The notes under the pieces are model-generated. The model saw only the letters and a program-made list of their open reading frames with translations, searched no databases and was not told where the DNA came from. From Candidatus Schekmanbacteria bacterium (GTDB lineage: Bacteria; CSSED10-310; JACPHN01), in the NCBI GenBank assembly GCA_016188575.1, contig JACPHN010000032.1:62001-126000 (forward strand): 64,000 nt of DNA, written 5' to 3'. How positions within the stretch are numbered: the first letter of the stretch is position 1; each line of letters begins with the position of its first letter. Positions 1 through 64,000 of the stretch are shown in pieces. The position numbers were made by a program, and so were the translations under genes.

Positions 1-1
1 G

Positions 2-1138
2 GCGTATCGCGCCGGTGCGGCCCGCGCTCTGCTCGGCCTCGCCACCGTGCAGAACATTCTCGGCGAGACCGCTGAAGCGCTGGCGTCGTGTCAGGCGGGG
101 CTCGCCACCTACCGCGAGCTCGGGGAGCAAAAGGCCGAGGGCGATGCGCTCTGTGAGATGGCTCACATTCTCATGCGCCTGGGGCGGCTGCCGGAGTCGC
201 TGCAGGTTTACGAGCAAGCGCTGGCCCTGCACCGAGCGCTTGGCGAACGGCGCAGCGAGGGGCAGACGCTGAGCGGCATGGCCGCGTTGCTGTCCTTCTC
301 CGGCAAGACGCGAAGTGCCGCGGACTGTTTTCGGGAGGCCATCGCCATTTTTCGGGAGCTTGGGGATCGCATGCTGGAAGGGCGCGCGCTCGGAAACCTG
401 GCGCTTTGCCAGCTCGAGATTCAGGAGGACGAACAAGCTGAGCAAAACATGCGGGGCGCGCTGGAAATCTATCGCGTGACGGGAGACCGGCGGTACGAAG
501 GCTGGATGCTGAGCAACCTGGGAACGCTCGCGCAAAAACAGCAAGGTCTCGAGGCAGCGGAAGCGCTGTATCAGCAGGCTCTCGGAGTCCACCGCGAGGT
601 CGGAAACCGCATCTACGAAGCCGACACGCTTGTCCAGCTTGCCAACTTGAAGGTCGAGAAAGGTGAGCTCGGCGAGGCCCGGGCGCTGCTAGGGCAGGCG
701 GAGCAGCTCAATCGCGAGGCCGGGAACCGGCTGTTCCGGGCGATATCTCAGCTCGAGCAGGCGCGGCTGGAGCGTTGGATCGAGGGCGACGCGGAGCGCG
801 GCGCGGCACTGCTGGAGATGGCCGAGAAGACGTTCCGGACCTTGGGAGCGGAAGCGATGCTCTTTCGCTGCGCGGTCGAGCGCGGTCACGTGGCGCTTGC
901 GGCCGGGGGTGATGGCCGATCGTGGCTGGCCGGGGCATCTGAGATGCTGGCGGAACCGGGGATGGAGGAGACCGGCGAGTTGCGGCGGGAGCTCGAGAAA
1001 CTGGAGCTGGCCGTGGCCGCGCAGGGGCGCGGCGAGGTGCTCGTCGCCGGGGAATGTCCGGAGCATGTTCCGCGCGGGATTCGCGCGCTCGCCGAGCACC
1101 GCGGCGGCGGCGACTCCGGGCGTGGCGAGCGACCCTGA
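2..1138 (+). CDS. TPR-repeat protein, 3' part
   Basis: The frame is open to the left edge, so this is the C-terminal part of a larger protein; 378 residues are visible. It is built of roughly 40-residue helical repeats with the recurring pattern of a small residue, EG, NLA and then YxxAL.xxRExGdR. That pattern is typical of the tetratricopeptide tails of bacterial AAA/TPR or kinase/TPR signalling proteins, where they bind protein partners. The last ~60 residues lose the repeat pattern and are rich in Gly and Glu. The N-terminal effector domain lies outside the window, so the overall function cannot be assigned. Confidence 0.8.
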   Translation, partial: AYRAGAARALLGLATVQNILGETAEALASCQAGLATYRELGEQKAEGDALCEMAHILMRLGRLPESLQVYEQALALHRALGERRSEGQTLSGMAALLSFSGKTRSAADCFREAIAIFRELGDRMLEGRALGNLALCQLEIQEDEQAEQNMRGALEIYRVTGDRRYEGWMLSNLGTLAQKQQGLEAAEALYQQALGVHREVGNRIYEADTLVQLANLKVEKGELGEARALLGQAEQLNREAGNRLFRAISQLEQARLERWIEGDAERGAALLEMAEKTFRTLGAEAMLFRCAVERGHVALAAGGDGRSWLAGASEMLAEPGMEETGELRRELEKLELAVAAQGRGEVLVAGECPEHVPRGIRALAEHRGGGDSGRGERP

Positions 1139-1524
1139 TCTCGCCGCCTTCGCCAGCCCCTCCGGTCCCTCCAAACGCCGCATCACCTCGCGCAGCCATC
1201 GGTCCTCGTTGCGGTCCCCGTCGCTACCGCGCTCGCGGCCTGCGCGCTCCGCCATGAGAGCTCGCCACCGCGGGAGAAAGTCGCCGAGCCCCAGGAGCGG
1301 CTCCACAGCGATGCGCTCCATCTCCCGAATGGGCGCCCAGAAGCTCCCGGCGGCGGCAGCCGCAGCCAGCCGTCGTCTTGCATCCGCAGCATGGCGACGC
1401 GGCAGCTCATGTCCTTGGGCCGTCCGTCGTCTCGTCGCCATCCGAGCTGCGCGCAGACGAGGCGAGAGAGATGAGCACGAGTGGCCGTCGGGTGATCCTC
1501 AATCAGCTTCCGGGTTGCCGCCGG
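1132..1524 (-). pseudogene. DUF4338-family remnant joined to an unknown fragment
   Basis: From 1524 to 1348 on the minus strand the reading frame has the N-terminal signature of DUF4338 proteins (Druantia DruA-like or transposase-associated): RKLIEDHP, then QLGWRRDDGRPKDMSCRVAMLR, ending LRLPPP. A stop lies just upstream at 1525-1527. At 1348 the similarity ends abruptly. A different frame then reads SFWAPIREMERIAVEPLLG and continues to about 1132 as a plausible but unrecognised protein. The sharp junction indicates a deletion or recombination that fused two gene fragments. Family assignment is from remembered motifs, not a search. Confidence 0.45.
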
Positions 1525-1599
1525 TCACCGAAGCCGCCGTCGAGCGGGCACGGATGAATGGCTCGACGTCGAGCGCCGGTGCGCGCTACATTGGCCGGC

Positions 1600-1860
1600 A
1601 TGAGCCTCAGGAATGCCATCCGCTTCCTCGGCGAGATCCGCGCCGATCCATCCCTACGCGGCGCTCTGACCGGCGGCGCCCACGAGCCGACCCTGGCCGC
1701 CGTCGCGCAACTGGCCGCGAGCCGGGGATGCGCGTGCAGCGAGGACGATTTGCGCCTGGCCTTTCGCTACGACTGGGTCATGCGCGCCACCTACTTCAAC
1801 CTGCGAACACAACCGGGAGCACCGTCGACTCTCGCACCAGACGATAGGGTCGCCAGATGA
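1600..1860 (+). CDS. Nif11-like leader-domain small protein
   Basis: An 86-aa product beginning MSLRNAIRFLGEIRADPSLR, followed by LAAVAQLAASRGCACSEDDL. This matches the Nif11 domain layout (short helix, DPxLRxxL, xLAxxxGxxFxxxEL). Nif11 domains serve as leader peptides for some RiPPs but also occur in stand-alone small proteins. The conserved-looking part ends at FRYDWVMRATYFN, about residue 67. The last ~20 residues overlap the antisense P450 remnant and may be an artefact of a rearrangement. No lanthipeptide synthetase or radical-SAM enzyme is nearby, only the divergent lasso-type operon. No strong ribosome binding site is visible. A role as a precursor is inference. Confidence 0.5.
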   Translation: MSLRNAIRFLGEIRADPSLRGALTGGAHEPTLAAVAQLAASRGCACSEDDLRLAFRYDWVMRATYFNLRTQPGAPSTLAPDDRVAR

Positions 1861-1978
1861 GCGCCTCCGGCGGCAGCGCCAGGCGGGGCCGGCGACGCAG
1901 GTCCAGCGCGTCCGGGTTGGCAAAGCGCGCCGGGTCGCGGTTGGCGGCATCGAGGATGGCGAACATGGCCCGAGCGAT
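1796..1978 (-). pseudogene. Cytochrome P450 C-terminal remnant lacking the heme-Cys loop
   Basis: The minus-strand frame reads AANRDPARFANPDALDLRR, the classic P450 meander segment before the heme-binding loop. It is followed directly by LIWRPYRLVRESTVLPVVF, which resembles the last strand of bacterial P450s (WRP....RG...LPVRF). The FGxGxHxCxG heme loop and the L helix that should lie between, about 50 residues, are missing. The frame also has an upstream stop at 1979-1981. It sits just downstream of the RiPP operon on the same strand, so it may be a decayed tailoring enzyme of that cluster. Confidence 0.5.
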
Positions 1979-2039
1979 TCATTGGGCTACGTCGATCGTG
2001 GACCGGTTGTCGCTGGCGGCTGCATGTGCGGGGCGAGGC

Positions 2040-4139
2040 TCATCGCCTCGGCAATGTCCTGGCGTAGCGCTCGATGGCGGCAAGTACCGTGGCAGTGGTG
2101 GTGGTGCGCCGCCGGTCGATCGCCGGCACGGTCTCGCCGGCGTGGTTGGGTATGGCCAGCAGGGCCGAGGCCGCCCAGGAGCCGTCGGGCATCTGGCTGC
2201 GCGCCAACGTCTGCGCCAGGCGATGGCTCGGCTGCGGGTGTCGCTCGGGCATCACCAGCAGCGTACGCAGCAGCAGCGCCGCCGCGAAGGGCGCCAGAGG
2301 CAATGGCGCGGCTGCGGTCGCCGCGGAGGGTGGAACATGGGGCAAGCATCGTCCGGCCGCCCAGTCGACAGCACGCGCGGCGCGTGCCTGGTCGCCGGGC
2401 TCCGCGCTCCGGGCAAGCGCCTCCGCGGCCAACGCCGTCGGATAGTAGGAGTCCGGCCACCAGTAGCCCTGCCAGCAGCCCTCGCCATGCTGCGTGCGGC
2501 GCAGGTGCGCGCGCGGCCCGTGGCCGGCGTCGCTGGTCGCGGCGACCTCCAGGCCGGCGGCGGCCGCGGTGACGCAGACATGGGCCTCGTACCACCGCGG
2601 GTTGACATCGCCGCCGTGCAGCGAACGATGCTGTCGCTCTTGCCGGCAGTAGGTGGCGACCCCTCCGCCGGCGGCGACGTGGGTCCGAAGGAACGCTGCG
2701 GCTGCTCCAAATGGGGCGGAAGTGGTCTCCCCGAGTAGTTCCCCGAGGCGCAGCCCCCAGGTCGTGCTGTCGGCGTCGGCCGGCTGCACGAAGTTCCATC
2801 CCCATCCCGCCCGCGGTCGCCGGCAGAGAAGCTGCCACGCGCGCCGGGCGGCATTCAGCGCCGGCTCGGTGCCGATCTCCGCGAGCACTGCGCCGACGTA
2901 GGCCGTGGGCCACTCGTCGGCAATGCCTTCGCGGAAGCCGTCGTAGTCCAGCCACCAGCCGCCCTGGGTGCGCGAGCCGAGCAGGAACGAGCAGGCACGG
3001 GCCGACACCGCCCGGAGCTCGATCGACTCGCCGCCGCCGGGACACCGCAGCGGATTCTGCGGCGGTACGTATGGCTCGGCCGCGGCCGGCCGCCGCCATT
3101 CGTGGACGAAACCGAGATAGCCCTTGGCCGCCAGCGGCCGGCCGTCGCGGTAGCTGACCTTGACGTGGCTGATGCGGCAGTCGAGCACGCCCAGCTCGTC
3201 CGGCTCGCGCAGCAGCGAGGCCGCAATCAGGGCGTCCGGCCAGGGTCGCGAGGCGTTCTGAGGAGTCAGCGTGTGCGGCCACGACAGCAGGTCGGCCCAC
3301 CGCTCGCGCCCGCACAGACCCCGTGCAGCCAGCCAGTCGACGAAGGCGTGCCAGCGCGGATCGAGGCCGCTGGCCTGCGAAAGGAAGCACTCGAAGCTCA
3401 GCTCCGCAGCAAGCTCCGAGGCTGCCGTAAGGCACAGCCGCACCTTGTCACTGTAGCCGAAGAGCATCTCGGCGAGCTCACAGGCTTCGTCGGCCGGACC
3501 CGGCCAGGCAACGTCGGCCAGGAAGCCCGCGGTCGATTCCGGCGGCAGCCCGTCGACGTTGAGGCGAAACCGGCCGGCGCGATCGGAAGCCATCAGGCCG
3601 ACGTGGCTCACGAAGGCCGACTGCGGGCACGCCGCGAGGATCCTCCGCAAGCACGCCATCGCCCCGGCGGGGACAGGCGCTGCCAGCACGGCCAGCACCG
3701 CCCCCACCATCTGCGCGAGGTCGGCTGCCCCCGTTCCCGCAACCGGACGAAGGAAGATCGACAGGGGGGCCGCCCCGGCCGGCGCGGCGGGGCGGTCGAG
3801 CTCCAGCCACAGCTCCGCCAGCGTTCGATGGAGCAGGCTGTTCGGCGTCGACCACTGCTTTGCAAGCCGCTGCAGCCGCGGCCAGTCGGCGCCAGCCGGT
3901 GTCGTGCTTGCGGCGCTTGCTCTGGCAAGATGACCGCGGAGGATTTCCGGCTCATCGTTGCTGGCCGCGATCCGCTGCTGCAGGTCGATCGTCCGTCGGC
4001 CGACGAGCGGCACCTCGATGCCCGCAAAGACAAGCGCCGGCAAGAGCTCTGCGACTGCAAGCAGCTCCGGCGGGATCGGCGTCCACGAGCGTTCCTCCAA
4101 GACGAAGCGCAGGATCGGGGCGAGAGTCGAGCCGTTCAC
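2040..4139 (-). CDS. Large RiPP-cluster protein with terpene-cyclase-like (alpha/alpha) C-terminal barrel
   Basis: The GTG start at 4139 overlaps the kinase stop (GTGA), giving 699 aa and translational coupling. Residues ~1-370 form an unassigned domain with distinctive stretches (FGYSDKVRLCLTAASELAAEL, LDCRISHVKVSYRDG, AAKGYLGFVHEW). Residues ~400-690 carry helix-repeat features of the squalene-hopene cyclase/prenyltransferase alpha/alpha barrel: GGWWLDYDGFREG, GWGWNFVQPADAD, GYWWPDSYYPTALAAEAL and a QW-like SQMPDGSWAAS near the end. The DxDD motif of class II terpene cyclases was not found. The operon context suggests a tailoring or processing step on the lasso-type peptide; the reaction is unknown. 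A stand-alone cyclase-like enzyme is the alternative. Confidence 0.6.
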   Translation of the reverse strand: MNGSTLAPILRFVLEERSWTPIPPELLAVAELLPALVFAGIEVPLVGRRTIDLQQRIAASNDEPEILRGHLARASAASTTPAGADWPRLQRLAKQWSTPNSLLHRTLAELWLELDRPAAPAGAAPLSIFLRPVAGTGAADLAQMVGAVLAVLAAPVPAGAMACLRRILAACPQSAFVSHVGLMASDRAGRFRLNVDGLPPESTAGFLADVAWPGPADEACELAEMLFGYSDKVRLCLTAASELAAELSFECFLSQASGLDPRWHAFVDWLAARGLCGRERWADLLSWPHTLTPQNASRPWPDALIAASLLREPDELGVLDCRISHVKVSYRDGRPLAAKGYLGFVHEWRRPAAAEPYVPPQNPLRCPGGGESIELRAVSARACSFLLGSRTQGGWWLDYDGFREGIADEWPTAYVGAVLAEIGTEPALNAARRAWQLLCRRPRAGWGWNFVQPADADSTTWGLRLGELLGETTSAPFGAAAAFLRTHVAAGGGVATYCRQERQHRSLHGGDVNPRWYEAHVCVTAAAAGLEVAATSDAGHGPRAHLRRTQHGEGCWQGYWWPDSYYPTALAAEALARSAEPGDQARAARAVDWAAGRCLPHVPPSAATAAAPLPLAPFAAALLLRTLLVMPERHPQPSHRLAQTLARSQMPDGSWAASALLAIPNHAGETVPAIDRRRTTTTATVLAAIERYARTLPRR

Positions 4140-5134
4140 GGCTGCCGGCCTCCCCTGACAGCACCGCGACAAAGGACCGCATCGACGTGACGTACGAGCA
4201 GCTCGGTCAGGGCTGGCCGCTGCTGCCAGATCGGCGTGCCGCGCAGCGCGTGGATCGGCAGGGTGCGCACGATGTGCGCACACAGCTCCACCTGCTGCGG
4301 CGTGAGCAGGTGCGGCATATCGGGCGGATACTGGGCCGCACAGAGCATGGCCAGGGCGGCGGGACCGCCGACGGGGGTGACGGCCGCCGGCTCTGCGTCG
4401 TCGGCCGGGCAAAGCACATACATGGCTGCAAGCGGCACGGCACGGGCGCAGATCCTGTCGCTGCCGGCCGCGGAAACGTCCCAGTAGTGCTTGTTCGTCC
4501 ACGGCACCACGCGCAAGTGGTCCGCCGGCAGCGACAGCTCCGCCAGCGCGTCACCGGCGAGGCGTAGCGCCGGATAGCCCGGCGGCACGACGACATCGTC
4601 GCCGTGCCGCTCGAGCACCACCAGATCATCGGCAACGAGCGCAAAGCCGCGTTGGATCAGTGATGCGGCAAGCGTCGACTTGCCGGCGCCCGCGAGCCCG
4701 AGCAGCGCAATGGCAGCGCCGTCGCGCTCGACGACGGCGCCGTGCATGCACAGCACCTGCCGCAGGCGCAAGCAGTAGCCCAGACCGATCCCCTGCAAGA
4801 CCACGAGCGCCGCCGTCAGCTTGTCCGGACAGACCGAGCTCATGCGGATAGCGGTCCCAGCGGAATCGTAGAGAAGCACCAGATGCCGGCCCCACGAGAG
4901 CGCTCGATCGCCGCGCCGGTTCTTGCTGGCCTGAGGCTGTGTCGCATGCGCGGGCCGCCGGATGACGCGCCAGGCGGGTGAGCTCAGGTCCGGGACCTCG
5001 CAAGGCCGCCACCACACACGGACCGCGGCGTCGTTGGAGACGTCGTGCTCGACGGGGATTCCCGCAAGAGCGACGTTGCTGCGCAGCGACAGGCCGTAGA
5101 CGCGGTGGAAATGGTCGGTCACAAGGACGTGCAT
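4136..5134 (-). CDS. HPr kinase-like lasso peptide kinase
   Basis: 332 aa from ATG at 5134, overlapping the cyclase end by 16 bases. It contains an HPrK-type nucleotide-binding core: His131 in MHGAVVERDG, a P-loop GLAGAGKST at residues 146-154 and the DD pair in ALVADDLVVL at 169-170. This is the layout of HPrK/P-related kinases found in lasso-peptide clusters, such as those that phosphorylate the C-terminal Ser of paeninodin-type peptides. The neighbouring precursor ends in Ser, which fits this substrate. The N-terminal ~120 residues are a variable family-specific domain. An upstream in-frame Met at 5314 lies inside the cyclase gene and is unlikely to be the start. Confidence 0.8.
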   Translation of the reverse strand: MHVLVTDHFHRVYGLSLRSNVALAGIPVEHDVSNDAAVRVWWRPCEVPDLSSPAWRVIRRPAHATQPQASKNRRGDRALSWGRHLVLLYDSAGTAIRMSSVCPDKLTAALVVLQGIGLGYCLRLRQVLCMHGAVVERDGAAIALLGLAGAGKSTLAASLIQRGFALVADDLVVLERHGDDVVVPPGYPALRLAGDALAELSLPADHLRVVPWTNKHYWDVSAAGSDRICARAVPLAAMYVLCPADDAEPAAVTPVGGPAALAMLCAAQYPPDMPHLLTPQQVELCAHIVRTLPIHALRGTPIWQQRPALTELLVRHVDAVLCRGAVRGGRQP

Positions 5135-7065
5135 CGTCCGCTGCGCTCCAGCCAATCGACGAAGCACGCGACGTTGGTGCCTCTTCCGACGATGGTGAAG
5201 GTCGTTGCCGACCAGTGCTCGCGCCGGGCCGGACGGACCGCCGCCAGGGCGTCGAGAAGCCGCCGGCGGTCGACGTAACGCCAGCAGGCGGAAGCGGCCC
5301 TGTCGTGCGCCCATTGCTCCACCTGGCCCCGCGTCGCCGCCAGGCGGGACTGGATGGCGGGGTCGAAGGCCCCGCCCTTGTCGCGGCGCTGCCGCACTGC
5401 CTCCGGAAGCACGCCGCGCAGCGCCCGCCGAAAGAGGCTGCGGGACCAGCCGTGCCGCTGGAGCTGCTCCGGCGGTACGCGGATCATGAGCTCGATGACG
5501 CGGCGATCAAGCAAGGGAAAGCGTACGTCCTGCGAGTACGTCGCGTCGAACATGCGCACGCATTGCGAAATGGCATGCTCCAGCCGCCCCGGCTTCATCA
5601 ACTGGAGCATCTGCCTGCGCGGCGATCGTGTTGTTATGAAGTCGGCCAGGTCCGGATCGAGCCGGTCGCGTGAGGCGCCGGCTCTGGCGGCGAGCCACGG
5701 GTGAGTGCAGGAGGCACGGCGGCGATTGCCGTGACGAAGCCGGCGGTACAACCGCCTGGCCGCCGGCGGCAGCAGCGGCTGAATCGCATGCTCGCGCAGG
5801 ATCGAGAGCCAGGACCGGTGCTCCTCGCGCCGCAACGCGGCGAGCTCGGCGGCGGCGGCGAACCAACGGCCGGTCGCGAACAGCTCGCGAATCGCCGTCG
5901 AGCCGCGCCAAGAGGCGAAGAAATCGCCGCCAAAACCGCTCAAGACGACCTCGACACCCGCTTCACGCCCGGCCTCGCCAAGAGCCAGGTCGATGTACGG
6001 GACGAAGCTGAAGGGCATGTCGGAGAGCGTCTCGCAGTACTGCCCGATGGCCTCCAGGGGCGCCACATTGAGCGGCGCCCGAACCCAGCGGACGTCGACG
6101 TTCCCTTGCTGGGCGGCGACCGCTCGCATGTACTCGCGCTCATCGACCTCGACGCCGCTGTAGTCATCCGCCAGGATCGAGCTGAGAGCTACCAGCCGCC
6201 GGCCCTGCTCGCGCAGCTTGGTGGCCGCGACGGACGCGATGGCAGAGGAGTCCAGGCCGCCGCTGAGGTGAACGGCTGTCGGGCGGCCGGCGTCCACCCG
6301 GCAGCACACCGCTTGCACGATCCGCTCGCGCAGATCCGCTTCATAGTCGGCATCGTTGCGATACGACAGCGGCGCGAGCGCTTCCGGCGTCCAGTAGCGG
6401 CTTGGCGTGGTGCCGCCGCGGCGAACGGTCATCGAGTGGCCGCTCGGAAGCACCCGGACATCCTCGTAGATCGTGGTCCCGGGTGGACCGTAGCCGCCCA
6501 CCTCGAGGTAGTCGGCGATCGCGACGGCGCGCAGGCGGCAAGGCACGAAGGGAAGCGAGAACAGAGCACCGAGGTTGCCCGCGCAGGCGAAGATTGCGGG
6601 CGAGTCGAAGTAGTAGAGGGCGCGGACGCCAAGGCAGTCGCGTGCAGCGAAGAGGAGCTCGCGCCGTCGGTCCCAGATCGCGAAGGCGAAGTCGCCGAGC
6701 AGCCGTTGTGGACACTGATCTTTCCAACGGGCGTAGGCGCGCAGCAGGAGATCGGCATCGCTGCAAGTGGCCGCCGCGGACGGGCACAGTGCGAGCGCAG
6801 CGCAGAGCTCGGCTCGATTGTCGAGCCGCACGCTAGCCGCGAGCAGGCAGGCATCGCCGTCGACGAGCACCGGCGCGGCCGCGACGGCGGCGCCGCTCGC
6901 GGTTTCGTCGCCGGCGCCATACAACGCCACGGGCGTTCCGTCGACAGCGTGCACCGCGACGCCTGCGGGGCTCGTGCAGGCGCCCAGCAGCGCCGGCCAG
7001 GGGGCGCCGTTGCTGGCGCCGCCGATCACGGCGCCGCGGTAGAAGGCTGCCGCCCACACCGTCAT
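5119..7065 (-). CDS. Lasso cyclase, asparagine synthetase homologue
   Basis: 648 aa. The N-terminal half is a degenerate glutamine amidotransferase domain. The protein starts MTVWAAAFYRG and so lacks the catalytic Cys2 of true asparagine synthetases, as lasso cyclases do. The C-terminal synthetase domain carries the PP-loop SGGLDSS at residues 268-274, used to adenylate the side-chain carboxylate. It would activate the ring Asp of the core peptide and close a macrolactam with the core N-terminus. The start codon overlaps the RRE gene stop (ATGA). In this operon a lasso cyclase is far more likely than AsnB. Confidence 0.85.
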   Translation of the reverse strand: MTVWAAAFYRGAVIGGASNGAPWPALLGACTSPAGVAVHAVDGTPVALYGAGDETASGAAVAAAPVLVDGDACLLAASVRLDNRAELCAALALCPSAAATCSDADLLLRAYARWKDQCPQRLLGDFAFAIWDRRRELLFAARDCLGVRALYYFDSPAIFACAGNLGALFSLPFVPCRLRAVAIADYLEVGGYGPPGTTIYEDVRVLPSGHSMTVRRGGTTPSRYWTPEALAPLSYRNDADYEADLRERIVQAVCCRVDAGRPTAVHLSGGLDSSAIASVAATKLREQGRRLVALSSILADDYSGVEVDEREYMRAVAAQQGNVDVRWVRAPLNVAPLEAIGQYCETLSDMPFSFVPYIDLALGEAGREAGVEVVLSGFGGDFFASWRGSTAIRELFATGRWFAAAAELAALRREEHRSWLSILREHAIQPLLPPAARRLYRRLRHGNRRRASCTHPWLAARAGASRDRLDPDLADFITTRSPRRQMLQLMKPGRLEHAISQCVRMFDATYSQDVRFPLLDRRVIELMIRVPPEQLQRHGWSRSLFRRALRGVLPEAVRQRRDKGGAFDPAIQSRLAATRGQVEQWAHDRAASACWRYVDRRRLLDALAAVRPARREHWSATTFTIVGRGTNVACFVDWLERSGRCTSL

Positions 7066-7361
7066 TCGACAGGCGGATCCTGCGGCCGCTCGAGGTCGAT
7101 CAGCTCAGCCTGGTAGAGGCGCGTGAGGAACGCCAGCACGTCTTCTCGACAGCGTCCCCACTCGACTTCGTAGCGCTCGACGACGGCGTCGACCACGGCA
7201 TCGACCGACATGGGACGGTCGATCAGGCGCCAGATGACTCCTCCGAGGCCATTGGCGACATAGTAGGCACCCGCCTCGACGTCCATCATGACCAGCTCGC
7301 CGCCGAGCTCCGTCGACAGCATGCGGCGGCATTGCGACACCACGCTGTTGGCCGTCAGCAC
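7062..7361 (-). CDS. PqqD-like RiPP recognition element (lasso B1)
   Basis: 99 aa from a GTG at 7361 with a good GGGAGG ribosome binding site about 6 bases upstream. A longer ATG-started version from 7460 would overlap the precursor. The protein has the PqqD/RRE winged-helix pattern: ELVMMDVEAGAYYVANGLGGVIWRLID, then a helical half with RCREDVLAFLTRLYQAELI. Such proteins bind the precursor leader peptide and present it to the maturation enzymes. In canonical lasso clusters it partners a B2 transglutaminase-like protease, which is not seen here. Confidence 0.85.
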   Translation of the reverse strand: MLTANSVVSQCRRMLSTELGGELVMMDVEAGAYYVANGLGGVIWRLIDRPMSVDAVVDAVVERYEVEWGRCREDVLAFLTRLYQAELIDLERPQDPPVE

Positions 7362-7440
7362 AGGCGCCCTCCCGATGAGATTGCTGTGAGCCCAATGGAA
7401 GCGGGTCGCGAGTCCATGAGCGCTCCCTTCCGGGCAGCCG

Positions 7441-7620
7441 TTAGCTGTAGCCACCACCATCGGTTGAGGAATTGGTACCGCTCATCGTCAGCTCGCTGAC
7501 CTTGCCAGCAGAAGTCAGCAGCGGCGGCTCGTAGGGCAACCGGGCCGCGCTGGGTGCGGCTTCGGCAGTGGTACTCTTCGTTCGACGCGGCGGCTCGCTC
7601 GGCGCTTGTTTCACGTTCAT
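7441..7620 (-). CDS. Lasso-type precursor peptide
   Basis: 59 aa, ATG at 7620 immediately after GGAGG; an alternative GTG lies two codons in. The leader holds the lasso consensus YxxPxLxxxGxxxxxT as YEPPLLTSAGKVSELT, with Thr45 at the -2 position. The predicted core is SGTNSSTDGGGYS, 13 residues: Ser1 as the amine donor, Asp8 as the ring acceptor giving an 8-residue macrolactam, and a very short GGGYS tail ending in Ser. The terminal Ser matches the HPrK-like kinase in the operon. Cleavage before Gly48 is an alternative that would leave Asp at ring position 7. Confidence 0.75.
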   Translation of the reverse strand: MNVKQAPSEPPRRTKSTTAEAAPSAARLPYEPPLLTSAGKVSELTMSGTNSSTDGGGYS

Positions 7621-7668
7621 GTCCTCCGAGGTCGGCACTTCAACAAATCCATGGTCGCACGACGACAA

Positions 7669-7696
7669 CCTATACGGACACGCTGGCTGTTGTCAA
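7669..7696 (-). promoter_or_regulatory. Sigma-70-type promoter of the lasso operon
   Basis: On the minus strand a perfect -35 TTGACA (7696-7691) is followed after 16 bases by TATAGG (7674-7669). This places the start of transcription near 7661 and gives a leader of about 40 bases before the precursor ATG. No other promoter-like pair is seen between the operon genes, which overlap or nearly abut. Confidence 0.65.
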
Positions 7697-8411
7697 TCGC
7701 CCCTTCGCGGCGCATCCCGTGCCAGCGCACCAACCGACACCACGGCATTTGTCGTGCGGCGCGCGCCGGCCGCTGCATCGGCCGCGGCTATCCGTCCTCT
7801 CGCCGCACATCCGCCCCGTCCTCCTCACCGCTCCGCGCCAGCCGCACGCGCCAGCTCGCGCCCATCCGCTGCAGCTCGAAGGCGATCGTCGTCGATCGCC
7901 TCGCGCACCTCGCGGCTGTTGCTCCCGAGGCGCACGCGCACGTTGGGATGCAGCGTCCCGAGAGGACGCGCAGCTCGGCACGCGCGACATGTGCAATTCA
8001 GGTTGGACGCGGGAGCTGTCGTCCAGCTCGATTGGCGATACAATGCAGCGCCGAGGGACGCGATGAGGCTCAGTCGTCGTTGGTGGCGCGACTAATGGGA
8101 AACTCAGGTTGCGAGGTCGTCCGTTTCATCCGGCGCGGGTCGGCGATGCCGGTGGAAAACTAATGTGGAGCGATCGTCGTCGCCAAAGACCCTGAGGTGT
8201 TTACCCGCTCCGTGCCCGACGGATCGCTGACGGGCGCGGCGGTCGCGGGCTTGCTGTGGCTTCCGCACAAGCAGGCCTTCCAGGTCTTGCCGATCCTCGA
8301 TCGACTGCCTCGATCGACGCACCGCGACCTCTTTTCAGCGTAGCAAAGCCGACTCTCGCGAAAGGGACGTTGGCACCACAGAATCACCGAGATGCTCTTG
8401 GAGAGGATGGG
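7697..8411. other. Intergenic region between divergent genes, no gene recognised
   Basis: About 700 bases between the lasso promoter and the FG-GAP protein start. Open frames exist in several phases, but none has a ribosome binding site, a recognisable motif or convincing codon use. A GGAGAGG ribosome binding site for the downstream gene lies near 8400. Confidence 0.5.
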
Positions 8412-11400
8412 ATGAGCCAGCAGCTCCGGGTTACTTTTGGCCGTGCTGATTCCTGGGCCACCTCCGTGTTGTCTGTTGTGACTCTGTGGTTGCTCTGCTG
8501 CTGGCTGCCGGTGGCGGCGGTAGCCGCCGAAGTTACGTTCGAGGCTCTCGTCATCGACTCCACCACCGCCGGCGACTGCAAGATGGTCGGCGACATCGAC
8601 CGCGACGGTTTCGCCGACGTCGTCATCGGCGGGACGGCCGGCACCGAAGACCTGCGGTGGTATCGGTACCCCACCGGGGAGAAGCTGGCGATCGGGGCCG
8701 CCAATGTCGAGCTCACGACCGATGGCGAGCTCGGCGACGTGGATGCCGATGGAGATCTCGACGTCATCATCCCGGACGGAGCGTCGGGCGACAACCTGTG
8801 CTGGTTCGCGAACCCGCTCCCCAGTGGTGACCTGTTCGGCGGCGCGACCTGGACGCGTCACCCCATTGGCGCAGTCGGGGGATGGGGCAAGGACGTCGAA
8901 CCCGCCGACTTCGATGGCGATGGTCGTCTGGATGTCGCAACGCGGTCGAACGACCAGGCTTTCGTCTTCTTTCAGGACGGCGCCGCGACCTGGACCCGGC
9001 TCGTTTTTCAGGACGTCGCGCTGGGTTACGAGGGCATGGGACGCGGCGATATTGACCGCGACGGAGATCCGGACCTGCTGCTGCGCGGCACCTGGCTCGA
9101 GAATCCCGGCGGCGATGCGGCCCGCTCCGCCGCCGCATGGTCCGAACACGACATTGGGGCGGCCGACACGGATTTCAAGGTTCTCGCCACGGATCTCGAT
9201 GGCGACGGCAGGATTGACGTGCTCTACTCGAGCTCCGAGAATACGGCCGATGTCGTCTGGTGGTCCCATGGGGGTGATCCACGCGGCGCCTGGACGGGCA
9301 GGATTATCGAGAGCGCTCTGAATCGTTGCCACACGCTTCAGGCCGCGGACCTCGATCGCGATGGTGATCGCGACGTGGTTCTCGGCCAGATGCACACCGC
9401 AGCGGCGCAGGAGATCGCCGCGTACCTCAATGACGATGGCCTGGGCACCACCTGGACCCGCACCGTCTTCGGCAGCGGCGGTATCCACAACGGGGTGCTC
9501 GCCGATCTCGGCAACGACGGTGACCACGACCTGTTCGGTGCCAACTGGACGGGCAATCCTCCGGTGCGTCTCTGGCTCAATACGACCGATGCCCGCCTCG
9601 GGTTAGACGCCTGGACGTACATCGCGGTTTCCAGCAGCCACGTTCAGACGTTCGGCCTGGCGTTTGGCGATATCGACAGAGATCGCGATCGCGACATCGT
9701 CTCTGGGCCGTACTGGTATGCCAACCCCGGCGGCGACATGACCGGTACCTGGGAGCAGCGCTCCTTCCCGGCCGGACTCCACGCGCTTGCGACTGGCGAT
9801 GTCGACGGCGACGAGCTCGCTGACGTCATCGCCCAGCGCGACTCCGGGGCTCTCGAGCTCTGGTGGCTCGAGGCGGCAGACGCGGCGGTGTCCGCGTGGA
9901 CGTCCGTTTCCGTCGGCACCGTCGAGAGCGCGAGCCACGCGCTCGGCGCTCAGGGGTACCGCACCGCCGACCTGGCCGGAGACGGGCGCGCCGAAGTGCT
10001 CGTCAGCAGCGGCGGCGGGATTTACATGTTCAGCGCGCCGCTGGCTCCTGAGGCGGGAGACTGGCCGCGCACGCGAGTGACCACGAATGCCTCGGATGAA
10101 GGCCTTGCCATCGGGGACATCGACCGCGACGGTAGACCTGACATCGCCGCCACCACCGGCGACGCCAAAGGCGTGGAATGGTATCGCAACCCGGGTGCGG
10201 CCGGCGGTGCATGGGTAGCTCACACCGTCGGATCCTTTCCCGAGGCGGTCTACCCGGACCGCACCGAGATCGCCGACCTCGACGGCGACGGCCGGCTGGA
10301 CATCGTCGTCACCGAGGAGAACGGCGGCGCGGACAGCGCGGAAACCTACTGGTGGACCGCACCCCCCGATCCCACCTCGACGCCCTGGACCCGATCGCTC
10401 CTGGTCTCGCAAGGTTCCACCAACAGCCTCGACGTGGCTGACCTCGACCGCGACGGGGACGCCGACGTCATCACGGCAGAGCACCGCGGGGCATTGCGCG
10501 TCACCATTCACGAAAACGCGGGCCAGGCCACCTCCTGGATTGCGCACGAGATCGACGCCGGCAAGGAGAGCCATCTCGGCGCCAGGCTCGACGACCTCGA
10601 TCGCGACGGCGACCTGGACGTGGTCAGTATCGCCTGGGACGCGCCGAGCATGCTGCATTTGTGGCGCAACGACGGTGTCGAAGCGCCGGTGGCCACGCCC
10701 CCGAGCATCGTCCAGGCGCACGCCGTCGGCACCAATACGCGGGTGACGCTGACGTTCGACCGAGCACTCGACCGCACGTCGGCGGAAACCGCTACGAACT
10801 ATGCGATCAGCTCGCCCGCGCAAATCTTCGCGGCGCGGCTTGGCGCGACCAGCGACCTGGTCGAGCTGACCACCACGGCAATGGAGGAAGGGCGCCAGTA
10901 CGAGCTGACCGTCAACGACGTGCGCAGCAGCACCGGCGCCGCGATCGCGCCGGACTCGCGGGCGACCGTCACCTACCGCGCCATCGCAGTGCCCGACGGT
11001 CTGGTCGCATACTGGCCGTTCGAGCAGGGCGCCGGCGAAATGGCAGCGGATCTCTCCGGCCGAGGGCACGACGGCCTGCTGCGCGGAGCGGTCTGGAATG
11101 TGAGCGGCAGGTATGGAACCGCCTTGTCCCTGGACGGCGTCGGCGCGCACGTCGACGCGGGCTACTGGGGAGTCCAGGCGAGCGCGCTCACAGTCGCGGC
11201 CTGGTTTCGCGCGGAGAGCTTCGACAATGCCGACGCACGGCTGGTCTCCAAAGCGGCGGGGCCCGCCGAGCAGGAGCACGACTGGATGTTGAGCACGACC
11301 ACCAGTGGCGGCGGCATGCGCCTGCGCGGGAGATTGCGCGCCGCAGGCTCGACGCTGACAGTCATCGCGGCCTCAGGCGACCTGCAAGCCGGACGCTGGA

Positions 11401-11762
11401 TTCATGCCGCGGTCGTGTACGATGGCAGCGAGGTGCGACTCTACAAGGACGGTGAGCTGGTGGGCAGCGCTCCGAAGTCCGGAGCGCTCGCCGACAGCCC
11501 CGGCACGAAGGTGCTCGTGGGCAGCAACCCCGATGGATATGCCGCGTTCGACGGGCTCATCGACGATGTTCGCATCTACGATCGAGCGCTCGGCGCGGAC
11601 GAAATCATGGCGGTGCTTCAGGGGGGGTCGATCATCGTCTCGCAGGTTGCTCTCGGCATTGCGGTGTCGATCATCGCCCTGCTGGGGGTGGCCGCCGTGG
11701 CGCGGCGGCGCGGCCGATCGCCCGACCGGCCGGACGCGGCGCTGGCAGCTTCCTCACCGTGA
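8412..11762 (+). CDS. FG-GAP/VCBS repeat surface protein with LamG domain and C-terminal anchor
   Basis: 1116 aa from ATG at 8412, chosen for the GGAGAGG upstream and because it gives an N-terminal signal peptide (hydrophobic run ending AAVAA). Residues ~40-760 contain about 14 FG-GAP/VCBS units of the form D-x-D-x-D-G-x-x-D-(V/I)-(V/I), Ca2+-binding blades of a beta-propeller. An SbsA-like Ig segment ([19 protein letters not shown]) follows. Then comes a LamG/concanavalin-like domain beginning [26 protein letters not shown]-terminal membrane helix with a basic tail ([15 protein letters not shown]) suggests surface anchoring. Its partner or ligand is unknown. Confidence 0.85.
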
Positions 11763-12080
11763 CGCGGTCGCCGTCGCCATCCAGCGCCAGGGTGCGCCCC
11801 TCGGGCCCAGGCCGTTGCCGCAGATAACGCCTGAGCGGCGCCACGACCAGGCGCTCAATGGCGCGCCGCAGCGGGCGCGCGCCGAGCTCCCGGTCGAATT
11901 CGCGGCGCACCACCAGGTCACGAACACTGCCAACCGCAATGCCTGCGTGGCTTCACGCGCTCCAGCGTTGGACGTCATGATGATGATCGCATTCGTGAAA
12001 TCGACGTGGCGACCGCGCGCATCCATCAAGCGCCAGGCTCCGAGCACCTGCAGCAGCAGAGCGTGTGCCGACGGATCCGC
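11720..12080 (-). pseudogene. ClpB/ClpA-type AAA+ chaperone remnant
   Basis: One minus-strand frame reads [17 protein letters not shown], then [13 protein letters not shown]. This is the ClpB second AAA domain around sensor 1. The next conserved piece, [20 protein letters not shown], which is the C-terminal D2-small motif, lies in another frame, and the ~60-90 residues expected between them are absent. The remnant overlaps the 3' end of the opposite-strand FG-GAP gene. It is a deletion- and frameshift-inactivated fragment. Confidence 0.6.
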
Positions 12081-12137
12081 TCCCGAAGATCCCACCGCTC
12101 CGGTTTCCGAAGTGGATTGGCCGGTGAAGCTGCGGCC

Positions 12138-12299
12138 GTGAATCCGCTGCTCCTGGATACGTGCACCGCTCCGTGGCTCGCCGGACAGCACGAATGCTCG
12201 AGTCCTCGTGCGCAAGAGCTGTTGATCCAGCCGGACGTGATCGCGCCCGTCTCGGACTTCATTCTTTTGAGCGCTACTCGGAGAAGCGCGACGCCGTGA
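12138..12299 (+). pseudogene. VapC-type PIN toxin N-terminal remnant
   Basis: A GTG overlapping an upstream stop (GTGA) begins [16 protein letters not shown], resembling the first strand and catalytic Asp of PIN-domain VapC toxins (LLLDTcaalWla). The helix AQELL follows, then the sequence degenerates and stops after 53 codons instead of ~130. The remaining acidic residues of the active site are absent. The frame ending at 12141 could be the tail of a lost antitoxin, but shows no diagnostic motif. Confidence 0.4.
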
Positions 12300-12649
12300 C
12301 CTGGGGCGACAAGATGTGAGCAGCTACCTGCGACCTCGCTGTTCGCATCGTGCAGGCCGTCAGCGACGAAGCCAATGGGTTGCTTGCGCACGCGCGCGAA
12401 GGACTCGGAGCGCATCACGCCCCGGCTTTCTTCCACGTACAGCACGAGCTTGTGCATGCGACGGGGTTGGCCCTTGCAGGGCACGTCCGTGAGGCCGCGC
12501 AGCAGCTCGCAGCGCTTTGGGCTCGGCCATCGGAGCATTCGGAGCATGACGGCGGGTGCGGCGGTCCTACCGCAGCGCACGTTCATGCGCCTGTTGGCAC
12601 GCCGCATGACCCTTGCTGAGGCCCTAACGATGAACGAGGCCTGCGCTGG
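12300..12649. other. No gene recognised
   Basis: Short overlapping frames on both strands without ribosome binding sites or family motifs. It lies between gene remnants and the BrnT module, and is probably decayed accessory DNA. Confidence 0.4.
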
Positions 12650-12895
12650 TTATGCGCTCCGCCGCTTCTTGGCATGCGTCCGAATGAGATCCGCGAGAGA
12701 CCGAAGCGCTGCGTTCGCCGACGACGCATCTGGAAAGACCGCCGCAACATCGGGATCCAGGGTAACGACGATGGTCCCTTTTGCGTAAGTCTCGGCATAC
12801 TTGTTCGGCCTTGCATGTGAAAAATCGTATTCGGGCAGGATTTCGTCTTCCGGAATTTCGGCAACCGACGGAGGATGGCCCTTAACCTTCTTCAT
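12650..12895 (-). CDS. BrnA-like antitoxin partner of BrnT
   Basis: 81 aa from ATG at 12895, overlapping the 3' end of the BrnT-like gene by 14 bases in the usual toxin-first order. The central stretch PEYDFSHARPNKYAETYAKG, with a following V-x-LDPDVAAVFPDASSANAALRSL helix, is typical of short antitoxins encoded after BrnT-family toxins. They carry a toxin-wrapping segment and a DNA-binding or dimerisation region. It would neutralise the toxin and autorepress the pair. An upstream in-frame Met would lie deep inside the toxin gene. Confidence 0.75.
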   Translation of the reverse strand: MKKVKGHPPSVAEIPEDEILPEYDFSHARPNKYAETYAKGTIVVTLDPDVAAVFPDASSANAALRSLADLIRTHAKKRRSA

Positions 12896-13160
12896 ATTCT
12901 CTCCGTTCGCGGCACGTGGCAACGCGCGCACTGATGAGCCGTATCGCTTCTCCTCGATCCGTGAACATGTCCGCGAGCAGTCGTTGCTTTTCAGAATGGC
13001 CCATGAGAACGAATCGCTGTTTGTCTTCAGAGTGGCGTTCGTCGTCTACGATTCGACCAAGGGGATCGGCGAAGACGGTTCGCGCTTCTTCGAAGGCGAC
13101 TCCATGCTTGGCCAGGTTGGCAGCCGCCTTCTCCGTCGCCCACTCGAATCGCAGCGTCAC
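12882..13160 (-). CDS. brnT: BrnT-family RNase toxin
   Basis: 92 aa with the BrnT pattern: FEWATEKAAANLAKHGVAFEEARTVFADP, then DDERHSEDKQRFVLMGHSEKQRLL, and a C-terminal RLISARVATCRERREYEE, which matches the conserved (R)iISAR.at..Er..Ye ending. BrnT proteins are RelE-fold ribonucleases that inhibit translation. Length and motifs look complete, in contrast to the broken toxin genes around it. It is the first gene of a two-gene operon. Confidence 0.85.
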   Translation of the reverse strand: MTLRFEWATEKAAANLAKHGVAFEEARTVFADPLGRIVDDERHSEDKQRFVLMGHSEKQRLLADMFTDRGEAIRLISARVATCRERREYEEG

Positions 13161-13283
13161 CGATCACCCGCCATTCCAGAATACCTCGAGCCCCGCACTG
13201 GCGCCTAACGGGGCGCCGGGTCAGCGGCCGCGCTCGGAGTGTACTACCGCAGGGTGCTGTCCGCAGCACAGGGTTGTCAGTTG

Positions 13284-14405
13284 TCAGGCGCCTCCATCGA
13301 CGGCACGTGCCTTATCACCGTCGAAGAGCGAGAGCTGCCCTCTTCGTGGGCGCGACATCGGTGCGAGTCTGGCAGACAGGTCATCCCGAGACACGACATA
13401 CACGAACTCCTTGTTCCTGAGGTGGCTGACAGTTCCAACCTTCTCCCCCTGCGGATTGTGAATGCCGATCTGGGCGCCTACATAGCGCTTGAAATCGTTC
13501 TCGATGGTCGTGACCTTGCCTTCGCCGTTCCACAGGGCGGCGAGCATGGATTCCATCTCCTCTCGGGCGAGGTACCCCTCGTTGTTGAACGACACCACCA
13601 GCACCGGCGCGCGTACAGAGGCGAGTAGCTGCCGCATGATGCCCGCGAACTGGGGGCGGGAGTTGAAGACGCTTTGGCGCTGGCGCACGTCCAGCCGCTT
13701 GCAGGCGACGCCGTACACTTCCGGCTTGTCCCACTTCACCAGCGATTCCCACACGTGGTAGTTGCCCAGGTACGAGTGCTGGTTATAGGGCGGGTCGATA
13801 TACGCGACATCGGCTTCGAGCAGCTTGACGGCTTCGAGCGCTTCGAGGCCCGTGGCTTGCCCCTTGCCGTGCCTGGCGCGGGGCAGCACTTCAGGAACGC
13901 GCAGCTCGAGGTCGTTGTATGCCCTGGGCGCCCAGGTCTTGAGATAGGCCATTTGCAGGCCCGTCGTTGAATCCACGCGGTCCGCCGCCTCCATGAGCGA
14001 CACGAGCATCACCGCTTCCAGTTCGGGACCAAGGCCTTTTACCGCGATGGCCTCGCGGATGGCGTCGATGCGCTCGCCGTTCTTTGGTTGGAAGAAGCGG
14101 GACTTCACGCAGAAGGTCTCGGTGAAATAGCCTGGAGCGCCGTTCACGGCGTTGAGCTCGCGAACGAGTTTCCTGACGTCATCGATCACATCCTCGGCGT
14201 CAGCCTGCACGTAGCAGCGTGCGAGCGTCACGGCGTAGGCGTTGTGGTCGTTTGACAAAACGCGGTACCCGGCGGCCTTCAGCGCGTGACCGACGCGAGA
14301 TGTCCCGGAAAACAGGTCGATGACCGAGTGCGCGTTCGCCGCGCGGCGGACGGCCTCGAGAATGACCGGAATGAGCGTGCGCTTGGACCCGATGTACTTG
14401 ATCAA
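13284..14405 (-). CDS. D12-class DNA adenine-N6 methyltransferase
   Basis: 373 aa from a TTG at 14405 with GGGAG upstream; this start makes the sequence begin LIKYIGSKRTLIP, the expected D12-class N-terminus. It has the SAM-binding motif DLFSGTSRVG, the catalytic DPPY in AYIDPPYNQHSYLGNYHVWESL and FNNEGY. It would methylate adenine within a restriction site or act as an orphan methylase. Its start overlaps the stop of the upstream frame (TTGA), consistent with a restriction-modification operon whose nuclease is damaged. Confidence 0.85.
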   Translation of the reverse strand: MIKYIGSKRTLIPVILEAVRRAANAHSVIDLFSGTSRVGHALKAAGYRVLSNDHNAYAVTLARCYVQADAEDVIDDVRKLVRELNAVNGAPGYFTETFCVKSRFFQPKNGERIDAIREAIAVKGLGPELEAVMLVSLMEAADRVDSTTGLQMAYLKTWAPRAYNDLELRVPEVLPRARHGKGQATGLEALEAVKLLEADVAYIDPPYNQHSYLGNYHVWESLVKWDKPEVYGVACKRLDVRQRQSVFNSRPQFAGIMRQLLASVRAPVLVVSFNNEGYLAREEMESMLAALWNGEGKVTTIENDFKRYVGAQIGIHNPQGEKVGTVSHLRNKEFVYVVSRDDLSARLAPMSRPRRGQLSLFDGDKARAVDGGA

Positions 14406-14950
14406 CGTGCGCTCCCTACAGCTCGCGGCGTGCCCTGAAACAACCAGGACAGGAGACCGGTGAGGAATCGGGTGTACTCCGCCACGGTGCAAGCGTGCTC
14501 CAGCGAAAACCACCGGGACGGATCCGCATTCGGATCGGTGACACCATCGGACGCCGATGTCGGAATGAACATCGATCTCTGCCCGACGGTGAGCTTCGCG
14601 TAGCGCCGGGCGCCGACGCCAGCGACCACCTCGACCTGCGCACCGCCCGTCTCGGCAACACGCCGGAAGGCGACCCAGAGACGCGCGATCAACCGCTCGA
14701 AGTCCTCGCCCTCCCGTCTGGCGCCCGTCCCCGTGTTGGCCACGCTTTGGGTGGCCTCGAAGGTCTCCATCTGGGTGCAGATCCGCTTGATCTCGCTGTT
14801 GAGCTCAGGTCCAGGCATCTTCAAGTCCTCGCTCCGCGGGTTCGCTCCGTGGGCGCCCAACGCCTTGGCGATCAGCAGCGACGCGAAGCGTCCCCGTCGA
14901 AGCTCGTCAACCCAGCGCGGGGAGAGGGAGACGTCGATGAGGAGTCTCAT
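14402..14950 (-). pseudogene. Chimera: DUF5615 toxin N-terminus fused to a probable restriction-nuclease fragment
   Basis: The 182-codon frame starts MRLLIDVSLSPRWVDELRR, the N-terminus of DUF5615 PIN-like toxins (MRlLlDmNLSPrwv). After about 24 residues it changes to a sequence unlike that family. From PGPELNSEIKRICTQMETF it reads as the N-terminal part of a protein with REGEDFERLIARLW, plausible for a type II endonuclease encoded next to its methylase. The first codon overlaps the stop of the DUF433 gene (ATGA), the usual antitoxin-toxin arrangement. The most economical view is a deletion fusing two genes. The nuclease identity is inference from context. Confidence 0.5.
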
Positions 14951-15173
14951 GAGGCCCGCAGAGGAAGCTCAACCTCTTCGGCACGCCATGCGGCGTAGGA
15001 GAGGGCGGCGTGGATATCTTCCTTTTCGAGATAGGGGTAGGCCTGCAGAATCTCCGTTGCCGAGTGTCCGGAGGCAAGCCTACGACCGTACCGACCGTAA
15101 TCCGCATCCCACGGATGCACGGTCGGCCGCCCATGACTTCGGGGTCGTACGTAATCCCCGAAAGAGGGTCCAT
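14947..15173 (-). pseudogene. DUF433 antitoxin with a frameshift
   Basis: The first part, MDPLSGITYDPEVMGGRPCI, then RGMRITVGTVVG, is the DUF433 N-terminus. The second part, LASGHSATEILQAYPYLEKE, then DIHAALSYAAW, is the DUF433 C-terminal helix pair but lies in another frame. Adding one base near 15083 would restore a standard ~75-aa protein (GTVVG, then LASGHSATE). DUF433 proteins are VapB-like antitoxins paired with DUF5615 toxins, and the next frame is indeed a broken DUF5615 gene. Confidence 0.65.
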
Positions 15174-15554
15174 GGTTGGTTCTCCTTGTCCTTGGTTCGT
15201 TCCTCAGCCTACGTGCCGGCCGTCGAACTAGCAACACGTCTTTGAGGCACGAGCACTGCCTCACGAAGCCCGGCAACGACTCCCTGTCCGTCGAACCGGC
15301 GCCGGGTGCAGCGGACAGCGCCCTCCGGTAGTAGACTACCTCCGGGCGTTGCCGCTCGAAACGACAGCCCCCGAGGAGTTTGGCAATTCAGCGAGGCTGG
15401 AATTCGGTTTCTTTGTGAGGGAACGGCTAAAAAGAGTGTCCAGCCGACGCCTTCCAGGCGCGGCTGACCTGGCTCTCCTTTCGGCTACATTTTCTCAAGA
15501 TACAAGGGTCCACAAGATTTTCTATAATCCAGGACAGGAGGTTGTACACACTGT
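15174..15554. other. Intergenic region, no gene recognised
   Basis: About 380 bases between the DUF433 remnant and the small protein of the next toxin-like locus. Apart from the palindrome near 15330 it holds no convincing frame. The section after 15400 is noticeably less GC-rich than the surroundings, as is the following locus, a hint of transferred DNA. Confidence 0.4.
15327..15340. repeat. 14-bp palindrome
   Basis: GGTAGT-AG-ACTACC, flanked by CCTCC and TCCGGG, so a hairpin can extend a little further. It lies in the gap upstream of the broken nucleotidyltransferase locus. Function unknown; it could be an operator of that locus. Confidence 0.4.
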
Positions 15555-15770
15555 ATGGACTCCCTTACGATAACGACACTGAGACTCGATAAGACGGCAT
15601 TGTCGCATGTCTCATGCTTTGATAGCTCAGACGAAAAAGCCTATTGGCTCTCGCGAACCCCATCTGAACGGTTGCAGCACATGGAGCTGTTGCGTCGTAT
15701 CAATTATGGACATCACGATAACGCCAGACTTCAAAGAGTTCTTGAGGTTGCTCAATACGCACAGCGTTGA
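15555..15770 (+). CDS. Small protein upstream of a DUF6036-type nucleotidyltransferase, probable antitoxin
   Basis: 71 aa. The sequence SSDEKAYWLSRTPSERLQHM, then ELLRRINYG...ARLQRVLEVAQ, follows a pattern common to short proteins encoded just before DUF6036/AbiEii-type nucleotidyltransferases (YWLxrtpxERLxaleLLRRxxYG...RLqRvlev). The C-terminal ~20 codons overlap the nucleotidyltransferase start in another frame. Local base composition is lower in GC than the surroundings. Function as antitoxin is inferred from position. Confidence 0.5.
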   Translation: MDSLTITTLRLDKTALSHVSCFDSSDEKAYWLSRTPSERLQHMELLRRINYGHHDNARLQRVLEVAQYAQR

Positions 15771-16003
15771 ATACGTCGCTCTTTTTGCAAGACCACAGTA
15801 TTGTCCGCATGGGCCTCCCCCCAATGCGGATTGAGGTTCTAACGACCATTTCAGGTGTGCAGTTCGCCGCATGTTATGCCGAGCGAGTAGCCACTATGAT
15901 CGATGGTGTAGAGGTCAATCTGATTAGCCTCAAAGACCTCAAAGCCAATAAGAAGGCCAGTGGTCGATACAAAGACTTGGACGATCTAGAACATCTGTCG
16001 TGA
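15706..16003 (+). pseudogene. DUF6036-type nucleotidyltransferase with internal deletion
   Basis: The gene begins MDITITPDFKEFLRLLNTHS, then VEYVAL, the normal N-terminus (FrefLrLLnahgVeYlvvGG). It then jumps, in another frame, to FLQDHSIVRMGLPPMRIEVL and DGVEVNLISLKDLKANKKAS, the normal C-terminal half. The GG..DxD catalytic segment, some 60-70 residues, is missing, so the enzyme is dead. With the small upstream protein it is the relic of a toxin-antitoxin-like pair. Confidence 0.6.
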
Positions 16004-16393
16004 AACTTGCTGGGGCAGCGTAACAACGTCCGCGAAGGCGGAGAAATGCTCTGGTATCGCCATTCGTGGCCACGTCTGTCGAGCGCTCCTCAGCGAGCTC
16101 CCCGGAATCCATAGAGAGCTTGGACATTTACCATGCCGATTGTGTTGCGATTGGCGACTCTCCGCGCAACCTCGGGTCCCCTCTCCACGGCGCCTCGGAC
16201 CAGCTTCCCGGATCCGATACTGAGCCTCACGGGTTTCTGCCGGGAGCACAAGGCGCGGATCACGGTCATGAGCGCCGCGAGTCTCTCGCCCCAAGAAGAG
16301 ATGACCACGAACCTTCTCGCGATCATCCACGGCGCAGGTGCGGCATTCAAGATTCCGTCCCTTTTCCGAACTTCGCCTCCTTCCAGATACCCG
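16004..16393. other. No gene recognised
   Basis: 390 bases between the nucleotidyltransferase remnant and the BNR-repeat gene. A minus-strand frame (16090-16440) runs through it, but overlaps the end of the BNR gene, has no ribosome binding site and matches no family known to me. Confidence 0.4.
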
Positions 16394-19300
16394 CTATCTG
16401 CGGCGCTTCCTGACGCGACGGAAAAGCGCGGCACCTCCAAGCAGGAGCGCCCCGAGCCCCACCGCGCCGCCTACCGGCACCGTCGCGCCGCCCCAGGTCG
16501 CCTTCACGCTGAAGCCGCTCGCCGTCCCCTGAGCGTTTTGCACGCCGATCCACCATCTCCCAGCGGCCGGATTTTGCACTGTGCAGCTCTTGCCGTCGCC
16601 CCCCGGCGTCGGCGTCGCGGTGGGGGTCGAGCCCGGAGGTGGAGTGGCCGTAGCGGTAAATGTGGGCGTCGGCGTCGAGCCGGGTGGGGTAGTCGGCGTC
16701 CGCGTCGCGGTCGGCGTGCCGGTGGGCGTCAAGGTCGGCGTCGGCGTCGCCGTCGGTTCGCCTCCGTACGCCACATCGAGCTGGTAGGCGCCCGCACCTC
16801 CCTCCCAGCCGCCGATGACTACGTAGTAAGACTCTCCGAGCGTCGTGGCGAGCGTGAACACCTCGGGTTTCGCCGTTGTCGCGCCCGAAGCGAGCAGCCC
16901 GCCCAGACTGGTGTAGACATACACATCGTAGTCACCGGAAACGTCTGTCCAGTCCAGAGTGATCGTCGGGCTCCCCCCGAAGCTCTCGAAATAGTAGTAA
17001 AAATCGAGATCCCCAAGGTAGTTGGTGCCATCGTTTCCGGTCGTCGCCAGCACCCCCGAGATGCACCACGGATCGGTGAAGGGAAAAAGGTACTGAGGCG
17101 CTCCGAAGGAATCGTTGGGCTCGATTTCGATGTCGCAGTCGGCACGCCGGCCCCCGCTTGTGCCTGTGCCCTTTTCTCCGACCCGTCCCGGCCCTGCAGC
17201 CGGCGGCAGCGCGCGCGCGGGCGGCACCCGCGACACGTTCGCCGCGTGCGGTGGTGTACGCTTGCCGGGACCGGTGGGACGGCCCTCCTCAGGTGCCGCC
17301 GCGCGGGCACTCTCCGCCGCCTCTGGCGCGCCTCCGGTTCCGGTGCAATCGTTGGTCGACGCGGTCGGCGGGTTGCCAAACCGGACAAAGAGATCGAGAG
17401 GCAGCGCCCCGGCGGCCAGGTCGACCTTGAGCTCGGCGGCGCCGGCCGCGACGTCGGCGTAATAGTACTTCATCGCCGGGGATTCGCTCTGAGCATCGAT
17501 CAGGTCCCTCCGCGCCACGCCGTTGGCAAGCGCGGTACCGACCACCCCCGTCTTCCACACCCACACGCCGCGCCCGTGCGTCGCCGCGGCAAGCTGTCGC
17601 GACGTGGCATTGAAGCTCACCTCGAACACCGCCACATTGGGAAGGCCGTTACTCATGTCTGTCCACAATCCGCCCAGATTGGTCGAGACGTAGACCCCGA
17701 CGTCCGTCCCCACATAGAGCGTGTCCGGGGTAGTCGAGGTATCCAGCGCGATCGTGTTGACCGGAACGTCCGGCAGATTGCCCGAGATATCGCTCCAGCT
17801 CTGCCCACCGTCCGGCGTCTCGAACACATGCCCGGTGCCGAACCCGGAAAATGTGACGAACGCGTGCCTCCCGTCGGTCGGATCGACCGCCAGGTCCTTT
17901 ACCGTGCGGTACGGCGTGCCGTTTTGAACGTACTGAAAGCTGCCGCCGTCATCGACTGTCGCCACCATCGTGCCGCGGTTGGTCCCGGCGTAGAACGCTT
18001 GCGGAGTGCTTCCCGAGACCGCCACCGCGGTCGCCGACTCGCCCTGTTGGAGCCCCCAGTCCGGTCCGAACCAGTTCCAGTTGGTGCCGTGCGTATCGCC
18101 GACGGCGAAGCGGCTCGATGCACCCACGACGCGGGACGGGTCTTTCGGGTCGAGCACAAATGGCGCGATGAAGTTTGCGCCTTGTAGCCCTTCCAACGCT
18201 TTCGTCCAGGTGGTCCCGCCATCCGTTGAGCGCTGGATCTGCATGTTCTGAATGGAGACGTACTGGTAGCTGGGATCTGACTGGTTGATGGCGGAGAAAG
18301 AGCCGTCGCCGGTGTGCATGCTATTCCACGTATCGTTTCCCGCGCGCTGATGCGGGGCGTTATCCTGGGCGCCCCCGACGAAGTACCCCGTGTCTGTAGG
18401 GTGCTGATCGATGTGGTAGAACTGCACCGTAACCAGGCCATTGGCGTTGAGGTTTTGCCAGCTCGCGCCGTTGTTCGTGGTTTTCCACACGCCGCCATCG
18501 CAGCCGATGTAGTAGGTATCGTCGTGGTTGGGGTCGAAAGCGATGGCGTGGTGATCTACATGGGCCGCTGCCTCCCAGGCGTCGTCCATGCCGTTACCAT
18601 CGGAGTCGTGCGCGCCATAGATGGGGAACGTGTCCTGCCAGCTCGCGCCACCGTCCAGAGAGCGCGACCACCCCACACCACCGTAGAACACGAGGTTCGA
18701 GTTGCGGGGGTGGACCGCAATGTAGTGGTCGTACCAGCCCTGGCCGCTGAGCGTGTCGGGGACACCCTGAAGCTGCGACCAGGTGCCGCCGCCGTCGAGG
18801 CTCTTCCACACGCCGACTTGCCGCTCGAAGTTGGCGACGCTCAGAAACAGCGTATCCGGCTGCGAGGCGTCCAGCGCCAGTCGCAGCATGTTGTTGGAAT
18901 CTACGGCCGGGAAACCGCCGCCGCTGAGCGGCTCCCAGCTTTGCCCGAGGTTGGTGCTTTTCCAGACTCCCGCGGTGCTGTTGGATGGCACCCGCACCGC
19001 CGCGAACAGAACGCTTGGTCGGCTCGGGTCTTGCACGAGATCCCAGACCTCGCCGCCGGACAGCGTTTTCGTCCAGCTCGATCCGCCGTTGTCCGAGACA
19101 TATACGCCGTATTCCGGTAGCGTCGCGCCGTCGGCGCAGCACGCGGCGCCGGTCGCGACCAGCACGGTCGACGGTTGCGTCGGATGCACGATGATCTTGC
19201 TGATGCCGGTGTACGTGAGCTCGGCCGGACCCTGCCGCACCCACGAATCACCGCCGTTGGTCGACTTGAGCAGGCCCGCACCGTAATAGGTATCGCCCGC

Positions 19301-19942
19301 GAGGGCCATTTCTCCCGTGCCGACGTAGACAGTGTTGCCATTGCTGGGGTCGACCGCAATCGCGCCGATGGACAGCGAGGCCTCGAAATCCGTCACCGGG
19401 AAGAAACTGGAGCCGCCGTCGGTAGTCTTCCAGACGCCGCCTTGCGCCGCGCCCGCATAGACGATGTTCGAGTCGGTGGGGTGGGTAGCCAGAGCGCGCA
19501 CGCGCCCGGAGATGATTCCCCACGTCGGGTTGAACCAGGCACCGGGGACTGGAGCGCTCCCCTTGGGCCCGACGCTGACCCAGGAGCCTTCCGGGGCGGC
19601 CCTCCGGAGGCTCTCTCTTCTGAGCTCGAGGGCTTCCTCCCACGCGCGCAACCGCGCACCTCTGGGGATTCTCTTGTACGGAAAGGCGCGTTCGGTGTAG
19701 AAAAGCCACTGCCGCGCGCGCGGATTGTCGGATTCCTCCTCGAACCCGGGCGTCTCCCGCGGCGGATGCTCGGAAGAGGGAAGCCGCTCGTCTTCAGAAA
19801 TTGCCGAGAGCAGCGGACCTCGCCAGGGGATTTCTCGGTTACGAGGGCCGTCTCCGCCAGGTCGAGAGTGGAGGGCGACAGCGAAAAGACCCACCGCCAA
19901 TACCGCCGAAAGCGCTATTCTCGCGAGCATTGAGAATCTCAT
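16394..19942 (-). CDS. Secreted BNR/sialidase-like propeller protein with PPC domain and C-terminal sorting tail
   Basis: 1182 aa. The N-terminal signal peptide is MRFSMLARIALSAVLAVGLF. From ~120 to ~830 there are many BNR/Asp-box-like units (GVWKTTDGGSSF, GLLKSTNGGDSW, GVYVSDNGGSSW), i.e. one or two large beta-propellers as in VPS10/sortilin-like and glycosidase-related exoproteins. A pre-peptidase C-terminal (PPC) domain with EPNDSFGAPQ and DLDFYYYF follows at ~960-1060. Then come a TPTPT-rich linker and a tail VPVGGAVGLGALLLGGAALF with a basic end RRVRKRRR, resembling PEP-CTERM/IPTL-type sorting signals. It is probably exported and processed at the envelope. No catalytic residues can be assigned. 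Confidence 0.85.
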   Translation of the reverse strand: MRFSMLARIALSAVLAVGLFAVALHSRPGGDGPRNREIPWRGPLLSAISEDERLPSSEHPPRETPGFEEESDNPRARQWLFYTERAFPYKRIPRGARLRAWEEALELRRESLRRAAPEGSWVSVGPKGSAPVPGAWFNPTWGIISGRVRALATHPTDSNIVYAGAAQGGVWKTTDGGSSFFPVTDFEASLSIGAIAVDPSNGNTVYVGTGEMALAGDTYYGAGLLKSTNGGDSWVRQGPAELTYTGISKIIVHPTQPSTVLVATGAACCADGATLPEYGVYVSDNGGSSWTKTLSGGEVWDLVQDPSRPSVLFAAVRVPSNSTAGVWKSTNLGQSWEPLSGGGFPAVDSNNMLRLALDASQPDTLFLSVANFERQVGVWKSLDGGGTWSQLQGVPDTLSGQGWYDHYIAVHPRNSNLVFYGGVGWSRSLDGGASWQDTFPIYGAHDSDGNGMDDAWEAAAHVDHHAIAFDPNHDDTYYIGCDGGVWKTTNNGASWQNLNANGLVTVQFYHIDQHPTDTGYFVGGAQDNAPHQRAGNDTWNSMHTGDGSFSAINQSDPSYQYVSIQNMQIQRSTDGGTTWTKALEGLQGANFIAPFVLDPKDPSRVVGASSRFAVGDTHGTNWNWFGPDWGLQQGESATAVAVSGSTPQAFYAGTNRGTMVATVDDGGSFQYVQNGTPYRTVKDLAVDPTDGRHAFVTFSGFGTGHVFETPDGGQSWSDISGNLPDVPVNTIALDTSTTPDTLYVGTDVGVYVSTNLGGLWTDMSNGLPNVAVFEVSFNATSRQLAAATHGRGVWVWKTGVVGTALANGVARRDLIDAQSESPAMKYYYADVAAGAAELKVDLAAGALPLDLFVRFGNPPTASTNDCTGTGGAPEAAESARAAAPEEGRPTGPGKRTPPHAANVSRVPPARALPPAAGPGRVGEKGTGTSGGRRADCDIEIEPNDSFGAPQYLFPFTDPWCISGVLATTGNDGTNYLGDLDFYYYFESFGGSPTITLDWTDVSGDYDVYVYTSLGGLLASGATTAKPEVFTLATTLGESYYVVIGGWEGGAGAYQLDVAYGGEPTATPTPTLTPTGTPTATRTPTTPPGSTPTPTFTATATPPPGSTPTATPTPGGDGKSCTVQNPAAGRWWIGVQNAQGTASGFSVKATWGGATVPVGGAVGLGALLLGGAALFRRVRKRRR

Positions 19943-20068
19943 CGTAAGCTCCTTGCTTTGGCCCCCGCCGCATTCCCCTTAGCAGAAGCACCCGGTCTCG
20001 TCAAGACTTCCGGGTCCACCCTGTCGCGCGCCGCCGCCTCGGTATATGCTCTGCCGCGAAAAAAACTC

Positions 20069-23000
20069 ATGCATTTTCACCTGAGCACGTCCATGACCCG
20101 ATTGCCGCACTCCCTGCTGACGACGTTCATCGCTGTTCTCATGGCCGCGCCGCTCGGTGCCAGTGAGCGCGCCCCGGCGCCCGGCTATTTTCGCGAACCG
20201 ACTCTGCGCGGCGATACCATCGTTTTTGTCGCCGAGGGCGACCTCTGGAGCGTCCCGGCGAACGGCGGCGCCGCGCAGCGGCTCACCACGGGCGCCGGGC
20301 AAGAGAGCCTCCCCGCGCTCTCGCCCGACGGCCGCACGGTCGCCTTTTCCGCCCGCTACGAGGGGCCCACCGAGGTCTACACCATGCCCGTCGATGGCGG
20401 GCTGCCAACTCGCCACACCTTCGAAGCAGAATACAGCGCAGTCTGCGGATGGCACCCCGACGGCCGCATTCTCTACTCGACCAGCCACTTTTCGACGCTA
20501 CCGAACCGCCAGCTCGCGCTGCTGGACCCTGCGACCCGAGCTATCGAGCTGCTCCCGCTTGCGGAAGCCGACGAAGGCAGCTTCGATGCGCGCGGAGAGT
20601 CCGTCTTCTTCGTACGCCCCTGGTTTCACGGCAATGCCACCAAGCGCTATCGCGGCGGTCAAGCCAGGAAACTGTGGAGGTTTTCACCGGGAAGCGCCGA
20701 GGCCGAACCCCTCACCGCCGACTATGCGGGAGAGAGCCATCACCCCATGTATTGGGACGGGCGCGTCTACTTTCTTTCAGACCGCGCCGGGAACATGGAC
20801 ATCTGGTCCATCACCGTCGCTGGCGGTGAGCTCCGCCAGCACACCTTCCACGGCGAGTGGGACGCCGTATCGCCCTCTCTCGATGCTGGACGAATCGCAT
20901 ATAGCGTTGGCGCCGACCTCTGGCTGCTCGATCTGACTACGGGCAAGACGGCCATCGTCCCCATCAGGTTGCCGTCGGACTTCGACCAGATGCGGGACCG
21001 GTGGATCACCGACCCCTTTGACCAGTTGTCGAGCGCGCGCCTGCACCCACGCGGCCAATCCGTTGTGCTCACCGCGCGCGGCAGGATTCTGGTGGCGCCG
21101 GTCCGTTCCGGCCGTGTCGTTCACTGGTCACACGAACCCGGCGTGCGCTTCGCGGAGGCGGTTTTCATGCCCGACGGCAAGGAAATCCTGGCGCTGTCGG
21201 ATCGGACAGGTGAGATGGAGCTGGTGACGCGGCCAGCGGATGGCACCGGCGCCGAACGCGCGCTGAGCTCCGATGGCAGCGTCCAGCGCTTTGGCGGCTC
21301 GCCTTCGCCTGATGGCAAGCTCATCGCGCTCGCCGACAAGAACCGCGATCTGTGGGTACTGGAGGCAGCCTCCGGGAAGCAGATCAAGGTGTCGACGCGC
21401 CGCCACGGGACGTCGGCGGTGACCTGGGCTCCGGACAGCCAATGGCTGGTCTTCGCGCAAACCGCCGACAACGACATGGAGCAGCTCCAGCTCTACTCGA
21501 TCAAGGATCACACCACGACCGCGCTGACGAGCGATCGCGTCAACAGCTTCTCGCCTGCCTGGAGCCCGGACGGAAAGTGGCTGTACTTCCTCTCCGACCG
21601 GACCGCGAAATCGATCGTGCGCGATCCTTGGGGCCTGAGGCAACCTGAGGCCTACTTCGACAAGGCGGTCACGATTTATGAAATGGCGCTTCAGGACGGC
21701 GCGCGATCGCGATTTCGCCCCGCGGACGAGCTCGCGCCGCCCGCGGCCAAGGAGGCGGTCGACGAATCCGAGGACACGAGCACTGATTCGCTGGCGACCA
21801 ATGACGTCACCTCCAGCAAGAGCGGCAAGGGCGATGACAATGAAGCGGATCAGGCGCTCATTCCGGAAGCTCGTATCGACAGGGAAGGGCTGGCCGGCCG
21901 GGTCCGGCCGCTGCCCGTTCCCGCTGCGAACATGGTGGCGTTGCGCGTCAATGCGGATACGCTATTCTGGCTCGATGCCGCACCCGGGCAGGACGCCAGG
22001 TCCCATCTCATGGCGCTCACCATCGGCAACGAGGAGCAAGAGGCCGTCGAGCTCGCCGCCGACGTGGTCGACATGGATCTGGCGGCCGGCGGCGAAAAGC
22101 TGTTGGTGCGCCAGGAGGCCGCACTGTACGTCATCGACGCCACGGCGGCCGTGCCCGAAGATCTCGCGAAGTCACAGGTCGATCTCACCACGGTCCGCTA
22201 CCGCATCGACACGCGGGAGGATTGGCGGCAGATGTTCCTGGACGCGTGGCGGCTCGAGCGCGATTACTTCTATGACCCGGCCATGCACGGCCTCGACTGG
22301 GCAAAGGTGCGCGAGAAGTACACGCCGCTCGTGGATCGCGTGACCACGCGCGAGGAGCTCGATTTCGTGCTCGAAGAGATGATCGGGGAGCTTTCCGCGC
22401 TGCACACCTGGGCAGGTGGCGGCAGCCTGCGAGAACCCGAGACGGACATCAGCCCGGCGACGCTAGGGGCACGCCTCGAGCGGGCTCCCGAGGCCGGCGG
22501 CTACCGTATCGCGCACATTTATCGCTGGGATCGGGACTACCCCGAGGAGCGGCCCCCGCTAGCCGATCCCGATCTCCACATCAAGGAGGGCGACGTCGTC
22601 ACCGCGGTCAACGGCCAACCGGTGCTGTCCGTGCCTGATATCGGCGACCTGCTGCTCGACCAGGGCGGGCGTCAGGTGCGCCTCGGAATCCGCGCGCAGG
22701 GAACCGGCGAGGAGCGCCAGGAGATCGTGATTCCGCAGGACGACGAGCGAAAGCTGCGCTACGCGGATTGGGAGCAGAGCCGTCGTGATCGGGTCGAGCT
22801 CCAGGGGCAAGGCAAGCTCGGCTACATTCACTTGCGCGCCATGGATGGCGAAGATCTGGACGCCTGGTATCGGCAGTACTACCCCGTGTACGGCCGGCAA
22901 GGGCTGATCGTGGATGTTCGCCACAACTGGGGCGGAAACATCGATAGCCTCCTGCTCGAGAAGTTGCTCAGGAAGGCCTGGTTCTACTGGCAAGAGCGCG

Positions 23001-23476
23001 TCGGTCAGCCGACGTGGAACATGCAGTACGCATTTCGCGGCCACCTGGTGGTCCTCTGCGATGCGTACACGGCGTCCGACGGGGAGGCGTTTACGGAGGG
23101 ATTCCGGCGCCTGGGCCTCGGCAAGGTCATCGGCACGCGCACCTGGGGCGGCGAGATCTGGCTTGGTGCCGAGAACGTCCTGAGCGACGGTGGTCTCGCC
23201 AGTGCCCCCAGCATGGGTGTCTACGGGCCCGAGGGCGAGTGGCTGATCGAGGGCCACGGCGTCGTTCCCGACATCGAAGTCGACAACCTGCCGCACGCCG
23301 CCTTCTCCGGCCAGGATGCGCAACTGGAGGCGGCGATCCACCACTTGCTCGAGCGCATCACGGTCGACCCAAGACCCGTGCCCACGGCGCCACCTCACCC
23401 TGTGAAAGGCCGCGAGACGCTGCTGCGATCGGGTTCCGCGGCACCCGCGGTGGGCGCTTTCGGGCGCGAACCGTGA
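20069..23476 (+). CDS. Tricorn protease homologue, S41 family
   Basis: 1135 aa from ATG at 20069; ATG at 20093 is an alternative, and neither has a strong ribosome binding site. A signal peptide (LLTTFIAVLMAAPLGAS) makes it periplasmic. Residues ~30-340 and ~350-700 are WD40-like six- and seven-blade propellers (ALSPDGRTVAFSARYEGP; SPSPDGKLIALADKNRDL). The catalytic part has GELSALHTW (His), a PDZ domain near 820-900 and the S41 core DVRHNWGGNID with TASDGEAFTEG (Ser), and closes with EGHGVVPDIEVDN. Tricorn homologues degrade peptides. The downstream methyltransferase start overlaps its stop. Confidence 0.9.
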   Translation: MHFHLSTSMTRLPHSLLTTFIAVLMAAPLGASERAPAPGYFREPTLRGDTIVFVAEGDLWSVPANGGAAQRLTTGAGQESLPALSPDGRTVAFSARYEGPTEVYTMPVDGGLPTRHTFEAEYSAVCGWHPDGRILYSTSHFSTLPNRQLALLDPATRAIELLPLAEADEGSFDARGESVFFVRPWFHGNATKRYRGGQARKLWRFSPGSAEAEPLTADYAGESHHPMYWDGRVYFLSDRAGNMDIWSITVAGGELRQHTFHGEWDAVSPSLDAGRIAYSVGADLWLLDLTTGKTAIVPIRLPSDFDQMRDRWITDPFDQLSSARLHPRGQSVVLTARGRILVAPVRSGRVVHWSHEPGVRFAEAVFMPDGKEILALSDRTGEMELVTRPADGTGAERALSSDGSVQRFGGSPSPDGKLIALADKNRDLWVLEAASGKQIKVSTRRHGTSAVTWAPDSQWLVFAQTADNDMEQLQLYSIKDHTTTALTSDRVNSFSPAWSPDGKWLYFLSDRTAKSIVRDPWGLRQPEAYFDKAVTIYEMALQDGARSRFRPADELAPPAAKEAVDESEDTSTDSLATNDVTSSKSGKGDDNEADQALIPEARIDREGLAGRVRPLPVPAANMVALRVNADTLFWLDAAPGQDARSHLMALTIGNEEQEAVELAADVVDMDLAAGGEKLLVRQEAALYVIDATAAVPEDLAKSQVDLTTVRYRIDTREDWRQMFLDAWRLERDYFYDPAMHGLDWAKVREKYTPLVDRVTTREELDFVLEEMIGELSALHTWAGGGSLREPETDISPATLGARLERAPEAGGYRIAHIYRWDRDYPEERPPLADPDLHIKEGDVVTAVNGQPVLSVPDIGDLLLDQGGRQVRLGIRAQGTGEERQEIVIPQDDERKLRYADWEQSRRDRVELQGQGKLGYIHLRAMDGEDLDAWYRQYYPVYGRQGLIVDVRHNWGGNIDSLLLEKLLRKAWFYWQERVGQPTWNMQYAFRGHLVVLCDAYTASDGEAFTEGFRRLGLGKVIGTRTWGGEIWLGAENVLSDGGLASAPSMGVYGPEGEWLIEGHGVVPDIEVDNLPHAAFSGQDAQLEAAIHHLLERITVDPRPVPTAPPHPVKGRETLLRSGSAAPAVGAFGREP

Positions 23477-24411
23477 ACGCCGCCGAGTATCCGCCCGACA
23501 GCACCATCCGCGCGCGCCTCGAGGCGCTGCGACAGCCGGATGAAGTAGTAACGCCAATTGTGCCGGACGCGCTCGCGGGAGGTGACTGGTGGCCGACAGC
23601 GCGCGCCTGGCCGCGGGCGCTCGCCGCCGGCGTGCTCGAGCCGCGACGCGGCTACCGCTTCCGCCCGGAGAACGTGGGCGTGGCGCACTTGCTCCAGGGG
23701 ATGAGCGCCGGCACGGTCATGGATCTGGGAGCCGGCAGCGGGTCGCTGCTGCTGCTGGCCGGATACCTCACCTGTGCTCGCCGTCTCGTTGGCATCGAGC
23801 TGCAGGCGGATGCCGTCGACCGGCTCCGGCGGACGCTGCTCGCCCATGGCCTGGACGGCACCGTGGTGTGCGGCGATGCGCGCTCTCCCGAGGTGCGTTG
23901 CGGCGCTGCCGCGGCAGCCGAAGGCAAGGCGCAGATGGTGCTCTTGAACCCTCCGTTTTTCCCCGAGGGATGGGGCCGGCCGAGCAATAACCCGTCTACC
24001 CACCTCTCCACCCACGCGACGCACGGCGGAGTCGGCGAGCTCTTGGCGGCCACCGCCGCGCTACTCGCGCCGGGGGGGCACGTGCTGGTCGTCTATGACG
24101 CTGCCCGTCTCGCCGAGCTCCTGGTGGCCGCCGCCGCACTGCAGCTCGGACTCGAGCGCCTTGCGTGGATCCCTGACCAGCGCCCCGGCAGAGCCGCTCA
24201 GCCGTTTCGCGTCTGGGCCGATTTCATGGCTGGACAGGGTCTTGTCGCCACGCGGCTGAGCGCCGGCCACCCGCTTCCCGGGCTGACGGGCGACCCTGAA
24301 GCTGCGTCGCGGGGTTCAGACGACTCGGCGCCCGGCTCCTCCGCGCAGGCTCCTAGCGCGGCTCGTCGCCGCGAACAGAGCGCAGGTGCTCCGCGGCCTC
24401 CTCAGGCTTGA
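23473..24411 (+). CDS. TrmN6-like N6-adenine methyltransferase
   Basis: 312 aa from a GTG overlapping the protease stop (GTGA). It has SAM-binding motif I as VMDLGAGSGSLLLLAG, an acidic motif II (LVGIELQADAV), and the catalytic N-P-P-F in VLLNPPFFPEGWG. This is typical of the TrmN6 group that methylates adenine in tRNA or rRNA. The last ~40 residues are a low-complexity Ser/Ala/Arg tail. Its 3' end overlaps the converging galT gene by 59 bases. Exact RNA substrate cannot be read from sequence. Confidence 0.8.
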   Translation: MNAAEYPPDSTIRARLEALRQPDEVVTPIVPDALAGGDWWPTARAWPRALAAGVLEPRRGYRFRPENVGVAHLLQGMSAGTVMDLGAGSGSLLLLAGYLTCARRLVGIELQADAVDRLRRTLLAHGLDGTVVCGDARSPEVRCGAAAAAEGKAQMVLLNPPFFPEGWGRPSNNPSTHLSTHATHGGVGELLAATAALLAPGGHVLVVYDAARLAELLVAAAALQLGLERLAWIPDQRPGRAAQPFRVWADFMAGQGLVATRLSAGHPLPGLTGDPEAASRGSDDSAPGSSAQAPSAARRREQSAGAPRPPQA

Positions 24412-25423
24412 CCCCGCAGACAAAAAGATCGAGCCCCCAGTCGAAACCGTGCGACGGCCACCATTGACGCCTCTCGCCGCGACCTCCGGGCCGCCCGGCG
24501 GACGCTGCCCCGACCGGCACGAGCTCGATGTGCCAGTGGTAGTCGAGCTCGATCGTGCGCCAGTAGTCGGGCGAGCGTTTGGACTGTCGGTTCGGTCCCG
24601 AATGCAGGACCCAGGCGTAGCCGCACTCCCCCAGCGCCGCGCGCAGGCGCAGCAACACCTTCTTGAGAATCGCCGCCAGGTCGGAAATGTCCTCGGAATC
24701 GACGGTGTCGAAACAACTGCTGTGCTGCAGCGGCAACAACGTGAGCTCGTATGGAAACCGCGAAGCGTATGGGCAGATGGCGACGAACCGCTTGTTTTGC
24801 TCGACCACCCGCCGCTCGAGATGCACTTCGTTGAAGATGATGTCGCAATACAGGCAGCGTTCCTTACGCCGATAGTATTCCTTGCATTGCACGTACTCTT
24901 CCTTGATGCGCTTCGGTGTGATCGGTGTCGCCAGCACGTGGGAATGCGCGTGGTGAGACTCGGGATCGTCTGTGGGAACGTGGTTCTTGATGATCATGGC
25001 GTAGCGGAACCGGCCGTCTTCCTTCAGCGCCGCAAGTCGCGCTCGATATGCCCACAGGATCTCGCGGATCTGTGGAACCGTCAGATCCGCCACATCGACA
25101 TCGTGCTGCGGGGTCTCCACAAGAATCTCATGGGCTCCGACCCCGCTCGCCCAGTCGTACATGCCGATCCCGCGCCGCTGCACCTCGTTCTCCGGCGAAA
25201 GCAGCGGCGCCGGAAGGGGAAACGTGCGCGCCCACCAGCCGGGTCCATTCGCCGCGGTGTTCGGCTCGCGCAACGCGAACGACTCCGGCGCTGTCAGCGC
25301 CTCGTTCCCCGGGCAAAAGCGACAGCGCCCGGCACCGACCTCCGCAATCGGTTCCTCAGCAGTGACCTTCGGAGTCAGAATTACCCACGCTCCAAGCGCG
25401 GGATCTTTGCGTAGCTCATACAT
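24353..25423 (-). CDS. galT: Galactose-1-phosphate uridylyltransferase family protein
   Basis: 356 aa starting MYELRKDPALGAWVILTPK, the usual GalT opening; an in-frame Met 22 codons earlier is less likely. Metal-binding features are CRFCPGNE and CLYCDIIF. The catalytic region is HHAHSHVLATPITP, where classical GalT has HPHxQ, and a second histidine cluster HWHIELVP follows. The variant HAHSH places it among the bacterial GalT-like nucleotidyltransferases, which transfer UMP or AMP to sugar phosphates. Substrate could therefore be Gal-1-P or another sugar phosphate. It overlaps the neighbouring methyltransferase tail to tail. Confidence 0.8.
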   Translation of the reverse strand: MYELRKDPALGAWVILTPKVTAEEPIAEVGAGRCRFCPGNEALTAPESFALREPNTAANGPGWWARTFPLPAPLLSPENEVQRRGIGMYDWASGVGAHEILVETPQHDVDVADLTVPQIREILWAYRARLAALKEDGRFRYAMIIKNHVPTDDPESHHAHSHVLATPITPKRIKEEYVQCKEYYRRKERCLYCDIIFNEVHLERRVVEQNKRFVAICPYASRFPYELTLLPLQHSSCFDTVDSEDISDLAAILKKVLLRLRAALGECGYAWVLHSGPNRQSKRSPDYWRTIELDYHWHIELVPVGAASAGRPGGRGERRQWWPSHGFDWGLDLFVCGVKPEEAAEHLRSVRGDEPR

Positions 25424-25571
25424 CGGTAGCGGCACCGCCCGTGCAGACCATCCTGAATTCACCACCTGCTTGACGTCTCGGCCAAGCATCTATAGCATGT
25501 TCGAACATCTCCGCAACCCCGTGCGTCCGCCCGCCGGCCGGACGGCAAATCCCAGGACTGAGGCCAGGTCA

Positions 25572-26708
25572 ATGACAGGACAAGAACGCGAACCTGCCGA
25601 GTTCCAGCGCGTCGCCATCGTCGGGCTTGGCCTGATGGGCGGATCGCTGGCTTCCGCATTGCGACACGCGGCCACGCCGCCGGCATACCTGCTCGGCGTG
25701 GACCCTGATCAGGAGACCCGGGAGCTTGCACTCAAGTACCGCCTCGTCGACGAGGTCTCCCCCGCGCCCGACGCGCGTCTGGCGACTTGCGACCTCATCG
25801 TGCTCGCCGCGCCGATCGGCACGATTCTCGAGCTGCTCCCGATTGTGATGCCGCGGGCGGGAGCAGGGGCGGTGATTACCGACATCGGGAGCACGAAGGC
25901 CGAAGTCGTCACCCGCGCGCTGGAGCTCGCGCAACCCGACGTCCACTTTGTAGGCGGCCATCCGATGACGGGCGCCGAGAAGCAGGGCATCCGGCACTTC
26001 AACCCGTACCTGTATGAGAACGCCATCTACGTGTTGACGCCCGCAACGGTGCCGCCGGCGCCGGAGGAGGCCCTCGCGGTGGAGCGGCTCTCGCGATGGA
26101 TTCGCAACCTTGGCGGCCGCGTCCTGATCCTGGACGCGAGCCAGCACGACGAGGCCGCCGCCGCAGTTAGCCATGTGCCACATCTGCTCGCGGTCGCGCT
26201 GACATTGGCGACGCGCCGCCTCGACGAAGCGGGGACCCCCTGTGCGCCGCTTGCCGCGGGCGGATTTCGGGACATGACGCGCGTCGCGGGGTCTCCGTCG
26301 CGCATGTGGCAGGACATCTACGCAAGCAACCTGCCGCGCATCCGCACCGTCTTGCGGGCATTCTCCCAGGCACTGAGCGAAATCGAAGCTGCGCTCGTCG
26401 ATCCGGAGGCGATCAACCGCTTTCTGGACGAGGCGTCGAGCTTTCGCCGCCGGATCCCGGAAAAGACCAAAGGCTTTCTCGACGATCTCGTCTACGTGCT
26501 CGTGGTCGTGGAGGACCGCCCGGGAGTCATCGCGGGAATCTCCGGGGCGCTGGTGGCCCGCGGCATTTCCATTCGCGATATCGAGGTCTTGAAGATTCGG
26601 GAAGGTCGCGGAGGCACGTTGATGCTTGGCTTTCGCGACCGCGATGACGCCGAGCGCGCCTCCATGACGATCCGCGCGATCGGGTATGACTGTTGGATCC
26701 AGTCTTGA
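25572..26708 (+). CDS. tyrA: Prephenate/arogenate dehydrogenase with C-terminal ACT domain
   Basis: 378 aa. Residues 15-40 form the Rossmann nucleotide-binding loop VGLGLMGGSLASAL. Family motifs include ITDIGSTKAEV, FVGGHPMTGAEKQG and AAAAVSHVPHLLAVAL (catalytic His). Residues ~300-378 are an ACT domain (VYVLVVVEDRPGVIAGISGA), the usual site for tyrosine feedback. It catalyses the oxidative decarboxylation of prephenate (or arogenate) in tyrosine synthesis. The ATG at 25572 follows a GAGG; an upstream ATG at 25497 would add an unconserved extension. Confidence 0.9.
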   Translation: MTGQEREPAEFQRVAIVGLGLMGGSLASALRHAATPPAYLLGVDPDQETRELALKYRLVDEVSPAPDARLATCDLIVLAAPIGTILELLPIVMPRAGAGAVITDIGSTKAEVVTRALELAQPDVHFVGGHPMTGAEKQGIRHFNPYLYENAIYVLTPATVPPAPEEALAVERLSRWIRNLGGRVLILDASQHDEAAAAVSHVPHLLAVALTLATRRLDEAGTPCAPLAAGGFRDMTRVAGSPSRMWQDIYASNLPRIRTVLRAFSQALSEIEAALVDPEAINRFLDEASSFRRRIPEKTKGFLDDLVYVLVVVEDRPGVIAGISGALVARGISIRDIEVLKIREGRGGTLMLGFRDRDDAERASMTIRAIGYDCWIQS

Positions 26709-26805
26709 GGCGCGGCCATCTTGCAGTCAGATGGTGTTCTGGTGTAGAGCCAATGACGGGATTGCCTCATTCCTGCAGATCGTACCTCCCATGCAGGGGA
26801 ATGCC

Positions 26806-28182
26806 GTGAGAATCGTCTTTGCCGCAGAAGCAGCCGAGTTGACGCAATTTGCCGCGATTCTGGAGGACCGCATGGGCTCGGCGCTCGCGCGGGTCACGTC
26901 GTTGGCGGAGCTGCACGAAGCGCTCATCGAACCGTGCGACGCGGTCATTCTCACCCGCAAGGTCGGCGGCAAGGACCTCCTGACGTTTCTGTCGGCCTAT
27001 CGCGATCGGTTTCCCGGGCGCACGGTGTTGCTGGGAACGTCGCAGGATTTCGCTCGGCCGGGGATCCCCGAGAAGGTTGCTCGCCTCGATCGTACGCTGC
27101 CCGCCGTCGAGCTCGCGGCGCGCTGCGCGGCGATGATCGGCAAGGAGTCCCGCAACGTCAGGCCGGAGCTCGTGGCAAGGCTGCGCAATCGCGCCGCAGC
27201 GGCACCGAGAGAGCTTGCTGAGGCCGTCCCGGCGGGCGCTTCCAACGTCCTTGAACAGGCCTACGGGCGCGCCCTGGCGCTGGCGCGCTCCCCGCTCGCC
27301 TTGCTCCTGTGCGGTCCATTCGGCGTGGGCAAACGCGTCCTGGCCGCGGCCGTGCATCGCGGCTCCAAGCGGCCGGGTGCTCTCGTGGAGCTGGACCTGA
27401 CCGAACCGTCCGACGTCGACGCCGCGGCCGCCGTCGCTGGGGCCTCCTCCGAAGCGTTCGCGGGCAGTCTGGTCGTTTCCTGGACCGGCACCATCGGGGC
27501 AGCCGCTCAACGCGGGCTGATCGAGGCGTCACGAGCGGGGACCCGCGTGATTCTCTGCTGGCATCGGCCCGAGAGCTCGCCGCCGGTGCGCACGGAGCTA
27601 GTCTTCCTTCGGCCTGACCTCGAGCTGGCGGCGGCCTCCACCCTGGTGTGGGTTCCGCCGCTCAGCACGCGCGGTGAGGATCTCGACGTCGCGATCGAGC
27701 GCGAAATCCGCCGCGCCGAGAGCGCCATGGAGCTTGCCCCCGAAAGCTTCGGGCTGACTGCGGACGCGACGCGCGCTCTGCATCGCCATTCGTGGCCAGG
27801 CAATGAGGCCGAGCTCGCGGCGCTAATCGAGGTGGCCGCTCACGTCGCGCGCTTCCGCAACAGCACGGTGATCGATTTGGAAGACCTGCCGCGCCTGTCC
27901 GTGGTGATGGAGATCCCGGCACCCGAGGCGCGAGGGGCCGGGCAAGACGCGCTCGCGGAGAACCTGTCCGCGGCGCCCGCCGGCGGCGAGCCGGCCATTG
28001 ACAGCGCCGGCGCCCCGTCGCTGCTGTCGCCCGTACCCGTGTTGGAAGCCACAACCGAGTCGCGTCCTGCGCCGGCAGTCGAGGGTAGCGAACCTGGCGC
28101 CGCGCGGGAAGAGGCGCGCGCGGCCGGTCTCTTTGAGACCGAAGCGTTCCGCGATAAGTTCGAGCACTGGAAAACGCCTTGA
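26806..28182 (+). CDS. Degenerate sigma-54-activator-like ATPase
   Basis: 458 aa from a GTG at 26806 with AGGGG upstream; ATG at 26791 is the alternative. The N-terminal ~120 residues look like a receiver-type fold (VRIVFAAEAAELTQFAAILE; DAVILTRKVGGKDLLTFLSA). Next is an AAA+ domain with Walker A CGPFGVGKR and the helper motif HSWPGNEAELAALIEVA of NtrC-family activators. The GAFTGA loop and a clear Walker B are absent, and no Fis-type HTH follows, only an acidic Ala/Pro/Glu-rich tail. It is therefore unlikely to activate sigma-54 directly. Its stop is fused to the next start (TTGA). Confidence 0.65.
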   Translation: MRIVFAAEAAELTQFAAILEDRMGSALARVTSLAELHEALIEPCDAVILTRKVGGKDLLTFLSAYRDRFPGRTVLLGTSQDFARPGIPEKVARLDRTLPAVELAARCAAMIGKESRNVRPELVARLRNRAAAAPRELAEAVPAGASNVLEQAYGRALALARSPLALLLCGPFGVGKRVLAAAVHRGSKRPGALVELDLTEPSDVDAAAAVAGASSEAFAGSLVVSWTGTIGAAAQRGLIEASRAGTRVILCWHRPESSPPVRTELVFLRPDLELAAASTLVWVPPLSTRGEDLDVAIEREIRRAESAMELAPESFGLTADATRALHRHSWPGNEAELAALIEVAAHVARFRNSTVIDLEDLPRLSVVMEIPAPEARGAGQDALAENLSAAPAGGEPAIDSAGAPSLLSPVPVLEATTESRPAPAVEGSEPGAAREEARAAGLFETEAFRDKFEHWKTP

Positions 28183-29285
28183 GGGCACGCCTGGTTGCAG
28201 CGGCCCTGGCAATCGCCGCCACTCTCTCCTGCGGCGAGCCACTACCCGATTGGCGGGCGATGGAAGAGCAACTTCGCACTTCCTACCTCGGCGTCGCCGC
28301 CGCGCCCCAGGATCCCGCCATTCGCGTTTACCTCCTGGATCCCGAGCTGAAGGAGCTGGCCCTGGGCGCGCTGGGTAGGCAGGCCGACTTCCCCGAGCAC
28401 GCGGCCGCGGTATTGGCCTTGCGAAAGTGGATCGCCGCTTCTACCGCGCGCGTGGTCGACGCCGAAACGCTCCTCGTCATCGGTACCAAGGACTATCCAT
28501 CCCGAGTCGTGGTGGCGCGGTTCAACGCTACCGGCAGCCGACTGGCGCGCCTCGGCGAGGAGCTCAGGATCGGCGATGAGCTGGCGGCAGCGCTCGAAAA
28601 ACTGCAGCGCTTCTTTCGAGACCGCCGCACCACGCCCTATCGTCTCGTCTCTACGGACCGCCTCCGCAGCGCCCTTGAAAACCCCAGGAGCGTGACCGCA
28701 CTGCAGATGCTCTGTGACGCGGCGGCAGTAGACCAGCGCAGCGAGCTGGGCGGGCTCCTGCTGCTGCGCGACACCACCGGCGGCCCGGAAATCACCACCG
28801 TGGACATTCCCAGCCGCTGGCGGCGCACCGCTGACGCGATTCAGCGAGCTCGCGGCGACTTCGCGGCCGGCCTGGAGCTCCTGGACCATTCGCCAGGCCT
28901 TTTCGCGCTCGCAGAATCCGAATTCCGCGTCGCCCAACGTGAAGTTCACAAGAACTTCCCCCTCGCGACCCGCGCGGCGCGGCTGGAAACCTTCTGGGAC
29001 CTCTGCCTATTCAAGATTCGCATGACGTACGAGCGTGACGACACCGAGCTCGTGCGCGCGGTGCTCGGCGGCGTGCACGGGTACTACGTCGGCGACTTTC
29101 ACGTGCATCCACCCGACAACGACCCCTCGCTTGAGGACAAGATGGTCAGCATGGTCGAACGGGTTCTCGTTGTCGTGCCGCGGCCGCGCGGTGGCGGCTT
29201 CGACCTCGTCGATCTGTTTCACACCGCTCCCGACAAGCCGTCGCGCCGCGCCATCAAGGTGCGCAATGGACGCCTCGTCGACTAG
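28179..29285 (+). CDS. Putative lipoprotein with JAMM-like HxH...S..D motif
   Basis: 368 aa from a TTG that overlaps the previous stop (TTGA). The N-terminus LVAAALAIAATLSCGEP is a lipoprotein signal with Cys at the lipobox. The C-terminal region has VGDFHVHPPDNDPSLEDK (His308, His310, Ser317, Asp320), close to the metal-binding HxHx(7)SxxD motif of JAB/MPN metalloproteases but one residue shorter in the spacer, followed by a beta strand VLVVVPRPRGGGFDLVDLF. The middle is helical and unassigned. It could be an envelope deubiquitinase-fold peptidase or a non-catalytic relative. Confidence 0.6.
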   Translation: MRARLVAAALAIAATLSCGEPLPDWRAMEEQLRTSYLGVAAAPQDPAIRVYLLDPELKELALGALGRQADFPEHAAAVLALRKWIAASTARVVDAETLLVIGTKDYPSRVVVARFNATGSRLARLGEELRIGDELAAALEKLQRFFRDRRTTPYRLVSTDRLRSALENPRSVTALQMLCDAAAVDQRSELGGLLLLRDTTGGPEITTVDIPSRWRRTADAIQRARGDFAAGLELLDHSPGLFALAESEFRVAQREVHKNFPLATRAARLETFWDLCLFKIRMTYERDDTELVRAVLGGVHGYYVGDFHVHPPDNDPSLEDKMVSMVERVLVVVPRPRGGGFDLVDLFHTAPDKPSRRAIKVRNGRLVD

Positions 29286-29412
29286 TGCTTTCCGCACAGC
29301 TTGCAGTCGAATCAGGCGAACCTGGCACGAACGCGGCCATCTCGCTAAGCTGGCTGTTTAACAGAGTGCCGGCTCCGCACCCGGCGCGGACGCCAATCAA
29401 AGGAGGCAAGCA

Positions 29413-30222
29413 ATGCTCAAACGAACACACCACAGGCTCGGCGGCGGCGGTTGTAGGCTTCGCTGCATGGCGCTCGCGTCCTTGCTCCTCGGTGGACTTT
29501 TCTTCCTGACTGTTCAGGCTGTCCCCACCGCGGCGCAGGAGACCCCCGGAGAACCGACAGCGGCTGCGGAGCCCGCCGCGCCGGCCGGCGACACCGCTGA
29601 ACCTACTCCGACCCCAACCGATCAGAGCACGTCACCAGCCGCCGAAGCAACCCCGCAAGACGCCGCCATCGAGTTCCAGGTCGAAGAGGACAAGGACAAG
29701 GAGAAAACCGAAACGAAAGCTACGCCCGCCGACGAGCTGCAATGGAAAGCCGCGGAGCTCATCAAGGGCAAGAGCTACGCGGAGGCAGAGCGCATTCTCA
29801 AGGAGGCCGTCGACCTGTCGCCCAAGGACGAGAAGCTCGGAGAGCTGCTGCGCCAGGTCAGAGGCCAGCTCGGCAATCAGGCGGCAGGCCTGGAGACCGA
29901 AACGACCGCGCTGGACGAGCTCGCGAAAGCCGCGGCGAAACCCGAGCCGACGCCGACCAGCGTCCCGGAGAACTTCGTCAAGGATGAGTCGTACTGGAAA
30001 GGCCGCAAGGACACACTGCAGACGGAAGTCGCTGACCTCAAGAAGCAACTCGCTGACGTCGATCGATTGCTCTGGAACGACGACGGGTCCATGACGGAGT
30101 ATCAGGACCTGCAGAAAAAGCAGGAAGAGCTTCGCAAGGCGCTGGCTGAGAAGCAAGGAGAGCTCGGCAACGTGGACGACGAGGCCAAGGACGAAGGCGC
30201 TCCTCCGGGGTGGACTCGCTAG
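29413..30222 (+). CDS. Exported protein with TPR-like and coiled-coil regions
   Basis: 269 aa with a perfect AGGAGG ribosome binding site. A signal sequence (LASLLLGGLFFLTVQAVPTAAQ) is followed by a Pro/Thr/Ala/Glu-rich low-complexity linker (~35-100). A single TPR-like helix pair (AAELIKGKSYAEAERILKEAV) lies near 115-140. A C-terminal coiled coil (LQTEVADLKKQLADVDRLL; LQKKQEELRKALAEKQGEL) runs ~195-255. It is probably a periplasmic structural or assembly factor. No family is recognised. Confidence 0.8.
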   Translation: MLKRTHHRLGGGGCRLRCMALASLLLGGLFFLTVQAVPTAAQETPGEPTAAAEPAAPAGDTAEPTPTPTDQSTSPAAEATPQDAAIEFQVEEDKDKEKTETKATPADELQWKAAELIKGKSYAEAERILKEAVDLSPKDEKLGELLRQVRGQLGNQAAGLETETTALDELAKAAAKPEPTPTSVPENFVKDESYWKGRKDTLQTEVADLKKQLADVDRLLWNDDGSMTEYQDLQKKQEELRKALAEKQGELGNVDDEAKDEGAPPGWTR

Positions 30223-30301
30223 CCGCCTGCGCCCTCCTCTGCCGCCGACGCCGCGAGAGGCGGCCAGCAGCGGAGCAGGGGGGAAGCCCGAGCGTTACCA
30301 C

Positions 30302-31093
30302 CTACGCGCCCCGGCGTCGGGACTTGATCGCGAGGCCGACGCCGCAGGCGCAGACTGCGACGCTGATCATTTGCGCCAGAGTTAGCGCGGCAAACATGCG
30401 ATCATCCTTGACGCGGAAAAATTCTACGATGAATCGCTCGATGCCCATGAGCGTCAGGCAGCACCCGAGCAGAAATCCCCGCGGCCGGTCGCCGAGCCGG
30501 AGGCGGTAAAGGATCGCGAACACGACCAGGCTCAGCCCAATCTCGTAGAGCTGGGTCGGATGCACGGCGAGTACCGTCGTGTCCGAGAAACTGGGAGGAA
30601 GGCTGAAGCCGAAATGCTCGCGCAGATTCCTCACGGTGGACGGCGGTGACCCATTTGGGAAAACGATGCCGAGCCAACTGTCGGTAGGCCGCCCATAGTC
30701 GTCTCCGACGAGAAAGCAGCCAACGCGGCCGAAGGCATAGCCGAGCGGCACGAACACGGCGACGGAATCGACGACCTCGCGGAGCGGCAGGCGGTGGCGG
30801 AGAGCATACAGCAAAACGAGCGACGCGCCGCCGATGAAACCACCGTACCAGACGAGCCCGCCGCGGGAGACCAGCGCCCAAGGGTCCTGATGAAGTATGG
30901 CGTAGTAGATCTTCGCACCGACGACGCCGCCGAGAGCCGCCCGCCAGACGATCTCAAACGCCCACTGTGGATCCAGATTCCGGCGCCCAAGCTCGCGACA
31001 AAGAAGCCACCCGGTCACGATAAAGGCAACCGACATCATCAGCCCGTAGGAGCTCAGTGTGAAGCCCCTAATCTCGAAAATGACAGGGTACAT
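30302..31093 (-). CDS. lgt: Prolipoprotein diacylglyceryl transferase
   Basis: 263 aa integral membrane protein. It has the Lgt signature GRVGCFLVGDDYGRPTDSWL, where the family has GR.gNf...E..G..t..p.g, and the N-terminal pattern IFEIRGFTLSSYGLMM. At least six hydrophobic helices are visible (for example the one around ALGGVVGAKIYYAILHQ). It transfers diacylglycerol from phosphatidylglycerol to the lipobox Cys of prolipoproteins in the inner membrane, and would act on lipoproteins such as the one encoded at 28179. Confidence 0.9.
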   Translation of the reverse strand: MYPVIFEIRGFTLSSYGLMMSVAFIVTGWLLCRELGRRNLDPQWAFEIVWRAALGGVVGAKIYYAILHQDPWALVSRGGLVWYGGFIGGASLVLLYALRHRLPLREVVDSVAVFVPLGYAFGRVGCFLVGDDYGRPTDSWLGIVFPNGSPPSTVRNLREHFGFSLPPSFSDTTVLAVHPTQLYEIGLSLVVFAILYRLRLGDRPRGFLLGCCLTLMGIERFIVEFFRVKDDRMFAALTLAQMISVAVCACGVGLAIKSRRRGA

Positions 31094-31161
31094 GCTGAGA
31101 ATTCCAAGGAAGTTTCAGGTTATGGCCAATTGTGGCGAGCGGCAGGGTGCAGCGGCGCGAC

Positions 31162-32829
31162 TCAGGGATCATCGGGCATGACCAAGCCGATGATTGCGAA
31201 GCGATAGAGGATCTCACGCACGTGCTCGGGTTCCATCGCGGCTTCGGCCGCGATCTCGAGAATCGTCGCGGGGCGCGAAAGCGCCAGGCTCACCTCGCGC
31301 TCGTCATCGGTGAGCGTAAACCCCGTAATCTGGCTCGGCTGTTCCAGCGGCAGTACCTTGCTGCTCAGTCCCGAGAACATCTCCTGCGAGAGCTGTCGCG
31401 CCTCGAGGCCGCGCAGCCCCTCAAGGACTAACGTTTGCCAGGATGCGTGTATCGTCTGCACATCTCCCTTGGGCATGGAGTCCACAATCCGAAACGTCCC
31501 GACCTGCCAGCCCAGCATCTCGTGAACGGCTTCCTCTCCCGCGACTTCCCCGGTAGTCGCGTGCAGAGGGCGACCCCGCCGGAGCTCGACAGACCCGAAC
31601 GCGACCGGCCCCTGAACTTCGATGACGCCGGTGCGGCCTGCCACTGCCACATTCCTGATGATCTCCCCAAGAGACAGGTCAGCGAGCAGACCCTCTCCGG
31701 CCAGGCCGCGCAGGGTCGCGGCGGTAAGGTAACGAACGGTCGCCACCCTTATCCGCTCGACCAACGACACGACCTCGCGGATTTCGCGTCCCCCCTTCGC
31801 CGGTAGCGAGCCACCGGCAACCGGCGCCTGGGAACCCAACGCCATCGCGATTCTTCGCATCGGCGCCCCAACCTCGTGGCACGACCACACGGAGAGAATG
31901 ACCAGAACCAGCACGAGACTCACATTCAGAATCGCCACCACCACCAGCATCCGATGACTTTCGGCCGCGAATCGCGAGGTAGCGAGACCGAGGAACACCG
32001 TTCCGCGGCGCACGCCGTCGCGCACGAAAAGCGGCGTCACCACGTCCGCAACCATCTCACCAAGCGCTTCGTCATAAGTTCGGGTCACGGTTTGCCCGGC
32101 AGCAGCCGCGTCTTCACCCCCGCCACCGGGTAGCGGGGCCGCCACCTTCCCCGCCACCGCCGGTTGCACGACGGACGCGATCCGGTGATCGCCCTGAGAA
32201 ACAATCGCATAGAGCACTTCGTTCTGCGCGAGGAGCTGGCGAAGCGCCGCCGCCAGCAGCGCCGGGTCACGGACCGGCAGCGCGCGCACCTTGAGCGATA
32301 CCCCGCGCGCGTAGCTCACGGATTTTTCGCGCTGCGCCTCGCGTGGGCGATCGGGAGCCAAAAGTAAACCCAGGCGAAGCGTACCCGCCCGACCATCCGC
32401 CCACGCCAGCGGCACCGCCACGTCGAGCACTTCCCGGCGCAAGGCGCGGTGGCTGAACTCCTGCACCAGTTCCACGCGAGCCTGGTCCGCCCGGCGAGCG
32501 ATGGGGTCATCGCCAGGCGAAATGGAGAGACGGCGATCACCGAACGCGGCTACTCGTCCGTCCCTGTCCGTGATGACGCCATACAGCAGGTTCGCGCTTG
32601 TCAAGCTTTCGGTCAGCGTCTGCTGCAGAAACTCGTAGTCCTGGCCTGCCAGCGCACTGGCGCAAATCGGTGAAAAGAGCTTTCCCATCAACCGCGCCTG
32701 GTCCTCGAACATGATCTCGAGCTGGCGGTTGTGATTGAACCAGACAGCGGTGTTGAGCACCGGAACGCAGGCAACCGCAATCAGCAATCGCAAGAAAATT
32801 GACCGGGCGAGCGAGCGTGGGCGCATCAC
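31162..32829 (-). CDS. Membrane sensor with periplasmic domains and C-terminal DUF4388-like domain
   Basis: 555 aa. An N-terminal membrane helix (FLRLLIAVACVPVLNTAVWF) starts a large periplasmic region of ~270 residues. A second helix, VVVAILNVSLVLVLVILSVW, at ~295-315 is followed by a HAMP-like linker. The cytoplasmic end has a DUF4388/PATAN-type domain (GVIEVQGPVAFGSVELRRGR, then HATTGEVAGEEAVHEML) and a winged-helix-like C-terminus. No kinase, cyclase or methyl-accepting region is present, so output is probably by protein interaction. It diverges from the nitrogen activator gene. Confidence 0.7.
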   Translation of the reverse strand: MMRPRSLARSIFLRLLIAVACVPVLNTAVWFNHNRQLEIMFEDQARLMGKLFSPICASALAGQDYEFLQQTLTESLTSANLLYGVITDRDGRVAAFGDRRLSISPGDDPIARRADQARVELVQEFSHRALRREVLDVAVPLAWADGRAGTLRLGLLLAPDRPREAQREKSVSYARGVSLKVRALPVRDPALLAAALRQLLAQNEVLYAIVSQGDHRIASVVQPAVAGKVAAPLPGGGGEDAAAAGQTVTRTYDEALGEMVADVVTPLFVRDGVRRGTVFLGLATSRFAAESHRMLVVVAILNVSLVLVLVILSVWSCHEVGAPMRRIAMALGSQAPVAGGSLPAKGGREIREVVSLVERIRVATVRYLTAATLRGLAGEGLLADLSLGEIIRNVAVAGRTGVIEVQGPVAFGSVELRRGRPLHATTGEVAGEEAVHEMLGWQVGTFRIVDSMPKGDVQTIHASWQTLVLEGLRGLEARQLSQEMFSGLSSKVLPLEQPSQITGFTLTDDEREVSLALSRPATILEIAAEAAMEPEHVREILYRFAIIGLVMPDDP

Positions 32830-33045
32830 AAAGCCGCGCCTCTTGCCACGAGCCCGCCGCCCGCCGGCAACAAGACCGGCTCCGGCATGCGGCCGCGGCG
32901 GCGGTAGGTGTGAGCGGACGAAAAATGTATCTGCATCTGAGGCAACCTATGCACACCCGTTGGCGATGCGTTTGCGGCAGTGACCGGGCGGTTATTATGG
33001 CATCGGCTCCAGGGACTGACCAGTCCGGACGCGTCGCGTGCCGAC

Positions 33046-33074
33046 TTGACGCGTCGCGCCATTTGTCCTACAAT
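33046..33074 (+). promoter_or_regulatory. Sigma-70-type promoter of the nitrogen activator gene
   Basis: TTGACG at 33046-33051, a 17-base spacer and TACAAT at 33069-33074, close to consensus in both boxes with ideal spacing. Transcription would start near 33081, about 33 bases before the ATG. Confidence 0.65.
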
Positions 33075-33081
33075 TTTGTAG
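33066..33081 (+). promoter_or_regulatory. Operator-like site TCCTAC-N6-GTAG covering the -10 box
   Basis: TCCTACAATTTTGTAG contains the inverted arms CTACAA and TTGTAG and fully covers the -10 hexamer. The same TCCTAC-N6-GTAG pattern recurs upstream of amtB. A protein bound here would block RNA polymerase, so autorepression by the encoded activator is the simplest reading. Confidence 0.5.
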
Positions 33082-33113
33082 CTAGCGATGACGTCCCTTA
33101 CCGAGCGCCAAGC

Positions 33114-34676
33114 ATGATCGCCACCGTGCCCCAGGACACCGACCGCAGGGTCAAAGAGCTATCCCTGCTATTCGAGATCAGCCGAATACTCGATCGCAGC
33201 GTGAACCTCAAGGAAGTGCTTGATCCCATCCTCGAGCTCATCGCGCGGCAGATGGATATGCAGCGCGCCATGCTGACGCTACTGGATCGCCGCTCCGGAG
33301 AAGTCTTCATCGAGGCGGCTTTCGGCCTGAGCGAACCGGAACGTGAGCGCGGCCGGTACAAGCTGGGGGAAGGCGTTACTGGAGAAGTCGTTGCCTCCGG
33401 GCGCGCTGCCGTGGTGCCGATCGTCGCCCTGGATCCGCGCTTCCTCAATCGCACCGGCGCCTTGCAAACGGGAAGCGGCGATGGCCACGTCTCGTTTGTG
33501 TGCGTCCCTGTCAAGCTCGGCGGCGAAGTCATTGGGGCATTGAGCGCCGACAGGCGCTTCGCCGGAGAGTCTACCACGCTAGACGATGCGCGCCTGCTCA
33601 GCATTGTCGCCTCGATGATCGCGGAGGCGGTCGGCCTCCGGCAGATTGCGGCCGCGGAGCAGCAACGCCTCATCGACGAGAACACCCGCCTGCAACAGGC
33701 GCTGCGGGAGCGTTTTCGCCCCTCCAATATGATCGGCACCGCGCGCTCCATGCAGGACGTGTACGATCTCGTCGCCCAGGTTGCGGGCTCGGGCACCACA
33801 GTGCTGCTGCGCGGCGAAAGCGGGACGGGCAAGGAGCTCGTCGCCAACGCCATTCACTATAACAGCCGCAGAGCCGACAAACCGTTCATCCGGGTCAACT
33901 GCGCGGCACTGACCGAAACGATCATTGAAAGCGAGCTGTTTGGTCACGAAAAAGGCGCGTTCACCGGCGCCACGTTGCAGCGCAAGGGTCGCTTCGAGCT
34001 CGCCAACGGCGGCACCTTGTTTCTCGATGAGGTCGGGGATCTTTCCGCGTCGACCCAGATCAAGCTGTTGCGGGTGCTGCAGGAACGGGAATTCGAGCGC
34101 GTCGGCGGCGCGACACCGATCAAGACCGATGTCCGCGTCATCGCCGCGACCAACCGCGATCTTGAAGCGCTAATCGAGTCCGGGCAGTTCCGACAGGATC
34201 TCTACTACCGGCTCAACGTCTTCCCAATTCACCTGCCGCCGTTGCGCAAGCGCGTCACCGATATACCAACCCTGGCGGACTACTTCGTCGAAAAATACAA
34301 CCAGCAGCACCAAAAGAACATTCGCCGGATTTCCACGCCGGCAATCGACATGCTGGTGGCCTACCACTGGCCCGGGAATGTGCGTGAGCTGGAAAACTGC
34401 ATCGAGCGCGCGGTGTTGCTGAGCAACGACGACGTCATTCACGGTCATCACCTGCCGCCGACGATCCAGACGGCGGAGGCCAGCGGTACGGCGTTCACCG
34501 GCACGTTGCAGGCGACGCTCGACGCCGTCGAGCGCGAGCTGCTCATGGATGCGCTGAAGTCGTCCCGCGGGAATATGGCGCTGGCAGCGCGCGCATTGGG
34601 GATCACCGAAAGGATCATGGGCCTGCGCGTCAAGAAGTTCGCCGTCGCACCCAAGCGCTTTCGCACAAAGACGTAG
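33114..34676 (+). CDS. NtrC/NifA-type activator (GAF-AAA-HTH)
   Basis: 520 aa. A GAF domain (residues ~20-180) senses a ligand or partner. The central AAA+ domain has Walker A GESGTGKE, the intact sigma-54 contact loop GAFTGA, Walker B GGTLFLDEVGD and the arginine-finger region FRQDLYYRLNVFP. The C-terminus is a Fis-type HTH (ALAARALGITERIMGLRVKK). The domain order is that of NifA. It lies immediately upstream of amtB-glnK with a sigma-54 promoter between, so it most likely activates those genes when nitrogen is short. A start at 33114 follows the promoter; earlier in-frame codons precede it. Confidence 0.9.
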   Translation: MIATVPQDTDRRVKELSLLFEISRILDRSVNLKEVLDPILELIARQMDMQRAMLTLLDRRSGEVFIEAAFGLSEPERERGRYKLGEGVTGEVVASGRAAVVPIVALDPRFLNRTGALQTGSGDGHVSFVCVPVKLGGEVIGALSADRRFAGESTTLDDARLLSIVASMIAEAVGLRQIAAAEQQRLIDENTRLQQALRERFRPSNMIGTARSMQDVYDLVAQVAGSGTTVLLRGESGTGKELVANAIHYNSRRADKPFIRVNCAALTETIIESELFGHEKGAFTGATLQRKGRFELANGGTLFLDEVGDLSASTQIKLLRVLQEREFERVGGATPIKTDVRVIAATNRDLEALIESGQFRQDLYYRLNVFPIHLPPLRKRVTDIPTLADYFVEKYNQQHQKNIRRISTPAIDMLVAYHWPGNVRELENCIERAVLLSNDDVIHGHHLPPTIQTAEASGTAFTGTLQATLDAVERELLMDALKSSRGNMALAARALGITERIMGLRVKKFAVAPKRFRTKT

Positions 34677-34689
34677 CCTCGGCGCGGCC

Positions 34690-34709
34690 ATCCTACGAAA
34701 GTGTAGGAT
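34690..34709 (+). promoter_or_regulatory. Activator site upstream of amtB (ATCCTAC-N6-GTAGGAT)
   Basis: A near-perfect inverted repeat with 7-base arms, sharing TCCTAC-N6-GTAG with the site on the activator's own promoter. Its centre is about 72 bases upstream of the predicted start, a normal distance for an enhancer of a sigma-54 promoter. It begins 14 bases after the activator stop codon. Confidence 0.55.
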
Positions 34710-34745
34710 TGTGACGCCACCATGCCCACGTATCCCACGCCCGCG

Positions 34746-34760
34746 TGGCCCGCGAATTGC
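34746..34760 (+). promoter_or_regulatory. Sigma-54 promoter of amtB-glnK
   Basis: TGGCCCGCGAATTGC matches the consensus TGGCACG-N4-TTGC at all but one position, with the invariant GG and GC dinucleotides exactly 10 bases apart. The predicted start is near 34772, leaving a leader of ~115 bases before the amtB start. Confidence 0.75.
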
Positions 34761-34887
34761 CGCGCCGCATCAACACCAGCGGGCTCGCTCGCGCCGGAAT
34801 AACCGACGCTGGCATGGTCCTTGCTTTCTCTCTGGTTACGAACCGCGCGATCGCGCGCGGCATACAGACAGCCAGGGAGGAATGCTC

Positions 34888-36225
34888 ATGGGCCTTGCCA
34901 GAAAGTCAGCCATTATCCTGTCGCTACTGGCGTTCTCGCTCGCCGGCGCGGCGCCGGCCATGTGCGTGCAAGCCACCGAGGAAGCCGCCAAACCGCTCTC
35001 CCCGGATGACGTCCTGTTTGTCGTCAACAACATCTGGATGCTCGTCGCCACCTTCCTGGTGTTCATGATGCACCTCGGATTCGCCACGCTCGAGGCCGGC
35101 CTGACCCAGGCCAAGAACACGGTGAATATCCTCTTCAAGAACACCTCGATCGTGGCCATCGGCGTGCTGACCTACGCGTTCATGGGTTTCAACTTGATGT
35201 ACCCGGGATCAGGCTACGCCGGCGGGTTTTTCGGCTTCTCGGGTTTCGGAATCGGCACCGATGTCGCCGGGCTGACCTCGGCCTATAACGTCGGCTACAC
35301 CTACTGGACCGACTTTCTGTTTCAGGCCATGTTCGCCGCCACCTCCGCGACGATCGTCTCGGGCGCCGTCGCCGAACGGGTCAAGCTCAGCTCCTTCCTC
35401 ATCTTTTCCGCGATTTACGTCGCCACGGTCTACCCCATCGTCGGGATGTGGCAGTGGGGCGGCGGCTGGTTGAACAAGCTCGGATTCCACGATTTTGCCG
35501 GCTCTACGATCGTGCACAGTGTCGGCGGGTGGGCGGCTCTTTCGGGCGTGATTGTGCTCGGTCCGCGCCTCGGCAAGTACGTCAACGGAAACATCCGGCC
35601 GATCATGGGGCATAACCTGCCGCTGGCGTGCATCGGGGTGTTTCTGCTGTGGTTCGGGTGGTATGGATTCAACGGCGGCTCCGTGTTGTCCGCCGCACCC
35701 GGCCCGGTCTCGCTGGTGTTCACGACCACAACGCTCGGCGCGGCCTCCGGTCTGGTCGCCGCAATGATTACGACGTGGATCGTCCACAAGAAGCCCGACT
35801 TCTCGATGGTGCTCAATGGAGCGCTGGCCGGATTGGTCGGCATCACCGCCGGGGCCGACGCCGTGACGCCGATGTCCTCGGTGCTCATCGGCGCCATTGC
35901 CGGGGTGCTCGTGGTGTTCTCGGTAATGACCATCGACAAGCTTCACCTCGACGATCCCGTCGGCGCCATTTCGGTGCACCTCGTGTGCGGCGTGTGGGGA
36001 ACGCTTGCCGTCGGCATCTTCAGCCCCGACTATCGGTTCCTTCCGCAGCTCACCGGCGTGATGGCCGCGGCGGCCTTTTGCTTTTCGAGCTCGTTCCTCC
36101 TGTTCTTCGTCATCAAGCGCCTGCTCGGCCTGCGCGTGAATGCCCATGAGGAGCTCCGCGGCCTGGACATCGGCGAGCACGGCATGGAAGCCTATAGCGG
36201 CTTCCAGGTGTTCGTGACCCAGTAG
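34888..36225 (+). CDS. amtB: Ammonium transporter
   Basis: 445 aa from the second of two close ATGs (34888), which has correct spacing from the GGGAGG ribosome binding site; the first, at 34882, is too close. It has a signal-like first helix and about 11 membrane helices. Amt family stretches include [58 protein letters not shown] and [16 protein letters not shown]. It carries ammonium into the cell. The PII gene follows after 25 bases, so the pair should be co-transcribed from the sigma-54 promoter, with PII blocking the channel when nitrogen is plentiful. Confidence 0.92.
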
Positions 36226-36250
36226 GGCGGCCGGCCACGGGAGTGAAACC

Positions 36251-36592
36251 ATGAAGCTCATCATTGCCTACATTCAGCCCGAGCGCCTGCCTGCGGTCAA
36301 GCAAGCGCTATACGAACGTGAGATTTACAAGATTTCCGTCACCAATGCCCTGGGCTGTGGCCAGCAGCACGGCTACACGGAGACGTACCGGGGCGCCGAC
36401 CTCGAGGTCAGCCTGTTGAAAAAAGTGCGCCTCGAAATCGCGGTCAATGAAGCGTTTGTGCAGCCCACCGTCGAGGCGATCACCAAGGGGGCGCGAACCG
36501 GAAACATCGGCGATGGCAAGATTTTCATCATGAGCCTCGCCGACTGCGTTCGCATCCGCACCGGCGAGACCGGCTCGGAGGCAATCGGGTAA
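36251..36592 (+). CDS. glnK: PII signal protein lacking the uridylylation tyrosine
   Basis: 113 aa, full PII length. The T-loop reads [20 protein letters not shown]; Tyr46 is kept, but position 51, uridylylated Tyr in enterobacterial PII, is Leu. The B-loop [11 protein letters not shown] and C-loop RIRTGE that bind ATP/ADP are intact. It would therefore respond to nucleotides and 2-oxoglutarate but not to GlnD uridylylation, unless another residue is modified. Its position after amtB indicates a GlnK role in gating the transporter. Confidence 0.9.
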
Positions 36593-36601
36593 CGCAATCT
36601 T

Positions 36602-36627
36602 CCTGCGCGTCGCGAAGGGCGCGCAGG
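36602..36627 (+). terminator. Hairpin after glnK
   Basis: CCTGCGCG and CGCGCAGG form an 8-bp GC-rich stem with a 10-base loop just after the glnK stop. No T-run follows, so it may act as a mRNA-stabilising hairpin or a weak terminator. Confidence 0.35.
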
Positions 36628-36743
36628 CAGGCAGGCAGTTGGCGGCGATCGCCCCTCCCCGTTCGGCTCTACCTCACCGTCCAGGTCCTTTGCGATCAGA
36701 GCAACCTCCGGGGAGGAGCAATCGCCGCGCTTTTTTGCTCTGC

Positions 36744-37631
36744 CTACGCCGCCGCCGCCACCGCGCCAGCTATCCCCAGAACGACCGCCGCAGCGCGTCT
36801 TCGCGTCAGGCGCTCACCCAGAAACAGGGCAGCAAACACGAGCACAAACACGGAGCTGGTCTGGTTCAAGACGCTGGCCAGGCCGGCGAAGGTGTGTTGG
36901 AAGGCGCTAAGCCAGAGGATCATGGCGACGTAGCTGCTCATGATCGACGCCGGCACCATGAACCGCCACGCGCGCGTCGGCCGAAAGTGCGCGAGAATTT
37001 CGCGGCGATCCCGCCGCAGGGCGCATTGAATCGCCAAGAAGACCGCTCCAGCAGCGAGCCTGGCGGTGGTCACCCACCAGACGTCAGTGTGCGCCAGCAC
37101 CGGCTTGGCCAGCGTCACGCCGAGCGCCATGAAAATCATCGAGAGGGCGCCGAGCACGACCCCCTCGGTAACCTCGCGCCGCGCCGGCTGACGCTCCCCG
37201 TCTCGCGCGTCAGCCGGTGTCCCCACCAGAATCGCCCCAACCATCAGCCCGATCGACAGCACGAGACGCCAACTCACATCCTCATTCAAGAAAAAATAGG
37301 CGCACAGTACGACCGATGGGCTATAGAGGCAGTCCACGATGGCGTTGCGGCCTGCGCCAAGGCGATTCAAGCTGGCGAGAAAGAGAGTGTCCGCAACGCC
37401 AAGACCGAGCACGCCGCTGAGAATGACGGCAGCCCAATCGCCGCGTCCGACGCCGGCCGGCACGAGGTCGACGCCGAGTAGGAGCAGCGTGATCAAGAAA
37501 AGGGTCAGCGCCACGGTGTTCTTGAAGAGGTTCAGTGCCACCGGCGGGACGCCGTACCCGCAGATACGCAGCAGCACGACGGCCGCGGCCCATGCGGCGG
37601 CGCACAACAGGGCGTACGTTTCTCCAAGCAT
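36744..37631 (-). CDS. EamA/DMT-family transporter
   Basis: 295 aa with ten hydrophobic segments in two EamA repeats (for example LFKNTVALTLFLITLLLLGVD; SMIFMALGVTLAKPVLA; VFVLVFAALFLGERLTRRRA). Members export amino acids, metabolites or nucleotide sugars across the inner membrane; the substrate cannot be inferred. The gene converges with glnK. Confidence 0.85.
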   Translation of the reverse strand: MLGETYALLCAAAWAAAVVLLRICGYGVPPVALNLFKNTVALTLFLITLLLLGVDLVPAGVGRGDWAAVILSGVLGLGVADTLFLASLNRLGAGRNAIVDCLYSPSVVLCAYFFLNEDVSWRLVLSIGLMVGAILVGTPADARDGERQPARREVTEGVVLGALSMIFMALGVTLAKPVLAHTDVWWVTTARLAAGAVFLAIQCALRRDRREILAHFRPTRAWRFMVPASIMSSYVAMILWLSAFQHTFAGLASVLNQTSSVFVLVFAALFLGERLTRRRAAAVVLGIAGAVAAAA

Positions 37632-38850
37632 CGGAACCGGCTCCGGTGAGATTTCACGGATGGCGCGAGCAGCGCCTCCGTCAATGATGCACCCGGCCGC
37701 TTTCTGCCGTCAACAAGGGGACGAGCCGCTCGGGTGTCGTGAGCAAGGTCGCGCGGACCAGCTATTGTACTCAGACCACGGGAATGCGGCTACTCCGCCG
37801 GCGCCCTGAATCCTGTACCCTTCTGCGGAGAATCGATGCTCGAGGGAAAGTGCCAAGCGGTTCGGTACCTCCTGGGAACACCGCCAAAATCCTGCGGCCA
37901 GACCGCCTGCGGTGGATCTGTGTCCCGGGGGGTTACGACGACCTCGAGGTAGCCCACACAGGCCTCCAGCAACGCCGGGACCTCGGCCTCACACCTCACA
38001 GACGGAAAAACGTGCTCGCAGGATCTGGAGGAGATGCTGCGCGAAGGACTTCTCCTTCACCGAGCGTGCTTCGTAGCGGAGCTTGTGTTGTCTTCCTCGT
38101 TCACGTCCCGCGGCATCCTCCTTGGTTACGACATCCGCAACGCGGGTCACCTCGAAGTCCGATTGCACCCCGCATCGCCTCTCTCCCCGTCTTGACCGTT
38201 CGGACCGCCATCCGCGAGCATTCCTCCACCGCCCGAACGCCGCCCATGGACGACAGGCGGTGACGCGCGGCCGGCGCCACTCTTCGCCCTTGACAAGCCC
38301 CTGGCGAGCGGCTACAACTCCGGGCATGACTCGGCCGGGTCGGCGCATCTCCCGCAGCCGAACGCCGTCGCTCTCACTGTCTGAAGGCATGGCCCAGCAG
38401 CAGTCGGCGCCGGCGGTCCGACACGGATGGCGCCAGCAAGCCCTGTCTGCCGCTGGAGGCGTCCCCTAGCCCACGCTCTGGGGAGCGCTCGAGCGGGGTT
38501 GGCTCAACTGGGACGTGAATGCCGCGCCAAGGCGGCGAATGTAGTTGAGGACTACGGGGGAAGGTTCGAACGTGCGCGTTGGCGTTGGGCGAAAGCATGC
38601 GCTTTTCCCGGTCGGGCTTGGCCGGAGCGGCTCGAACGCCCCGGTGTTGCCTTGCAGCTTCGCGCCGAAAGAGCGCCGCCGTGACGCAGCCACTGCCGAT
38701 GCGCCCCACCCATGCCGGGGCGAGCAGGTGACCCGATACGGAGCTCATTTCTTCTTGCTCGCCGCCCTCCGGCCGCTTGCGAGTCGTTGCAAGTGGCACG
38801 CTGGAGGACGACCACGCTGGGCGCCGCAGTCGGAGGACGAGCTGTAGGAG
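37632..38850. other. 1.2-kb region without a recognisable gene, left flank of the BREX island
   Basis: Frames of 60-170 codons exist in all phases, but none starts with a ribosome binding site or matches a family I know. The region looks like decayed accessory DNA bordering the defence island, and may hold the BREX promoter, which I could not identify with confidence. No tRNA gene or att-like direct repeat was seen. Confidence 0.4.
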
Positions 38851-39639
38851 ATGGGCGAGCGAACCAACGGTCTTCGACAGCGCCTGGGGTTCCGCGACGG
38901 CGACAAAGGAACGCACTCGAGCCGCACGCTCATGCTCGCCGAGCTCGAGCAGGTGCTCGAAGCGACTCCCCAGACGGCCGACATAGCCGATTACCGCCGC
39001 GCCGTCGTGAGCGAGAACGTCTTGGGCAAGCGAACGCACACGACGCGCGAGCACACCGTGCGCAAGCTCAAGGCCCTGTACGGCCTCGATCCGGCGTTCC
39101 CCGTCTTCCGCGCGCTGCGCTGGTTCTGGCAACTCGACATCGGGGGCCGCCCGCTCTTGGCCATGCTGTGCGGCCACGCCCGCGACCCTTTGCTCCGCCT
39201 GACGGCCGACGCCATCCTCGTCGCCGAAGTTGGATCGAGCGTTCACCCGGATTTGATCGAACAAGTCCTGCGTGAACGAGCGCCCGGCCGCTTCAGCGAA
39301 AATAGCGAACGCTCCATTGCCCGCAACGTACTCTCGTCCTGGACCCAGTCGGGTCACCTGGCGGGCCACACCGAGAAGTCCCGCGCGCGGCCAAAGCCCA
39401 CGCCGGGCAGCACGGCCTACGCGCTCTTTCTCGCCTACCTGGAAGGTCGCCGTGCGCAGCGGCTGTTCGATTCCCCCTGGGGCCGCATCCTCGACGCGCC
39501 AGAGGCCCACCTGATGGACCTTGCCGCGGCGGCCGGCCGCCGGGGCTGGATCGATCACCTGCGCGCCGGCGGCGTGATCGAGCTGCGATTCCCGAACCTG
39601 CTGAGCCGCGAAGAGCTGGAACTGATCCATGAGCAGTAG
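38851..39639 (+). CDS. brxA: BREX protein BrxA (DUF1819)
   Basis: 262 aa, first gene of the type 1 BREX order. It shows the DUF1819 features LGKRTHTTREHTVRKLKALY near residues 58-77 and a C-terminal segment GGVIELRFPNLLSREELELI. BrxA is a small NusB-like DNA-binding protein required or helpful for BREX phage defence. The 3' end overlaps brxB by 11 bases. Confidence 0.85.
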   Translation: MGERTNGLRQRLGFRDGDKGTHSSRTLMLAELEQVLEATPQTADIADYRRAVVSENVLGKRTHTTREHTVRKLKALYGLDPAFPVFRALRWFWQLDIGGRPLLAMLCGHARDPLLRLTADAILVAEVGSSVHPDLIEQVLRERAPGRFSENSERSIARNVLSSWTQSGHLAGHTEKSRARPKPTPGSTAYALFLAYLEGRRAQRLFDSPWGRILDAPEAHLMDLAAAAGRRGWIDHLRAGGVIELRFPNLLSREELELIHEQ

Positions 39640-40189
39640 AGTCGACCGCCTGATGCAGCGCTACGAGCGCTTCGTCGAGTTGCCTTGGGAACGCCGCCTC
39701 GCCGGAGCGCAACGCGTCTGGTTCGTGGTCTACGACAAGACGGACGAGCGACGCATCCGTGCGCGAAACGACGAGTTCGCGATCGCGACTACTCGCGCCG
39801 GCCACGGTTGGAAGCTGTGCGACCTGACCGACAGCTTTCCTCGGTGGATGGCCGGGCAGGACTACCGCGAGAGTTACTTCGAGGACCCCGAGAGCCTGGC
39901 GCTTCTCCTCCCCGAGCTCCACGAGACCGTGGTCGACCAGGTGCGCGAGGCGCTCGAGGCCGACGCCGCCGGGCCCGATACCGTCGTCGCGGTAATGGGC
40001 ATCTCGTCGCTATTCGGGTTCACCAGCGTGTCCAGGGTCGTGAACGCCGTCAGCGGCTGCATTCGCGGGCGGCTCCGGGTCTTCTTTCCCGGCGAGCACG
40101 AGGACAACAACTATCGCCTGCTCGACGCGCGAGACGGGTGGAATTACATGGCGGTTCCGATCACAGCACACGATGGAGCGGACCGGTGA
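39629..40189 (+). CDS. brxB: BREX protein BrxB (DUF1788)
   Basis: 186 aa. It has DUF1788 traits: LPWERRLAGAQRVWFVVYDK, then TRAGHGWKLCDLTDSFPRWM, and a C-terminal RGRLRVFFPGEHEDNNYRLL. BrxB is an essential BREX component of unknown biochemical role. It overlaps brxA upstream and brxC downstream (GTGA), so the three are translationally coupled. Confidence 0.88.
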   Translation: MSSRVDRLMQRYERFVELPWERRLAGAQRVWFVVYDKTDERRIRARNDEFAIATTRAGHGWKLCDLTDSFPRWMAGQDYRESYFEDPESLALLLPELHETVVDQVREALEADAAGPDTVVAVMGISSLFGFTSVSRVVNAVSGCIRGRLRVFFPGEHEDNNYRLLDARDGWNYMAVPITAHDGADR

Positions 40190-43100
40190 TCAAGAATAGA
40201 GAGCTCTACGTCAAGGACCCTGCTGCGAACCTGCTGCTGAACGACGGCGTGGCCGAAGTCACGGACGGCCGGTCCGAGTCCGACATGCGCACGCTCCGCT
40301 ACGAGCTCGAGACCTTCGTCTGCGACGGCGAATACGCCAAGGGGATGCGGCGCATCCTCGACACCTTCCTGCGCAACATCGATCAACCGACCCAGCCCGG
40401 CGTGTGGGTGAGCGGCTTCTACGGAAGCGGCAAGTCGCACCTCGTCAAGATGTTGCGAGCACTCTGGCTCGACATCGCCTTTGCCGACGGCGCCACCGCC
40501 AGGGGCATCGTTAACGTACCGACCGAGGTTGCCGACCAGCTTCGGGAGCTGAACACCGCCGGGCGGCGCCTCGGCGGACTCCACGCTGCCTCGGGCAAGC
40601 TCGGCGCCGGGGCGGGCGACTTCGTGCGTATGGAGCTCCTGAACATCGTCTTTCGCTCGGTCGGTCTACCCGAGCAGTATCCTCTCGCCCGTTTCGTGAT
40701 GTGGCTGCGCGATGAGGGCTATCTGGAGGAGGTCAAGGCCCGCGTCGAGGCCGCAGGCAAGGACTGGGACAAGGAGCTGCGCAACCTCTACGTGTCGCCG
40801 CACATCGCCCAGGGGCTTCTCGAGGTCTACCCCGATTTCGCGGCCGGCCCGCGCGAAGCCCGGGCACTGCTCAAAGAGCAGTTTCCGACGGTCGGCGACG
40901 TCTCGACGGACGAGATGGTCCATGCCGTGCGCGAGGCACTCACCGTAGGCGGCAAGTTCCCGCTGACGCTGATTGCGCTTGACGAGGTGCAGCAGTACAT
41001 CGGCGAGAACCAGGCGCGGAGCTTCCTGATCCAGGAGGTCACCGAGACGTGCTCGAAGCACTTCGGCGGCCGCCTGCTTTTCGTCGGAACGGGCCAGACC
41101 GCCCTCTCCGGCACCCCCATGTTGCAGAAGCTCATGGGCCGCTTCACCGTCAAGATCGAGTTGTCGGACACGGACGTCGAGACGGTCATCCGGCAGGTCA
41201 TCCTCGCGAAGAGGCCAGACCACATGCCGGCGATCGAGAAGGTGCTCACCGAGCACCTCGGCGAAATCTCGCGCCACCTCGAGGGCAGCAGGGTCGCATA
41301 CCGATCCGACGATCACGCTATCCTCGTTTCCGACTACCCGCTCTTGCCGGTGCGCCGGCGCTTCTGGGAGCGAGTCCTGCGCGCGGTCGATCCAGGCGGG
41401 ACCGGCTCTCAGCTCCGCAGCCAATTGAAGGTTGTGCACGAGGCCAAACGCAGCACCGCAGACCAGGGCCTCGGGTGCGTGGTCGCCGGCGATTTCATCT
41501 ACCACCAGATTGCCGCGAGCTTGCTCCAGACCGGAGGTCGGCCACGGGAGATCTACGAGTTCATCAAGGAGCTCTCGACCGGCTCGCTCGACGACCGCCT
41601 CAAGGCACGGGTCGGCGGGCTCATCTTCTTGATCGGGAAGCTGCCGCGCGACCCGGGGGCAAACCTCGGCGTCACCGGAAACCCGGATGCGCTCGCCGAC
41701 CTGCTCGTGTGCGACCTGCGCGACGGCAGCGTCGAGCTGCGCAAGCGCCTCCCCGACCTGCTCGCCGAGCTCGAGGAAAGCGGCAAGGTCATGCGGGTCG
41801 GCCAGGAATATCGGATGCAGACCCGGGAGAGCAGCGCCTGGACGGAAGAGTACCGCAGTCAGATTGCCGCCGTGCTCGGCGATCCCCAGCGCGTGAATCA
41901 CGAACGAGCCGACCTGCTGCGCAACGAGTGCGGCAAGCGCCTCAAGGGACTCAAGGTCTACCAGGGCCAGTGCAGGGAGCAGCGGACGATCACCCCCCAC
42001 TTCGGCCCCGAGCCACCCAAGGAAGCCGACAAGGCGGTACACGTCTGGATTCGCGACGGCTGGGAGGAAGAAGAGAAGACGGTGATTTCCGATGCTACGG
42101 CGACCGGCACCGAGTCACCGCCCATCTTCGTGTTTGTGCCTCGCCGCTCGGCTGACGAGATCAAGAAGACCCTCGGCAGCCTGCGCGCCGCCGAGGCGAC
42201 CCTTCATGCACGGGGCGCTCCGAGCACACCCGAGGGAGACGAGGCACGCCTGGCGATGGACACCCGCAAGAGCGAGGCGGAACGCCGGCTTGCCGGCCTT
42301 GTCGACGAGGTCTTTGCGGGTGCCAGAGTTTTCCAGGCAGGAGGCCAGGAGCTATTCGCCGACGACCTGGCGTCCAAGGTAGCGGCGGCCGCCGATGGGT
42401 CTGTCGTGCGTCTCTACCCTCAGTTCGATGCGGCTGACCACCCGAAGTGGAACAAGGTCATCGACCGGGCACGTCAGGGCGACGGTGCCTCGCTCGAGGT
42501 GCTCGGGCACAAGGAAGAGATCGGCAAGCACCCGGTAACGGCCGCCATCCTCAAGGCGATCGGCAGCGGCAGGAAGGGCAGCGAGATCCAGAAACTTTTC
42601 ACGGACAGCCCCTATGGCTGGCCGGCGGATGCGATCGAGGGGGGTTTCTACGCGCTCGTTCAGAGCGGTGACTTGTGGGCGACCGACGGCGATAACAGCG
42701 TTCTCGACGCGAAGACCCTGGACCGCCGCAAGATTGCCCAGACGCGCTTTCGGGTAGAGTCGGTGACAGTCAGCGCGCTCCAGCGCATCAAGATCCGCAA
42801 GCTGCTCCAGGACGTCGGAATCGCCTGCAGGGCGACCGAGGAGCTGACGGGGATTGCCGCGTTACTCGAGGTTCTCCGGCAGCGAGCGCGATCTGCCGGC
42901 GGCGACCCACCGCGGCCCGACGCTCCGTCGGTGGCCTATCTCGACGAGCTCGCGTTGAAGGTGGGCAACGAGCAGATCGTGGCCGTGTTCGATCGGCGCG
43001 AGGAGCTGGGTGACCAGGCCGAGAGCTGGCAGAAGACCGGTGTTCGGATCGCTGAGCGCCTACCGCGCTGGACGCGCCTCGAGCGGCTCCTGGCGCATGC

Positions 43101-43515
43101 CCCGCAGAGTGCTCACAACGACGGTCACAAGGCCGAGGTCGCGGCGCTGAAGACCCAGGCTGACGCCATCCGCGACCAGCGCCTTCTACTGGCGGATCCC
43201 GACCCGGTGCCTGGCCTCTGCGAGCAGGTCACCCAGTTGCTGCGGGACGCCCTGACTGCCAGTCAGAATGCCTACCAGGAAGCTCACGACGTCGGTATGG
43301 CCATGCTGCGGGCGGACCAGAACTGGGAGCAGCTTGCTCCGGAGCAAAAGCACGAGCTGCTTGCGGCGGAGAAGCTCACCAAGGTGCCGCCGGTGGACGT
43401 GTCGAGTGAAGTCAAGGTGCTGGAGTCGCTGGAGGCGATGTCGCTGTCCACCTGGTCTGACCGGATCGCTGCGCTTCCTGCTCGATTTCAGAAGGGTGCG
43501 GTTGGCGGCTGCTGA
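40186..43515 (+). CDS. brxC: BREX ATPase BrxC, reading frame ends early
   Basis: 1109 aa from a GTG overlapping brxB. The P-loop GFYGSGKSHLVKML lies near residues 77-90, in the normal BrxC N-terminus after the helical segment FLRNIDQPTQPGVWVSGFYG. The rest is the long helical BrxC body (ALDEVQQYIGENQARSFLIQ). The frame stops at FQKGAVGGC, but the conserved C-terminal segment continues in the next frame to 43660. A GGG run at 43494-43496 read as GG would join the two. Either a genuine frameshift or a sequencing error truncates the protein by about 50 residues. Confidence 0.88.
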   Translation: MIKNRELYVKDPAANLLLNDGVAEVTDGRSESDMRTLRYELETFVCDGEYAKGMRRILDTFLRNIDQPTQPGVWVSGFYGSGKSHLVKMLRALWLDIAFADGATARGIVNVPTEVADQLRELNTAGRRLGGLHAASGKLGAGAGDFVRMELLNIVFRSVGLPEQYPLARFVMWLRDEGYLEEVKARVEAAGKDWDKELRNLYVSPHIAQGLLEVYPDFAAGPREARALLKEQFPTVGDVSTDEMVHAVREALTVGGKFPLTLIALDEVQQYIGENQARSFLIQEVTETCSKHFGGRLLFVGTGQTALSGTPMLQKLMGRFTVKIELSDTDVETVIRQVILAKRPDHMPAIEKVLTEHLGEISRHLEGSRVAYRSDDHAILVSDYPLLPVRRRFWERVLRAVDPGGTGSQLRSQLKVVHEAKRSTADQGLGCVVAGDFIYHQIAASLLQTGGRPREIYEFIKELSTGSLDDRLKARVGGLIFLIGKLPRDPGANLGVTGNPDALADLLVCDLRDGSVELRKRLPDLLAELEESGKVMRVGQEYRMQTRESSAWTEEYRSQIAAVLGDPQRVNHERADLLRNECGKRLKGLKVYQGQCREQRTITPHFGPEPPKEADKAVHVWIRDGWEEEEKTVISDATATGTESPPIFVFVPRRSADEIKKTLGSLRAAEATLHARGAPSTPEGDEARLAMDTRKSEAERRLAGLVDEVFAGARVFQAGGQELFADDLASKVAAAADGSVVRLYPQFDAADHPKWNKVIDRARQGDGASLEVLGHKEEIGKHPVTAAILKAIGSGRKGSEIQKLFTDSPYGWPADAIEGGFYALVQSGDLWATDGDNSVLDAKTLDRRKIAQTRFRVESVTVSALQRIKIRKLLQDVGIACRATEELTGIAALLEVLRQRARSAGGDPPRPDAPSVAYLDELALKVGNEQIVAVFDRREELGDQAESWQKTGVRIAERLPRWTRLERLLAHAPQSAHNDGHKAEVAALKTQADAIRDQRLLLADPDPVPGLCEQVTQLLRDALTASQNAYQEAHDVGMAMLRADQNWEQLAPEQKHELLAAEKLTKVPPVDVSSEVKVLESLEAMSLSTWSDRIAALPARFQKGAVGGC

Positions 43516-43660
43516 GCTCATGGAGCCAGAGGCCGTCTACGTCATGATCCCGTCGCGCACGTTCAAGACGCCCGACGAGGTGCGCCAGTGGGTTCTTGAT
43601 TTGGAGAAGACCCTGCTCGAGAAGCTCGCGTCGAGCTCCGGGCCGGTCGTGGTGCACTGA
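43497..43660 (+). pseudogene. brxC: Out-of-frame 3' end of brxC
   Basis: The +1 frame reads VRLAAAELMEPEAVYVMIPS, then RTFKTPDEVRQWVLDLEKTL and LEKL. This is the expected BrxC ending (lEPk...v.lps.tlkt..dl..Wl...e..Ll.kl). It is separated from the main frame only by the extra base in the GGG at 43494-43496. The next gene, pglX, begins 20 bases after its stop. Confidence 0.7.
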
Positions 43661-43680
43661 GGCGGGGGAGGAGTCGAAAG

Positions 43681-46600
43681 GTGCCGGTACTAGCCGAAGG
43701 ACAGCGACGGACCCTTGAGAGGGCGGTTCTGGCAGCTCGGCAGGTGGCCGAAGCTGGCGCACAGGCCGCGATTCGACAGCTCGCGGTCGACGCTGCGGAG
43801 CCGTTTCAGGCACTCTCCCCTGCAGATCGGGGTCTTCGCAAGCGGCTGCGTGCCCGCGCGCGCCAGCTCGGCGACACGCGCGACGCCAAGACCGGCCGGC
43901 ACGGCACCCGGCACCTGGTGGTGGAGTGCGCGTACGAGCACTGGCATCGGATGCTCTTCGCTCGCTTTCTTGCCGAGAACAACGTCCTCATGCACCCGGA
44001 CGGCGTTCCGGTCACGCTCGCGGAATGTGAGGAGCTGGCGCCCGAGGAAGGCACCGCCGATGGATGGGAGCTGGCCGCGTCGTATGCCGCTCAGATGCTC
44101 CCGCAGGTTTTCCGGCCGGACTCACCGATCTTCGAGCTGAAGTTGCCGCCCGAGAAGGTCCGCGAGCTCGAGCGACTCCTCGCCGACCTCCCGGCTGATG
44201 TCTTCACGGCAAGCGACAGCCTCGGCTGGGTGTACCAGTACTGGCAGGCCAAGAAGAGGGACGAGATCAACGCGAGCGAGGTCAGGATCGGTGCCGACGA
44301 GCTGCCGGCCGTCACGCAGCTCTTCACCGAACCCTACATGGTCCAGTTCCTCCTGCACAATACGCTCGGTGCCTGGTGGGTCGGAAGGCACGGCCGAGAC
44401 TCACTGCCGTTGGAGATGCCGTTCCTGCGACTGCGCGAAGATGGCACGCCGGCCGCCGGGACCTTCGATGATTGGCCCGCGTTGGCTCGTGAGGTGAAGG
44501 TGCTCGATCCTTGCTGCGACTCGGGGCACTTCCTGGTCGCCGCCTTTGACATGCTCGTCCGTTTTCGGATGGCGGAGGAAGGCCTTGATGCCGTCGCTGC
44601 CTGTGACGCCGTCATCCGTGACAACGTTCACGGGCTCGAGCTCGACGAGCAGTGTACGCAGATTGCCGCTTTCGCGCTCGCGCTCGTGGCCTGGACGTTC
44701 CCGGGAGCTCCCGGATACCGCGCACTGCCGGAGATGCGCATCGCTTGCTCCGGTCTCGCGCCGCGCGCCGCCAGAGACGACTGGCTTGCCCTCTGCGGCA
44801 ACGACGAGCGGCTGCGGGCCGGCATGGAACGCCTCTACGACGCGTTTGCACGGGCGCCCTGCCTGGGAAGCCTCATCGACCCGAGACGTCTGGGGCTGCA
44901 GGCGCGGCAGCGGCTCCTCGGCGTGCCCTCGCTGTCGGAGATCCGGCATCTGCTCCGCCAATCCATGGCGGGTGAATCCGGCCGCCCCGCCAACGATGAA
45001 CCGGCACGAAGCGAGATCGGCGTAACGGCGAAGGGCCTTGCCCATGCCGCGGATCTGCTCGGCCGTTCGTTCACACTCGTGGCAACAAATGTCCCCTTCC
45101 TCACCCGTGGGAAGCAGGATGATGTGCTCAAGGACTTCTGCCGCGAACATCACGACGAAGCCAAGCAGGACCTGGCGACCAGCATGTTGCAAAGGTGCCT
45201 TACGTTCTGTGCGGGTGGTGGCACCGTTGCGGTCGTAACGCCGCAGAACTGGCACATGCTGGCGACCTACACCGAGCTCCGGCGCCAGCTTCTTGCCCAG
45301 GCGGAATGGAACCTGGTCGTCAATCTCGGCCGGGCTGCATTCCGTGACATGAACTGGTGGGCGATCAACACGGCGCTGAACGTCTTGTCGCAGAAGACTC
45401 CCGACGAATCGTCAGCGTGCGCTGCCATCGATCTCGAAAACCACCGGGTCGCGGACGAGAAAGGCGCGGCGGTCCAGACCTCCGAGCTGCGGGTGCTGCC
45501 CCAAAGCTCGTTCTACGAGAATCCCGACCACCGCATCGTCCTGGTGCCGACCGGGCGGGGCGTTCTGCTCGAGGCGTTTGCAGCCGGCCTTCAGGGTATC
45601 GCAACTTCAGACTACGCGCGCTTCGGCCGCTACTTCTGGGAAGTTGCCGTCGATGGCAAGACCTGGGTGTTTCAGCAGAGCACCGTGAGGGAAGTAATGC
45701 CATACGGAGGCCGCGAGTACGCGCTGCAGTGGGACAAGGGTCGAGGCGCCCTGGCGAGCTTCAGAGGCGCCAGAATTCAGGGCCTACAGGCATGGGGCAA
45801 GCTCGGCGTCGCCATCTCCCAGATGCGACACCTTCCGGCGACCCTCTACACTGGCGAAGCCTGGGACAACAACACGGCCGTGATCCTTCCCCGTGATCCC
45901 GGCGACCTGCTCGCCATTTGGGCCTACTGCTCCTCGCCCGAGTACGCGGAGGAGGTCCGCAAGCTCGATCGGAAAGCGAACGTGACGAACGCGACGCTCG
46001 TGAAGGTCCCCTTCGACGCCGAGCGATGGCGCACTGTGGCCGCGGAGACCTTTCCCGATGGCCTTCCTGAACCGCGCTCGAATGATCCCACGCAGTGGTT
46101 GTTCCGAGGAGCGGTCTCGCCGTCCACCAGTCCCCTGCAAGTCGCCGTCGCGCGCCTGCTCGGCTACCGCTGGCCGGAGCAGGTCGGTGACAATCTCGAC
46201 GACCTGATCGACGCGGACGGCATCGTATGCCTACCCGCCGTCCGTGGGGAGCAACCTGCAGCCACGCGGCTGCACCGACTCCTGGCCCGGGCCTTCGGCA
46301 ATGACTGGTCGGCGAACAAGCAGGCTGAGCTCCTGAACGCACTAGGATGTGCCGGCTGGACACTCGAGCGCTGGCTCGGCGAGCGGTTTTTCCGGCAACA
46401 CTGCGAGGTGTTCCAGCAGCGACCGTTCATCTGGCACATCTGGGACGGCGTCAAGAGCGGCGGCTTCGGCGCGCTGGTCAATTACCACATGCTCGACCGT
46501 AAGCTCCTCGAAACTCTGACCTACAACTACCTCGGTAACTGGATTCGGCGTCAACAGGACGGCGCGAGTCGACGCGAGGACGGGGCCGACGATCGGTTGC

Positions 46601-46962
46601 TGGCGGCCCGCGCACTGCAAGAGAAGCTCAAACGCATTCTCGAGGGCGAGCCCCCGTGTGACATCTTCGTACGCTGGAAACCGATCGAGCAGCAGCCGCT
46701 CGGCTGGGACCCCGACATCAACGACGGCGTCCGCATCGACATCCGGCCCTTCATGCTGGTGGGCGACGTCGGTAGGCGGGGGGCGGGCATTCTGCGCGAC
46801 AAGCCCAACATCAACTGGGGCAAGGACCGCGGCAAGGACCCTACCGATGCGCCTTGGTTTGCCGAGCTCGGCGGTGAACGGATCAACGACCACCACCTGA
46901 CCTTGGCCGACAAGCTCGCCGCTCGTGCCGCCGGCGTGGCAGAGTTGGCGGAGAAGGTCTGA
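43681..46962 (+). CDS. pglX: BREX adenine methyltransferase PglX
   Basis: 1093 aa from a GTG. The SAM-binding motif I appears as KVLDPCCDSGHFLVAAFDML near residue 275, in place of the common DPACGSG. The catalytic NPPY position is TNVPFLTRGKQ near 469, as in BREX PglX proteins, which methylate the inner adenine of a nonpalindromic site to mark self DNA. The long C-terminal half (LGNWIRRQQDGASRREDG; DGVRIDIRPFMLVG) holds target recognition and complex contacts. The stop overlaps the HEPN gene start (start codon within TGATG). Confidence 0.9.
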   Translation: MPVLAEGQRRTLERAVLAARQVAEAGAQAAIRQLAVDAAEPFQALSPADRGLRKRLRARARQLGDTRDAKTGRHGTRHLVVECAYEHWHRMLFARFLAENNVLMHPDGVPVTLAECEELAPEEGTADGWELAASYAAQMLPQVFRPDSPIFELKLPPEKVRELERLLADLPADVFTASDSLGWVYQYWQAKKRDEINASEVRIGADELPAVTQLFTEPYMVQFLLHNTLGAWWVGRHGRDSLPLEMPFLRLREDGTPAAGTFDDWPALAREVKVLDPCCDSGHFLVAAFDMLVRFRMAEEGLDAVAACDAVIRDNVHGLELDEQCTQIAAFALALVAWTFPGAPGYRALPEMRIACSGLAPRAARDDWLALCGNDERLRAGMERLYDAFARAPCLGSLIDPRRLGLQARQRLLGVPSLSEIRHLLRQSMAGESGRPANDEPARSEIGVTAKGLAHAADLLGRSFTLVATNVPFLTRGKQDDVLKDFCREHHDEAKQDLATSMLQRCLTFCAGGGTVAVVTPQNWHMLATYTELRRQLLAQAEWNLVVNLGRAAFRDMNWWAINTALNVLSQKTPDESSACAAIDLENHRVADEKGAAVQTSELRVLPQSSFYENPDHRIVLVPTGRGVLLEAFAAGLQGIATSDYARFGRYFWEVAVDGKTWVFQQSTVREVMPYGGREYALQWDKGRGALASFRGARIQGLQAWGKLGVAISQMRHLPATLYTGEAWDNNTAVILPRDPGDLLAIWAYCSSPEYAEEVRKLDRKANVTNATLVKVPFDAERWRTVAAETFPDGLPEPRSNDPTQWLFRGAVSPSTSPLQVAVARLLGYRWPEQVGDNLDDLIDADGIVCLPAVRGEQPAATRLHRLLARAFGNDWSANKQAELLNALGCAGWTLERWLGERFFRQHCEVFQQRPFIWHIWDGVKSGGFGALVNYHMLDRKLLETLTYNYLGNWIRRQQDGASRREDGADDRLLAARALQEKLKRILEGEPPCDIFVRWKPIEQQPLGWDPDINDGVRIDIRPFMLVGDVGRRGAGILRDKPNINWGKDRGKDPTDAPWFAELGGERINDHHLTLADKLAARAAGVAELAEKV

Positions 46963-47390
46963 TGTCCCGCTTGCGGCGGAGTAACGGTGACGATCATCCC
47001 GACGCATCGGGCAAGCACCTTGCTGATGCCCAGGCGCTGTTGGCCGCAGGGCGATTTGACGGCGCGGCCTACCTTGCCGGCTACGTCGTCGAATGCGCGC
47101 TCAAGTCGCTGATCCAGGTGGAAACGAAGAGTCAGCCGCGGTTCACTCATAAGCTGAAGGCGCTTCACAGCGAGGTGGCCGTTGCCTACCTGGTCGCAGG
47201 CGCGGCAACGGCCAAGTATGTCACACCCGCTGTGCTGGGAATCCCGTCGGCTCAGATCTCTGGCTGGACCGAACAGTTGCGCTACCGCGGCCCGTCCTTC
47301 TCCAGCACCGACGCTCAGGCCTGGGTGGCCGAGGCGAGCCAGATATATGCTGATACCATAGCTCAAATGATCCACGACGGAGTGATATGA
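46962..47390 (+). CDS. HEPN-domain protein in the BREX island
   Basis: 142 aa, overlapping pglX and the next gene (ATGATG). The sequence ASGKHLADAQALLAAGRFDG, then AAYLAGYVVECALKSL is a HEPN-fold signature (DA..Ll..gryd.AayLagyavEcaLK). Many defence HEPN proteins are RNases with an R-x4-6-H motif, but I see no clear motif of that type here. It may instead serve as an antitoxin or an assembly subunit. Not part of the core BREX set. Confidence 0.75.
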   Translation: MSRLRRSNGDDHPDASGKHLADAQALLAAGRFDGAAYLAGYVVECALKSLIQVETKSQPRFTHKLKALHSEVAVAYLVAGAATAKYVTPAVLGIPSAQISGWTEQLRYRGPSFSSTDAQAWVAEASQIYADTIAQMIHDGVI

Positions 47391-48703
47391 TGACCTACAA
47401 GCACATGGATGAAGCATGGCTCAGTGCGGTGGCCTGCCTTCGAACATGGCTCGCAGGCAACGCTGGTGTTGCTCGTGTTGTCCTCGCGGCGGATCTGTTC
47501 GGTCGGCTCCGGGTGATCCTCTGGGTGTCGGGCGAGGCAAGTGAAGGTGCCGGCTCGGGTCTTGCCAAGCTGCTACAGGACGCTGCAGGCCGATGGTGGT
47601 CCGGCGATCTTTGGGTCGTTGGCGGCGAAGAGGAGCCGCTGCACGCACTGGCCTGGAGGGACGCGACGCCCGATCAGGATCTACCAGAGCGGCTTCGTCT
47701 TCTGGAGCGTCATCGCAACCGTGGGGCCTGGTTTGTGGATTCGAGCGAGCCGCTCTGGCGAACCCGCGGCCAGGACAACCCCGAGGGCTGCCCGATCATC
47801 GTCTTTTACTCGTTCAAGGGCGGTGTCGGTCGCAGCACGGCGCTTGCCGCGTTTGCCATCAAACGCGCACGTCGCGGGGAGCGGGTTGTGGTGATGGATT
47901 TCGACCTCGACGCGCCAGGCATCGGCGTGCTCCTTGCCGCCGATGAGCAGGGAAGAACAGCCCAGTGGGGAGTCGTGGACTTCCTGCTGGAGCGCGAAGC
48001 CCCGGGACCGCTCTCGGACTACTACCACCCGTGCCGGCGTCCAGAAGTGGTGGGGTCGGGAGAGTTGCTGGTTTTTCCGGCGGGACGCCTCGATTCGGCC
48101 TATGCGGGCAAGCTCGCTCGTGTCGATCTCGAACCTCCGCGGTCCCCCGGGGAAACCAGTGCTCTGCATCTCTCCCTGAAATCGATACGTGACGACCTCG
48201 AGCCGGACTGGATTCTGCTGGACGCGCGGACGGGTTTGTCAGAACCTGCCGGCACGCTGCTCTCGGGGCTCGCCCACCTGCACGTGCTGTTCGGCTCCCA
48301 GTCCGAGCAGAGCTGGCTGGGACTCAGAGTCATCATCGAGCGCCTCGGTTCACGGGCTGTTGCTCAAGATCGACTGCAGTCGGATTGCGTCCTCGTCCAG
48401 GCCATGGTTCCTGCGGACATCGAGGCAGCCAAGCAGGCAACTTCCTCTTTCGAGACCAGGTCTCGTGACGAGTTCTCGGACCACTTCTACGCTGACTCAC
48501 CGGCTGACGACGATCGCTTCTGGGATCTGCGCGACCTCGATACGGAGGATGCGCCTCACGTTCCGCTGCCGTTGTCCTATGAGTTGAAGCTGGCCCACTT
48601 CCGCGACGTCGCCGACGTGGCAGACCTGCTCGCCGACAGTACCGAGTACGACAGGCTTGCCGAGCGGATAGCGGGCCGCTTTGTCGAGGCATCCAATGAG
48701 TAG
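47387..48703 (+). CDS. ParA/MinD-like ATPase in the BREX island
   Basis: 438 aa. An N-terminal ~130-residue domain of unknown fold (AWLSAVACLRTWLAGNAGVA; RLRLLERHRNRGAWFVDSSE) precedes a deviant Walker A, FYSFKGGVGRSTALAAFA, followed by VVVMDFDLDAPGIGVLL. This is typical of SIMIBI ATPases in putative defence and signalling modules. The Lys in KGGVGRS and the switch Asp are present. It is coupled at both ends to its neighbours, so it very probably works with the HEPN protein and the downstream P-loop ATPase. Confidence 0.8.
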   Translation: MMTYKHMDEAWLSAVACLRTWLAGNAGVARVVLAADLFGRLRVILWVSGEASEGAGSGLAKLLQDAAGRWWSGDLWVVGGEEEPLHALAWRDATPDQDLPERLRLLERHRNRGAWFVDSSEPLWRTRGQDNPEGCPIIVFYSFKGGVGRSTALAAFAIKRARRGERVVVMDFDLDAPGIGVLLAADEQGRTAQWGVVDFLLEREAPGPLSDYYHPCRRPEVVGSGELLVFPAGRLDSAYAGKLARVDLEPPRSPGETSALHLSLKSIRDDLEPDWILLDARTGLSEPAGTLLSGLAHLHVLFGSQSEQSWLGLRVIIERLGSRAVAQDRLQSDCVLVQAMVPADIEAAKQATSSFETRSRDEFSDHFYADSPADDDRFWDLRDLDTEDAPHVPLPLSYELKLAHFRDVADVADLLADSTEYDRLAERIAGRFVEASNE

Positions 48704-50156
48704 CCTTCGAACCGAAGAACGCCTGGAGCTGCTGAGGGACCTGGCGCAGATGGGCAGTCGCGGGCGTGCCGAGGGCGAGGATCTCGGGCGAATGCCGCGG
48801 ACTTTCCACCCCGTGAAAGAGCATCTGAGGATGCTTGACCCGGACGTCGTGCTGGTCGTTGGGCCTCGCGGAAGCGGCAAGACCGAGATGTTCCGTGCGC
48901 TGACCGACGCGAGCCTGGTACAGGAGGCCTTTGACGAGTCGGCCGTTCGACGGCTGCCCCAGGCTGAGAAGACGGAGTGGCTAAAGGGCCACCCGTTGGG
49001 CCGTGCCGGTTTCGATGCCGCCGGGCTGCGGCGCTTCATCAGTAGCCGCCCGGACCTCGATGCGATGCAGGAGCTCTGGTTTGCCTATCTCGTGCGCCTG
49101 TTAGAGCCGCATCTGGGGACCGGGGCGCAGGCACTGGACGCACTCCTCGATGCGCCCGGTGGCGCCGCGGCACAGGTGCATGATGCGTGGTTGGCCGCCA
49201 AGGATGAGCCGCTCTTGGCGCTCGATCGCCTCGACGAGCGGCTGGAGAACGAGAACCGGTACGTGTTCGTCGCCTACGATGAGCTTGACGTCCTCGGCGG
49301 ATCCGACTGGCGGGCGATGGCGGAGGGAGTGCGTGGTCTGGTCGCCTTCTGGGCGGCCTACGCACGGCGCTGGCATCGCATTCGCCCGAAGATCTTCTTG
49401 CGCAGCGACCTGTTCGAGCGCTTCGCGACAAGTGGCGGCGCAGATCTCGCCAAGCTCGCTGCCGGTCGCGTCGAGCTGAGCTGGAGCGACCGCCAGCTTT
49501 ACGAAATGCTCCTGCGGCGCATCGCCAACACGAGCGACAGGCTTCGGGAGTACATCAGGGCGGGCCGCAGCGTGGTTAGTTGGCGGGACCACCCGGTTCT
49601 CGGCCTCATCCCGGCTCTGGAGCGATGGACGGACGCTCGCCCGCTGATCGAGCGGATTGTCGGTCCCTACATGGGAGCCAACCGCCAAAAAGGACTCAGC
49701 TATCGCTGGCCCCTTGCGCATGTCCGTGACGGCCTGGGCCGCGCCGTACCCCGGCCACTCGTTCGGCTGTTCGAAGAGGCAGCCCACCTGGAAGCCGACA
49801 GTCCCAGGCCCGTGGGTGGTATGCGTATCCTCCACCCGTCCTCACTGCGCAGGGCGATCGATGTGGTATCATCGGAGCACGTTGCCCATGCCCGTGACGA
49901 GTGGGCATGGATCGATACCCTCAAGGAAGCGCTGAATGGCGTGCTGATGCCCGCCAAGCAACGAGACGTCGAGCTCCGGCTCGCAGACGCTTCTCGCTGG
50001 AAAGCGCCACCGCCCTACGAGGATCCGCGCGAGCTACTGGGCTACGTGGTGGAAGTTGGCATCCTGCGCGAGCGCCCCGACGGCAGGATCGACTCCCCGG
50101 ACCTCTTCCTCTACGGCCTTGGCTTGAAGCGCAAGGGCGGGGTTGGCCGGCGATGA
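48696..50156 (+). CDS. P-loop ATPase partner in the BREX island
   Basis: 486 aa from ATG at 48696, overlapping the ParA-like gene by 8 bases. Walker A is VVGPRGSGKTEMFRAL near residues 53-68 and a Walker B-like FVAYDELDVLGG lies near 190. A long helical C-terminus ends in a winged-helix-like segment. The protein resembles STAND/AAA-type ATPases encoded next to KGGVGR proteins in defence loci. Its stop overlaps the pglZ start (ATGA). It is not a core BREX gene; a regulatory or effector role is inferred. Confidence 0.7.
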   Translation: MSSLRTEERLELLRDLAQMGSRGRAEGEDLGRMPRTFHPVKEHLRMLDPDVVLVVGPRGSGKTEMFRALTDASLVQEAFDESAVRRLPQAEKTEWLKGHPLGRAGFDAAGLRRFISSRPDLDAMQELWFAYLVRLLEPHLGTGAQALDALLDAPGGAAAQVHDAWLAAKDEPLLALDRLDERLENENRYVFVAYDELDVLGGSDWRAMAEGVRGLVAFWAAYARRWHRIRPKIFLRSDLFERFATSGGADLAKLAAGRVELSWSDRQLYEMLLRRIANTSDRLREYIRAGRSVVSWRDHPVLGLIPALERWTDARPLIERIVGPYMGANRQKGLSYRWPLAHVRDGLGRAVPRPLVRLFEEAAHLEADSPRPVGGMRILHPSSLRRAIDVVSSEHVAHARDEWAWIDTLKEALNGVLMPAKQRDVELRLADASRWKAPPPYEDPRELLGYVVEVGILRERPDGRIDSPDLFLYGLGLKRKGGVGRR

Positions 50157-52492
50157 AGGAAGCAACCGTCCTCGACGCCCTTCTCAGCTCGCTCGCGAAG
50201 GCGGCCGCCTACAACGCGGCCGTGAACGTCGCGCCCGCCGCCGTGCTGTGGCCCGACCAGGCCGGTCAGTGGAAGCCCTTGATTCCGGTGCTGCGCACCG
50301 TCCTTCCGCACTTGCTCACACTCGGCGACTACGACCAGCGCACGCGCACCGGCCCGGCCACTTGGCTCAAGTGCATGCTCGCCCGGATGCTCCCCGAGGC
50401 ATCGTGGGGCGATGAAGTCGTGCCGATCCTCTACTTGCCCGGCGTGAGCCGGCTCGATCTCCGAGCGATCGAGAGCTGCCCGAAGCCGCTCCAGCCCCTC
50501 GCCGAGCTGCAGTACCGCGGCGTCCTCTGGACCCAGCAGAACGGTCGCGACTGGACCATCCTCGCATTTCTCAAAACCCGCAACGGCACCGGCCTTGGTC
50601 TCGACCCCGCCCAGGACGCCAGGACCCAGGAGGCAATCGCGCGGGCTCTCGTTCAGCTTGCGGACACGGCGGTCAGCTCCCTCGAGGGCCGCCGACTGGA
50701 GGCCACGGACTTCGATCGCCTGCTGACGACCGACCCGGTGCGAGATATCCTGCGCTGGCTGGGCGACCCCGCCGGAACGCGCAATCAGTGGGGGCCGCAG
50801 GTCTGGGGAGCATTCTGTTCGCTCTGCCGCTCGTCGTACGGCTTCGACCCCCAGACCGAAGGCGAGCTCGCCGGTGCAGAGAAGCTGGGCCACCAACAGG
50901 ACAAATGGGCCGCGGTCTGGACGCGTTTTGCCGAATCCCCACGGCTCTATCCAAACGTCCCCGCGCTCCTGCGCAAGGCCGAGCAGCCGCGTCAGCCACG
51001 CCTGTTTCCCGACGGTTCGGCGTGGCCAGCGGTGAACGACAAGGACGAGGCCTCGCTTCGCAGCTCGCTGACCAGGCTCCAGTCCTCGGCGGCGCACGAG
51101 GCGGTTCCGCGCTTGAAGAACCTCGAGGAACAGCACGCCGTGCGGCGAAGGTGGGTCTGGGCCGAGCTCGGCATGTCGCCGCTGGCGCAGGCAATGGAAC
51201 ACCTGGCGACGCTCGCCGACGTCGCGTCACACGCGCTCGGCGGAGCGAGTGCGCACGACATGGGTGCGGTCTATTGCGCCGCCGCATGGCGAGCCGACGC
51301 CGCCGTTTGGCGGGCGCTGGCGTGCGTCGAGCGCAAGGCCGACGTCGCGGCGGTGACCGCCGCCGTGCGGGCAGTCTACCTCCCCTGGGTCGAAGCTGCG
51401 ACCGAGCGACTGCAGGATATCGTCGCCAAGTCCGGATTCCCTGCCAGCGGCGAGGACGCGCGGAGACCCGTCACCCCGAGCAAGGGCGAGTGCATCCTGT
51501 TCGCCGACGGCTTGCGTTTCGATGTCGGGCAGGCACTTCGGGAGGAGCTCGAGAGTCGGGCAATGCAGGTCACTGTGGCGACGAGGTGGCAGGGGCTGCC
51601 CTCGGTTACCGCAACGTGTAAACCTGCGGTTTCACCCATCGCCAACCTGATTGCCGGATCGAGCGACGACGGGAACTTCCTACCGAGTGTCGCGAAGACG
51701 GGCGAGGCGCTGAGCACGCACCGCTTCCGCAAGCTGCTCGAGGACGCCGGCGTCGAGGTGCTGAGCAAGGAGGCAACGGGCAACCCCAAGGGCAGTGCCT
51801 GGTGCGAGCACGGCGACCTCGACCGGGCCGGACACGACGAAGGCATCAGACTCGCCCGGCGCATCGGCGAGCAGATTCGGGTATTGCGTGAGCGCATCAT
51901 CGAGCTCCTCGATGCGGGATGGCGGCAGGTGAGAGTGCTCACGGATCACGGGTGGCTGCTGATGCCGGGAGGCCTTCCGAAAGTAGAGCTGCCGGCCTAC
52001 CTGGCCGAGACGCGCTGGGGCCGGTGCGCGATCCTCAAACACAGCGCGGAGGCGACGTCGCTCGTCGTGCCGTGGCGATGGTCGGCCGACATCCGCGTCG
52101 CCATTCCACACGGGATCGGCGCCTACAGGCAGAGCACCGAGTACGCGCATGGGGGCCTGAGCCTGCAGGAGTGCTTCACGCCCGAGCTGGTGGTGAGTCG
52201 ACCTGCCGGCCTCGCCGCTGAAGTGGCGATCGCCGGCGTCACGTGGGTGGGGCTGCGCTGCCGTGTCGAGGTAACCGGCGCGGCCTCCGGTATGACTGCC
52301 GACCTGCGAACCAAGCCAATGATAGCCAGCAGCAGCCTGGCGCAAGGCGGAAAGCCCTTGGGCGAGGCCGGCAAGGCCTCGCTCGCGGTGGAAGACGACA
52401 GCACGCTGGGCATGGTCGCGGTGCTCGTGGTCGCGGCGGCCGACGGCACCGTCGTGTGCAAGGCGACCACGACCGTGGGAGGCGAGAGCTGA
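50153..52492 (+). CDS. pglZ: BREX phosphatase-fold protein PglZ
   Basis: 779 aa. The N-terminal part is typical of type 1 PglZ (LYLPGVSRLDLRAIESCP, then LAELQYRGVLWTQ). The alkaline-phosphatase-superfamily core follows, with metal-binding FADGLRFDVGQAL near 447 and LTDHGWLLMPGG near 598, then a C-terminal segment YAHGGLSLQECFTPELVV. PglZ is a core BREX component, a metal-dependent nuclease or phosphodiesterase-like enzyme. It is coupled to the upstream ATPase; brxL follows after one base. Confidence 0.9.
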   Translation: MKEATVLDALLSSLAKAAAYNAAVNVAPAAVLWPDQAGQWKPLIPVLRTVLPHLLTLGDYDQRTRTGPATWLKCMLARMLPEASWGDEVVPILYLPGVSRLDLRAIESCPKPLQPLAELQYRGVLWTQQNGRDWTILAFLKTRNGTGLGLDPAQDARTQEAIARALVQLADTAVSSLEGRRLEATDFDRLLTTDPVRDILRWLGDPAGTRNQWGPQVWGAFCSLCRSSYGFDPQTEGELAGAEKLGHQQDKWAAVWTRFAESPRLYPNVPALLRKAEQPRQPRLFPDGSAWPAVNDKDEASLRSSLTRLQSSAAHEAVPRLKNLEEQHAVRRRWVWAELGMSPLAQAMEHLATLADVASHALGGASAHDMGAVYCAAAWRADAAVWRALACVERKADVAAVTAAVRAVYLPWVEAATERLQDIVAKSGFPASGEDARRPVTPSKGECILFADGLRFDVGQALREELESRAMQVTVATRWQGLPSVTATCKPAVSPIANLIAGSSDDGNFLPSVAKTGEALSTHRFRKLLEDAGVEVLSKEATGNPKGSAWCEHGDLDRAGHDEGIRLARRIGEQIRVLRERIIELLDAGWRQVRVLTDHGWLLMPGGLPKVELPAYLAETRWGRCAILKHSAEATSLVVPWRWSADIRVAIPHGIGAYRQSTEYAHGGLSLQECFTPELVVSRPAGLAAEVAIAGVTWVGLRCRVEVTGAASGMTADLRTKPMIASSSLAQGGKPLGEAGKASLAVEDDSTLGMVAVLVVAAADGTVVCKATTTVGGES

Positions 52493-52493
52493 C

Positions 52494-53876
52494 ATGGAGC
52501 TGGATGCACTCGACAAGCTTGGCACGCAGGCCTTCGATGGCTACCTGGTTCGCAAGGACCTGGTGCGCACCTTCAGTCGGCAGTTCCCCGTCCCGACCTA
52601 CGTGGTGGAGTTCCTGCTCGGCCGCTACTGCGCCAGCACGGACCCCGAAGAGATCAGCGAGGGGATCGAGATCGTCCAGCGCCAGCTCGCCAACCGCACC
52701 GTTCGCGCCGGCGAAGAGGAGCTGTTCAAGGCCCGCGCGCGCGAGGAGGGTTCGGTCAAGATCATCGACATCATTACCGCGCGCCTCGACGCCAAGACGG
52801 ACTCCTACGTTGCCACGCTTCCAAGCCTGCGCCTGACGCAGGTGCGCATCGACGTCGAAACTGTACGGCTGCACGAGCGCATGCTCACCGGCGGTTTCTA
52901 TGCCGAGGTGACGCTCGTGTACGATGCCGCAATCGCGCAGGAGGCAAACGGCCGCCCGTTTGGCATCGAGGGTCTGCGCGAGATCCAGCTCTCCAAGCGC
53001 GAGGTGCTCGACGTGCTGGTTCGTGGCCGCGAGCAGTACGGGACCGAAGAGTGGAAGCACTTTCTCCTGCGCAGCATCGGTCTCGAGCCGGAGCGATTGA
53101 CTGCTCGGGCTCGGGACGTGGAGCTGCTGCGCATGGTCCCGTTCGTCGAGCGCAACTACAACATGGTGGAGCTCGGTCCGCGGGGGACCGGCAAGAGCCA
53201 CCTGTTCCAGCAGGTTTCGCCCTACGCTCATCTTGTTTCCGGCGGCAAGGCGACGGTAGCCCGCATGTTCGTCAACAACGCCAGCGGGCAGCGCGGCCTG
53301 GTATGCCAGTACGACGTGGTGTGCTTTGACGAAGTGTCCGGCGTCTCGTTCGACCAGAAGGACGGCGTCAACATCATGAAGGGCTACATGGAGTCCGGCG
53401 AGTTCAGCCGCGGTCGCGAGAGCATTCGGGCCGACGGCGGGATCGTCCTCGTTGGCAACTTCGAGGTCGACGTCGAGCACCAGCAGCGCGTCGGCCACCT
53501 GTTCGGGCCGCTGCCGCCGGAGATGCGCAACGACACCGCCTTCATGGACCGGATCCACGCTTACCTCCCGGGCTGGGACGTTCCGAAGATGAGCCGCGAG
53601 CTCCTGACAGACCACTTCGGGCTTGTGAGCGATTTCCTCTCCGAGTGCATGTCGCGGCTGCGAAACCAGAGTCGGGCGTCCGTGCTGCAGGGCCGCGTGG
53701 CGTTCGGCGGCTCGTTGAGCGGCCGCGACGTGAACGCCGCGACGAAAACGATTAGCGGGCTCCTCAAGCTGTTGTACCCGTCGCCGGACGCCGTCGTGGC
53801 CGACGAGGACCTCGAGTGGGCGGTCCGCCTTGCGCTCGAGGTCCGCCGCCGGGTGAAGGAGCAGCAGAAACGATGA
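52494..53876 (+). CDS. brxL: BREX Lon-like protein BrxL, ATPase half
   Basis: 460 aa. It carries the BrxL N-terminal domain (LGTQAFDGYLVRKDLVRTFS) and the AAA+ core: Walker A LGPRGTGKSHLFQQ near 228, Walker B-like VVCFDEVSGVSFDQKDGVNI, and the ESIRADGGIVLVGN segment. In most type 1 systems BrxL is one ~680-aa chain that continues into a Lon-protease-like domain. Here a TGA ends it at EQQKR, overlapping a new ATG (ATGA) that opens the second half. BrxL forms ring oligomers on DNA. Confidence 0.88.
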   Translation: MELDALDKLGTQAFDGYLVRKDLVRTFSRQFPVPTYVVEFLLGRYCASTDPEEISEGIEIVQRQLANRTVRAGEEELFKARAREEGSVKIIDIITARLDAKTDSYVATLPSLRLTQVRIDVETVRLHERMLTGGFYAEVTLVYDAAIAQEANGRPFGIEGLREIQLSKREVLDVLVRGREQYGTEEWKHFLLRSIGLEPERLTARARDVELLRMVPFVERNYNMVELGPRGTGKSHLFQQVSPYAHLVSGGKATVARMFVNNASGQRGLVCQYDVVCFDEVSGVSFDQKDGVNIMKGYMESGEFSRGRESIRADGGIVLVGNFEVDVEHQQRVGHLFGPLPPEMRNDTAFMDRIHAYLPGWDVPKMSRELLTDHFGLVSDFLSECMSRLRNQSRASVLQGRVAFGGSLSGRDVNAATKTISGLLKLLYPSPDAVVADEDLEWAVRLALEVRRRVKEQQKR

Positions 53877-54559
53877 ACGAGGCCCAGAAACGCATCGGCG
53901 CCGCCGAGTTTCACAACACGCACTTGAGCTACGTGATCGGCGAGGAGGGCATCGAGAAGTTCGTCGCCACGCCCGAGTTGCAAAGCGAGAACAGCATCGG
54001 CACCGATCCGAGTCCGCCGGGCCAAGCGTGGACCATCAGCCCCGCCGGCCAGGACGAGCACCCGGGTCTGTATCGCATCGAGATCAACACAGGCCATGGT
54101 TCAGGCGTCAAGATCCTCAACCGGCCCTCGCCGCAACCGTTTCAGGAGAGCGTTCGCTACGCGGAACAGAACCTGTACGCGCGCGGCCGCGAGCTGGTCG
54201 GCGACCGCGACCCGCGCGGCCACGAGTTCAGCGTGCAGCTCCGGTCCTTCGACGCCTCAAGGACCGGCCGCCAGGTCGGTGTGGCGGTGCTGATATCGTT
54301 GTGCAGCGCGCTGCTGCAGAAACACACCCGCGGCGGGCTGATCGTCGTCGGCGGGGTCAACTTGGGCGGGTCGATCGAGCCGATCTACAACGCGGTTAGC
54401 ATCGTCGAGCTCGCCGTCGAGAAAGGCGCGACCGCGGTGCTCATGCCAGTGAGCAGCCGCAAGCAGCTCTACGATCTCTCGGACGACATGGCGACGAAGG
54501 TCGACGTGCAGTTCTACTCGGACGCGCGGGATGCGTTGTTGAAGGCGATGGCGGAGTAG
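53873..54559 (+). CDS. brxL: BREX Lon-like protein BrxL, Lon-domain half
   Basis: 228 aa starting MNEAQKRIGAAEFHNTHLSY, then VIGEEGIEKFVATPEL, exactly where the BrxL sequence should continue. It contains the Lon C-terminal fold: GLYRIEINTGHGSGVKILN, then VAVLISLCSALLQKHTRGG, GGVNLGGSIEPIYN and GATAVLMPVSSRKQLYDL. The catalytic Lon Ser-Lys dyad is not evident in the usual GPSAG form, as in other BrxL proteins. It is translationally coupled to the ATPase half, so equimolar assembly of a split BrxL is plausible. Confidence 0.85.
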   Translation: MNEAQKRIGAAEFHNTHLSYVIGEEGIEKFVATPELQSENSIGTDPSPPGQAWTISPAGQDEHPGLYRIEINTGHGSGVKILNRPSPQPFQESVRYAEQNLYARGRELVGDRDPRGHEFSVQLRSFDASRTGRQVGVAVLISLCSALLQKHTRGGLIVVGGVNLGGSIEPIYNAVSIVELAVEKGATAVLMPVSSRKQLYDLSDDMATKVDVQFYSDARDALLKAMAE

Positions 54560-54618
54560 CGAAGAAGCGTAGACACCTGAAATGCGCAGTGATTGTCGTG
54601 GGCGCAGGAGGGAACCAA

Positions 54619-55233
54619 ATGCCGCTGGACAAGGATCATCCGTGGTTTGTTCGTGGTGCGTCAATCGTAGCAAGTCTGTTTCCTGAGTTCGGCTACACGT
54701 ACGCCTGCCCAATCTGCTTTGATTGCTTCGGACCCGGCCAAGTCGCCTCCAAACTCACTACGGAGCACGCCCCGCCGGAATCAACTGGTGGCCACAGAGT
54801 AGCTCTTGTCTGCAGGCGATGTAATAGCGAAGCGGGCCACCGCCTCGACAGTCATGCCAGCCGTCAGACTCTGCTCGACAGGCTACTCGTCGGCGCACCT
54901 GTGCCGCAGCAACGCGCCTCGGTCACGATCAGCGGTGACCTACTATTGACTGATACTATGGGGCTACTTCTGGCCGTTACTGTGCATAGCGCCTCGGTGC
55001 AGGATAGAGATGGAGTCAAGCTGTTGATGACAGAAAAAGTCCAACAGAACTATCCCGAGCTGAAGAAACTCTGGTTAGACAGGGGGTACGCTGGCGAATG
55101 CGAGCAGTGGCTCGAAACCCTTGGCTACGAGGTGGACATCACAACCACGAACGACGGACTTGCAGCCTGGGTCGCGGAAGGCGAGGAGCCGGCACCTCAC
55201 ACCCCAGGCTTCGTCCTTCAGAAGACCCGCTGA
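54619..55233 (+). CDS. Chimeric frame: HNH-like protein N-terminus joined to transposase fragment
   Basis: ATG at 54619 has a strong GGAGG ribosome binding site; 204 aa. The first ~110 residues have a Cys-rich HNH-like arrangement: YACPICFDCFG, TTEHAPPESTGGHRVALVCR and RCNSEAGHRLDSHA. From TDTMGLLLAVTVHSASVQDR on, the sequence is that of an IS5-type DDE transposase. The junction, near 54945, lies in a region of lower GC. The native HNH gene therefore lost its 3' end to an insertion sequence that itself decayed. The fused product might still be made. Confidence 0.6.
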   Translation: MPLDKDHPWFVRGASIVASLFPEFGYTYACPICFDCFGPGQVASKLTTEHAPPESTGGHRVALVCRRCNSEAGHRLDSHASRQTLLDRLLVGAPVPQQRASVTISGDLLLTDTMGLLLAVTVHSASVQDRDGVKLLMTEKVQQNYPELKKLWLDRGYAGECEQWLETLGYEVDITTTNDGLAAWVAEGEEPAPHTPGFVLQKTR

Positions 55234-55305
55234 GTGGTCGAGCGCACGCCCCGCTGGCGCACCAAGTACCGCCGCCGCTCCAAGGACTATGAGCGAAGAC
55301 GTGCT
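54946..55305 (+). pseudogene. IS5-family transposase remnant
   Basis: TDTMGLLLAVTVHSASVQDR, then KKLWLDRGYAGECEQWLETL and the terminal WVVERT...RRRSKDYER block are typical of the C-terminal half of IS5/IS427-group transposases. The conserved Trp codon before VVERT is TGA here (55231-55233), a nonsense change. The N-terminal half of the transposase and its left inverted repeat are missing. No right inverted repeat could be recognised. Confidence 0.65.
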
Positions 55306-55382
55306 TCTCGCGGACTTGGATACTCCTCGCGGTCAGCGCCATCATGCTCAGCCGTCTGGCTGGGTAACATGTCAACACCTTC

Positions 55383-55742
55383 TCAGTCATCGTCCCTCCC
55401 CCCGCTGGCGGGGGGAGGCAAGGTGGGGGGCCGTCGTGACGCCTTTTCCGCGCCGCTTTCACCGGACCTCAGCGTGTAGGTTCTGCCGTCGCGCGTGCGC
55501 TCGAGATAGTGGCAATCCACCATCGCGCGCCTTAGCAGCGGAACGTCGCCGAAGTCGTGCTTTCCCGCGATGATCAGATTGACTTCAGTTTCGGCGTAGG
55601 CGCGAACGGGCTCGAAAAAGCTGGACAGGTACTCCAGAACCAGCCTCCTGGCTTCCTGCTTTCGCGGCCAGACCGAGATCTTGCCTTCAGCATTCACGAA
55701 ATTGCGTAGCTGAGCTCGCGATCGCGGAGCCTCATCGCTCAT
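55383..55742 (-). CDS. DUF2087-domain protein
   Basis: 119 aa whose ATG overlaps the upstream regulator stop (ATGA). It shows the DUF2087 core: NAEGKISVWPRKQEARRLVL, then EYLSSFFEPVRAYAETEVNL, FGDVPLLRRAMVDCHYLERT and RDGRTYTL. This small winged-helix-like domain is often fused to ArsR-type regulators. After GESGAEKA the frame reads through the GC-rich repeat, adding an unconserved tail SRRPPTLPPPASGGRDDD. It is the third gene of the histidine kinase operon. Confidence 0.8.
   Translation of the reverse strand: MSDEAPRSRAQLRNFVNAEGKISVWPRKQEARRLVLEYLSSFFEPVRAYAETEVNLIIAGKHDFGDVPLLRRAMVDCHYLERTRDGRTYTLRSGESGAEKASRRPPTLPPPASGGRDDD
55393..55455 (+). repeat. GC-rich dispersed repeat, copy A
   Basis: Begins TCCCTCCCCCCGCTGGCGGG, contains the hairpin CCCTCCCCCCGC/GCGGGGGGAGG, and continues GGCAAGGTGGGGGG...TCGTGACGCCTTTTCCGCGC. 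A related copy lies at 59954-60016. The element supplies the last ~20 codons of the DUF2087 gene on the opposite strand, giving it a Pro-rich tail. Confidence 0.65.
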
Positions 55743-57649
55743 TTTTCACTTTCCATCTGCATGAGCACATCACGGATCGTCAGGCCTGCCTTCCTGAGCT
55801 GCCAGACGAGGCTGTCCCGGCTAATACCGAGAGCGCGCGCCGCCGCGCTTCCTGAAGTGTGCGCGCGCACCGACGCCTTGATATCCGCGAGCGTATGCCC
55901 GCCACACTGTGTTTGCCGCACCCGCAGGATCTCGTCCTGCAAACCCAGCTCACGAATCCTGAGCGTCAAGGTCGATACCGGCATGGACTCGCGCCGGTAG
56001 CCAAACGCCGCACTAACCTCCGGATCCACCGCCATTGACGTTACCGTGCCGCCATGCTCGCGAATCTTGTTTCGCACTAGCGCGGCGAGCGTGTCGCTTT
56101 CTTCACCGGCGGCGCGTGCCGGTGCCTGAGCGGTCACGGCAAGCTCGCCGCTGCCTCCTCCGGACGCGGGGGCCAGCACCGGCAGCGTCGCTGTACCCAG
56201 CACCGGCGCCGACCGCACCGCCCCGTACTCGAATGGGCCGTGCAACATGATGTGCCGCTCGTCCAGCATGGTCGCCCCGGCCGGCGCTAACAGCACCGAG
56301 CGCTCGACGGTATGCGCCAGCCCCCTGATGTTTCCGGCGCGTGACCAGTCGTGTCGCATCAGCCTGGTCATGGCGCTTTCGCTGAAGGAGGCGATGGCGG
56401 TCCGCCCATATCGCTCCGCTGCCTTACGCAAGAACGACTCGGCAAGTCGCGGGACGTCCGCGGGGCGTTCGCTGAGTGGCGGCAGGCGCACCGTAACCAG
56501 GCTGACCCTCCAGAACAGGTCCTCGCGAAAGCGGCCGGCGCCGACCAGCGCTGGCAGGTCCTCGTTCGTGGCAGATAACACCTGAATGTCAACGTGGAGC
56601 CGCTCACTACTCCCGAGCGGAGAGTAAAACCCCGTCTCGATAAGCTGCAGCAGGCGCTGCTGCAGCTCCGGCGAAAGGCAGGCGACCTCGTCCACGAATA
56701 GCGTCCCTTTGTCGGCGAGTTGGGCCTTGCCGGGTCTGCCCTTGGGCGGTGCCCCGGCGAAGCCTGAGCTCGGTGCATAGCCGAACAGCTCCGCAGCAAG
56801 CGTTTCACCAGAGGTAATCTGCGAGCAATCCAGCACGACGAAAGGGCCATTCCGCCGCGGGCACTCGTAGTGGTAAGCCTGCGCCAGATGCGATTTCCCT
56901 GAACCCGTCGGCCCAAGAATGAGAATTCCCACCTTATCGGCAATCGCCAGTCGGCGCAGCGGTTCCAACACGTTCTCCGCAAACCACGGGTCGCGCGACG
57001 CAAGGTTACCGAGGCGGTACGAATCGGCGGCGGCGGCGCGTAACTCCTTCAGCTCTTCGGCGAACGATTCCAGGTCCGTTTCTACCGCCTTGAGATGATG
57101 CAGGAGGTTCAGGCTGCGGTGCGCGAGCTCGGTCAGGTCGAGCACCAGTGCCACGTCCGCGTCGGTGAAAGGCGACGTCAGGCCGCTGCGGTGCGCGTAC
57201 AGACAGCCCCAAAAAGTGCGCCGCGGTTTTTGCTCGCGAACATCCCAGCGATAGAGCGGAACCGCCAGGACGCTCCTCACCGCGTGGCGAACGATGCTCA
57301 CCGACGTGAGATCCAGCGGCACGGCCGTGGTCGTCAGCACGGGAATCCCCGAGCTGCGCACCGCCTCGAGCACCGAGCGTGAGCCGAAAAGCTGGATGCG
57401 GTCGTCGGTGAGGCGGTCCCCGCCACTCGTCGTCCCGCACCATTTCCCCGTTTCCGGGTCAAAAAACGCGACGATGGCCTCGGAAGCCTCCAGAGCCTGT
57501 CGCGCCATGACGGCGATATCCCGAGTCGCGGCATCCCAGTTCGCGGTCGTCAGGTAGTCTCGCTGCAACAGCGCACGAAGCACGGCCAGATGCCGCTGCG
57601 CCACCTGCGGAGCGGCCATTGATGTCGCTCCAGCCTCTCCACGTGACAT
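55739..57649 (-). CDS. GAF-AAA-Fis regulator with altered GAFTGA loop
   Basis: 636 aa. An N-terminal GAF domain (~40-200) is followed by AAA+ with Walker A LGPTGSGKSHLAQA near 240, Walker B KGTLFVDEVACL and the FREDLFWRVSLVTVRLP segment, then a C-terminal Fis-type HTH (SGSAAARALGISRDSLVWQL). Where activators have ELFGHxxGAFTGA this protein reads ELFGYAPSSGFAGAPPKG, losing the first Gly-Ala and the Thr. It may work with a non-sigma-54 polymerase or be regulated otherwise. No receiver domain is present although a histidine kinase gene lies 51 bases upstream. Confidence 0.82.
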   Translation of the reverse strand: MSRGEAGATSMAAPQVAQRHLAVLRALLQRDYLTTANWDAATRDIAVMARQALEASEAIVAFFDPETGKWCGTTSGGDRLTDDRIQLFGSRSVLEAVRSSGIPVLTTTAVPLDLTSVSIVRHAVRSVLAVPLYRWDVREQKPRRTFWGCLYAHRSGLTSPFTDADVALVLDLTELAHRSLNLLHHLKAVETDLESFAEELKELRAAAADSYRLGNLASRDPWFAENVLEPLRRLAIADKVGILILGPTGSGKSHLAQAYHYECPRRNGPFVVLDCSQITSGETLAAELFGYAPSSGFAGAPPKGRPGKAQLADKGTLFVDEVACLSPELQQRLLQLIETGFYSPLGSSERLHVDIQVLSATNEDLPALVGAGRFREDLFWRVSLVTVRLPPLSERPADVPRLAESFLRKAAERYGRTAIASFSESAMTRLMRHDWSRAGNIRGLAHTVERSVLLAPAGATMLDERHIMLHGPFEYGAVRSAPVLGTATLPVLAPASGGGSGELAVTAQAPARAAGEESDTLAALVRNKIREHGGTVTSMAVDPEVSAAFGYRRESMPVSTLTLRIRELGLQDEILRVRQTQCGGHTLADIKASVRAHTSGSAAARALGISRDSLVWQLRKAGLTIRDVLMQMESEK

Positions 57650-57700
57650 TACTTCCTCGGCCTCGGGAAAAGGTCTGAATTCGGGTTTCGCAGGCTCTTA

Positions 57701-59800
57701 CTACACCTGAGACTTGCCTGACACAAGATGTTCGACCGTGGCCTGGAGCGCTTCCACCTTTCCGGGCAGCTCGATCACGAAGCACGCGCCGCCACCGGGC
57801 GCGGGCTCGTAGCGAATCGCACCGCCATGTGCCGCGACGATGGACCGACAGATGGCCAGTCCAAGACCGGTTCCGTTGCGCTTGCCGAAGGTGGCAAACT
57901 CCTGAAACAGCCTGTCCCTGATCTCCTCCGGCACGCCCGGCCCGGTGTCCGCGCACGAAAGGCGCATGCCCGATGCGGTCCTGCGAGCCTCAATTGCGAG
58001 CTCCCCGCCTGCTGGCAGCGCGTCGCGAGCGTTGCTCGCGAGATTCAGGAGGACCCGTCGGATCCGATCCGGATCAAACCACCCATAGAAATCCGTGTCG
58101 CCGCTCGCGCGCGCCCGGAGACCGGCGCTTCCGAAGAGCTCATCGATCGTCGCGATGATGTCGTCCAAGTATTCGGCAATTGCGACTTCGCGCGGCTCCA
58201 CGACCACCTCGCCGCGAGCGAAGGCCAGGATATCCTCGATCATGTCGGCGAGCCTCTGCGCCTGGCGCCGGATGTGCCCGAGCCCCGCTTGCGGGAGCGC
58301 CTCCTGATGCTCCTGGATCGACATGAGCTCCGCCCAACCTGCGATCGCGCACAGCGGGTTCTTGAGATCATGAACGATGGTCGCGGCCACCCGGCCGATG
58401 GCTGAGAGCTTCTCGGCGCGTACCAGGTCAGTATGCGCGCGCCGCAGCTCTTCACCGAGATCTTCCGCACGTGCACGCGCCGCCGTCTCCTGGACGAGCG
58501 CCGCCTTGAGGAGACCCGAGCTCTTCTCCAACTCCGAATAGACGCGGGCAAAGCGGTTCGAGAGCGTCATGCTCATGGAAAAAACGAGCGCCGCAAAACC
58601 GTAGGGTACCAGCCGCGGGCTGTCGAGATAGCCCTTGTCGCGCCCGATATCCAGCAGCGATGCCACCGCAAAGCCGGCGATTCCAATCAACAGCGTGCGT
58701 GCATCGAGGTCCCCACTCCAGGCGCGCTTCGCCGTGGCGACAATGACGATGAAGATCATCGGTAGCACCCAGAGCTCCCAGACGTCCAGGCACCGCAGGT
58801 AGAAGTACTCCCCGGGTACCGCGAGCACCACCAGCGCCAGCGCCACGTGGGAGAGCTGATAAGCGCGCAGCAGTCGGCCGATCCGGCCTCCGAGCAGCGG
58901 CCAAAGAAACTGGATGAGCGACGGCACGAGCAGAAATAGCGCCAGTGCCTGCATTTTCACCAACGCCACGAACCAGTCCGTGAGCTCATACTTCCATTGA
59001 GTCCGCAGAATACAGTACGCGGCGCTGAGTAACGAGATCAGCCCAAACCAGAGATACTCCTTCCGGCCCGGCAATCGACTGAACAGCGTCGTGAAATAAA
59101 GGCCGATCAGGAAATACATGCAGGAAAGAATGAGCTCGGGGAGCTCGTCCCACAGCAGGAGGCGACCAAGCGATGCGGTCTCGCCAATCAGGAAGCGGCC
59201 CTGGTACGGCCCGCCCTGCCACGATCGCTCGCCGGAGGCGCGCCACACGCGCAACGCCAGCACCAGCTCGTCATCTTCGCGCCAGCAACCAGGCGGTATC
59301 GAGTAGGTTGCGAGCCGGTCGTACTCGGCGCGCGGCCGCGGCGGCAAGCGCCCAACCCCCCCGAGCAGGCAGCCTCCCGCGTACAGCTCGTAGCTGCTGG
59401 CAACGCGGCCGAGTGCGATCGCGAGCTGCTTCGCATCGCCCGCGGAGGCCGTCGCGGCCGCTCCAGGCAGGGCCACGCGCCGGCGGTACCAGGCGATCCC
59501 ATGGTATCCGCTATGCCCCTGGCGACCCCACGGTTTCGGTACCATCAGCTCTTCCCAATCGCTGTCGTCGAGCTCCGGGGTCCGGTACTCCAGGTTGTCC
59601 CCGGTCCGGAATCGCCACTTGCCGGACAGGTCGATGAGCTCAGCAGCGTCGCGCCCGGACGGCCGGCTTGCGCGCGCCGGTGCGGCGAGCACAGTGAGCA
59701 AGACCGCCGCGATCGCGGCTGCCGGCATCATCATGGCCAGCGCCAACTGCCTGTCCCGCAAGTCGAAGCATGCGAGCCTTTCCCGTGAGGACCTCGTCAT
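57701..59800 (-). CDS. 7TMR-type sensor histidine kinase
   Basis: 699 aa. After a signal anchor, a galactose-binding-like jelly roll (LSGKWRFRTGDNLEYRTPEL; WYRRRVALPG; LVLALRVW) forms the periplasmic sensor. A block of seven hydrophobic helices (~215-410) matches 7TM-DISM receptors. A coiled coil leads to the HisKA motif AATIVHDLKNPLCAIAGWAE with phosphoacceptor His477. The HATPase domain has LNLASNARDALP and DTGPGVPEEI. It would sense a carbohydrate-like or envelope signal. The downstream regulator lacks a receiver, so the phosphoacceptor partner is unknown. Confidence 0.88.
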   Translation of the reverse strand: MTRSSRERLACFDLRDRQLALAMMMPAAAIAAVLLTVLAAPARASRPSGRDAAELIDLSGKWRFRTGDNLEYRTPELDDSDWEELMVPKPWGRQGHSGYHGIAWYRRRVALPGAAATASAGDAKQLAIALGRVASSYELYAGGCLLGGVGRLPPRPRAEYDRLATYSIPPGCWREDDELVLALRVWRASGERSWQGGPYQGRFLIGETASLGRLLLWDELPELILSCMYFLIGLYFTTLFSRLPGRKEYLWFGLISLLSAAYCILRTQWKYELTDWFVALVKMQALALFLLVPSLIQFLWPLLGGRIGRLLRAYQLSHVALALVVLAVPGEYFYLRCLDVWELWVLPMIFIVIVATAKRAWSGDLDARTLLIGIAGFAVASLLDIGRDKGYLDSPRLVPYGFAALVFSMSMTLSNRFARVYSELEKSSGLLKAALVQETAARARAEDLGEELRRAHTDLVRAEKLSAIGRVAATIVHDLKNPLCAIAGWAELMSIQEHQEALPQAGLGHIRRQAQRLADMIEDILAFARGEVVVEPREVAIAEYLDDIIATIDELFGSAGLRARASGDTDFYGWFDPDRIRRVLLNLASNARDALPAGGELAIEARRTASGMRLSCADTGPGVPEEIRDRLFQEFATFGKRNGTGLGLAICRSIVAAHGGAIRYEPAPGGGACFVIELPGKVEALQATVEHLVSGKSQV

Positions 59801-59953
59801 GGTCTGTTCACGCTATACGCTCGCCGCCATCGGTGCAAGCCGCTCGCGATCCCCCACCTCGCCTCCCCCCGCAAGACGCGTGCTGCACCTTGTCGCGCGC
59901 GACAGCGTCCCCCCTCCGTCACTCCCCCCGCCTGCAGAGGGAGGCGAACAGGT

Positions 59954-60016
59954 ACCCTCCCCCCACTTGCGGGGGAAGGTGAGCTCGGGGGTCCTCGTGA
60001 TGCGCTTTCGCGCACT
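59954..60016 (+). repeat. GC-rich dispersed repeat, copy B
   Basis: CCCTCCCCCCACTTGCGGGG, then GAAGGTGAGCTCGGGGGT and TCGTGATGCGCTTTCGCGC. It aligns over its whole length with copy A at 55393. A partial, inverted-looking piece (CCCCCCGCCTGCAGAGGGAG) lies just before it at 59924. It occupies the 325-base gap between the kinase gene and the hspR promoter. Confidence 0.6.
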
Positions 60017-60078
60017 TTGCAGTCGCCCAAGCGGTGGATTCGGGGCACCACGGCGACATTTCGCTCTGCCCACGACTG

Positions 60079-60087
60079 TGCTATAGT
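60079..60087 (+). promoter_or_regulatory. Extended -10 promoter of the hspR-mtnP-BMC operon
   Basis: TGCTATAGT, a TGn-extended -10 element, about 39 bases before the hspR start; no strong -35 box is seen 17 bases upstream. No HAIR or CIRCE inverted repeat was found near it. Confidence 0.4.
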
Positions 60088-60125
60088 GCCCCCATCTGGC
60101 GAGCCTGTGACAGTAAAGGAGCTCT

Positions 60126-60554
60126 GTGGTGGGAAAGAAAGGCGGACAGGACTCGGAAACCCCCGTCTACATGATCGGCGTCGCTGCCAAGATGCTCGAT
60201 GTTCATCCCCAGACGCTGCGACTCTACGAGAGACAAGGGCTCGTTCAGCCTTCTCGGTCGGTAGGCAATACCAGGCTCTACTCGCGCGACGATATCGACC
60301 AGGCCAGGCTCGTCCTGCGCCTTACCCGTGACCTGGGTGTCAACCTCGCTGGCGCCGAAATCATTCTGAACTTGCGAAACCAGCTTTGCCGTACCCAGCG
60401 CACGCTCGAGGAAGTGGTGGACATCATCATGCAAGAGGCGCCAGAGGCGGTCGAGAAGATCCAGGCTCACTACCAAAAACACGTGTCCGAGACGGGTACC
60501 AGCGAAATCCTGAGCGTTCGCTTCGAACGGTCCGAACCAGAGGAAGATGAGTGA
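60126..60554 (+). CDS. hspR: MerR/HspR-family regulator
   Basis: 142 aa from GTG (60126; GTG at 60129 has better spacing from AGGAG). The MerR-type HTH is MIGVAAKMLDVHPQTLRLYE, followed by RQGLVQPSRSVGNTRLYSRDD, the HspR variety with RLYERQGL. A helical C-terminus has LEEVVDIIMQEA. HspR proteins repress heat-shock genes together with DnaK. Here the gene heads the mtnP-aldolase-BMC operon, its 3' end overlapping mtnP by 8 bases, so it may regulate this operon instead. Confidence 0.75.
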   Translation: MVGKKGGQDSETPVYMIGVAAKMLDVHPQTLRLYERQGLVQPSRSVGNTRLYSRDDIDQARLVLRLTRDLGVNLAGAEIILNLRNQLCRTQRTLEEVVDIIMQEAPEAVEKIQAHYQKHVSETGTSEILSVRFERSEPEEDE

Positions 60555-61428
60555 CATGGCCAAGCGGAAGGCGCAGATTGGCGTCATTGGCGGGAGTGGA
60601 CTATACGAGATGCCCGAACTGGTCAAGACTGGCAGGGTCGCCGTCAAGACGCCGTTCGGGCCCCCTTCCGACGACTATGAGCTCGGTGTCATCGAGGGCG
60701 TCAAGGTCGCGTTCCTCGCCCGCCATGGCGCCGGACATCGACTGCTCCCCTCGGAAATTAACTACCGGGCTAATGTCTACGGCTTCAAAAAGCTCGGCGT
60801 CGAACGCATCGTGTCGGTGAGCGCCGTCGGCAGCCTGCGCGAGCATATCCATCCTCTCGACATGGTCTTCGTCGACCAGTTCTACGACCGCACCCGCGGG
60901 CGGGCCTCCACCTTTTTCGGTCAGGGGCTCGCGGCACACGTCAGCTTCGCGCACCCCACCTGCGCCGATCTCTCCGCCAGGCTTCTTGCAGGCGCACGTC
61001 AGCTCGGCCTCTCCCATCACGCCGGCGGCACCTACGTTTGCATGGAAGGCCCCGCGTTCTCGACCCGCGCCGAGTCCGAAGCCTACCGGTCCCGCGGCGC
61101 GAGCGTCATCGGCATGACCAATCTCCCCGAGGCCAAGCTCGCTCGGGAGGCCGAAATCTGCTACGCGACCGTTGCCCTCGTCACCGATTACGACTGCTGG
61201 CACGAGGAAGAAGAGGCGGTCAACGTCGAGGCGGTGCTCGAAAATCTGCGCCGAAACGCCGAAAACGCCTGCAAGCTGATCGCCACCGTCGTGCCGACGC
61301 TGCCATCCGCACCTGGCGCGTGTGAATGCCCATCGGCACTCAGCCGAGCCATCATCACGCCGCCCGACCACGTGGCCGCGCCAGTAAGGAAGCGGCTGAA
61401 GGCCATTATCGGCAAGTACCTCCCGTAG
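60547..61428 (+). CDS. mtnP: S-methyl-5'-thioadenosine phosphorylase
   Basis: 293 aa. It has the PNP-fold nucleoside phosphorylase motifs of MtnP: IGVIGGSGLYEMPEL, FGPPSDDYELG, FLARHGAGHRLLPSEINYRA, VSAVGSLREHIHPLDMVFVD, CMEGPAFSTRAESEAYRS and VALVTDYDCWHEEEEAV. It splits 5'-methylthioadenosine (and possibly 5'-deoxyadenosine) with phosphate to adenine and the ribose-1-phosphate derivative. The following kinase and aldolase suggest the sugar is salvaged rather than discarded. The start at 60547 overlaps hspR; ATG at 60556 is an alternative. Confidence 0.92.
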   Translation: MSDMAKRKAQIGVIGGSGLYEMPELVKTGRVAVKTPFGPPSDDYELGVIEGVKVAFLARHGAGHRLLPSEINYRANVYGFKKLGVERIVSVSAVGSLREHIHPLDMVFVDQFYDRTRGRASTFFGQGLAAHVSFAHPTCADLSARLLAGARQLGLSHHAGGTYVCMEGPAFSTRAESEAYRSRGASVIGMTNLPEAKLAREAEICYATVALVTDYDCWHEEEEAVNVEAVLENLRRNAENACKLIATVVPTLPSAPGACECPSALSRAIITPPDHVAAPVRKRLKAIIGKYLP

Positions 61429-61458
61429 CGATCACGGCGCCTTTGAAGGAGTCCCCAC

Positions 61459-62400
61459 ATGAGTTTGCTTGCGGTCGGGTCTGTCGCCTATGATTCGGTG
61501 GCGACTCCATTTGGCAGAGCCGATGATGTCCTCGGCGGTAGCGCCACCTACTTCTCGCTGAGTGCGAGCTACCTGACAACCGTGCACGTCGTCGCCGTCG
61601 TCGGGGACGACTTCAAGAGCGAGCACCGCTTCCTGCTCGAAGATCGCGGCATCGACCTGTCCGGTCTGCAGAGACAAGAGGGCAAGACCTTTCGGTGGGC
61701 GGGTCAATACGAATATGACATGAATCAGGCGCACACGCTGGAGACCAATCTCAACGTTTTCGCCACGTTCCGCCCGCAGATTCCCGAAGCGTTGCGCACC
61801 GCGGAATACGTCTTCCTCGGCAACATCGACCCCGATCTCCAACGCCACGTGCTCGATCAGATGGTCGCGCCCCGCCTCGTGGCGCTGGACACGATGAACT
61901 TCTGGATTGCCGGCAAGAAGGAAAGTCTCCTGGAGACGCTGGCTCGCGTGGACCTCCTCTTGATCAACGAGGCCGAGGCGCGGCAACTGGCAAACGTGCC
62001 GAATCTGGTCAAGGCCGCCCGCCTGATTCAAGAAATGGGCCCGCAGCGCGTCATCGTCAAGCGCGGGGAGTGCGGGGCGCTCGCCTTCATCGACGAGCAC
62101 ATCTTTGGCGCCCCCGCCTACCCGCTCGAAGTCGTCCGCGACCCTACTGGCGCGGGAGACACCTTCGCCGGCGGCGTGATGGGGTATATCGCCGCGAGCG
62201 GCTCCTTTGACGTCGACCACTTGCGGCGCGCCGTTGTCATGGGCAGCATCATGGCATCTTTCACGGTCGAGGACTTCAGTCTCCGCCGCTTGCTCGAAAT
62301 TTCGCACCAGGACGTCCGCAGGCGCTACGACACCTTGCAGATCATGAGCGCCTTTGCAGAGCTGCCCCCGAATTTGATGGCGCGCTGGAATCACCAATGA
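61459..62400 (+). CDS. PfkB-family sugar or nucleoside kinase
   Basis: 313 aa with an AGGAG ribosome binding site. It has the ribokinase-fold signature GGSATYFSLSASYL near the N-terminus and the catalytic DPTGAGDTFAGGVMGYIAA with the anion-hole and base Asp near 233. The substrate is not readable; position between mtnP and a class II aldolase suggests a deoxy- or methylthio-pentose, or a nucleoside. Its stop overlaps the aldolase start (ATGA). Confidence 0.85.
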   Translation: MSLLAVGSVAYDSVATPFGRADDVLGGSATYFSLSASYLTTVHVVAVVGDDFKSEHRFLLEDRGIDLSGLQRQEGKTFRWAGQYEYDMNQAHTLETNLNVFATFRPQIPEALRTAEYVFLGNIDPDLQRHVLDQMVAPRLVALDTMNFWIAGKKESLLETLARVDLLLINEAEARQLANVPNLVKAARLIQEMGPQRVIVKRGECGALAFIDEHIFGAPAYPLEVVRDPTGAGDTFAGGVMGYIAASGSFDVDHLRRAVVMGSIMASFTVEDFSLRRLLEISHQDVRRRYDTLQIMSAFAELPPNLMARWNHQ

Positions 62401-63203
62401 CCCTGATGGGTGGCACGTCCGAAATCGCCCTCCGCCGCGCCATCGTTGATGCGGGCAGGAAGCTCTATCAGCGCGGACTGATTGCGGCCAGTGACGGGAA
62501 TATCTCGGCGCTCCTGGAGGGGCCTGATCGACACGGCGGCGCAGGAAGAGTGCTCGTCACCCCAAGCGCGGTCTGGAAGGGCGAGATGACCCCGGATATG
62601 CTGCTCGTGGTGGATTTCACGGGAAAGCGCCTGAAGGGCGACCGCGCCGCCACCAGCGAGCTCCCCATGCACCTCGCCGTGTACCGGTGTCGCCCCGACG
62701 TTCGCGCTGTCGTGCACGCTCACCCCCCGCTCGCCACCGCCTACGCCGTCGCTCACACCCACCTCGGCGAGCCGCTGCTGTCCGAGGTTGTGCTCCGCCT
62801 GGGGGCGATCGAGCGCGTCGCCTACAACGCCCCGTCCACCGAGCAGCTCGCCACGTCGGTCGCCGCCTCCGTGGCGGACCACGACGTCCTGCTGCTCGCA
62901 AACCACGGCGCACTGACCGTCGGCCACGACCTACCTGATGCCCTGGGACGAATGGAGACGCTCGAACACTTCGCCACGATCAGCCTCGCCGTCCGCCAGC
63001 TCGGTGGCGGCATCCGGCTTTCCGACAGTCAGGTGGCGGAGCTCCGCGCGCTCGCCTCCGCGGGTCGCTTTGCCGCGGACCAGCCGCAACCCTGGTCGCC
63101 GCCGGGCCAGCCGTGCACGACGTGCGATGTGTGGAGGCAGGCAGTCACCGCCAAGGTCGCCTCTGAAGTGGTCAAGCAGCTCGCCAAGGCGAACATTCCG
63201 TAG
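62397..63203 (+). CDS. Class II aldolase (fuculose/ribulose-phosphate aldolase type)
   Basis: 268 aa. Family motifs are AASDGNISALL (phosphate site), VLVTPSAVWKGEM, HAHPPLATAYAV with the Zn-binding HxH, and LLANHGALTVGHDLPDAL (third Zn His). It would cleave a ketose-1-phosphate to dihydroxyacetone phosphate and an aldehyde. The C-terminus (PPGQPCTTCDVWRQAV) has a Cys pair not found in E. coli FucA. With mtnP, the kinase and shell proteins it fits aldehyde-producing metabolism inside a microcompartment. Confidence 0.88.
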   Translation: MTLMGGTSEIALRRAIVDAGRKLYQRGLIAASDGNISALLEGPDRHGGAGRVLVTPSAVWKGEMTPDMLLVVDFTGKRLKGDRAATSELPMHLAVYRCRPDVRAVVHAHPPLATAYAVAHTHLGEPLLSEVVLRLGAIERVAYNAPSTEQLATSVAASVADHDVLLLANHGALTVGHDLPDALGRMETLEHFATISLAVRQLGGGIRLSDSQVAELRALASAGRFAADQPQPWSPPGQPCTTCDVWRQAVTAKVASEVVKQLAKANIP

Positions 63204-63212
63204 GAGACCCTC

Positions 63213-63521
63213 ATGCTCATCGGCAAGGTGATCGGCCGCATCGTCGCCACCCGCAAGGACGCGCAGCTCACCGGAGCCAAGCTTCTGATCGTGCGGCCCG
63301 TCGATCTCGATGGCGCAGAGAAGCAGGGGTACGTCGTCTGCATCGATACCGTGGGCGCCGGCGCCGGGGAGACGGTTCTGGTCGTGAGCGGCAGCTCCGC
63401 CCGCATGGCCTCCACCTTCCGAAATGCGCCGGTCGATGCGACCATCGTCGCCATCATCGATGAGATCCAGCGCGATGAGGTAGCCGCGCCCCCCCCTATC
63501 CCGCGGGCCAAAACCCAATGA
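63213..63521 (+). CDS. BMC vertex protein 1 (EutN/CcmL family)
   Basis: 102 aa, GGAG ribosome binding site. It has the Pfam EutN_CcmL pattern: MLIGKVIGRIVATRKDAQLT, then GAKLLIVRPVDLDG, IDTVGAGAGETVLVVSGSSA and DATIVAIIDEI. These proteins form pentamers that cap the vertices of bacterial microcompartments. It is followed by two paralogues with overlapping ends, a triple set typical of PVM-like loci. Confidence 0.92.
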   Translation: MLIGKVIGRIVATRKDAQLTGAKLLIVRPVDLDGAEKQGYVVCIDTVGAGAGETVLVVSGSSARMASTFRNAPVDATIVAIIDEIQRDEVAAPPPIPRAKTQ

Positions 63522-63823
63522 AGGTCGGGCGCGTCATTGGACGAGTCGTGGCGACCGCCAAGGATCCCTCCCTGGTCGGCAAGAAGCTGCTCTTGCTGCA
63601 ACCCATGGATGGCGAGCAACGCCCCAGCGGCGACCCTGTGGTGGGGGTCGACGCGGTCGGCGCCGGCGCCGGGGAGCTCGTTTTCTACGTCGGCGGCAAG
63701 GAGGCCACGTTTCCCTTTTTACCGCAAGAAGTAATCACCGACGCGGGTATCGTCGGCATCATCGACAGCCTCGAGCCCGACCGTGGGGCGGCCAGCGAGC
63801 GCGAAAGAGAGGAGCCGCGGTGA
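63518..63823 (+). CDS. BMC vertex protein 2 (EutN/CcmL family)
   Basis: 101 aa, ATG overlapping the previous stop (ATGA). It has the same fold signature: KVGRVIGRVVATAKDPSLVG, KKLLLLQPMD, VDAVGAGAGELVFYVGGKEA and DAGIVGIIDSL. It differs from the first copy in the loop after LLQP and in a charged C-terminal tail (SEREREEPR). It is probably a separate pentamer type in the same shell. Confidence 0.92.
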   Translation: MKVGRVIGRVVATAKDPSLVGKKLLLLQPMDGEQRPSGDPVVGVDAVGAGAGELVFYVGGKEATFPFLPQEVITDAGIVGIIDSLEPDRGAASEREREEPR

Positions 63824-64000
63824 TTCTCGCGCGCGTCACCGGCAAGGCCGTCGCGACTCGGAAGGAGGCCTGCTTCGAGGGCAAGAAGCTGCTCCGCATC
63901 CAGCCAGTCGATCTTGACGGTTCTGCGGTCGGGTCTTCCTTTCTGGCGTTCGATTCCGTCGACGCCGGGCACGGCGACGTCGTGCTCGTTGTCCAGGAGG
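63820..64000 (+). CDS. BMC vertex protein 3 (EutN/CcmL family), 5' part
   Basis: A GTG overlapping the previous stop (GTGA) opens VILARVTGKAVATRKEACFE, then GKKLLRIQPVDLDG and FDSVDAGHGDVVLVVQE, running off the window edge. It is a third EutN/CcmL paralogue. The usual VGAGxGE is DAGHGD here. The BMC-H/BMC-T shell genes and aldehyde dehydrogenase expected for a functional metabolosome should lie beyond the edge. Confidence 0.85.
   Translation, partial: MILARVTGKAVATRKEACFEGKKLLRIQPVDLDGSAVGSSFLAFDSVDAGHGDVVLVVQE

Follow-up and report, generated by a model that had tools for sequence, protein, structure and literature searches.

A lasso-type operon of Candidatus Schekmanbacteria encodes a predicted prenyltransferase-terpene cyclase fusion and probably specifies a peptide-terpenoid hybrid

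Main finding

A 64,000-nucleotide stretch of a Candidatus Schekmanbacteria genome (the window) carries a five-gene operon that joins the genes of a lasso-type pathway to a gene for a 699-residue protein, in which a predicted ABBA-type prenyltransferase is fused to an MstE-like class II terpene cyclase. As a whole, the data are probably best explained by a phosphorylated, terpenoid-bearing, lasso-type macrolactam as the product, with Tyr12 of the core peptide as the likely acceptor of the isoprenoid and with the B2 leader peptidase supplied in trans.

Five overlapping genes form a lasso-type operon

The preliminary description of this DNA had proposed an operon composed of precursor, RRE, cyclase, HPrK-like kinase and 699-residue protein. 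Indeed, all five genes occur in this order between 7620 and 2040 on the minus strand, as judged from profile matches and from the overlap of successive genes (Table 1). The cyclase start (7065) overlaps the RRE stop (7062), the kinase ATG (5134) sits within the cyclase gene, which ends at 5119, and the GTG start of the 699-residue protein gene (4139) shares the bases GTGA (4139-4136) with the kinase stop codon. The arrangement is more than chance, because the identical gene order was found again in four further genomes, which were retrieved via the 699-residue protein. The gene identities are strongly supported by sequence or fold. Two details of the preliminary description did not hold: a single promoter was not confirmed, as no sigma-70-like site was seen between 1500 and 8400, which is a weak test, and the operon does not end at 1796, since the 699-residue protein gene, running from GTG 4139 on the minus strand, stops at 2040.

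The true start of the RRE may lie further inside position 7460. The macrolactam cyclase, an Asn-synthase-like protein, matches the lasso cyclase family NF033535 with E=1.4e-105, but its 354 bits are under the curated cut-off of 525. The kinase carries the HGA, GLAGAGKST and ADD motifs of paeninodin-type kinases, and its presumptive substrate, the C-terminal Ser13 of the core, is conserved. Homologous proteobacterial kinases phosphorylate a C-terminal Ser (PMC8498205), and by analogy with these characterised homologues phosphorylation of Ser13 would be expected here.

Table 1. Features of the operon and its flank, in window coordinates.
Feature	Coordinates	Strand	Basis
Precursor, 59 aa	7441..7620	minus	NF033521 match; aligned precursors in L015-L018, L091
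RRE (B1/PqqD-like)	7062..7460	minus	PF05402 1.2e-17, NF033536 1.2e-21
Lasso-type macrolactam (isopeptide) cyclase	5119..7065	minus	PF00733 5.7e-34; SGGLDSS motif
HPrK-like peptide kinase	4136..5134	minus	PF07475 2.9e-10, TIGR04352 1.6e-13
Predicted ABBA-type prenyltransferase domain, residues 1-349	3093..4139	minus	AF2 model, Foldseek, RiPP-cluster homologues
MstE-like class II terpene cyclase domain	2040..3089	minus	MstE 6sbb match; DADST, D457
Cytochrome P450 C-terminal remnant, downstream of fusion gene	1796..1966	minus	TIGR04515 5.7e-05
Small Nif11-domain protein, convergent with fusion gene	1600..1860	plus	PF07862 2.7e-05

The 699-residue protein combines a predicted prenyltransferase with a terpene cyclase

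The 699-residue protein had been labelled terpene-cyclase-like, which proved right for its C-terminal half; the N-terminal half is predicted to be an ABBA-type prenyltransferase. No Pfam or NCBIfam family matched the latter, and the AF2 model of the full-length protein was poor (pLDDT 53). Modelled alone, the N-terminal half yielded a pLDDT of 80.8 and a pTM of 0.82. The model shows about ten strands, and its secondary structure repeats a beta-beta-alpha-alpha unit. The best 50 Foldseek matches to this model were all ABBA prenyltransferases, including PriB and FgaPT2 as well as the RiPP enzymes LimF, PatF and PagF. With TM-scores of about 0.5, these matches establish the fold of the model clearly and indicate a distant relationship. 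Ten residues of this half are invariant among 13 homologues, H325-x-K327 and K339-x-Y341 among them. The domain also occurs beside RiPP genes of other kinds: in Pseudanabaena it is fused to a 2OG oxygenase and stands beside LanM and Nif11 precursors, in Acaryochloris it neighbours a radical SAM methyltransferase and a Nif11 precursor, and in Azospirillum it lies next to ORFs reading as TfuA and YcaO.

For the C-terminal half, a profile of four homologues detected MstE, a monodomain class II meroterpenoid cyclase (PDB 6sbb), with E=3e-65; used as a single sequence, this half of the window protein gave 1.2e-41. The DADTT motif of MstE aligns with DADST in the 699-residue protein, and D457, with positions counted in the alignment, is the counterpart of the Asp that was mutated in the MstE D109A/N structures. 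This Asp is kept in all 12 homologues that bear the terpene cyclase, and D457 is the predicted general acid. Assignment as a squalene-hopene cyclase was rejected, since the protein stayed under the NCBIfam cut-offs and scored 20.6 bits against a threshold of 26.1 for Pfam SQHop_cyclase_C.

It had also been suggested that the 699-residue protein replaces the missing leader peptidase. Apart from the absence of a B2 gene nothing speaks for this idea, which we consider highly improbable: each half is accounted for by another kind of enzyme, no peptidase family scored over its cut-off, PF13471 found no match in the protein, and three related loci (L076, L092, L093) carry a fusion-type protein and a B2 together.

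Cyclase and adjacent B2 are optional parts in related loci

The homologous operons retrieved first came from Sphingomonas, Niveispirillum, a Rhizobiales bin and an uncultured bin. Further loci were drawn from Sphingomonadales and Alphaproteobacteria genomes, giving 14 prenyltransferase loci in total; the genome collection contained only seven other genomes of the window's phylum. An RRE and a kinase accompany the prenyltransferase in 14 of 14 loci. A lasso-type cyclase is present in ten (missing from L090, L093, L094 and L096) and an adjacent B2 in three, namely those named above. Macrolactam cyclase and adjacent B2 are thus optional parts of these loci. In L095, the prenyltransferase domain is followed by a weak methyltransferase-like region in place of the terpene cyclase. 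The prenyltransferase tree groups the window with L015, L016, L017, L090 and L091 (99/96 support), and the macrolactam cyclase tree groups it with L015-L018 and L091 (100/100), i.e. six loci without B2.

This distribution bears on the reading that the operon makes a canonical short lasso peptide, with the 699-residue protein in a minor tailoring role and the lost B2 replaced by any cellular B2. In its favour, the window has a lasso leader with Thr(-2), an RRE and a cyclase, and the genomes G001-G004 contain other kinase-type lasso clusters that include B2. However, it is the prenyltransferase, kinase and RRE that are constant, whereas the macrolactam cyclase is the variable part, and the core has only 13 residues. 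We therefore regard a canonical lasso peptide as unlikely and retain a terpenoid-bearing product as the preferred reading.

Accessory tailoring genes are found in the relatives. P450 genes are frequent among the prenyltransferase loci; L015, L016 and L017 also have methyltransferase, carbamoyltransferase and JmjC-type oxygenase genes, and on the short contig of L018 the carbamoyltransferase and JmjC-type oxygenase genes are visible. Of these, the window retains only the short P450-like remnant (1966-1796). The remnant probably stems from a tailoring gene that has decayed; L017, by comparison, has an intact P450 gene, whose sequence overlaps with the stop codon of the fusion gene.

The precursor has a short core with a penultimate tyrosine

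Translation of the precursor starts at ATG 7620, with GGAGG upstream, and yields the leader MNVKQAPSEPPRRTKSTTAEAAPSAARLPYEPPLLTSAGKVSELTM followed by the core SGTNSSTDGGGYS. The lasso leader domain NF033521 is matched with 20.7 bits (cut-off 19), and the YxxP motif characteristic of lasso leaders as well as Thr(-2) are present. Besides Thr(-2), Asp8, Tyr12 and the C-terminal Ser13 mark the window core. An acidic residue at core positions 7-9, as in lasso peptides, is provided by Asp8 in the window and by Asp9 in relatives. The six clade cores that are accompanied by a cyclase share a length of 13 residues, Ser as the first residue after T-x, Asp at position 8 or 9 and a Tyr-Ser end. Precursors were not recognised for L092, L094 and L096.

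A ring of 8-9 residues leaves a tail of only 4-5 residues in a core of this length, and for this reason threading into a true lasso is doubtful; no citable minimum length for threading was found. The earlier suggestion of a product other than a classical lasso peptide is probably right in part, given the 13-residue core, the kinase and the terpenoid-forming enzyme.

All precursors found beside a prenyltransferase have a Tyr close to the C-terminal Ser. The window-clade cores lack Trp, and Tyr12 is the likeliest prenyl acceptor, because it is the sole aromatic residue in the window core. The Tyr near the C-terminus may, on the other hand, be kept for the kinase, because the precursor of a kinase cluster without prenyltransferase in the same genome (contig C95) also ends in ...SSIYS.

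A stand-alone B2 peptidase is encoded elsewhere in the genome

In agreement with the preliminary description, no PF13471 protein is encoded in the operon, the window or the 162-kb contig. A PF13471 profile search of the whole genome (G000; a draft of 9.2 Mb in 275 contigs, 94% complete and 3.7% contaminated) returned exactly one match, on another contig (G000:C250:32357-32686, E=5.9e-24). This 166-aa protein has the conserved Cys and His of B2 peptidases; its neighbours look like housekeeping genes, as judged by eye from the ORFs, and RRE, cyclase and kinase genes were not found near it. With this stand-alone gene, location of B2 elsewhere becomes the best supported of the alternatives that had been put forward, with the qualification that a draft assembly could place contig C250 wrongly, as a contaminant.

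Absence of an adjacent B2 is no accident of one assembly, because all seven window-clade loci lack it (L016 and L018 on short contigs, for which this applies to the visible sequence). PF13471 genes turned up in every operon-bearing genome that was searched. G000 and G668 contain a single one each, in both cases stand-alone. Nothing shows a B2 that co-evolves with the operon: in the B2 tree the stand-alone genes form no single clade, which implies recruitment rather than co-evolution. The window's own genome contains two more RRE-cyclase-kinase sets without adjacent B2, on contigs C95 and C160, and these may use the same B2; for the C160 set no precursor was recognised.

Leader removal involves recognition of Thr(-2) (PMC10368454). 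All six clade precursors with an accompanying cyclase retain this residue, whereas that of L090, a locus that has lost the cyclase, does not, a pattern pointing to B2-type cleavage in trans. It might be argued that B2 is dispensable and that the leader is removed by the cyclase or by some general protease of the cell, as claimed for pseudomycoidin, whose synthesis without leader and leader peptidase was reported by Zyubko 2019 according to the citation in PMC13381572. The lack of an adjacent B2 throughout the clade would agree with such a route. However, the presence of PF13471 genes in all operon-bearing genomes searched and the retention of Thr(-2) wherever the cyclase is retained argue against it, making a B2-free route improbable. 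We infer that B2 acts in trans.

A Nif11-domain protein accompanies the prenyltransferase

Of the 14 prenyltransferase loci, 13 include a nearby gene for a small Nif11-domain protein, compared with 0 of 20 control loci (260 kb). Five of these 13 loci had supplied the sequences for the survey's HMM and so do not count as independent; the other eight do. In four loci, the Nif11 start overlaps the stop codon of the fusion gene by 4 bases. The possibility that the Nif11 ORF is a second precursor was rejected: the tail is not conserved across the 13 copies, and a precursor function is therefore unlikely. In the case of MppC, a lanthipeptide prenyltransferase, the structured Nif11 part of the substrate leader is required (PMC12715784). 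This leads to the proposal that the Nif11 fold is supplied here as a separate protein, which by analogy may be an in-trans partner of the prenyltransferase.

An alternative, to which we assign a minor but appreciable probability, is that the isoprenoid is attached to another residue (Ser, Thr or the Ser13 phosphate) or that the Nif11 protein, and not the lasso-type precursor, is the substrate of the fusion enzyme. NctPC, as described in PMC13290415, and MppC both modify Trp, a residue that the window-clade cores do not offer, and Nif11 proteins of several loci contain FRHDW or FRYDW, with D-W after the Nif11 domain. However, this Trp is not conserved, being, for example, Y in L092 and R in L076 and L095, and the tails differ from one another, which fits a partner better than a precursor. 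Tyr12 remains our favoured acceptor.

Proposed pathway and its implications

From the genes alone, the product is predicted to be probably a peptide-terpenoid hybrid. In the presumed order of steps, the RRE would bind the YxxP leader of the 59-aa precursor (step 1) and the HPrK-like kinase would phosphorylate Ser13 (step 2). The ABBA half would then transfer an isoprenoid, most likely onto Tyr12 (step 3a), and the MstE-like half would protonate the chain via D457 and fold it into rings (step 3b), with the Nif11 protein probably docking on the prenyltransferase as a leader-like partner in trans. Subsequently, the B2 encoded at C250:32357-32686, and not the 699-residue protein, would cut the leader after T-x (step 4), and the cyclase would link the Ser1 amine to Asp8 (step 5).

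More tentatively, and with somewhat more doubt than confidence, these loci might represent a distinct RiPP family, defined by a constant trio of RRE, HPrK-like kinase and ABBA prenyltransferase (usually fused to an MstE-like domain) together with an in-trans Nif11 protein. Its products would be short, C-terminally phosphorylated peptides with a polycyclic terpenoid on Tyr; macrolactam and dedicated peptidase would be optional, and B2 would be shared genome-wide. The bulk of the terpenoid might even lock a very short lasso in the manner of a stopper.

If the proposed pathway is true, phosphorylation, prenylation, terpene cyclisation and macrolactam formation on one 13-residue core would constitute a new peptide-terpenoid scaffold. 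Two questions would further become directly testable: can several lasso-type operons share one stand-alone B2, and can a leader fold such as Nif11 function when it is a protein of its own?

Comparison with known systems

Cyclised terpenoids on ribosomal peptides have been described only recently, on Trp (PMC13290415), and a 2026 review of interlocked peptides mentions prenylated lasso peptides and no terpene-cyclised one (PMC13352647). In NctPC, an ABBA prenyltransferase is fused to an MstE-like cyclase; the enzyme attaches a geranylgeranyl chain to Trp in a RiPP, after which it cyclises this chain (Hubrich et al. 2024, according to PMC13290415). Compared by this description only, both proteins place an ABBA domain before an MstE-like class II domain in one RiPP-modifying chain. 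However, the acceptor of NctPC is Trp, while the protein studied here belongs to a lasso-type operon with RRE, isopeptide cyclase and HPrK-like kinase, and with a core that lacks Trp. The fused maturase is thus of a known kind; its occurrence in a lasso-type context alongside a kinase and a separate Nif11 protein is apparently new as far as checked, with the reservation that Hubrich et al. 2024 may mention such clusters.

With the paeninodin-type clusters (2016, as outlined in PMC8498205), the operon shares the C-terminal Ser of the precursor, a discrete RRE, the lasso cyclase and the HPrK-like kinase; it differs in lacking an adjacent B2 and transporter, in its 13-residue core and in the extra fusion protein and Nif11 gene. 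MstE (PDB 6sbb-6sbg) is of the same sequence family as the C-terminal half and has the conserved catalytic Asp, but it is free-standing and acts on prenylated dihydroxybenzoates, whereas the domain described here is fused to a prenyltransferase and presumably has a peptide substrate. MppC (PMC12715784), finally, is likewise an ABBA-type RiPP prenyltransferase tied to the Nif11 fold; there, Nif11 is the leader within the precursor MppE, whereas here a separate Nif11 protein is encoded beside a lasso-type precursor.

Further RRE-cyclase-kinase gene sets and related loci

Two further sets of RRE, cyclase and kinase genes are found in the window's own genome, on contigs C95 and C160. The C95 set includes a precursor-like ORF with the C-terminal end SFGGSGTDSSIYS, and glycosyltransferase-, radical SAM- and LanC-like ORFs, as judged by eye, are located nearby. 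Of the window ORFs listed alongside, the ClpB-like one is, as judged by eye, possibly a pseudogene remnant.

Additional gene sets and ORFs
Feature	Location	Strand	Remark
RRE-cyclase-kinase set, C95	L073:4504-8093		without adjacent B2 or prenyltransferase
RRE-cyclase-kinase set, C160	L074:7510-10873		without adjacent B2 or prenyltransferase
1168-aa protein, apparent FG-GAP repeats followed by LamG-like domain	window 8256-11762	+	by eye
ClpB-type AAA fragment-like ORF (AHALLLQVL...)	window 11754-12215	-	by eye

In the Rhizobiales bin (L018:3883-5436), the kinase gene and the prenyltransferase-terpene cyclase fusion gene both carry frame breaks, reflecting either sequencing error or decay. The B2 leader peptidase gene of Niveispirillum (L036:5827-6432) is broken by an internal stop codon.

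Prenyltransferase domains of the same family as that of the window's fusion protein also occur with other fusion partners, i.e. a 2OG oxygenase at locus L042 and, at L095:7375-9216, a region weakly matching methyltransferases rather than a terpene cyclase.

Follow-up and report, generated by a model that had tools for sequence, protein, structure and literature searches.

A predicted very short lasso peptide precursor in an operon with a putative prenyltransferase-terpene cyclase fusion

Gene content of the locus

The window, a 64,000-nucleotide stretch of a Candidatus Schekmanbacteria contig, carries on its minus strand a compact operon with the gene order A (7620-7441), B1 (7361-7062), C (7065-5119), K (5134-4136) and PC (4139-2040). 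B1 and C share ATGA at 7062-7065, C and K overlap by 16 nt, and the GTG start of PC at 4139 overlaps the kinase stop within GTGA. The operon has a GC fraction of 0.704, against 0.655 in the 20-60 kb part of the window. Upstream and divergent lies a large ORF (8256-11762, plus strand), unrelated by sequence, whose product has FG-GAP repeats as well as a laminin-G-like domain.

Translation of the minus-strand ORF at 7441-7620 (ATG at 7620, stop at 7441-7443) gives a 59-residue precursor A, in which a leader, MNVKQAPSEPPRRTKSTTAEAAPSAARLPYEPPLLTSAGKVSELTM (7483-7620), would be followed by a core, SGTNSSTDGGGYS (7444-7482). A GGAGG motif stands 2 nt upstream of ATG 7620 and 8 nt upstream of GTG 7614; either start is possible, and the whole leader motif is kept with both. 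The leader includes YEPPLLTSAGKVSELTM, with Y(-17), P(-14), L(-12), G(-8) and T(-2) counted back from the core start at Ser1, a spacing that is canonical for lasso leaders. Residues 30-48 match the NCBIfam model NF033521 (lasso_leader_L3) with 21.4 bits (cut-off 19); of six places in the 9.2-Mb genome that match this model at E<=10, precursor A is the sole one above the cut-off, which argues that the match is more than chance. Core position 8 is an Asp, within the range (positions 7-9) in which lasso cores carry Asp or Glu. The borders of a 13-residue core, proposed in an earlier sequence-only reading, are supported, and the Ser1-Asp8 ring of eight residues with a five-residue tail, proposed in the same reading, remains the best prediction. 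We consider it about evenly balanced whether 7441-7620 gives rise, in the full sense of the explanation developed below, to a lasso-family RiPP of this small size with the cleavage, ring and threading predicted here.

The genes that follow belong to the expected families. B1 (7062-7361, minus strand) encodes a PqqD/RRE protein (PF05402, 64.5 bits; NF033536, lasso_PqqD_Bac, 76.7 bits, slightly below the cut-off of 80); its likely start is GTG 7361, after GGGAGG, and the open frame reaches 7460. C (5119-7065, minus strand) encodes a lasso-type macrolactam synthetase of the Asn-synthetase family (PF00733, 118.7 bits), which carries the PP-loop SGGLDSS and lacks Cys2 (MTVW...). With NF033535, the model for lasso cyclases, C scores 354 bits (cut-off 525), more than any other match in the genome. 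Both lasso partners are therefore found in the cluster, though the NCBIfam exception-level cut-offs are unreached. C had no second copy at E<=1e-60 in the eight genomes of the source phylum, and a scan of genome contigs returned one weak locus, in Nonlabens, at 25% identity. A plasmid search with C gave 315 records, all of which fell short of 80% query coverage, and the plasmid matches, among those listed, resemble general Asn-synthetase-like genes. K (4136-5134, minus strand) encodes an HprK-like kinase (PF07475, 40.6 bits; TIGR04352, 50.7 bits, cut-off 200) with an intact P-loop, GLAGAGKST, and an intact DD motif.

Also expected within a lasso cluster is the leader protease B2 (PF13471), which is absent from the operon and from the window. 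The whole genome holds a single match to PF13471, on another contig (C250; L016 9705-10205, plus strand), where a 166-residue protein with a full Transglut_core3 match stands alone among housekeeping-like ORFs. The tetranucleotide correlation of C250 with the window is 0.926, other contigs of the same genome giving 0.905-0.942, and its composition fits the same genome as the window. By tblastn detection in regions some of which are cut by contig ends, B2 is missing nearby in 11 of the 31 lasso regions compared, including the window and a second locus of this genome (L065). A shared trans-acting B2 is therefore plausible, and the C250 protease may act in trans for all lasso-like loci of this genome.

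A thirteen-residue core and its candidate sites

Comparison loci were gathered by seeking the kinase in 386 genomes (matches at E<=1e-8 in 21) and by running a profile of eight precursors through the phylum to which G253 belongs, where 61 of 329 genomes matched at E<=0.1, many of the weak matches being due to chance. A first relaxed motif scan likewise gave many chance matches, and by visual inspection only those lying within or next to lasso-like loci were retained. From the fetched regions 31 cores were placed by eye, in a set biased to kinase-linked loci because it was partly found by kinase; loci without a placed core were omitted, together with a Ser-ending core whose ring was not placed (L064) and a candidate core far from C (L061), and two loci with two precursors each (L104 and L116) count as one entry each. 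The core of the window, at 13 residues, is the shortest of the 31, the next being 14 residues in three cases, and its first residue is Ser, as in 4 of the 31 cores, compared with Gly in 18. The unusual shortness and the uncommon Ser at position 1 to which the sequence-only reading had drawn attention are thus both borne out. The nearest ring, SGAASTTD (SGTNSSTD here), belongs to a locus of another phylum (L063 of G253), which shares Ser1, B1, C and K and the lack of B2 in the region, but differs in a nine-residue tail, FMGKRAVVM, in a C-terminal residue other than Ser and in having no PC gene.

The genome of the window itself contains further lasso-like loci. One, on contig C95 (L065 7950-8091), has C, K and B1 without a local B2, and its W-type precursor ends in ...AITE followed by VSFGGSGTDSSIYS, with a five-residue tail whose last residues are Tyr-Ser. 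On contig C160 (L061 4179-4266, minus strand), a third candidate short core, GVAGSVTDGVDGSF, is separated by about 2.3 kb from the C/B1/K set upstream of it, and is a weaker candidate since it is not adjacent.

Whether so short a tail can thread was examined with an idealised backbone and a flat 25-atom ring, without side chains, in 1,000,000 samples, a plausibility check that is silent on stability. In this model a tail of three residues gave zero clash-free threaded conformers, whereas tails of four and five gave 302 and 295; of the 295 conformers with the five-residue tail, 150 had two residues beneath the ring. The ring radius matters, 63 conformers being found at 4.5 A and 550 at the larger 5.2 A. 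The earlier suspicion that GGG below the ring may make threading impossible is not supported by the model, where Gly9-11 would form the loop, and threading of GGGYS appears geometrically possible.

Two readings deny the locus a threaded product. The five-residue tail may be too short to hold, leaving an unthreaded branched cyclic macrolactam or a linear phosphopeptide; its core is indeed the shortest compared, and the available part of PMC13381572 describes linear polyphosphorylated peptides whose synthesis involves an HprK-like kinase. We nevertheless think this rather unlikely, given a lasso-type C coupled to the operon, an idealised backbone that threads with tails of at least four residues, and the 14-residue cores found elsewhere. 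That the cluster is decaying and yields no mature peptide, the local B2 being missing and the lone genome copy lying near housekeeping-like ORFs, seems highly improbable: every reading frame of the operon is open and the frames overlap, the protease on C250 shows a complete Transglut_core3 match on a contig with genome-like tetranucleotide usage, 11 of 31 compared regions likewise have no nearby B2, and pseudomycoidin is reported, in the part of its description available to us, to be made without leader and leader peptidase.

An HprK-like kinase lies near 29 of the 31 compared cores (a set partly found by kinase). Among these 29, C-terminal Ser occurs in 10, the window core included, and Ser or Thr at position 3 in 12 and at position 5 in nine; four (L054, L057, L059 and L109) have none of these features. 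The core of the window carries all three candidate sites, Thr3, Ser5 and Ser13. In the accessible text of PMC10368454, BsfK phosphorylates the ring residue Ser3. The claim that the terminal Ser matches the kinase is therefore not sustained, since only 10 of 29 cores end in Ser, positions 3 and 5 are equally frequent carriers and BsfK uses Ser3: phosphorylation of the terminal Ser is one of several options, and Ser13 alone is not decisive.

In a kinase tree, from which L066, L067, L068 and L110 (no recognisable P-loop) and L104 (partial) were left out, the kinase of the window sits on a long branch (2.03) outside every supported group, and the phylogeny was dropped as a guide to its phosphorylation site. 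The label notSer in this tree was given also to rows without a placed core (for example L058, L062, L125 and L129) and to L061. The BsfK clade itself (support 98/93, seven rows) has Ser or Thr at position 3 in all five of its placed cores, in line with the phosphorylation of Ser3 described in the part of PMC10368454 available, and kinases of L105 and L112 go with cores bearing Ser or Thr at position 5; kinase clade may thus predict the modified position.

The fusion enzyme and its possible substrates

PC, of 699 residues, goes unmentioned in the sequence-only reading and makes the locus more unusual than that reading had it. Its C-terminal domain (2040-3014, minus strand; residues 376-699) matches MstE (6sbg) at E 2.1e-41 and the prenylcyclase 6ij1 at E 7e-34, and its DADST aligns with DADTT of MstE, so the acid motif, whose Asp pair we take to be the general acid, is kept. 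These features identify an MstE-like class II terpene (prenyl) cyclase. PC homologs were absent from the other searched regions (L053-L070 and L101-L129, most of them lasso loci); matches to half of PC only were found in 2 of the 386 genomes, beyond the window's own genome, and in 4 of the 329.

The N-terminal domain (3015-4139, minus strand; residues 1-375) has no Pfam or NCBIfam family. Averaged propensities, a weak method, predict five strand pairs with helices between them (ten strands). An ABBA barrel should show just such an arrangement, and the pattern suggests an ABBA prenyltransferase. A profile of six homologs found no match in the PDB at E<=10 and nothing meaningful in Pfam and NCBIfam, and AlphaFold on the single sequence of PC gave a pLDDT of 36. 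Homologs of this domain, 19-31% identical, occur in other RiPP loci: one stands beside LanM (G075); the Pseudanabaena homolog forms a fusion with a 2OG-Fe(II) oxygenase in a locus that also has LanM and a Nif11 precursor; that of Acaryochloris adjoins a Nif11 precursor and a radical-SAM C-methyltransferase; in Azospirillum the neighbours are a TfuA-like ORF and NHLP-like peptides (named by eye); another occurs in Nostoc; and one in a second phylum (L146, G515), where the contig ends, lies beside PqqD, HprK-like and Nif11 genes. Together with the strand pattern, these settings point to a probable ABBA-type peptide prenyltransferase. No homologs of this domain were found in viral contigs.

More broadly, an unnamed family of about 360-residue domains (L132, L136, L137, L138, L139, L146 and L147) is seen in loci with LanM, radical SAM, NHLP/TfuA and HprK/PqqD genes, some members standing alone and others joined to a terpene cyclase or a 2OG oxygenase, and the members scanned have no Pfam or NCBIfam model. 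A different fusion, of a polyprenyl-synthase-like domain with a squalene-hopene-cyclase-like (SHC-like) domain, occurs in G061 (L131 427-2508, plus strand), is followed by an ABC transporter gene and resembles the ChrPC layout. Two sub-threshold matches to the cyanobactin prenyltransferase model TIGR04445 in the 386 genomes were left unused, and a short ORF at 1796-1966 (minus strand) with a cytochrome-P450-like look was dropped for lack of Pfam support.

The operon coupling, by start/stop overlap with K, is the reason for thinking that PC acts on the lasso core. Tyr12 is the sole aromatic residue of the core, which contains no Trp, and it may carry a polycyclic isoprenoid. Convergent with PC, however, lies a small Nif11-like ORF (1600-1860, plus strand, within the ORF 1558-1860; PF07862, 24.8 bits, cut-off 23.8), possibly a second precursor or a leader-like partner. 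If PC modified this peptide instead, in the fashion of MppC, two RiPP pathways would run side by side, a view encouraged by the above-cut-off Pfam match, by the same convergent pairing of a Nif11 gene with a stand-alone prenyltransferase gene, adjoining PqqD and HprK-like genes, in L146, and by the Nif11- or NHLP-type precursors that accompany homologs of the domain elsewhere. We judge it distinctly unlikely, since the Nif11-like ORF runs in the direction opposite to the operon, no obvious core is seen in its C-terminal tail, which by eye is not conserved against L146, and none of the operon genes was recognised as LanM or radical SAM. Somewhat unlikely, by comparison, is a plain 13-residue lasso phosphorylated at Ser13, as in paeninodin, or at a ring hydroxyl, as in Bsf, with PC serving another substrate: the core lasso enzymes and the kinase motifs are intact, kinases are common near such precursors and the other searched regions have no PC, but PC is start/stop-coupled to K, and in the unrelated genome of L146 a prenyltransferase-domain homolog adjoins B1- and K-like genes.

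Proposed pathway and relation to known systems

On the favoured reading, the RRE protein B1 would bind the YxxPxL leader of precursor A, and K would phosphorylate the still linear precursor on a Ser or Thr, be it Ser13, Thr3 or Ser5. The leader would be cut off after Met(-1) by a trans-acting B2 encoded elsewhere, and C would activate Asp8 and join it to Ser1 in a macrolactam through which Tyr12-Ser13 are drawn, the Gly9-11 loop permitting the tight turn. The co-translated PC would prenylate the core, most likely at Tyr12, and fold the prenyl chain into rings in the manner of NctPC, so that a bulky terpenoid could act as a plug. We hold this pathway, from A, B1, C, K and PC to a prenylated, phosphorylated short lasso, at an even probability; its basis is ORFs, overlaps, motif matches and cyclase homology, and the action of PC on the core is a proposal.

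It is supported by the leader match, the families of B1, C and K and the start/stop overlaps that tie these three and PC together; by the near-identical ring of L063, the 14-residue cores elsewhere and the modelled threading of tails of at least four residues; and by the MstE-like cyclase with its acid motif, the LanM/Nif11 setting of the prenyltransferase homologs, the precedent of NctPC and the L146 locus. It is weakened by the missing operon B2, the genome's only copy being on another contig, by an N-terminal domain without a PDB profile match and with a pLDDT 36 model, by the absence of PC homologs from the other regions searched, with the Nif11-like ORF as alternative substrate, and by the fact that, in the available parts of the sources on them, NctPC and MppC act on Trp, absent from this core, and MppC refuses Tyr. 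More tentatively still, the product could be a meroterpenoid lasso, with the shortest core compared, a polycyclic isoprenoid on Tyr12 as steric plug for a five-residue tail, and a phosphate besides; this we regard as a minor possibility.

The combination of a lasso operon with a predicted prenyltransferase-terpene cyclase is unseen in the other lasso clusters examined, and, among the matches listed in the open-access literature, no paper joins a lasso with PC or with a squalene-hopene cyclase, which does not prove novelty. A fused prenyltransferase-terpene cyclase in a lasso operon would join two chemistries, and it raises a testable question: can a lasso be locked by a bulky group that a tailoring enzyme attaches, in place of a long tail? 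The core, with Thr3, Ser5 and Ser13, also offers a defined minimal substrate for where lasso kinases act.

Phosphorylated lasso peptides and lasso peptides bearing prenylated Trp are known, as are cyclised terpene groups on other RiPPs (PMC13352647 and PMC13290415, available in part). The locus shares with the paeninodin family (PadeK, ThcoK and pseudomycoidin) the B1/C/HprK-like kinase set and a Ser-ending core, but it differs in its five-residue tail, the added PC gene and the lack of a local B2. The pairing of C-terminal Ser with an HprK-like kinase that marks this family is found here and is unspecific (10 of 29 kinase-linked cores), and paeninodin leaders read WxxP in the accessible text of PMC13381572, against YEPP (YxxP) here; nor does the window K group with support with the kinase of the paeninodin-like L053. 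With the Bsf lasso of Bradymonas (BsfA/BsfK; PMC10368454, available in part), the locus shares the eight-residue ring, Asp8, a hydroxyl residue at ring position 3, the YxxPxL leader and an HprK-like kinase, whereas Bsf has Ile at -2 (Thr here) and a 21-residue core (13 here), and the kinase of the window, on its long branch, does not join the BsfK clade with support.

The closest parallels for PC come from outside lasso biosynthesis. MppC, an ABBA prenyltransferase of a LanM/Nif11 cluster, geranylates a lanthipeptide Trp and did not accept Tyr, according to the part of PMC12715784 available; the likeness, one of setting, lies in the N-domain homolog that occurs with LanM and a Nif11 precursor (L137). 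NctPC, as described in the accessible text of PMC13290415, fuses an ABBA prenyltransferase to an MstE-like cyclase, transfers a C20 (geranylgeranyl) chain onto a peptide Trp and cyclises it, and ChrPC, in the same source, has a trans-IDS-like domain in place of the ABBA prenyltransferase. By description, PC has the build of both, in which a single RiPP-associated protein begins with a prenyltransferase-like domain and continues with an MstE-like cyclase; it differs from them in that it is coupled to lasso genes, its predicted core would offer Tyr in place of Trp, and the ABBA fold of its N-terminal domain is only predicted.
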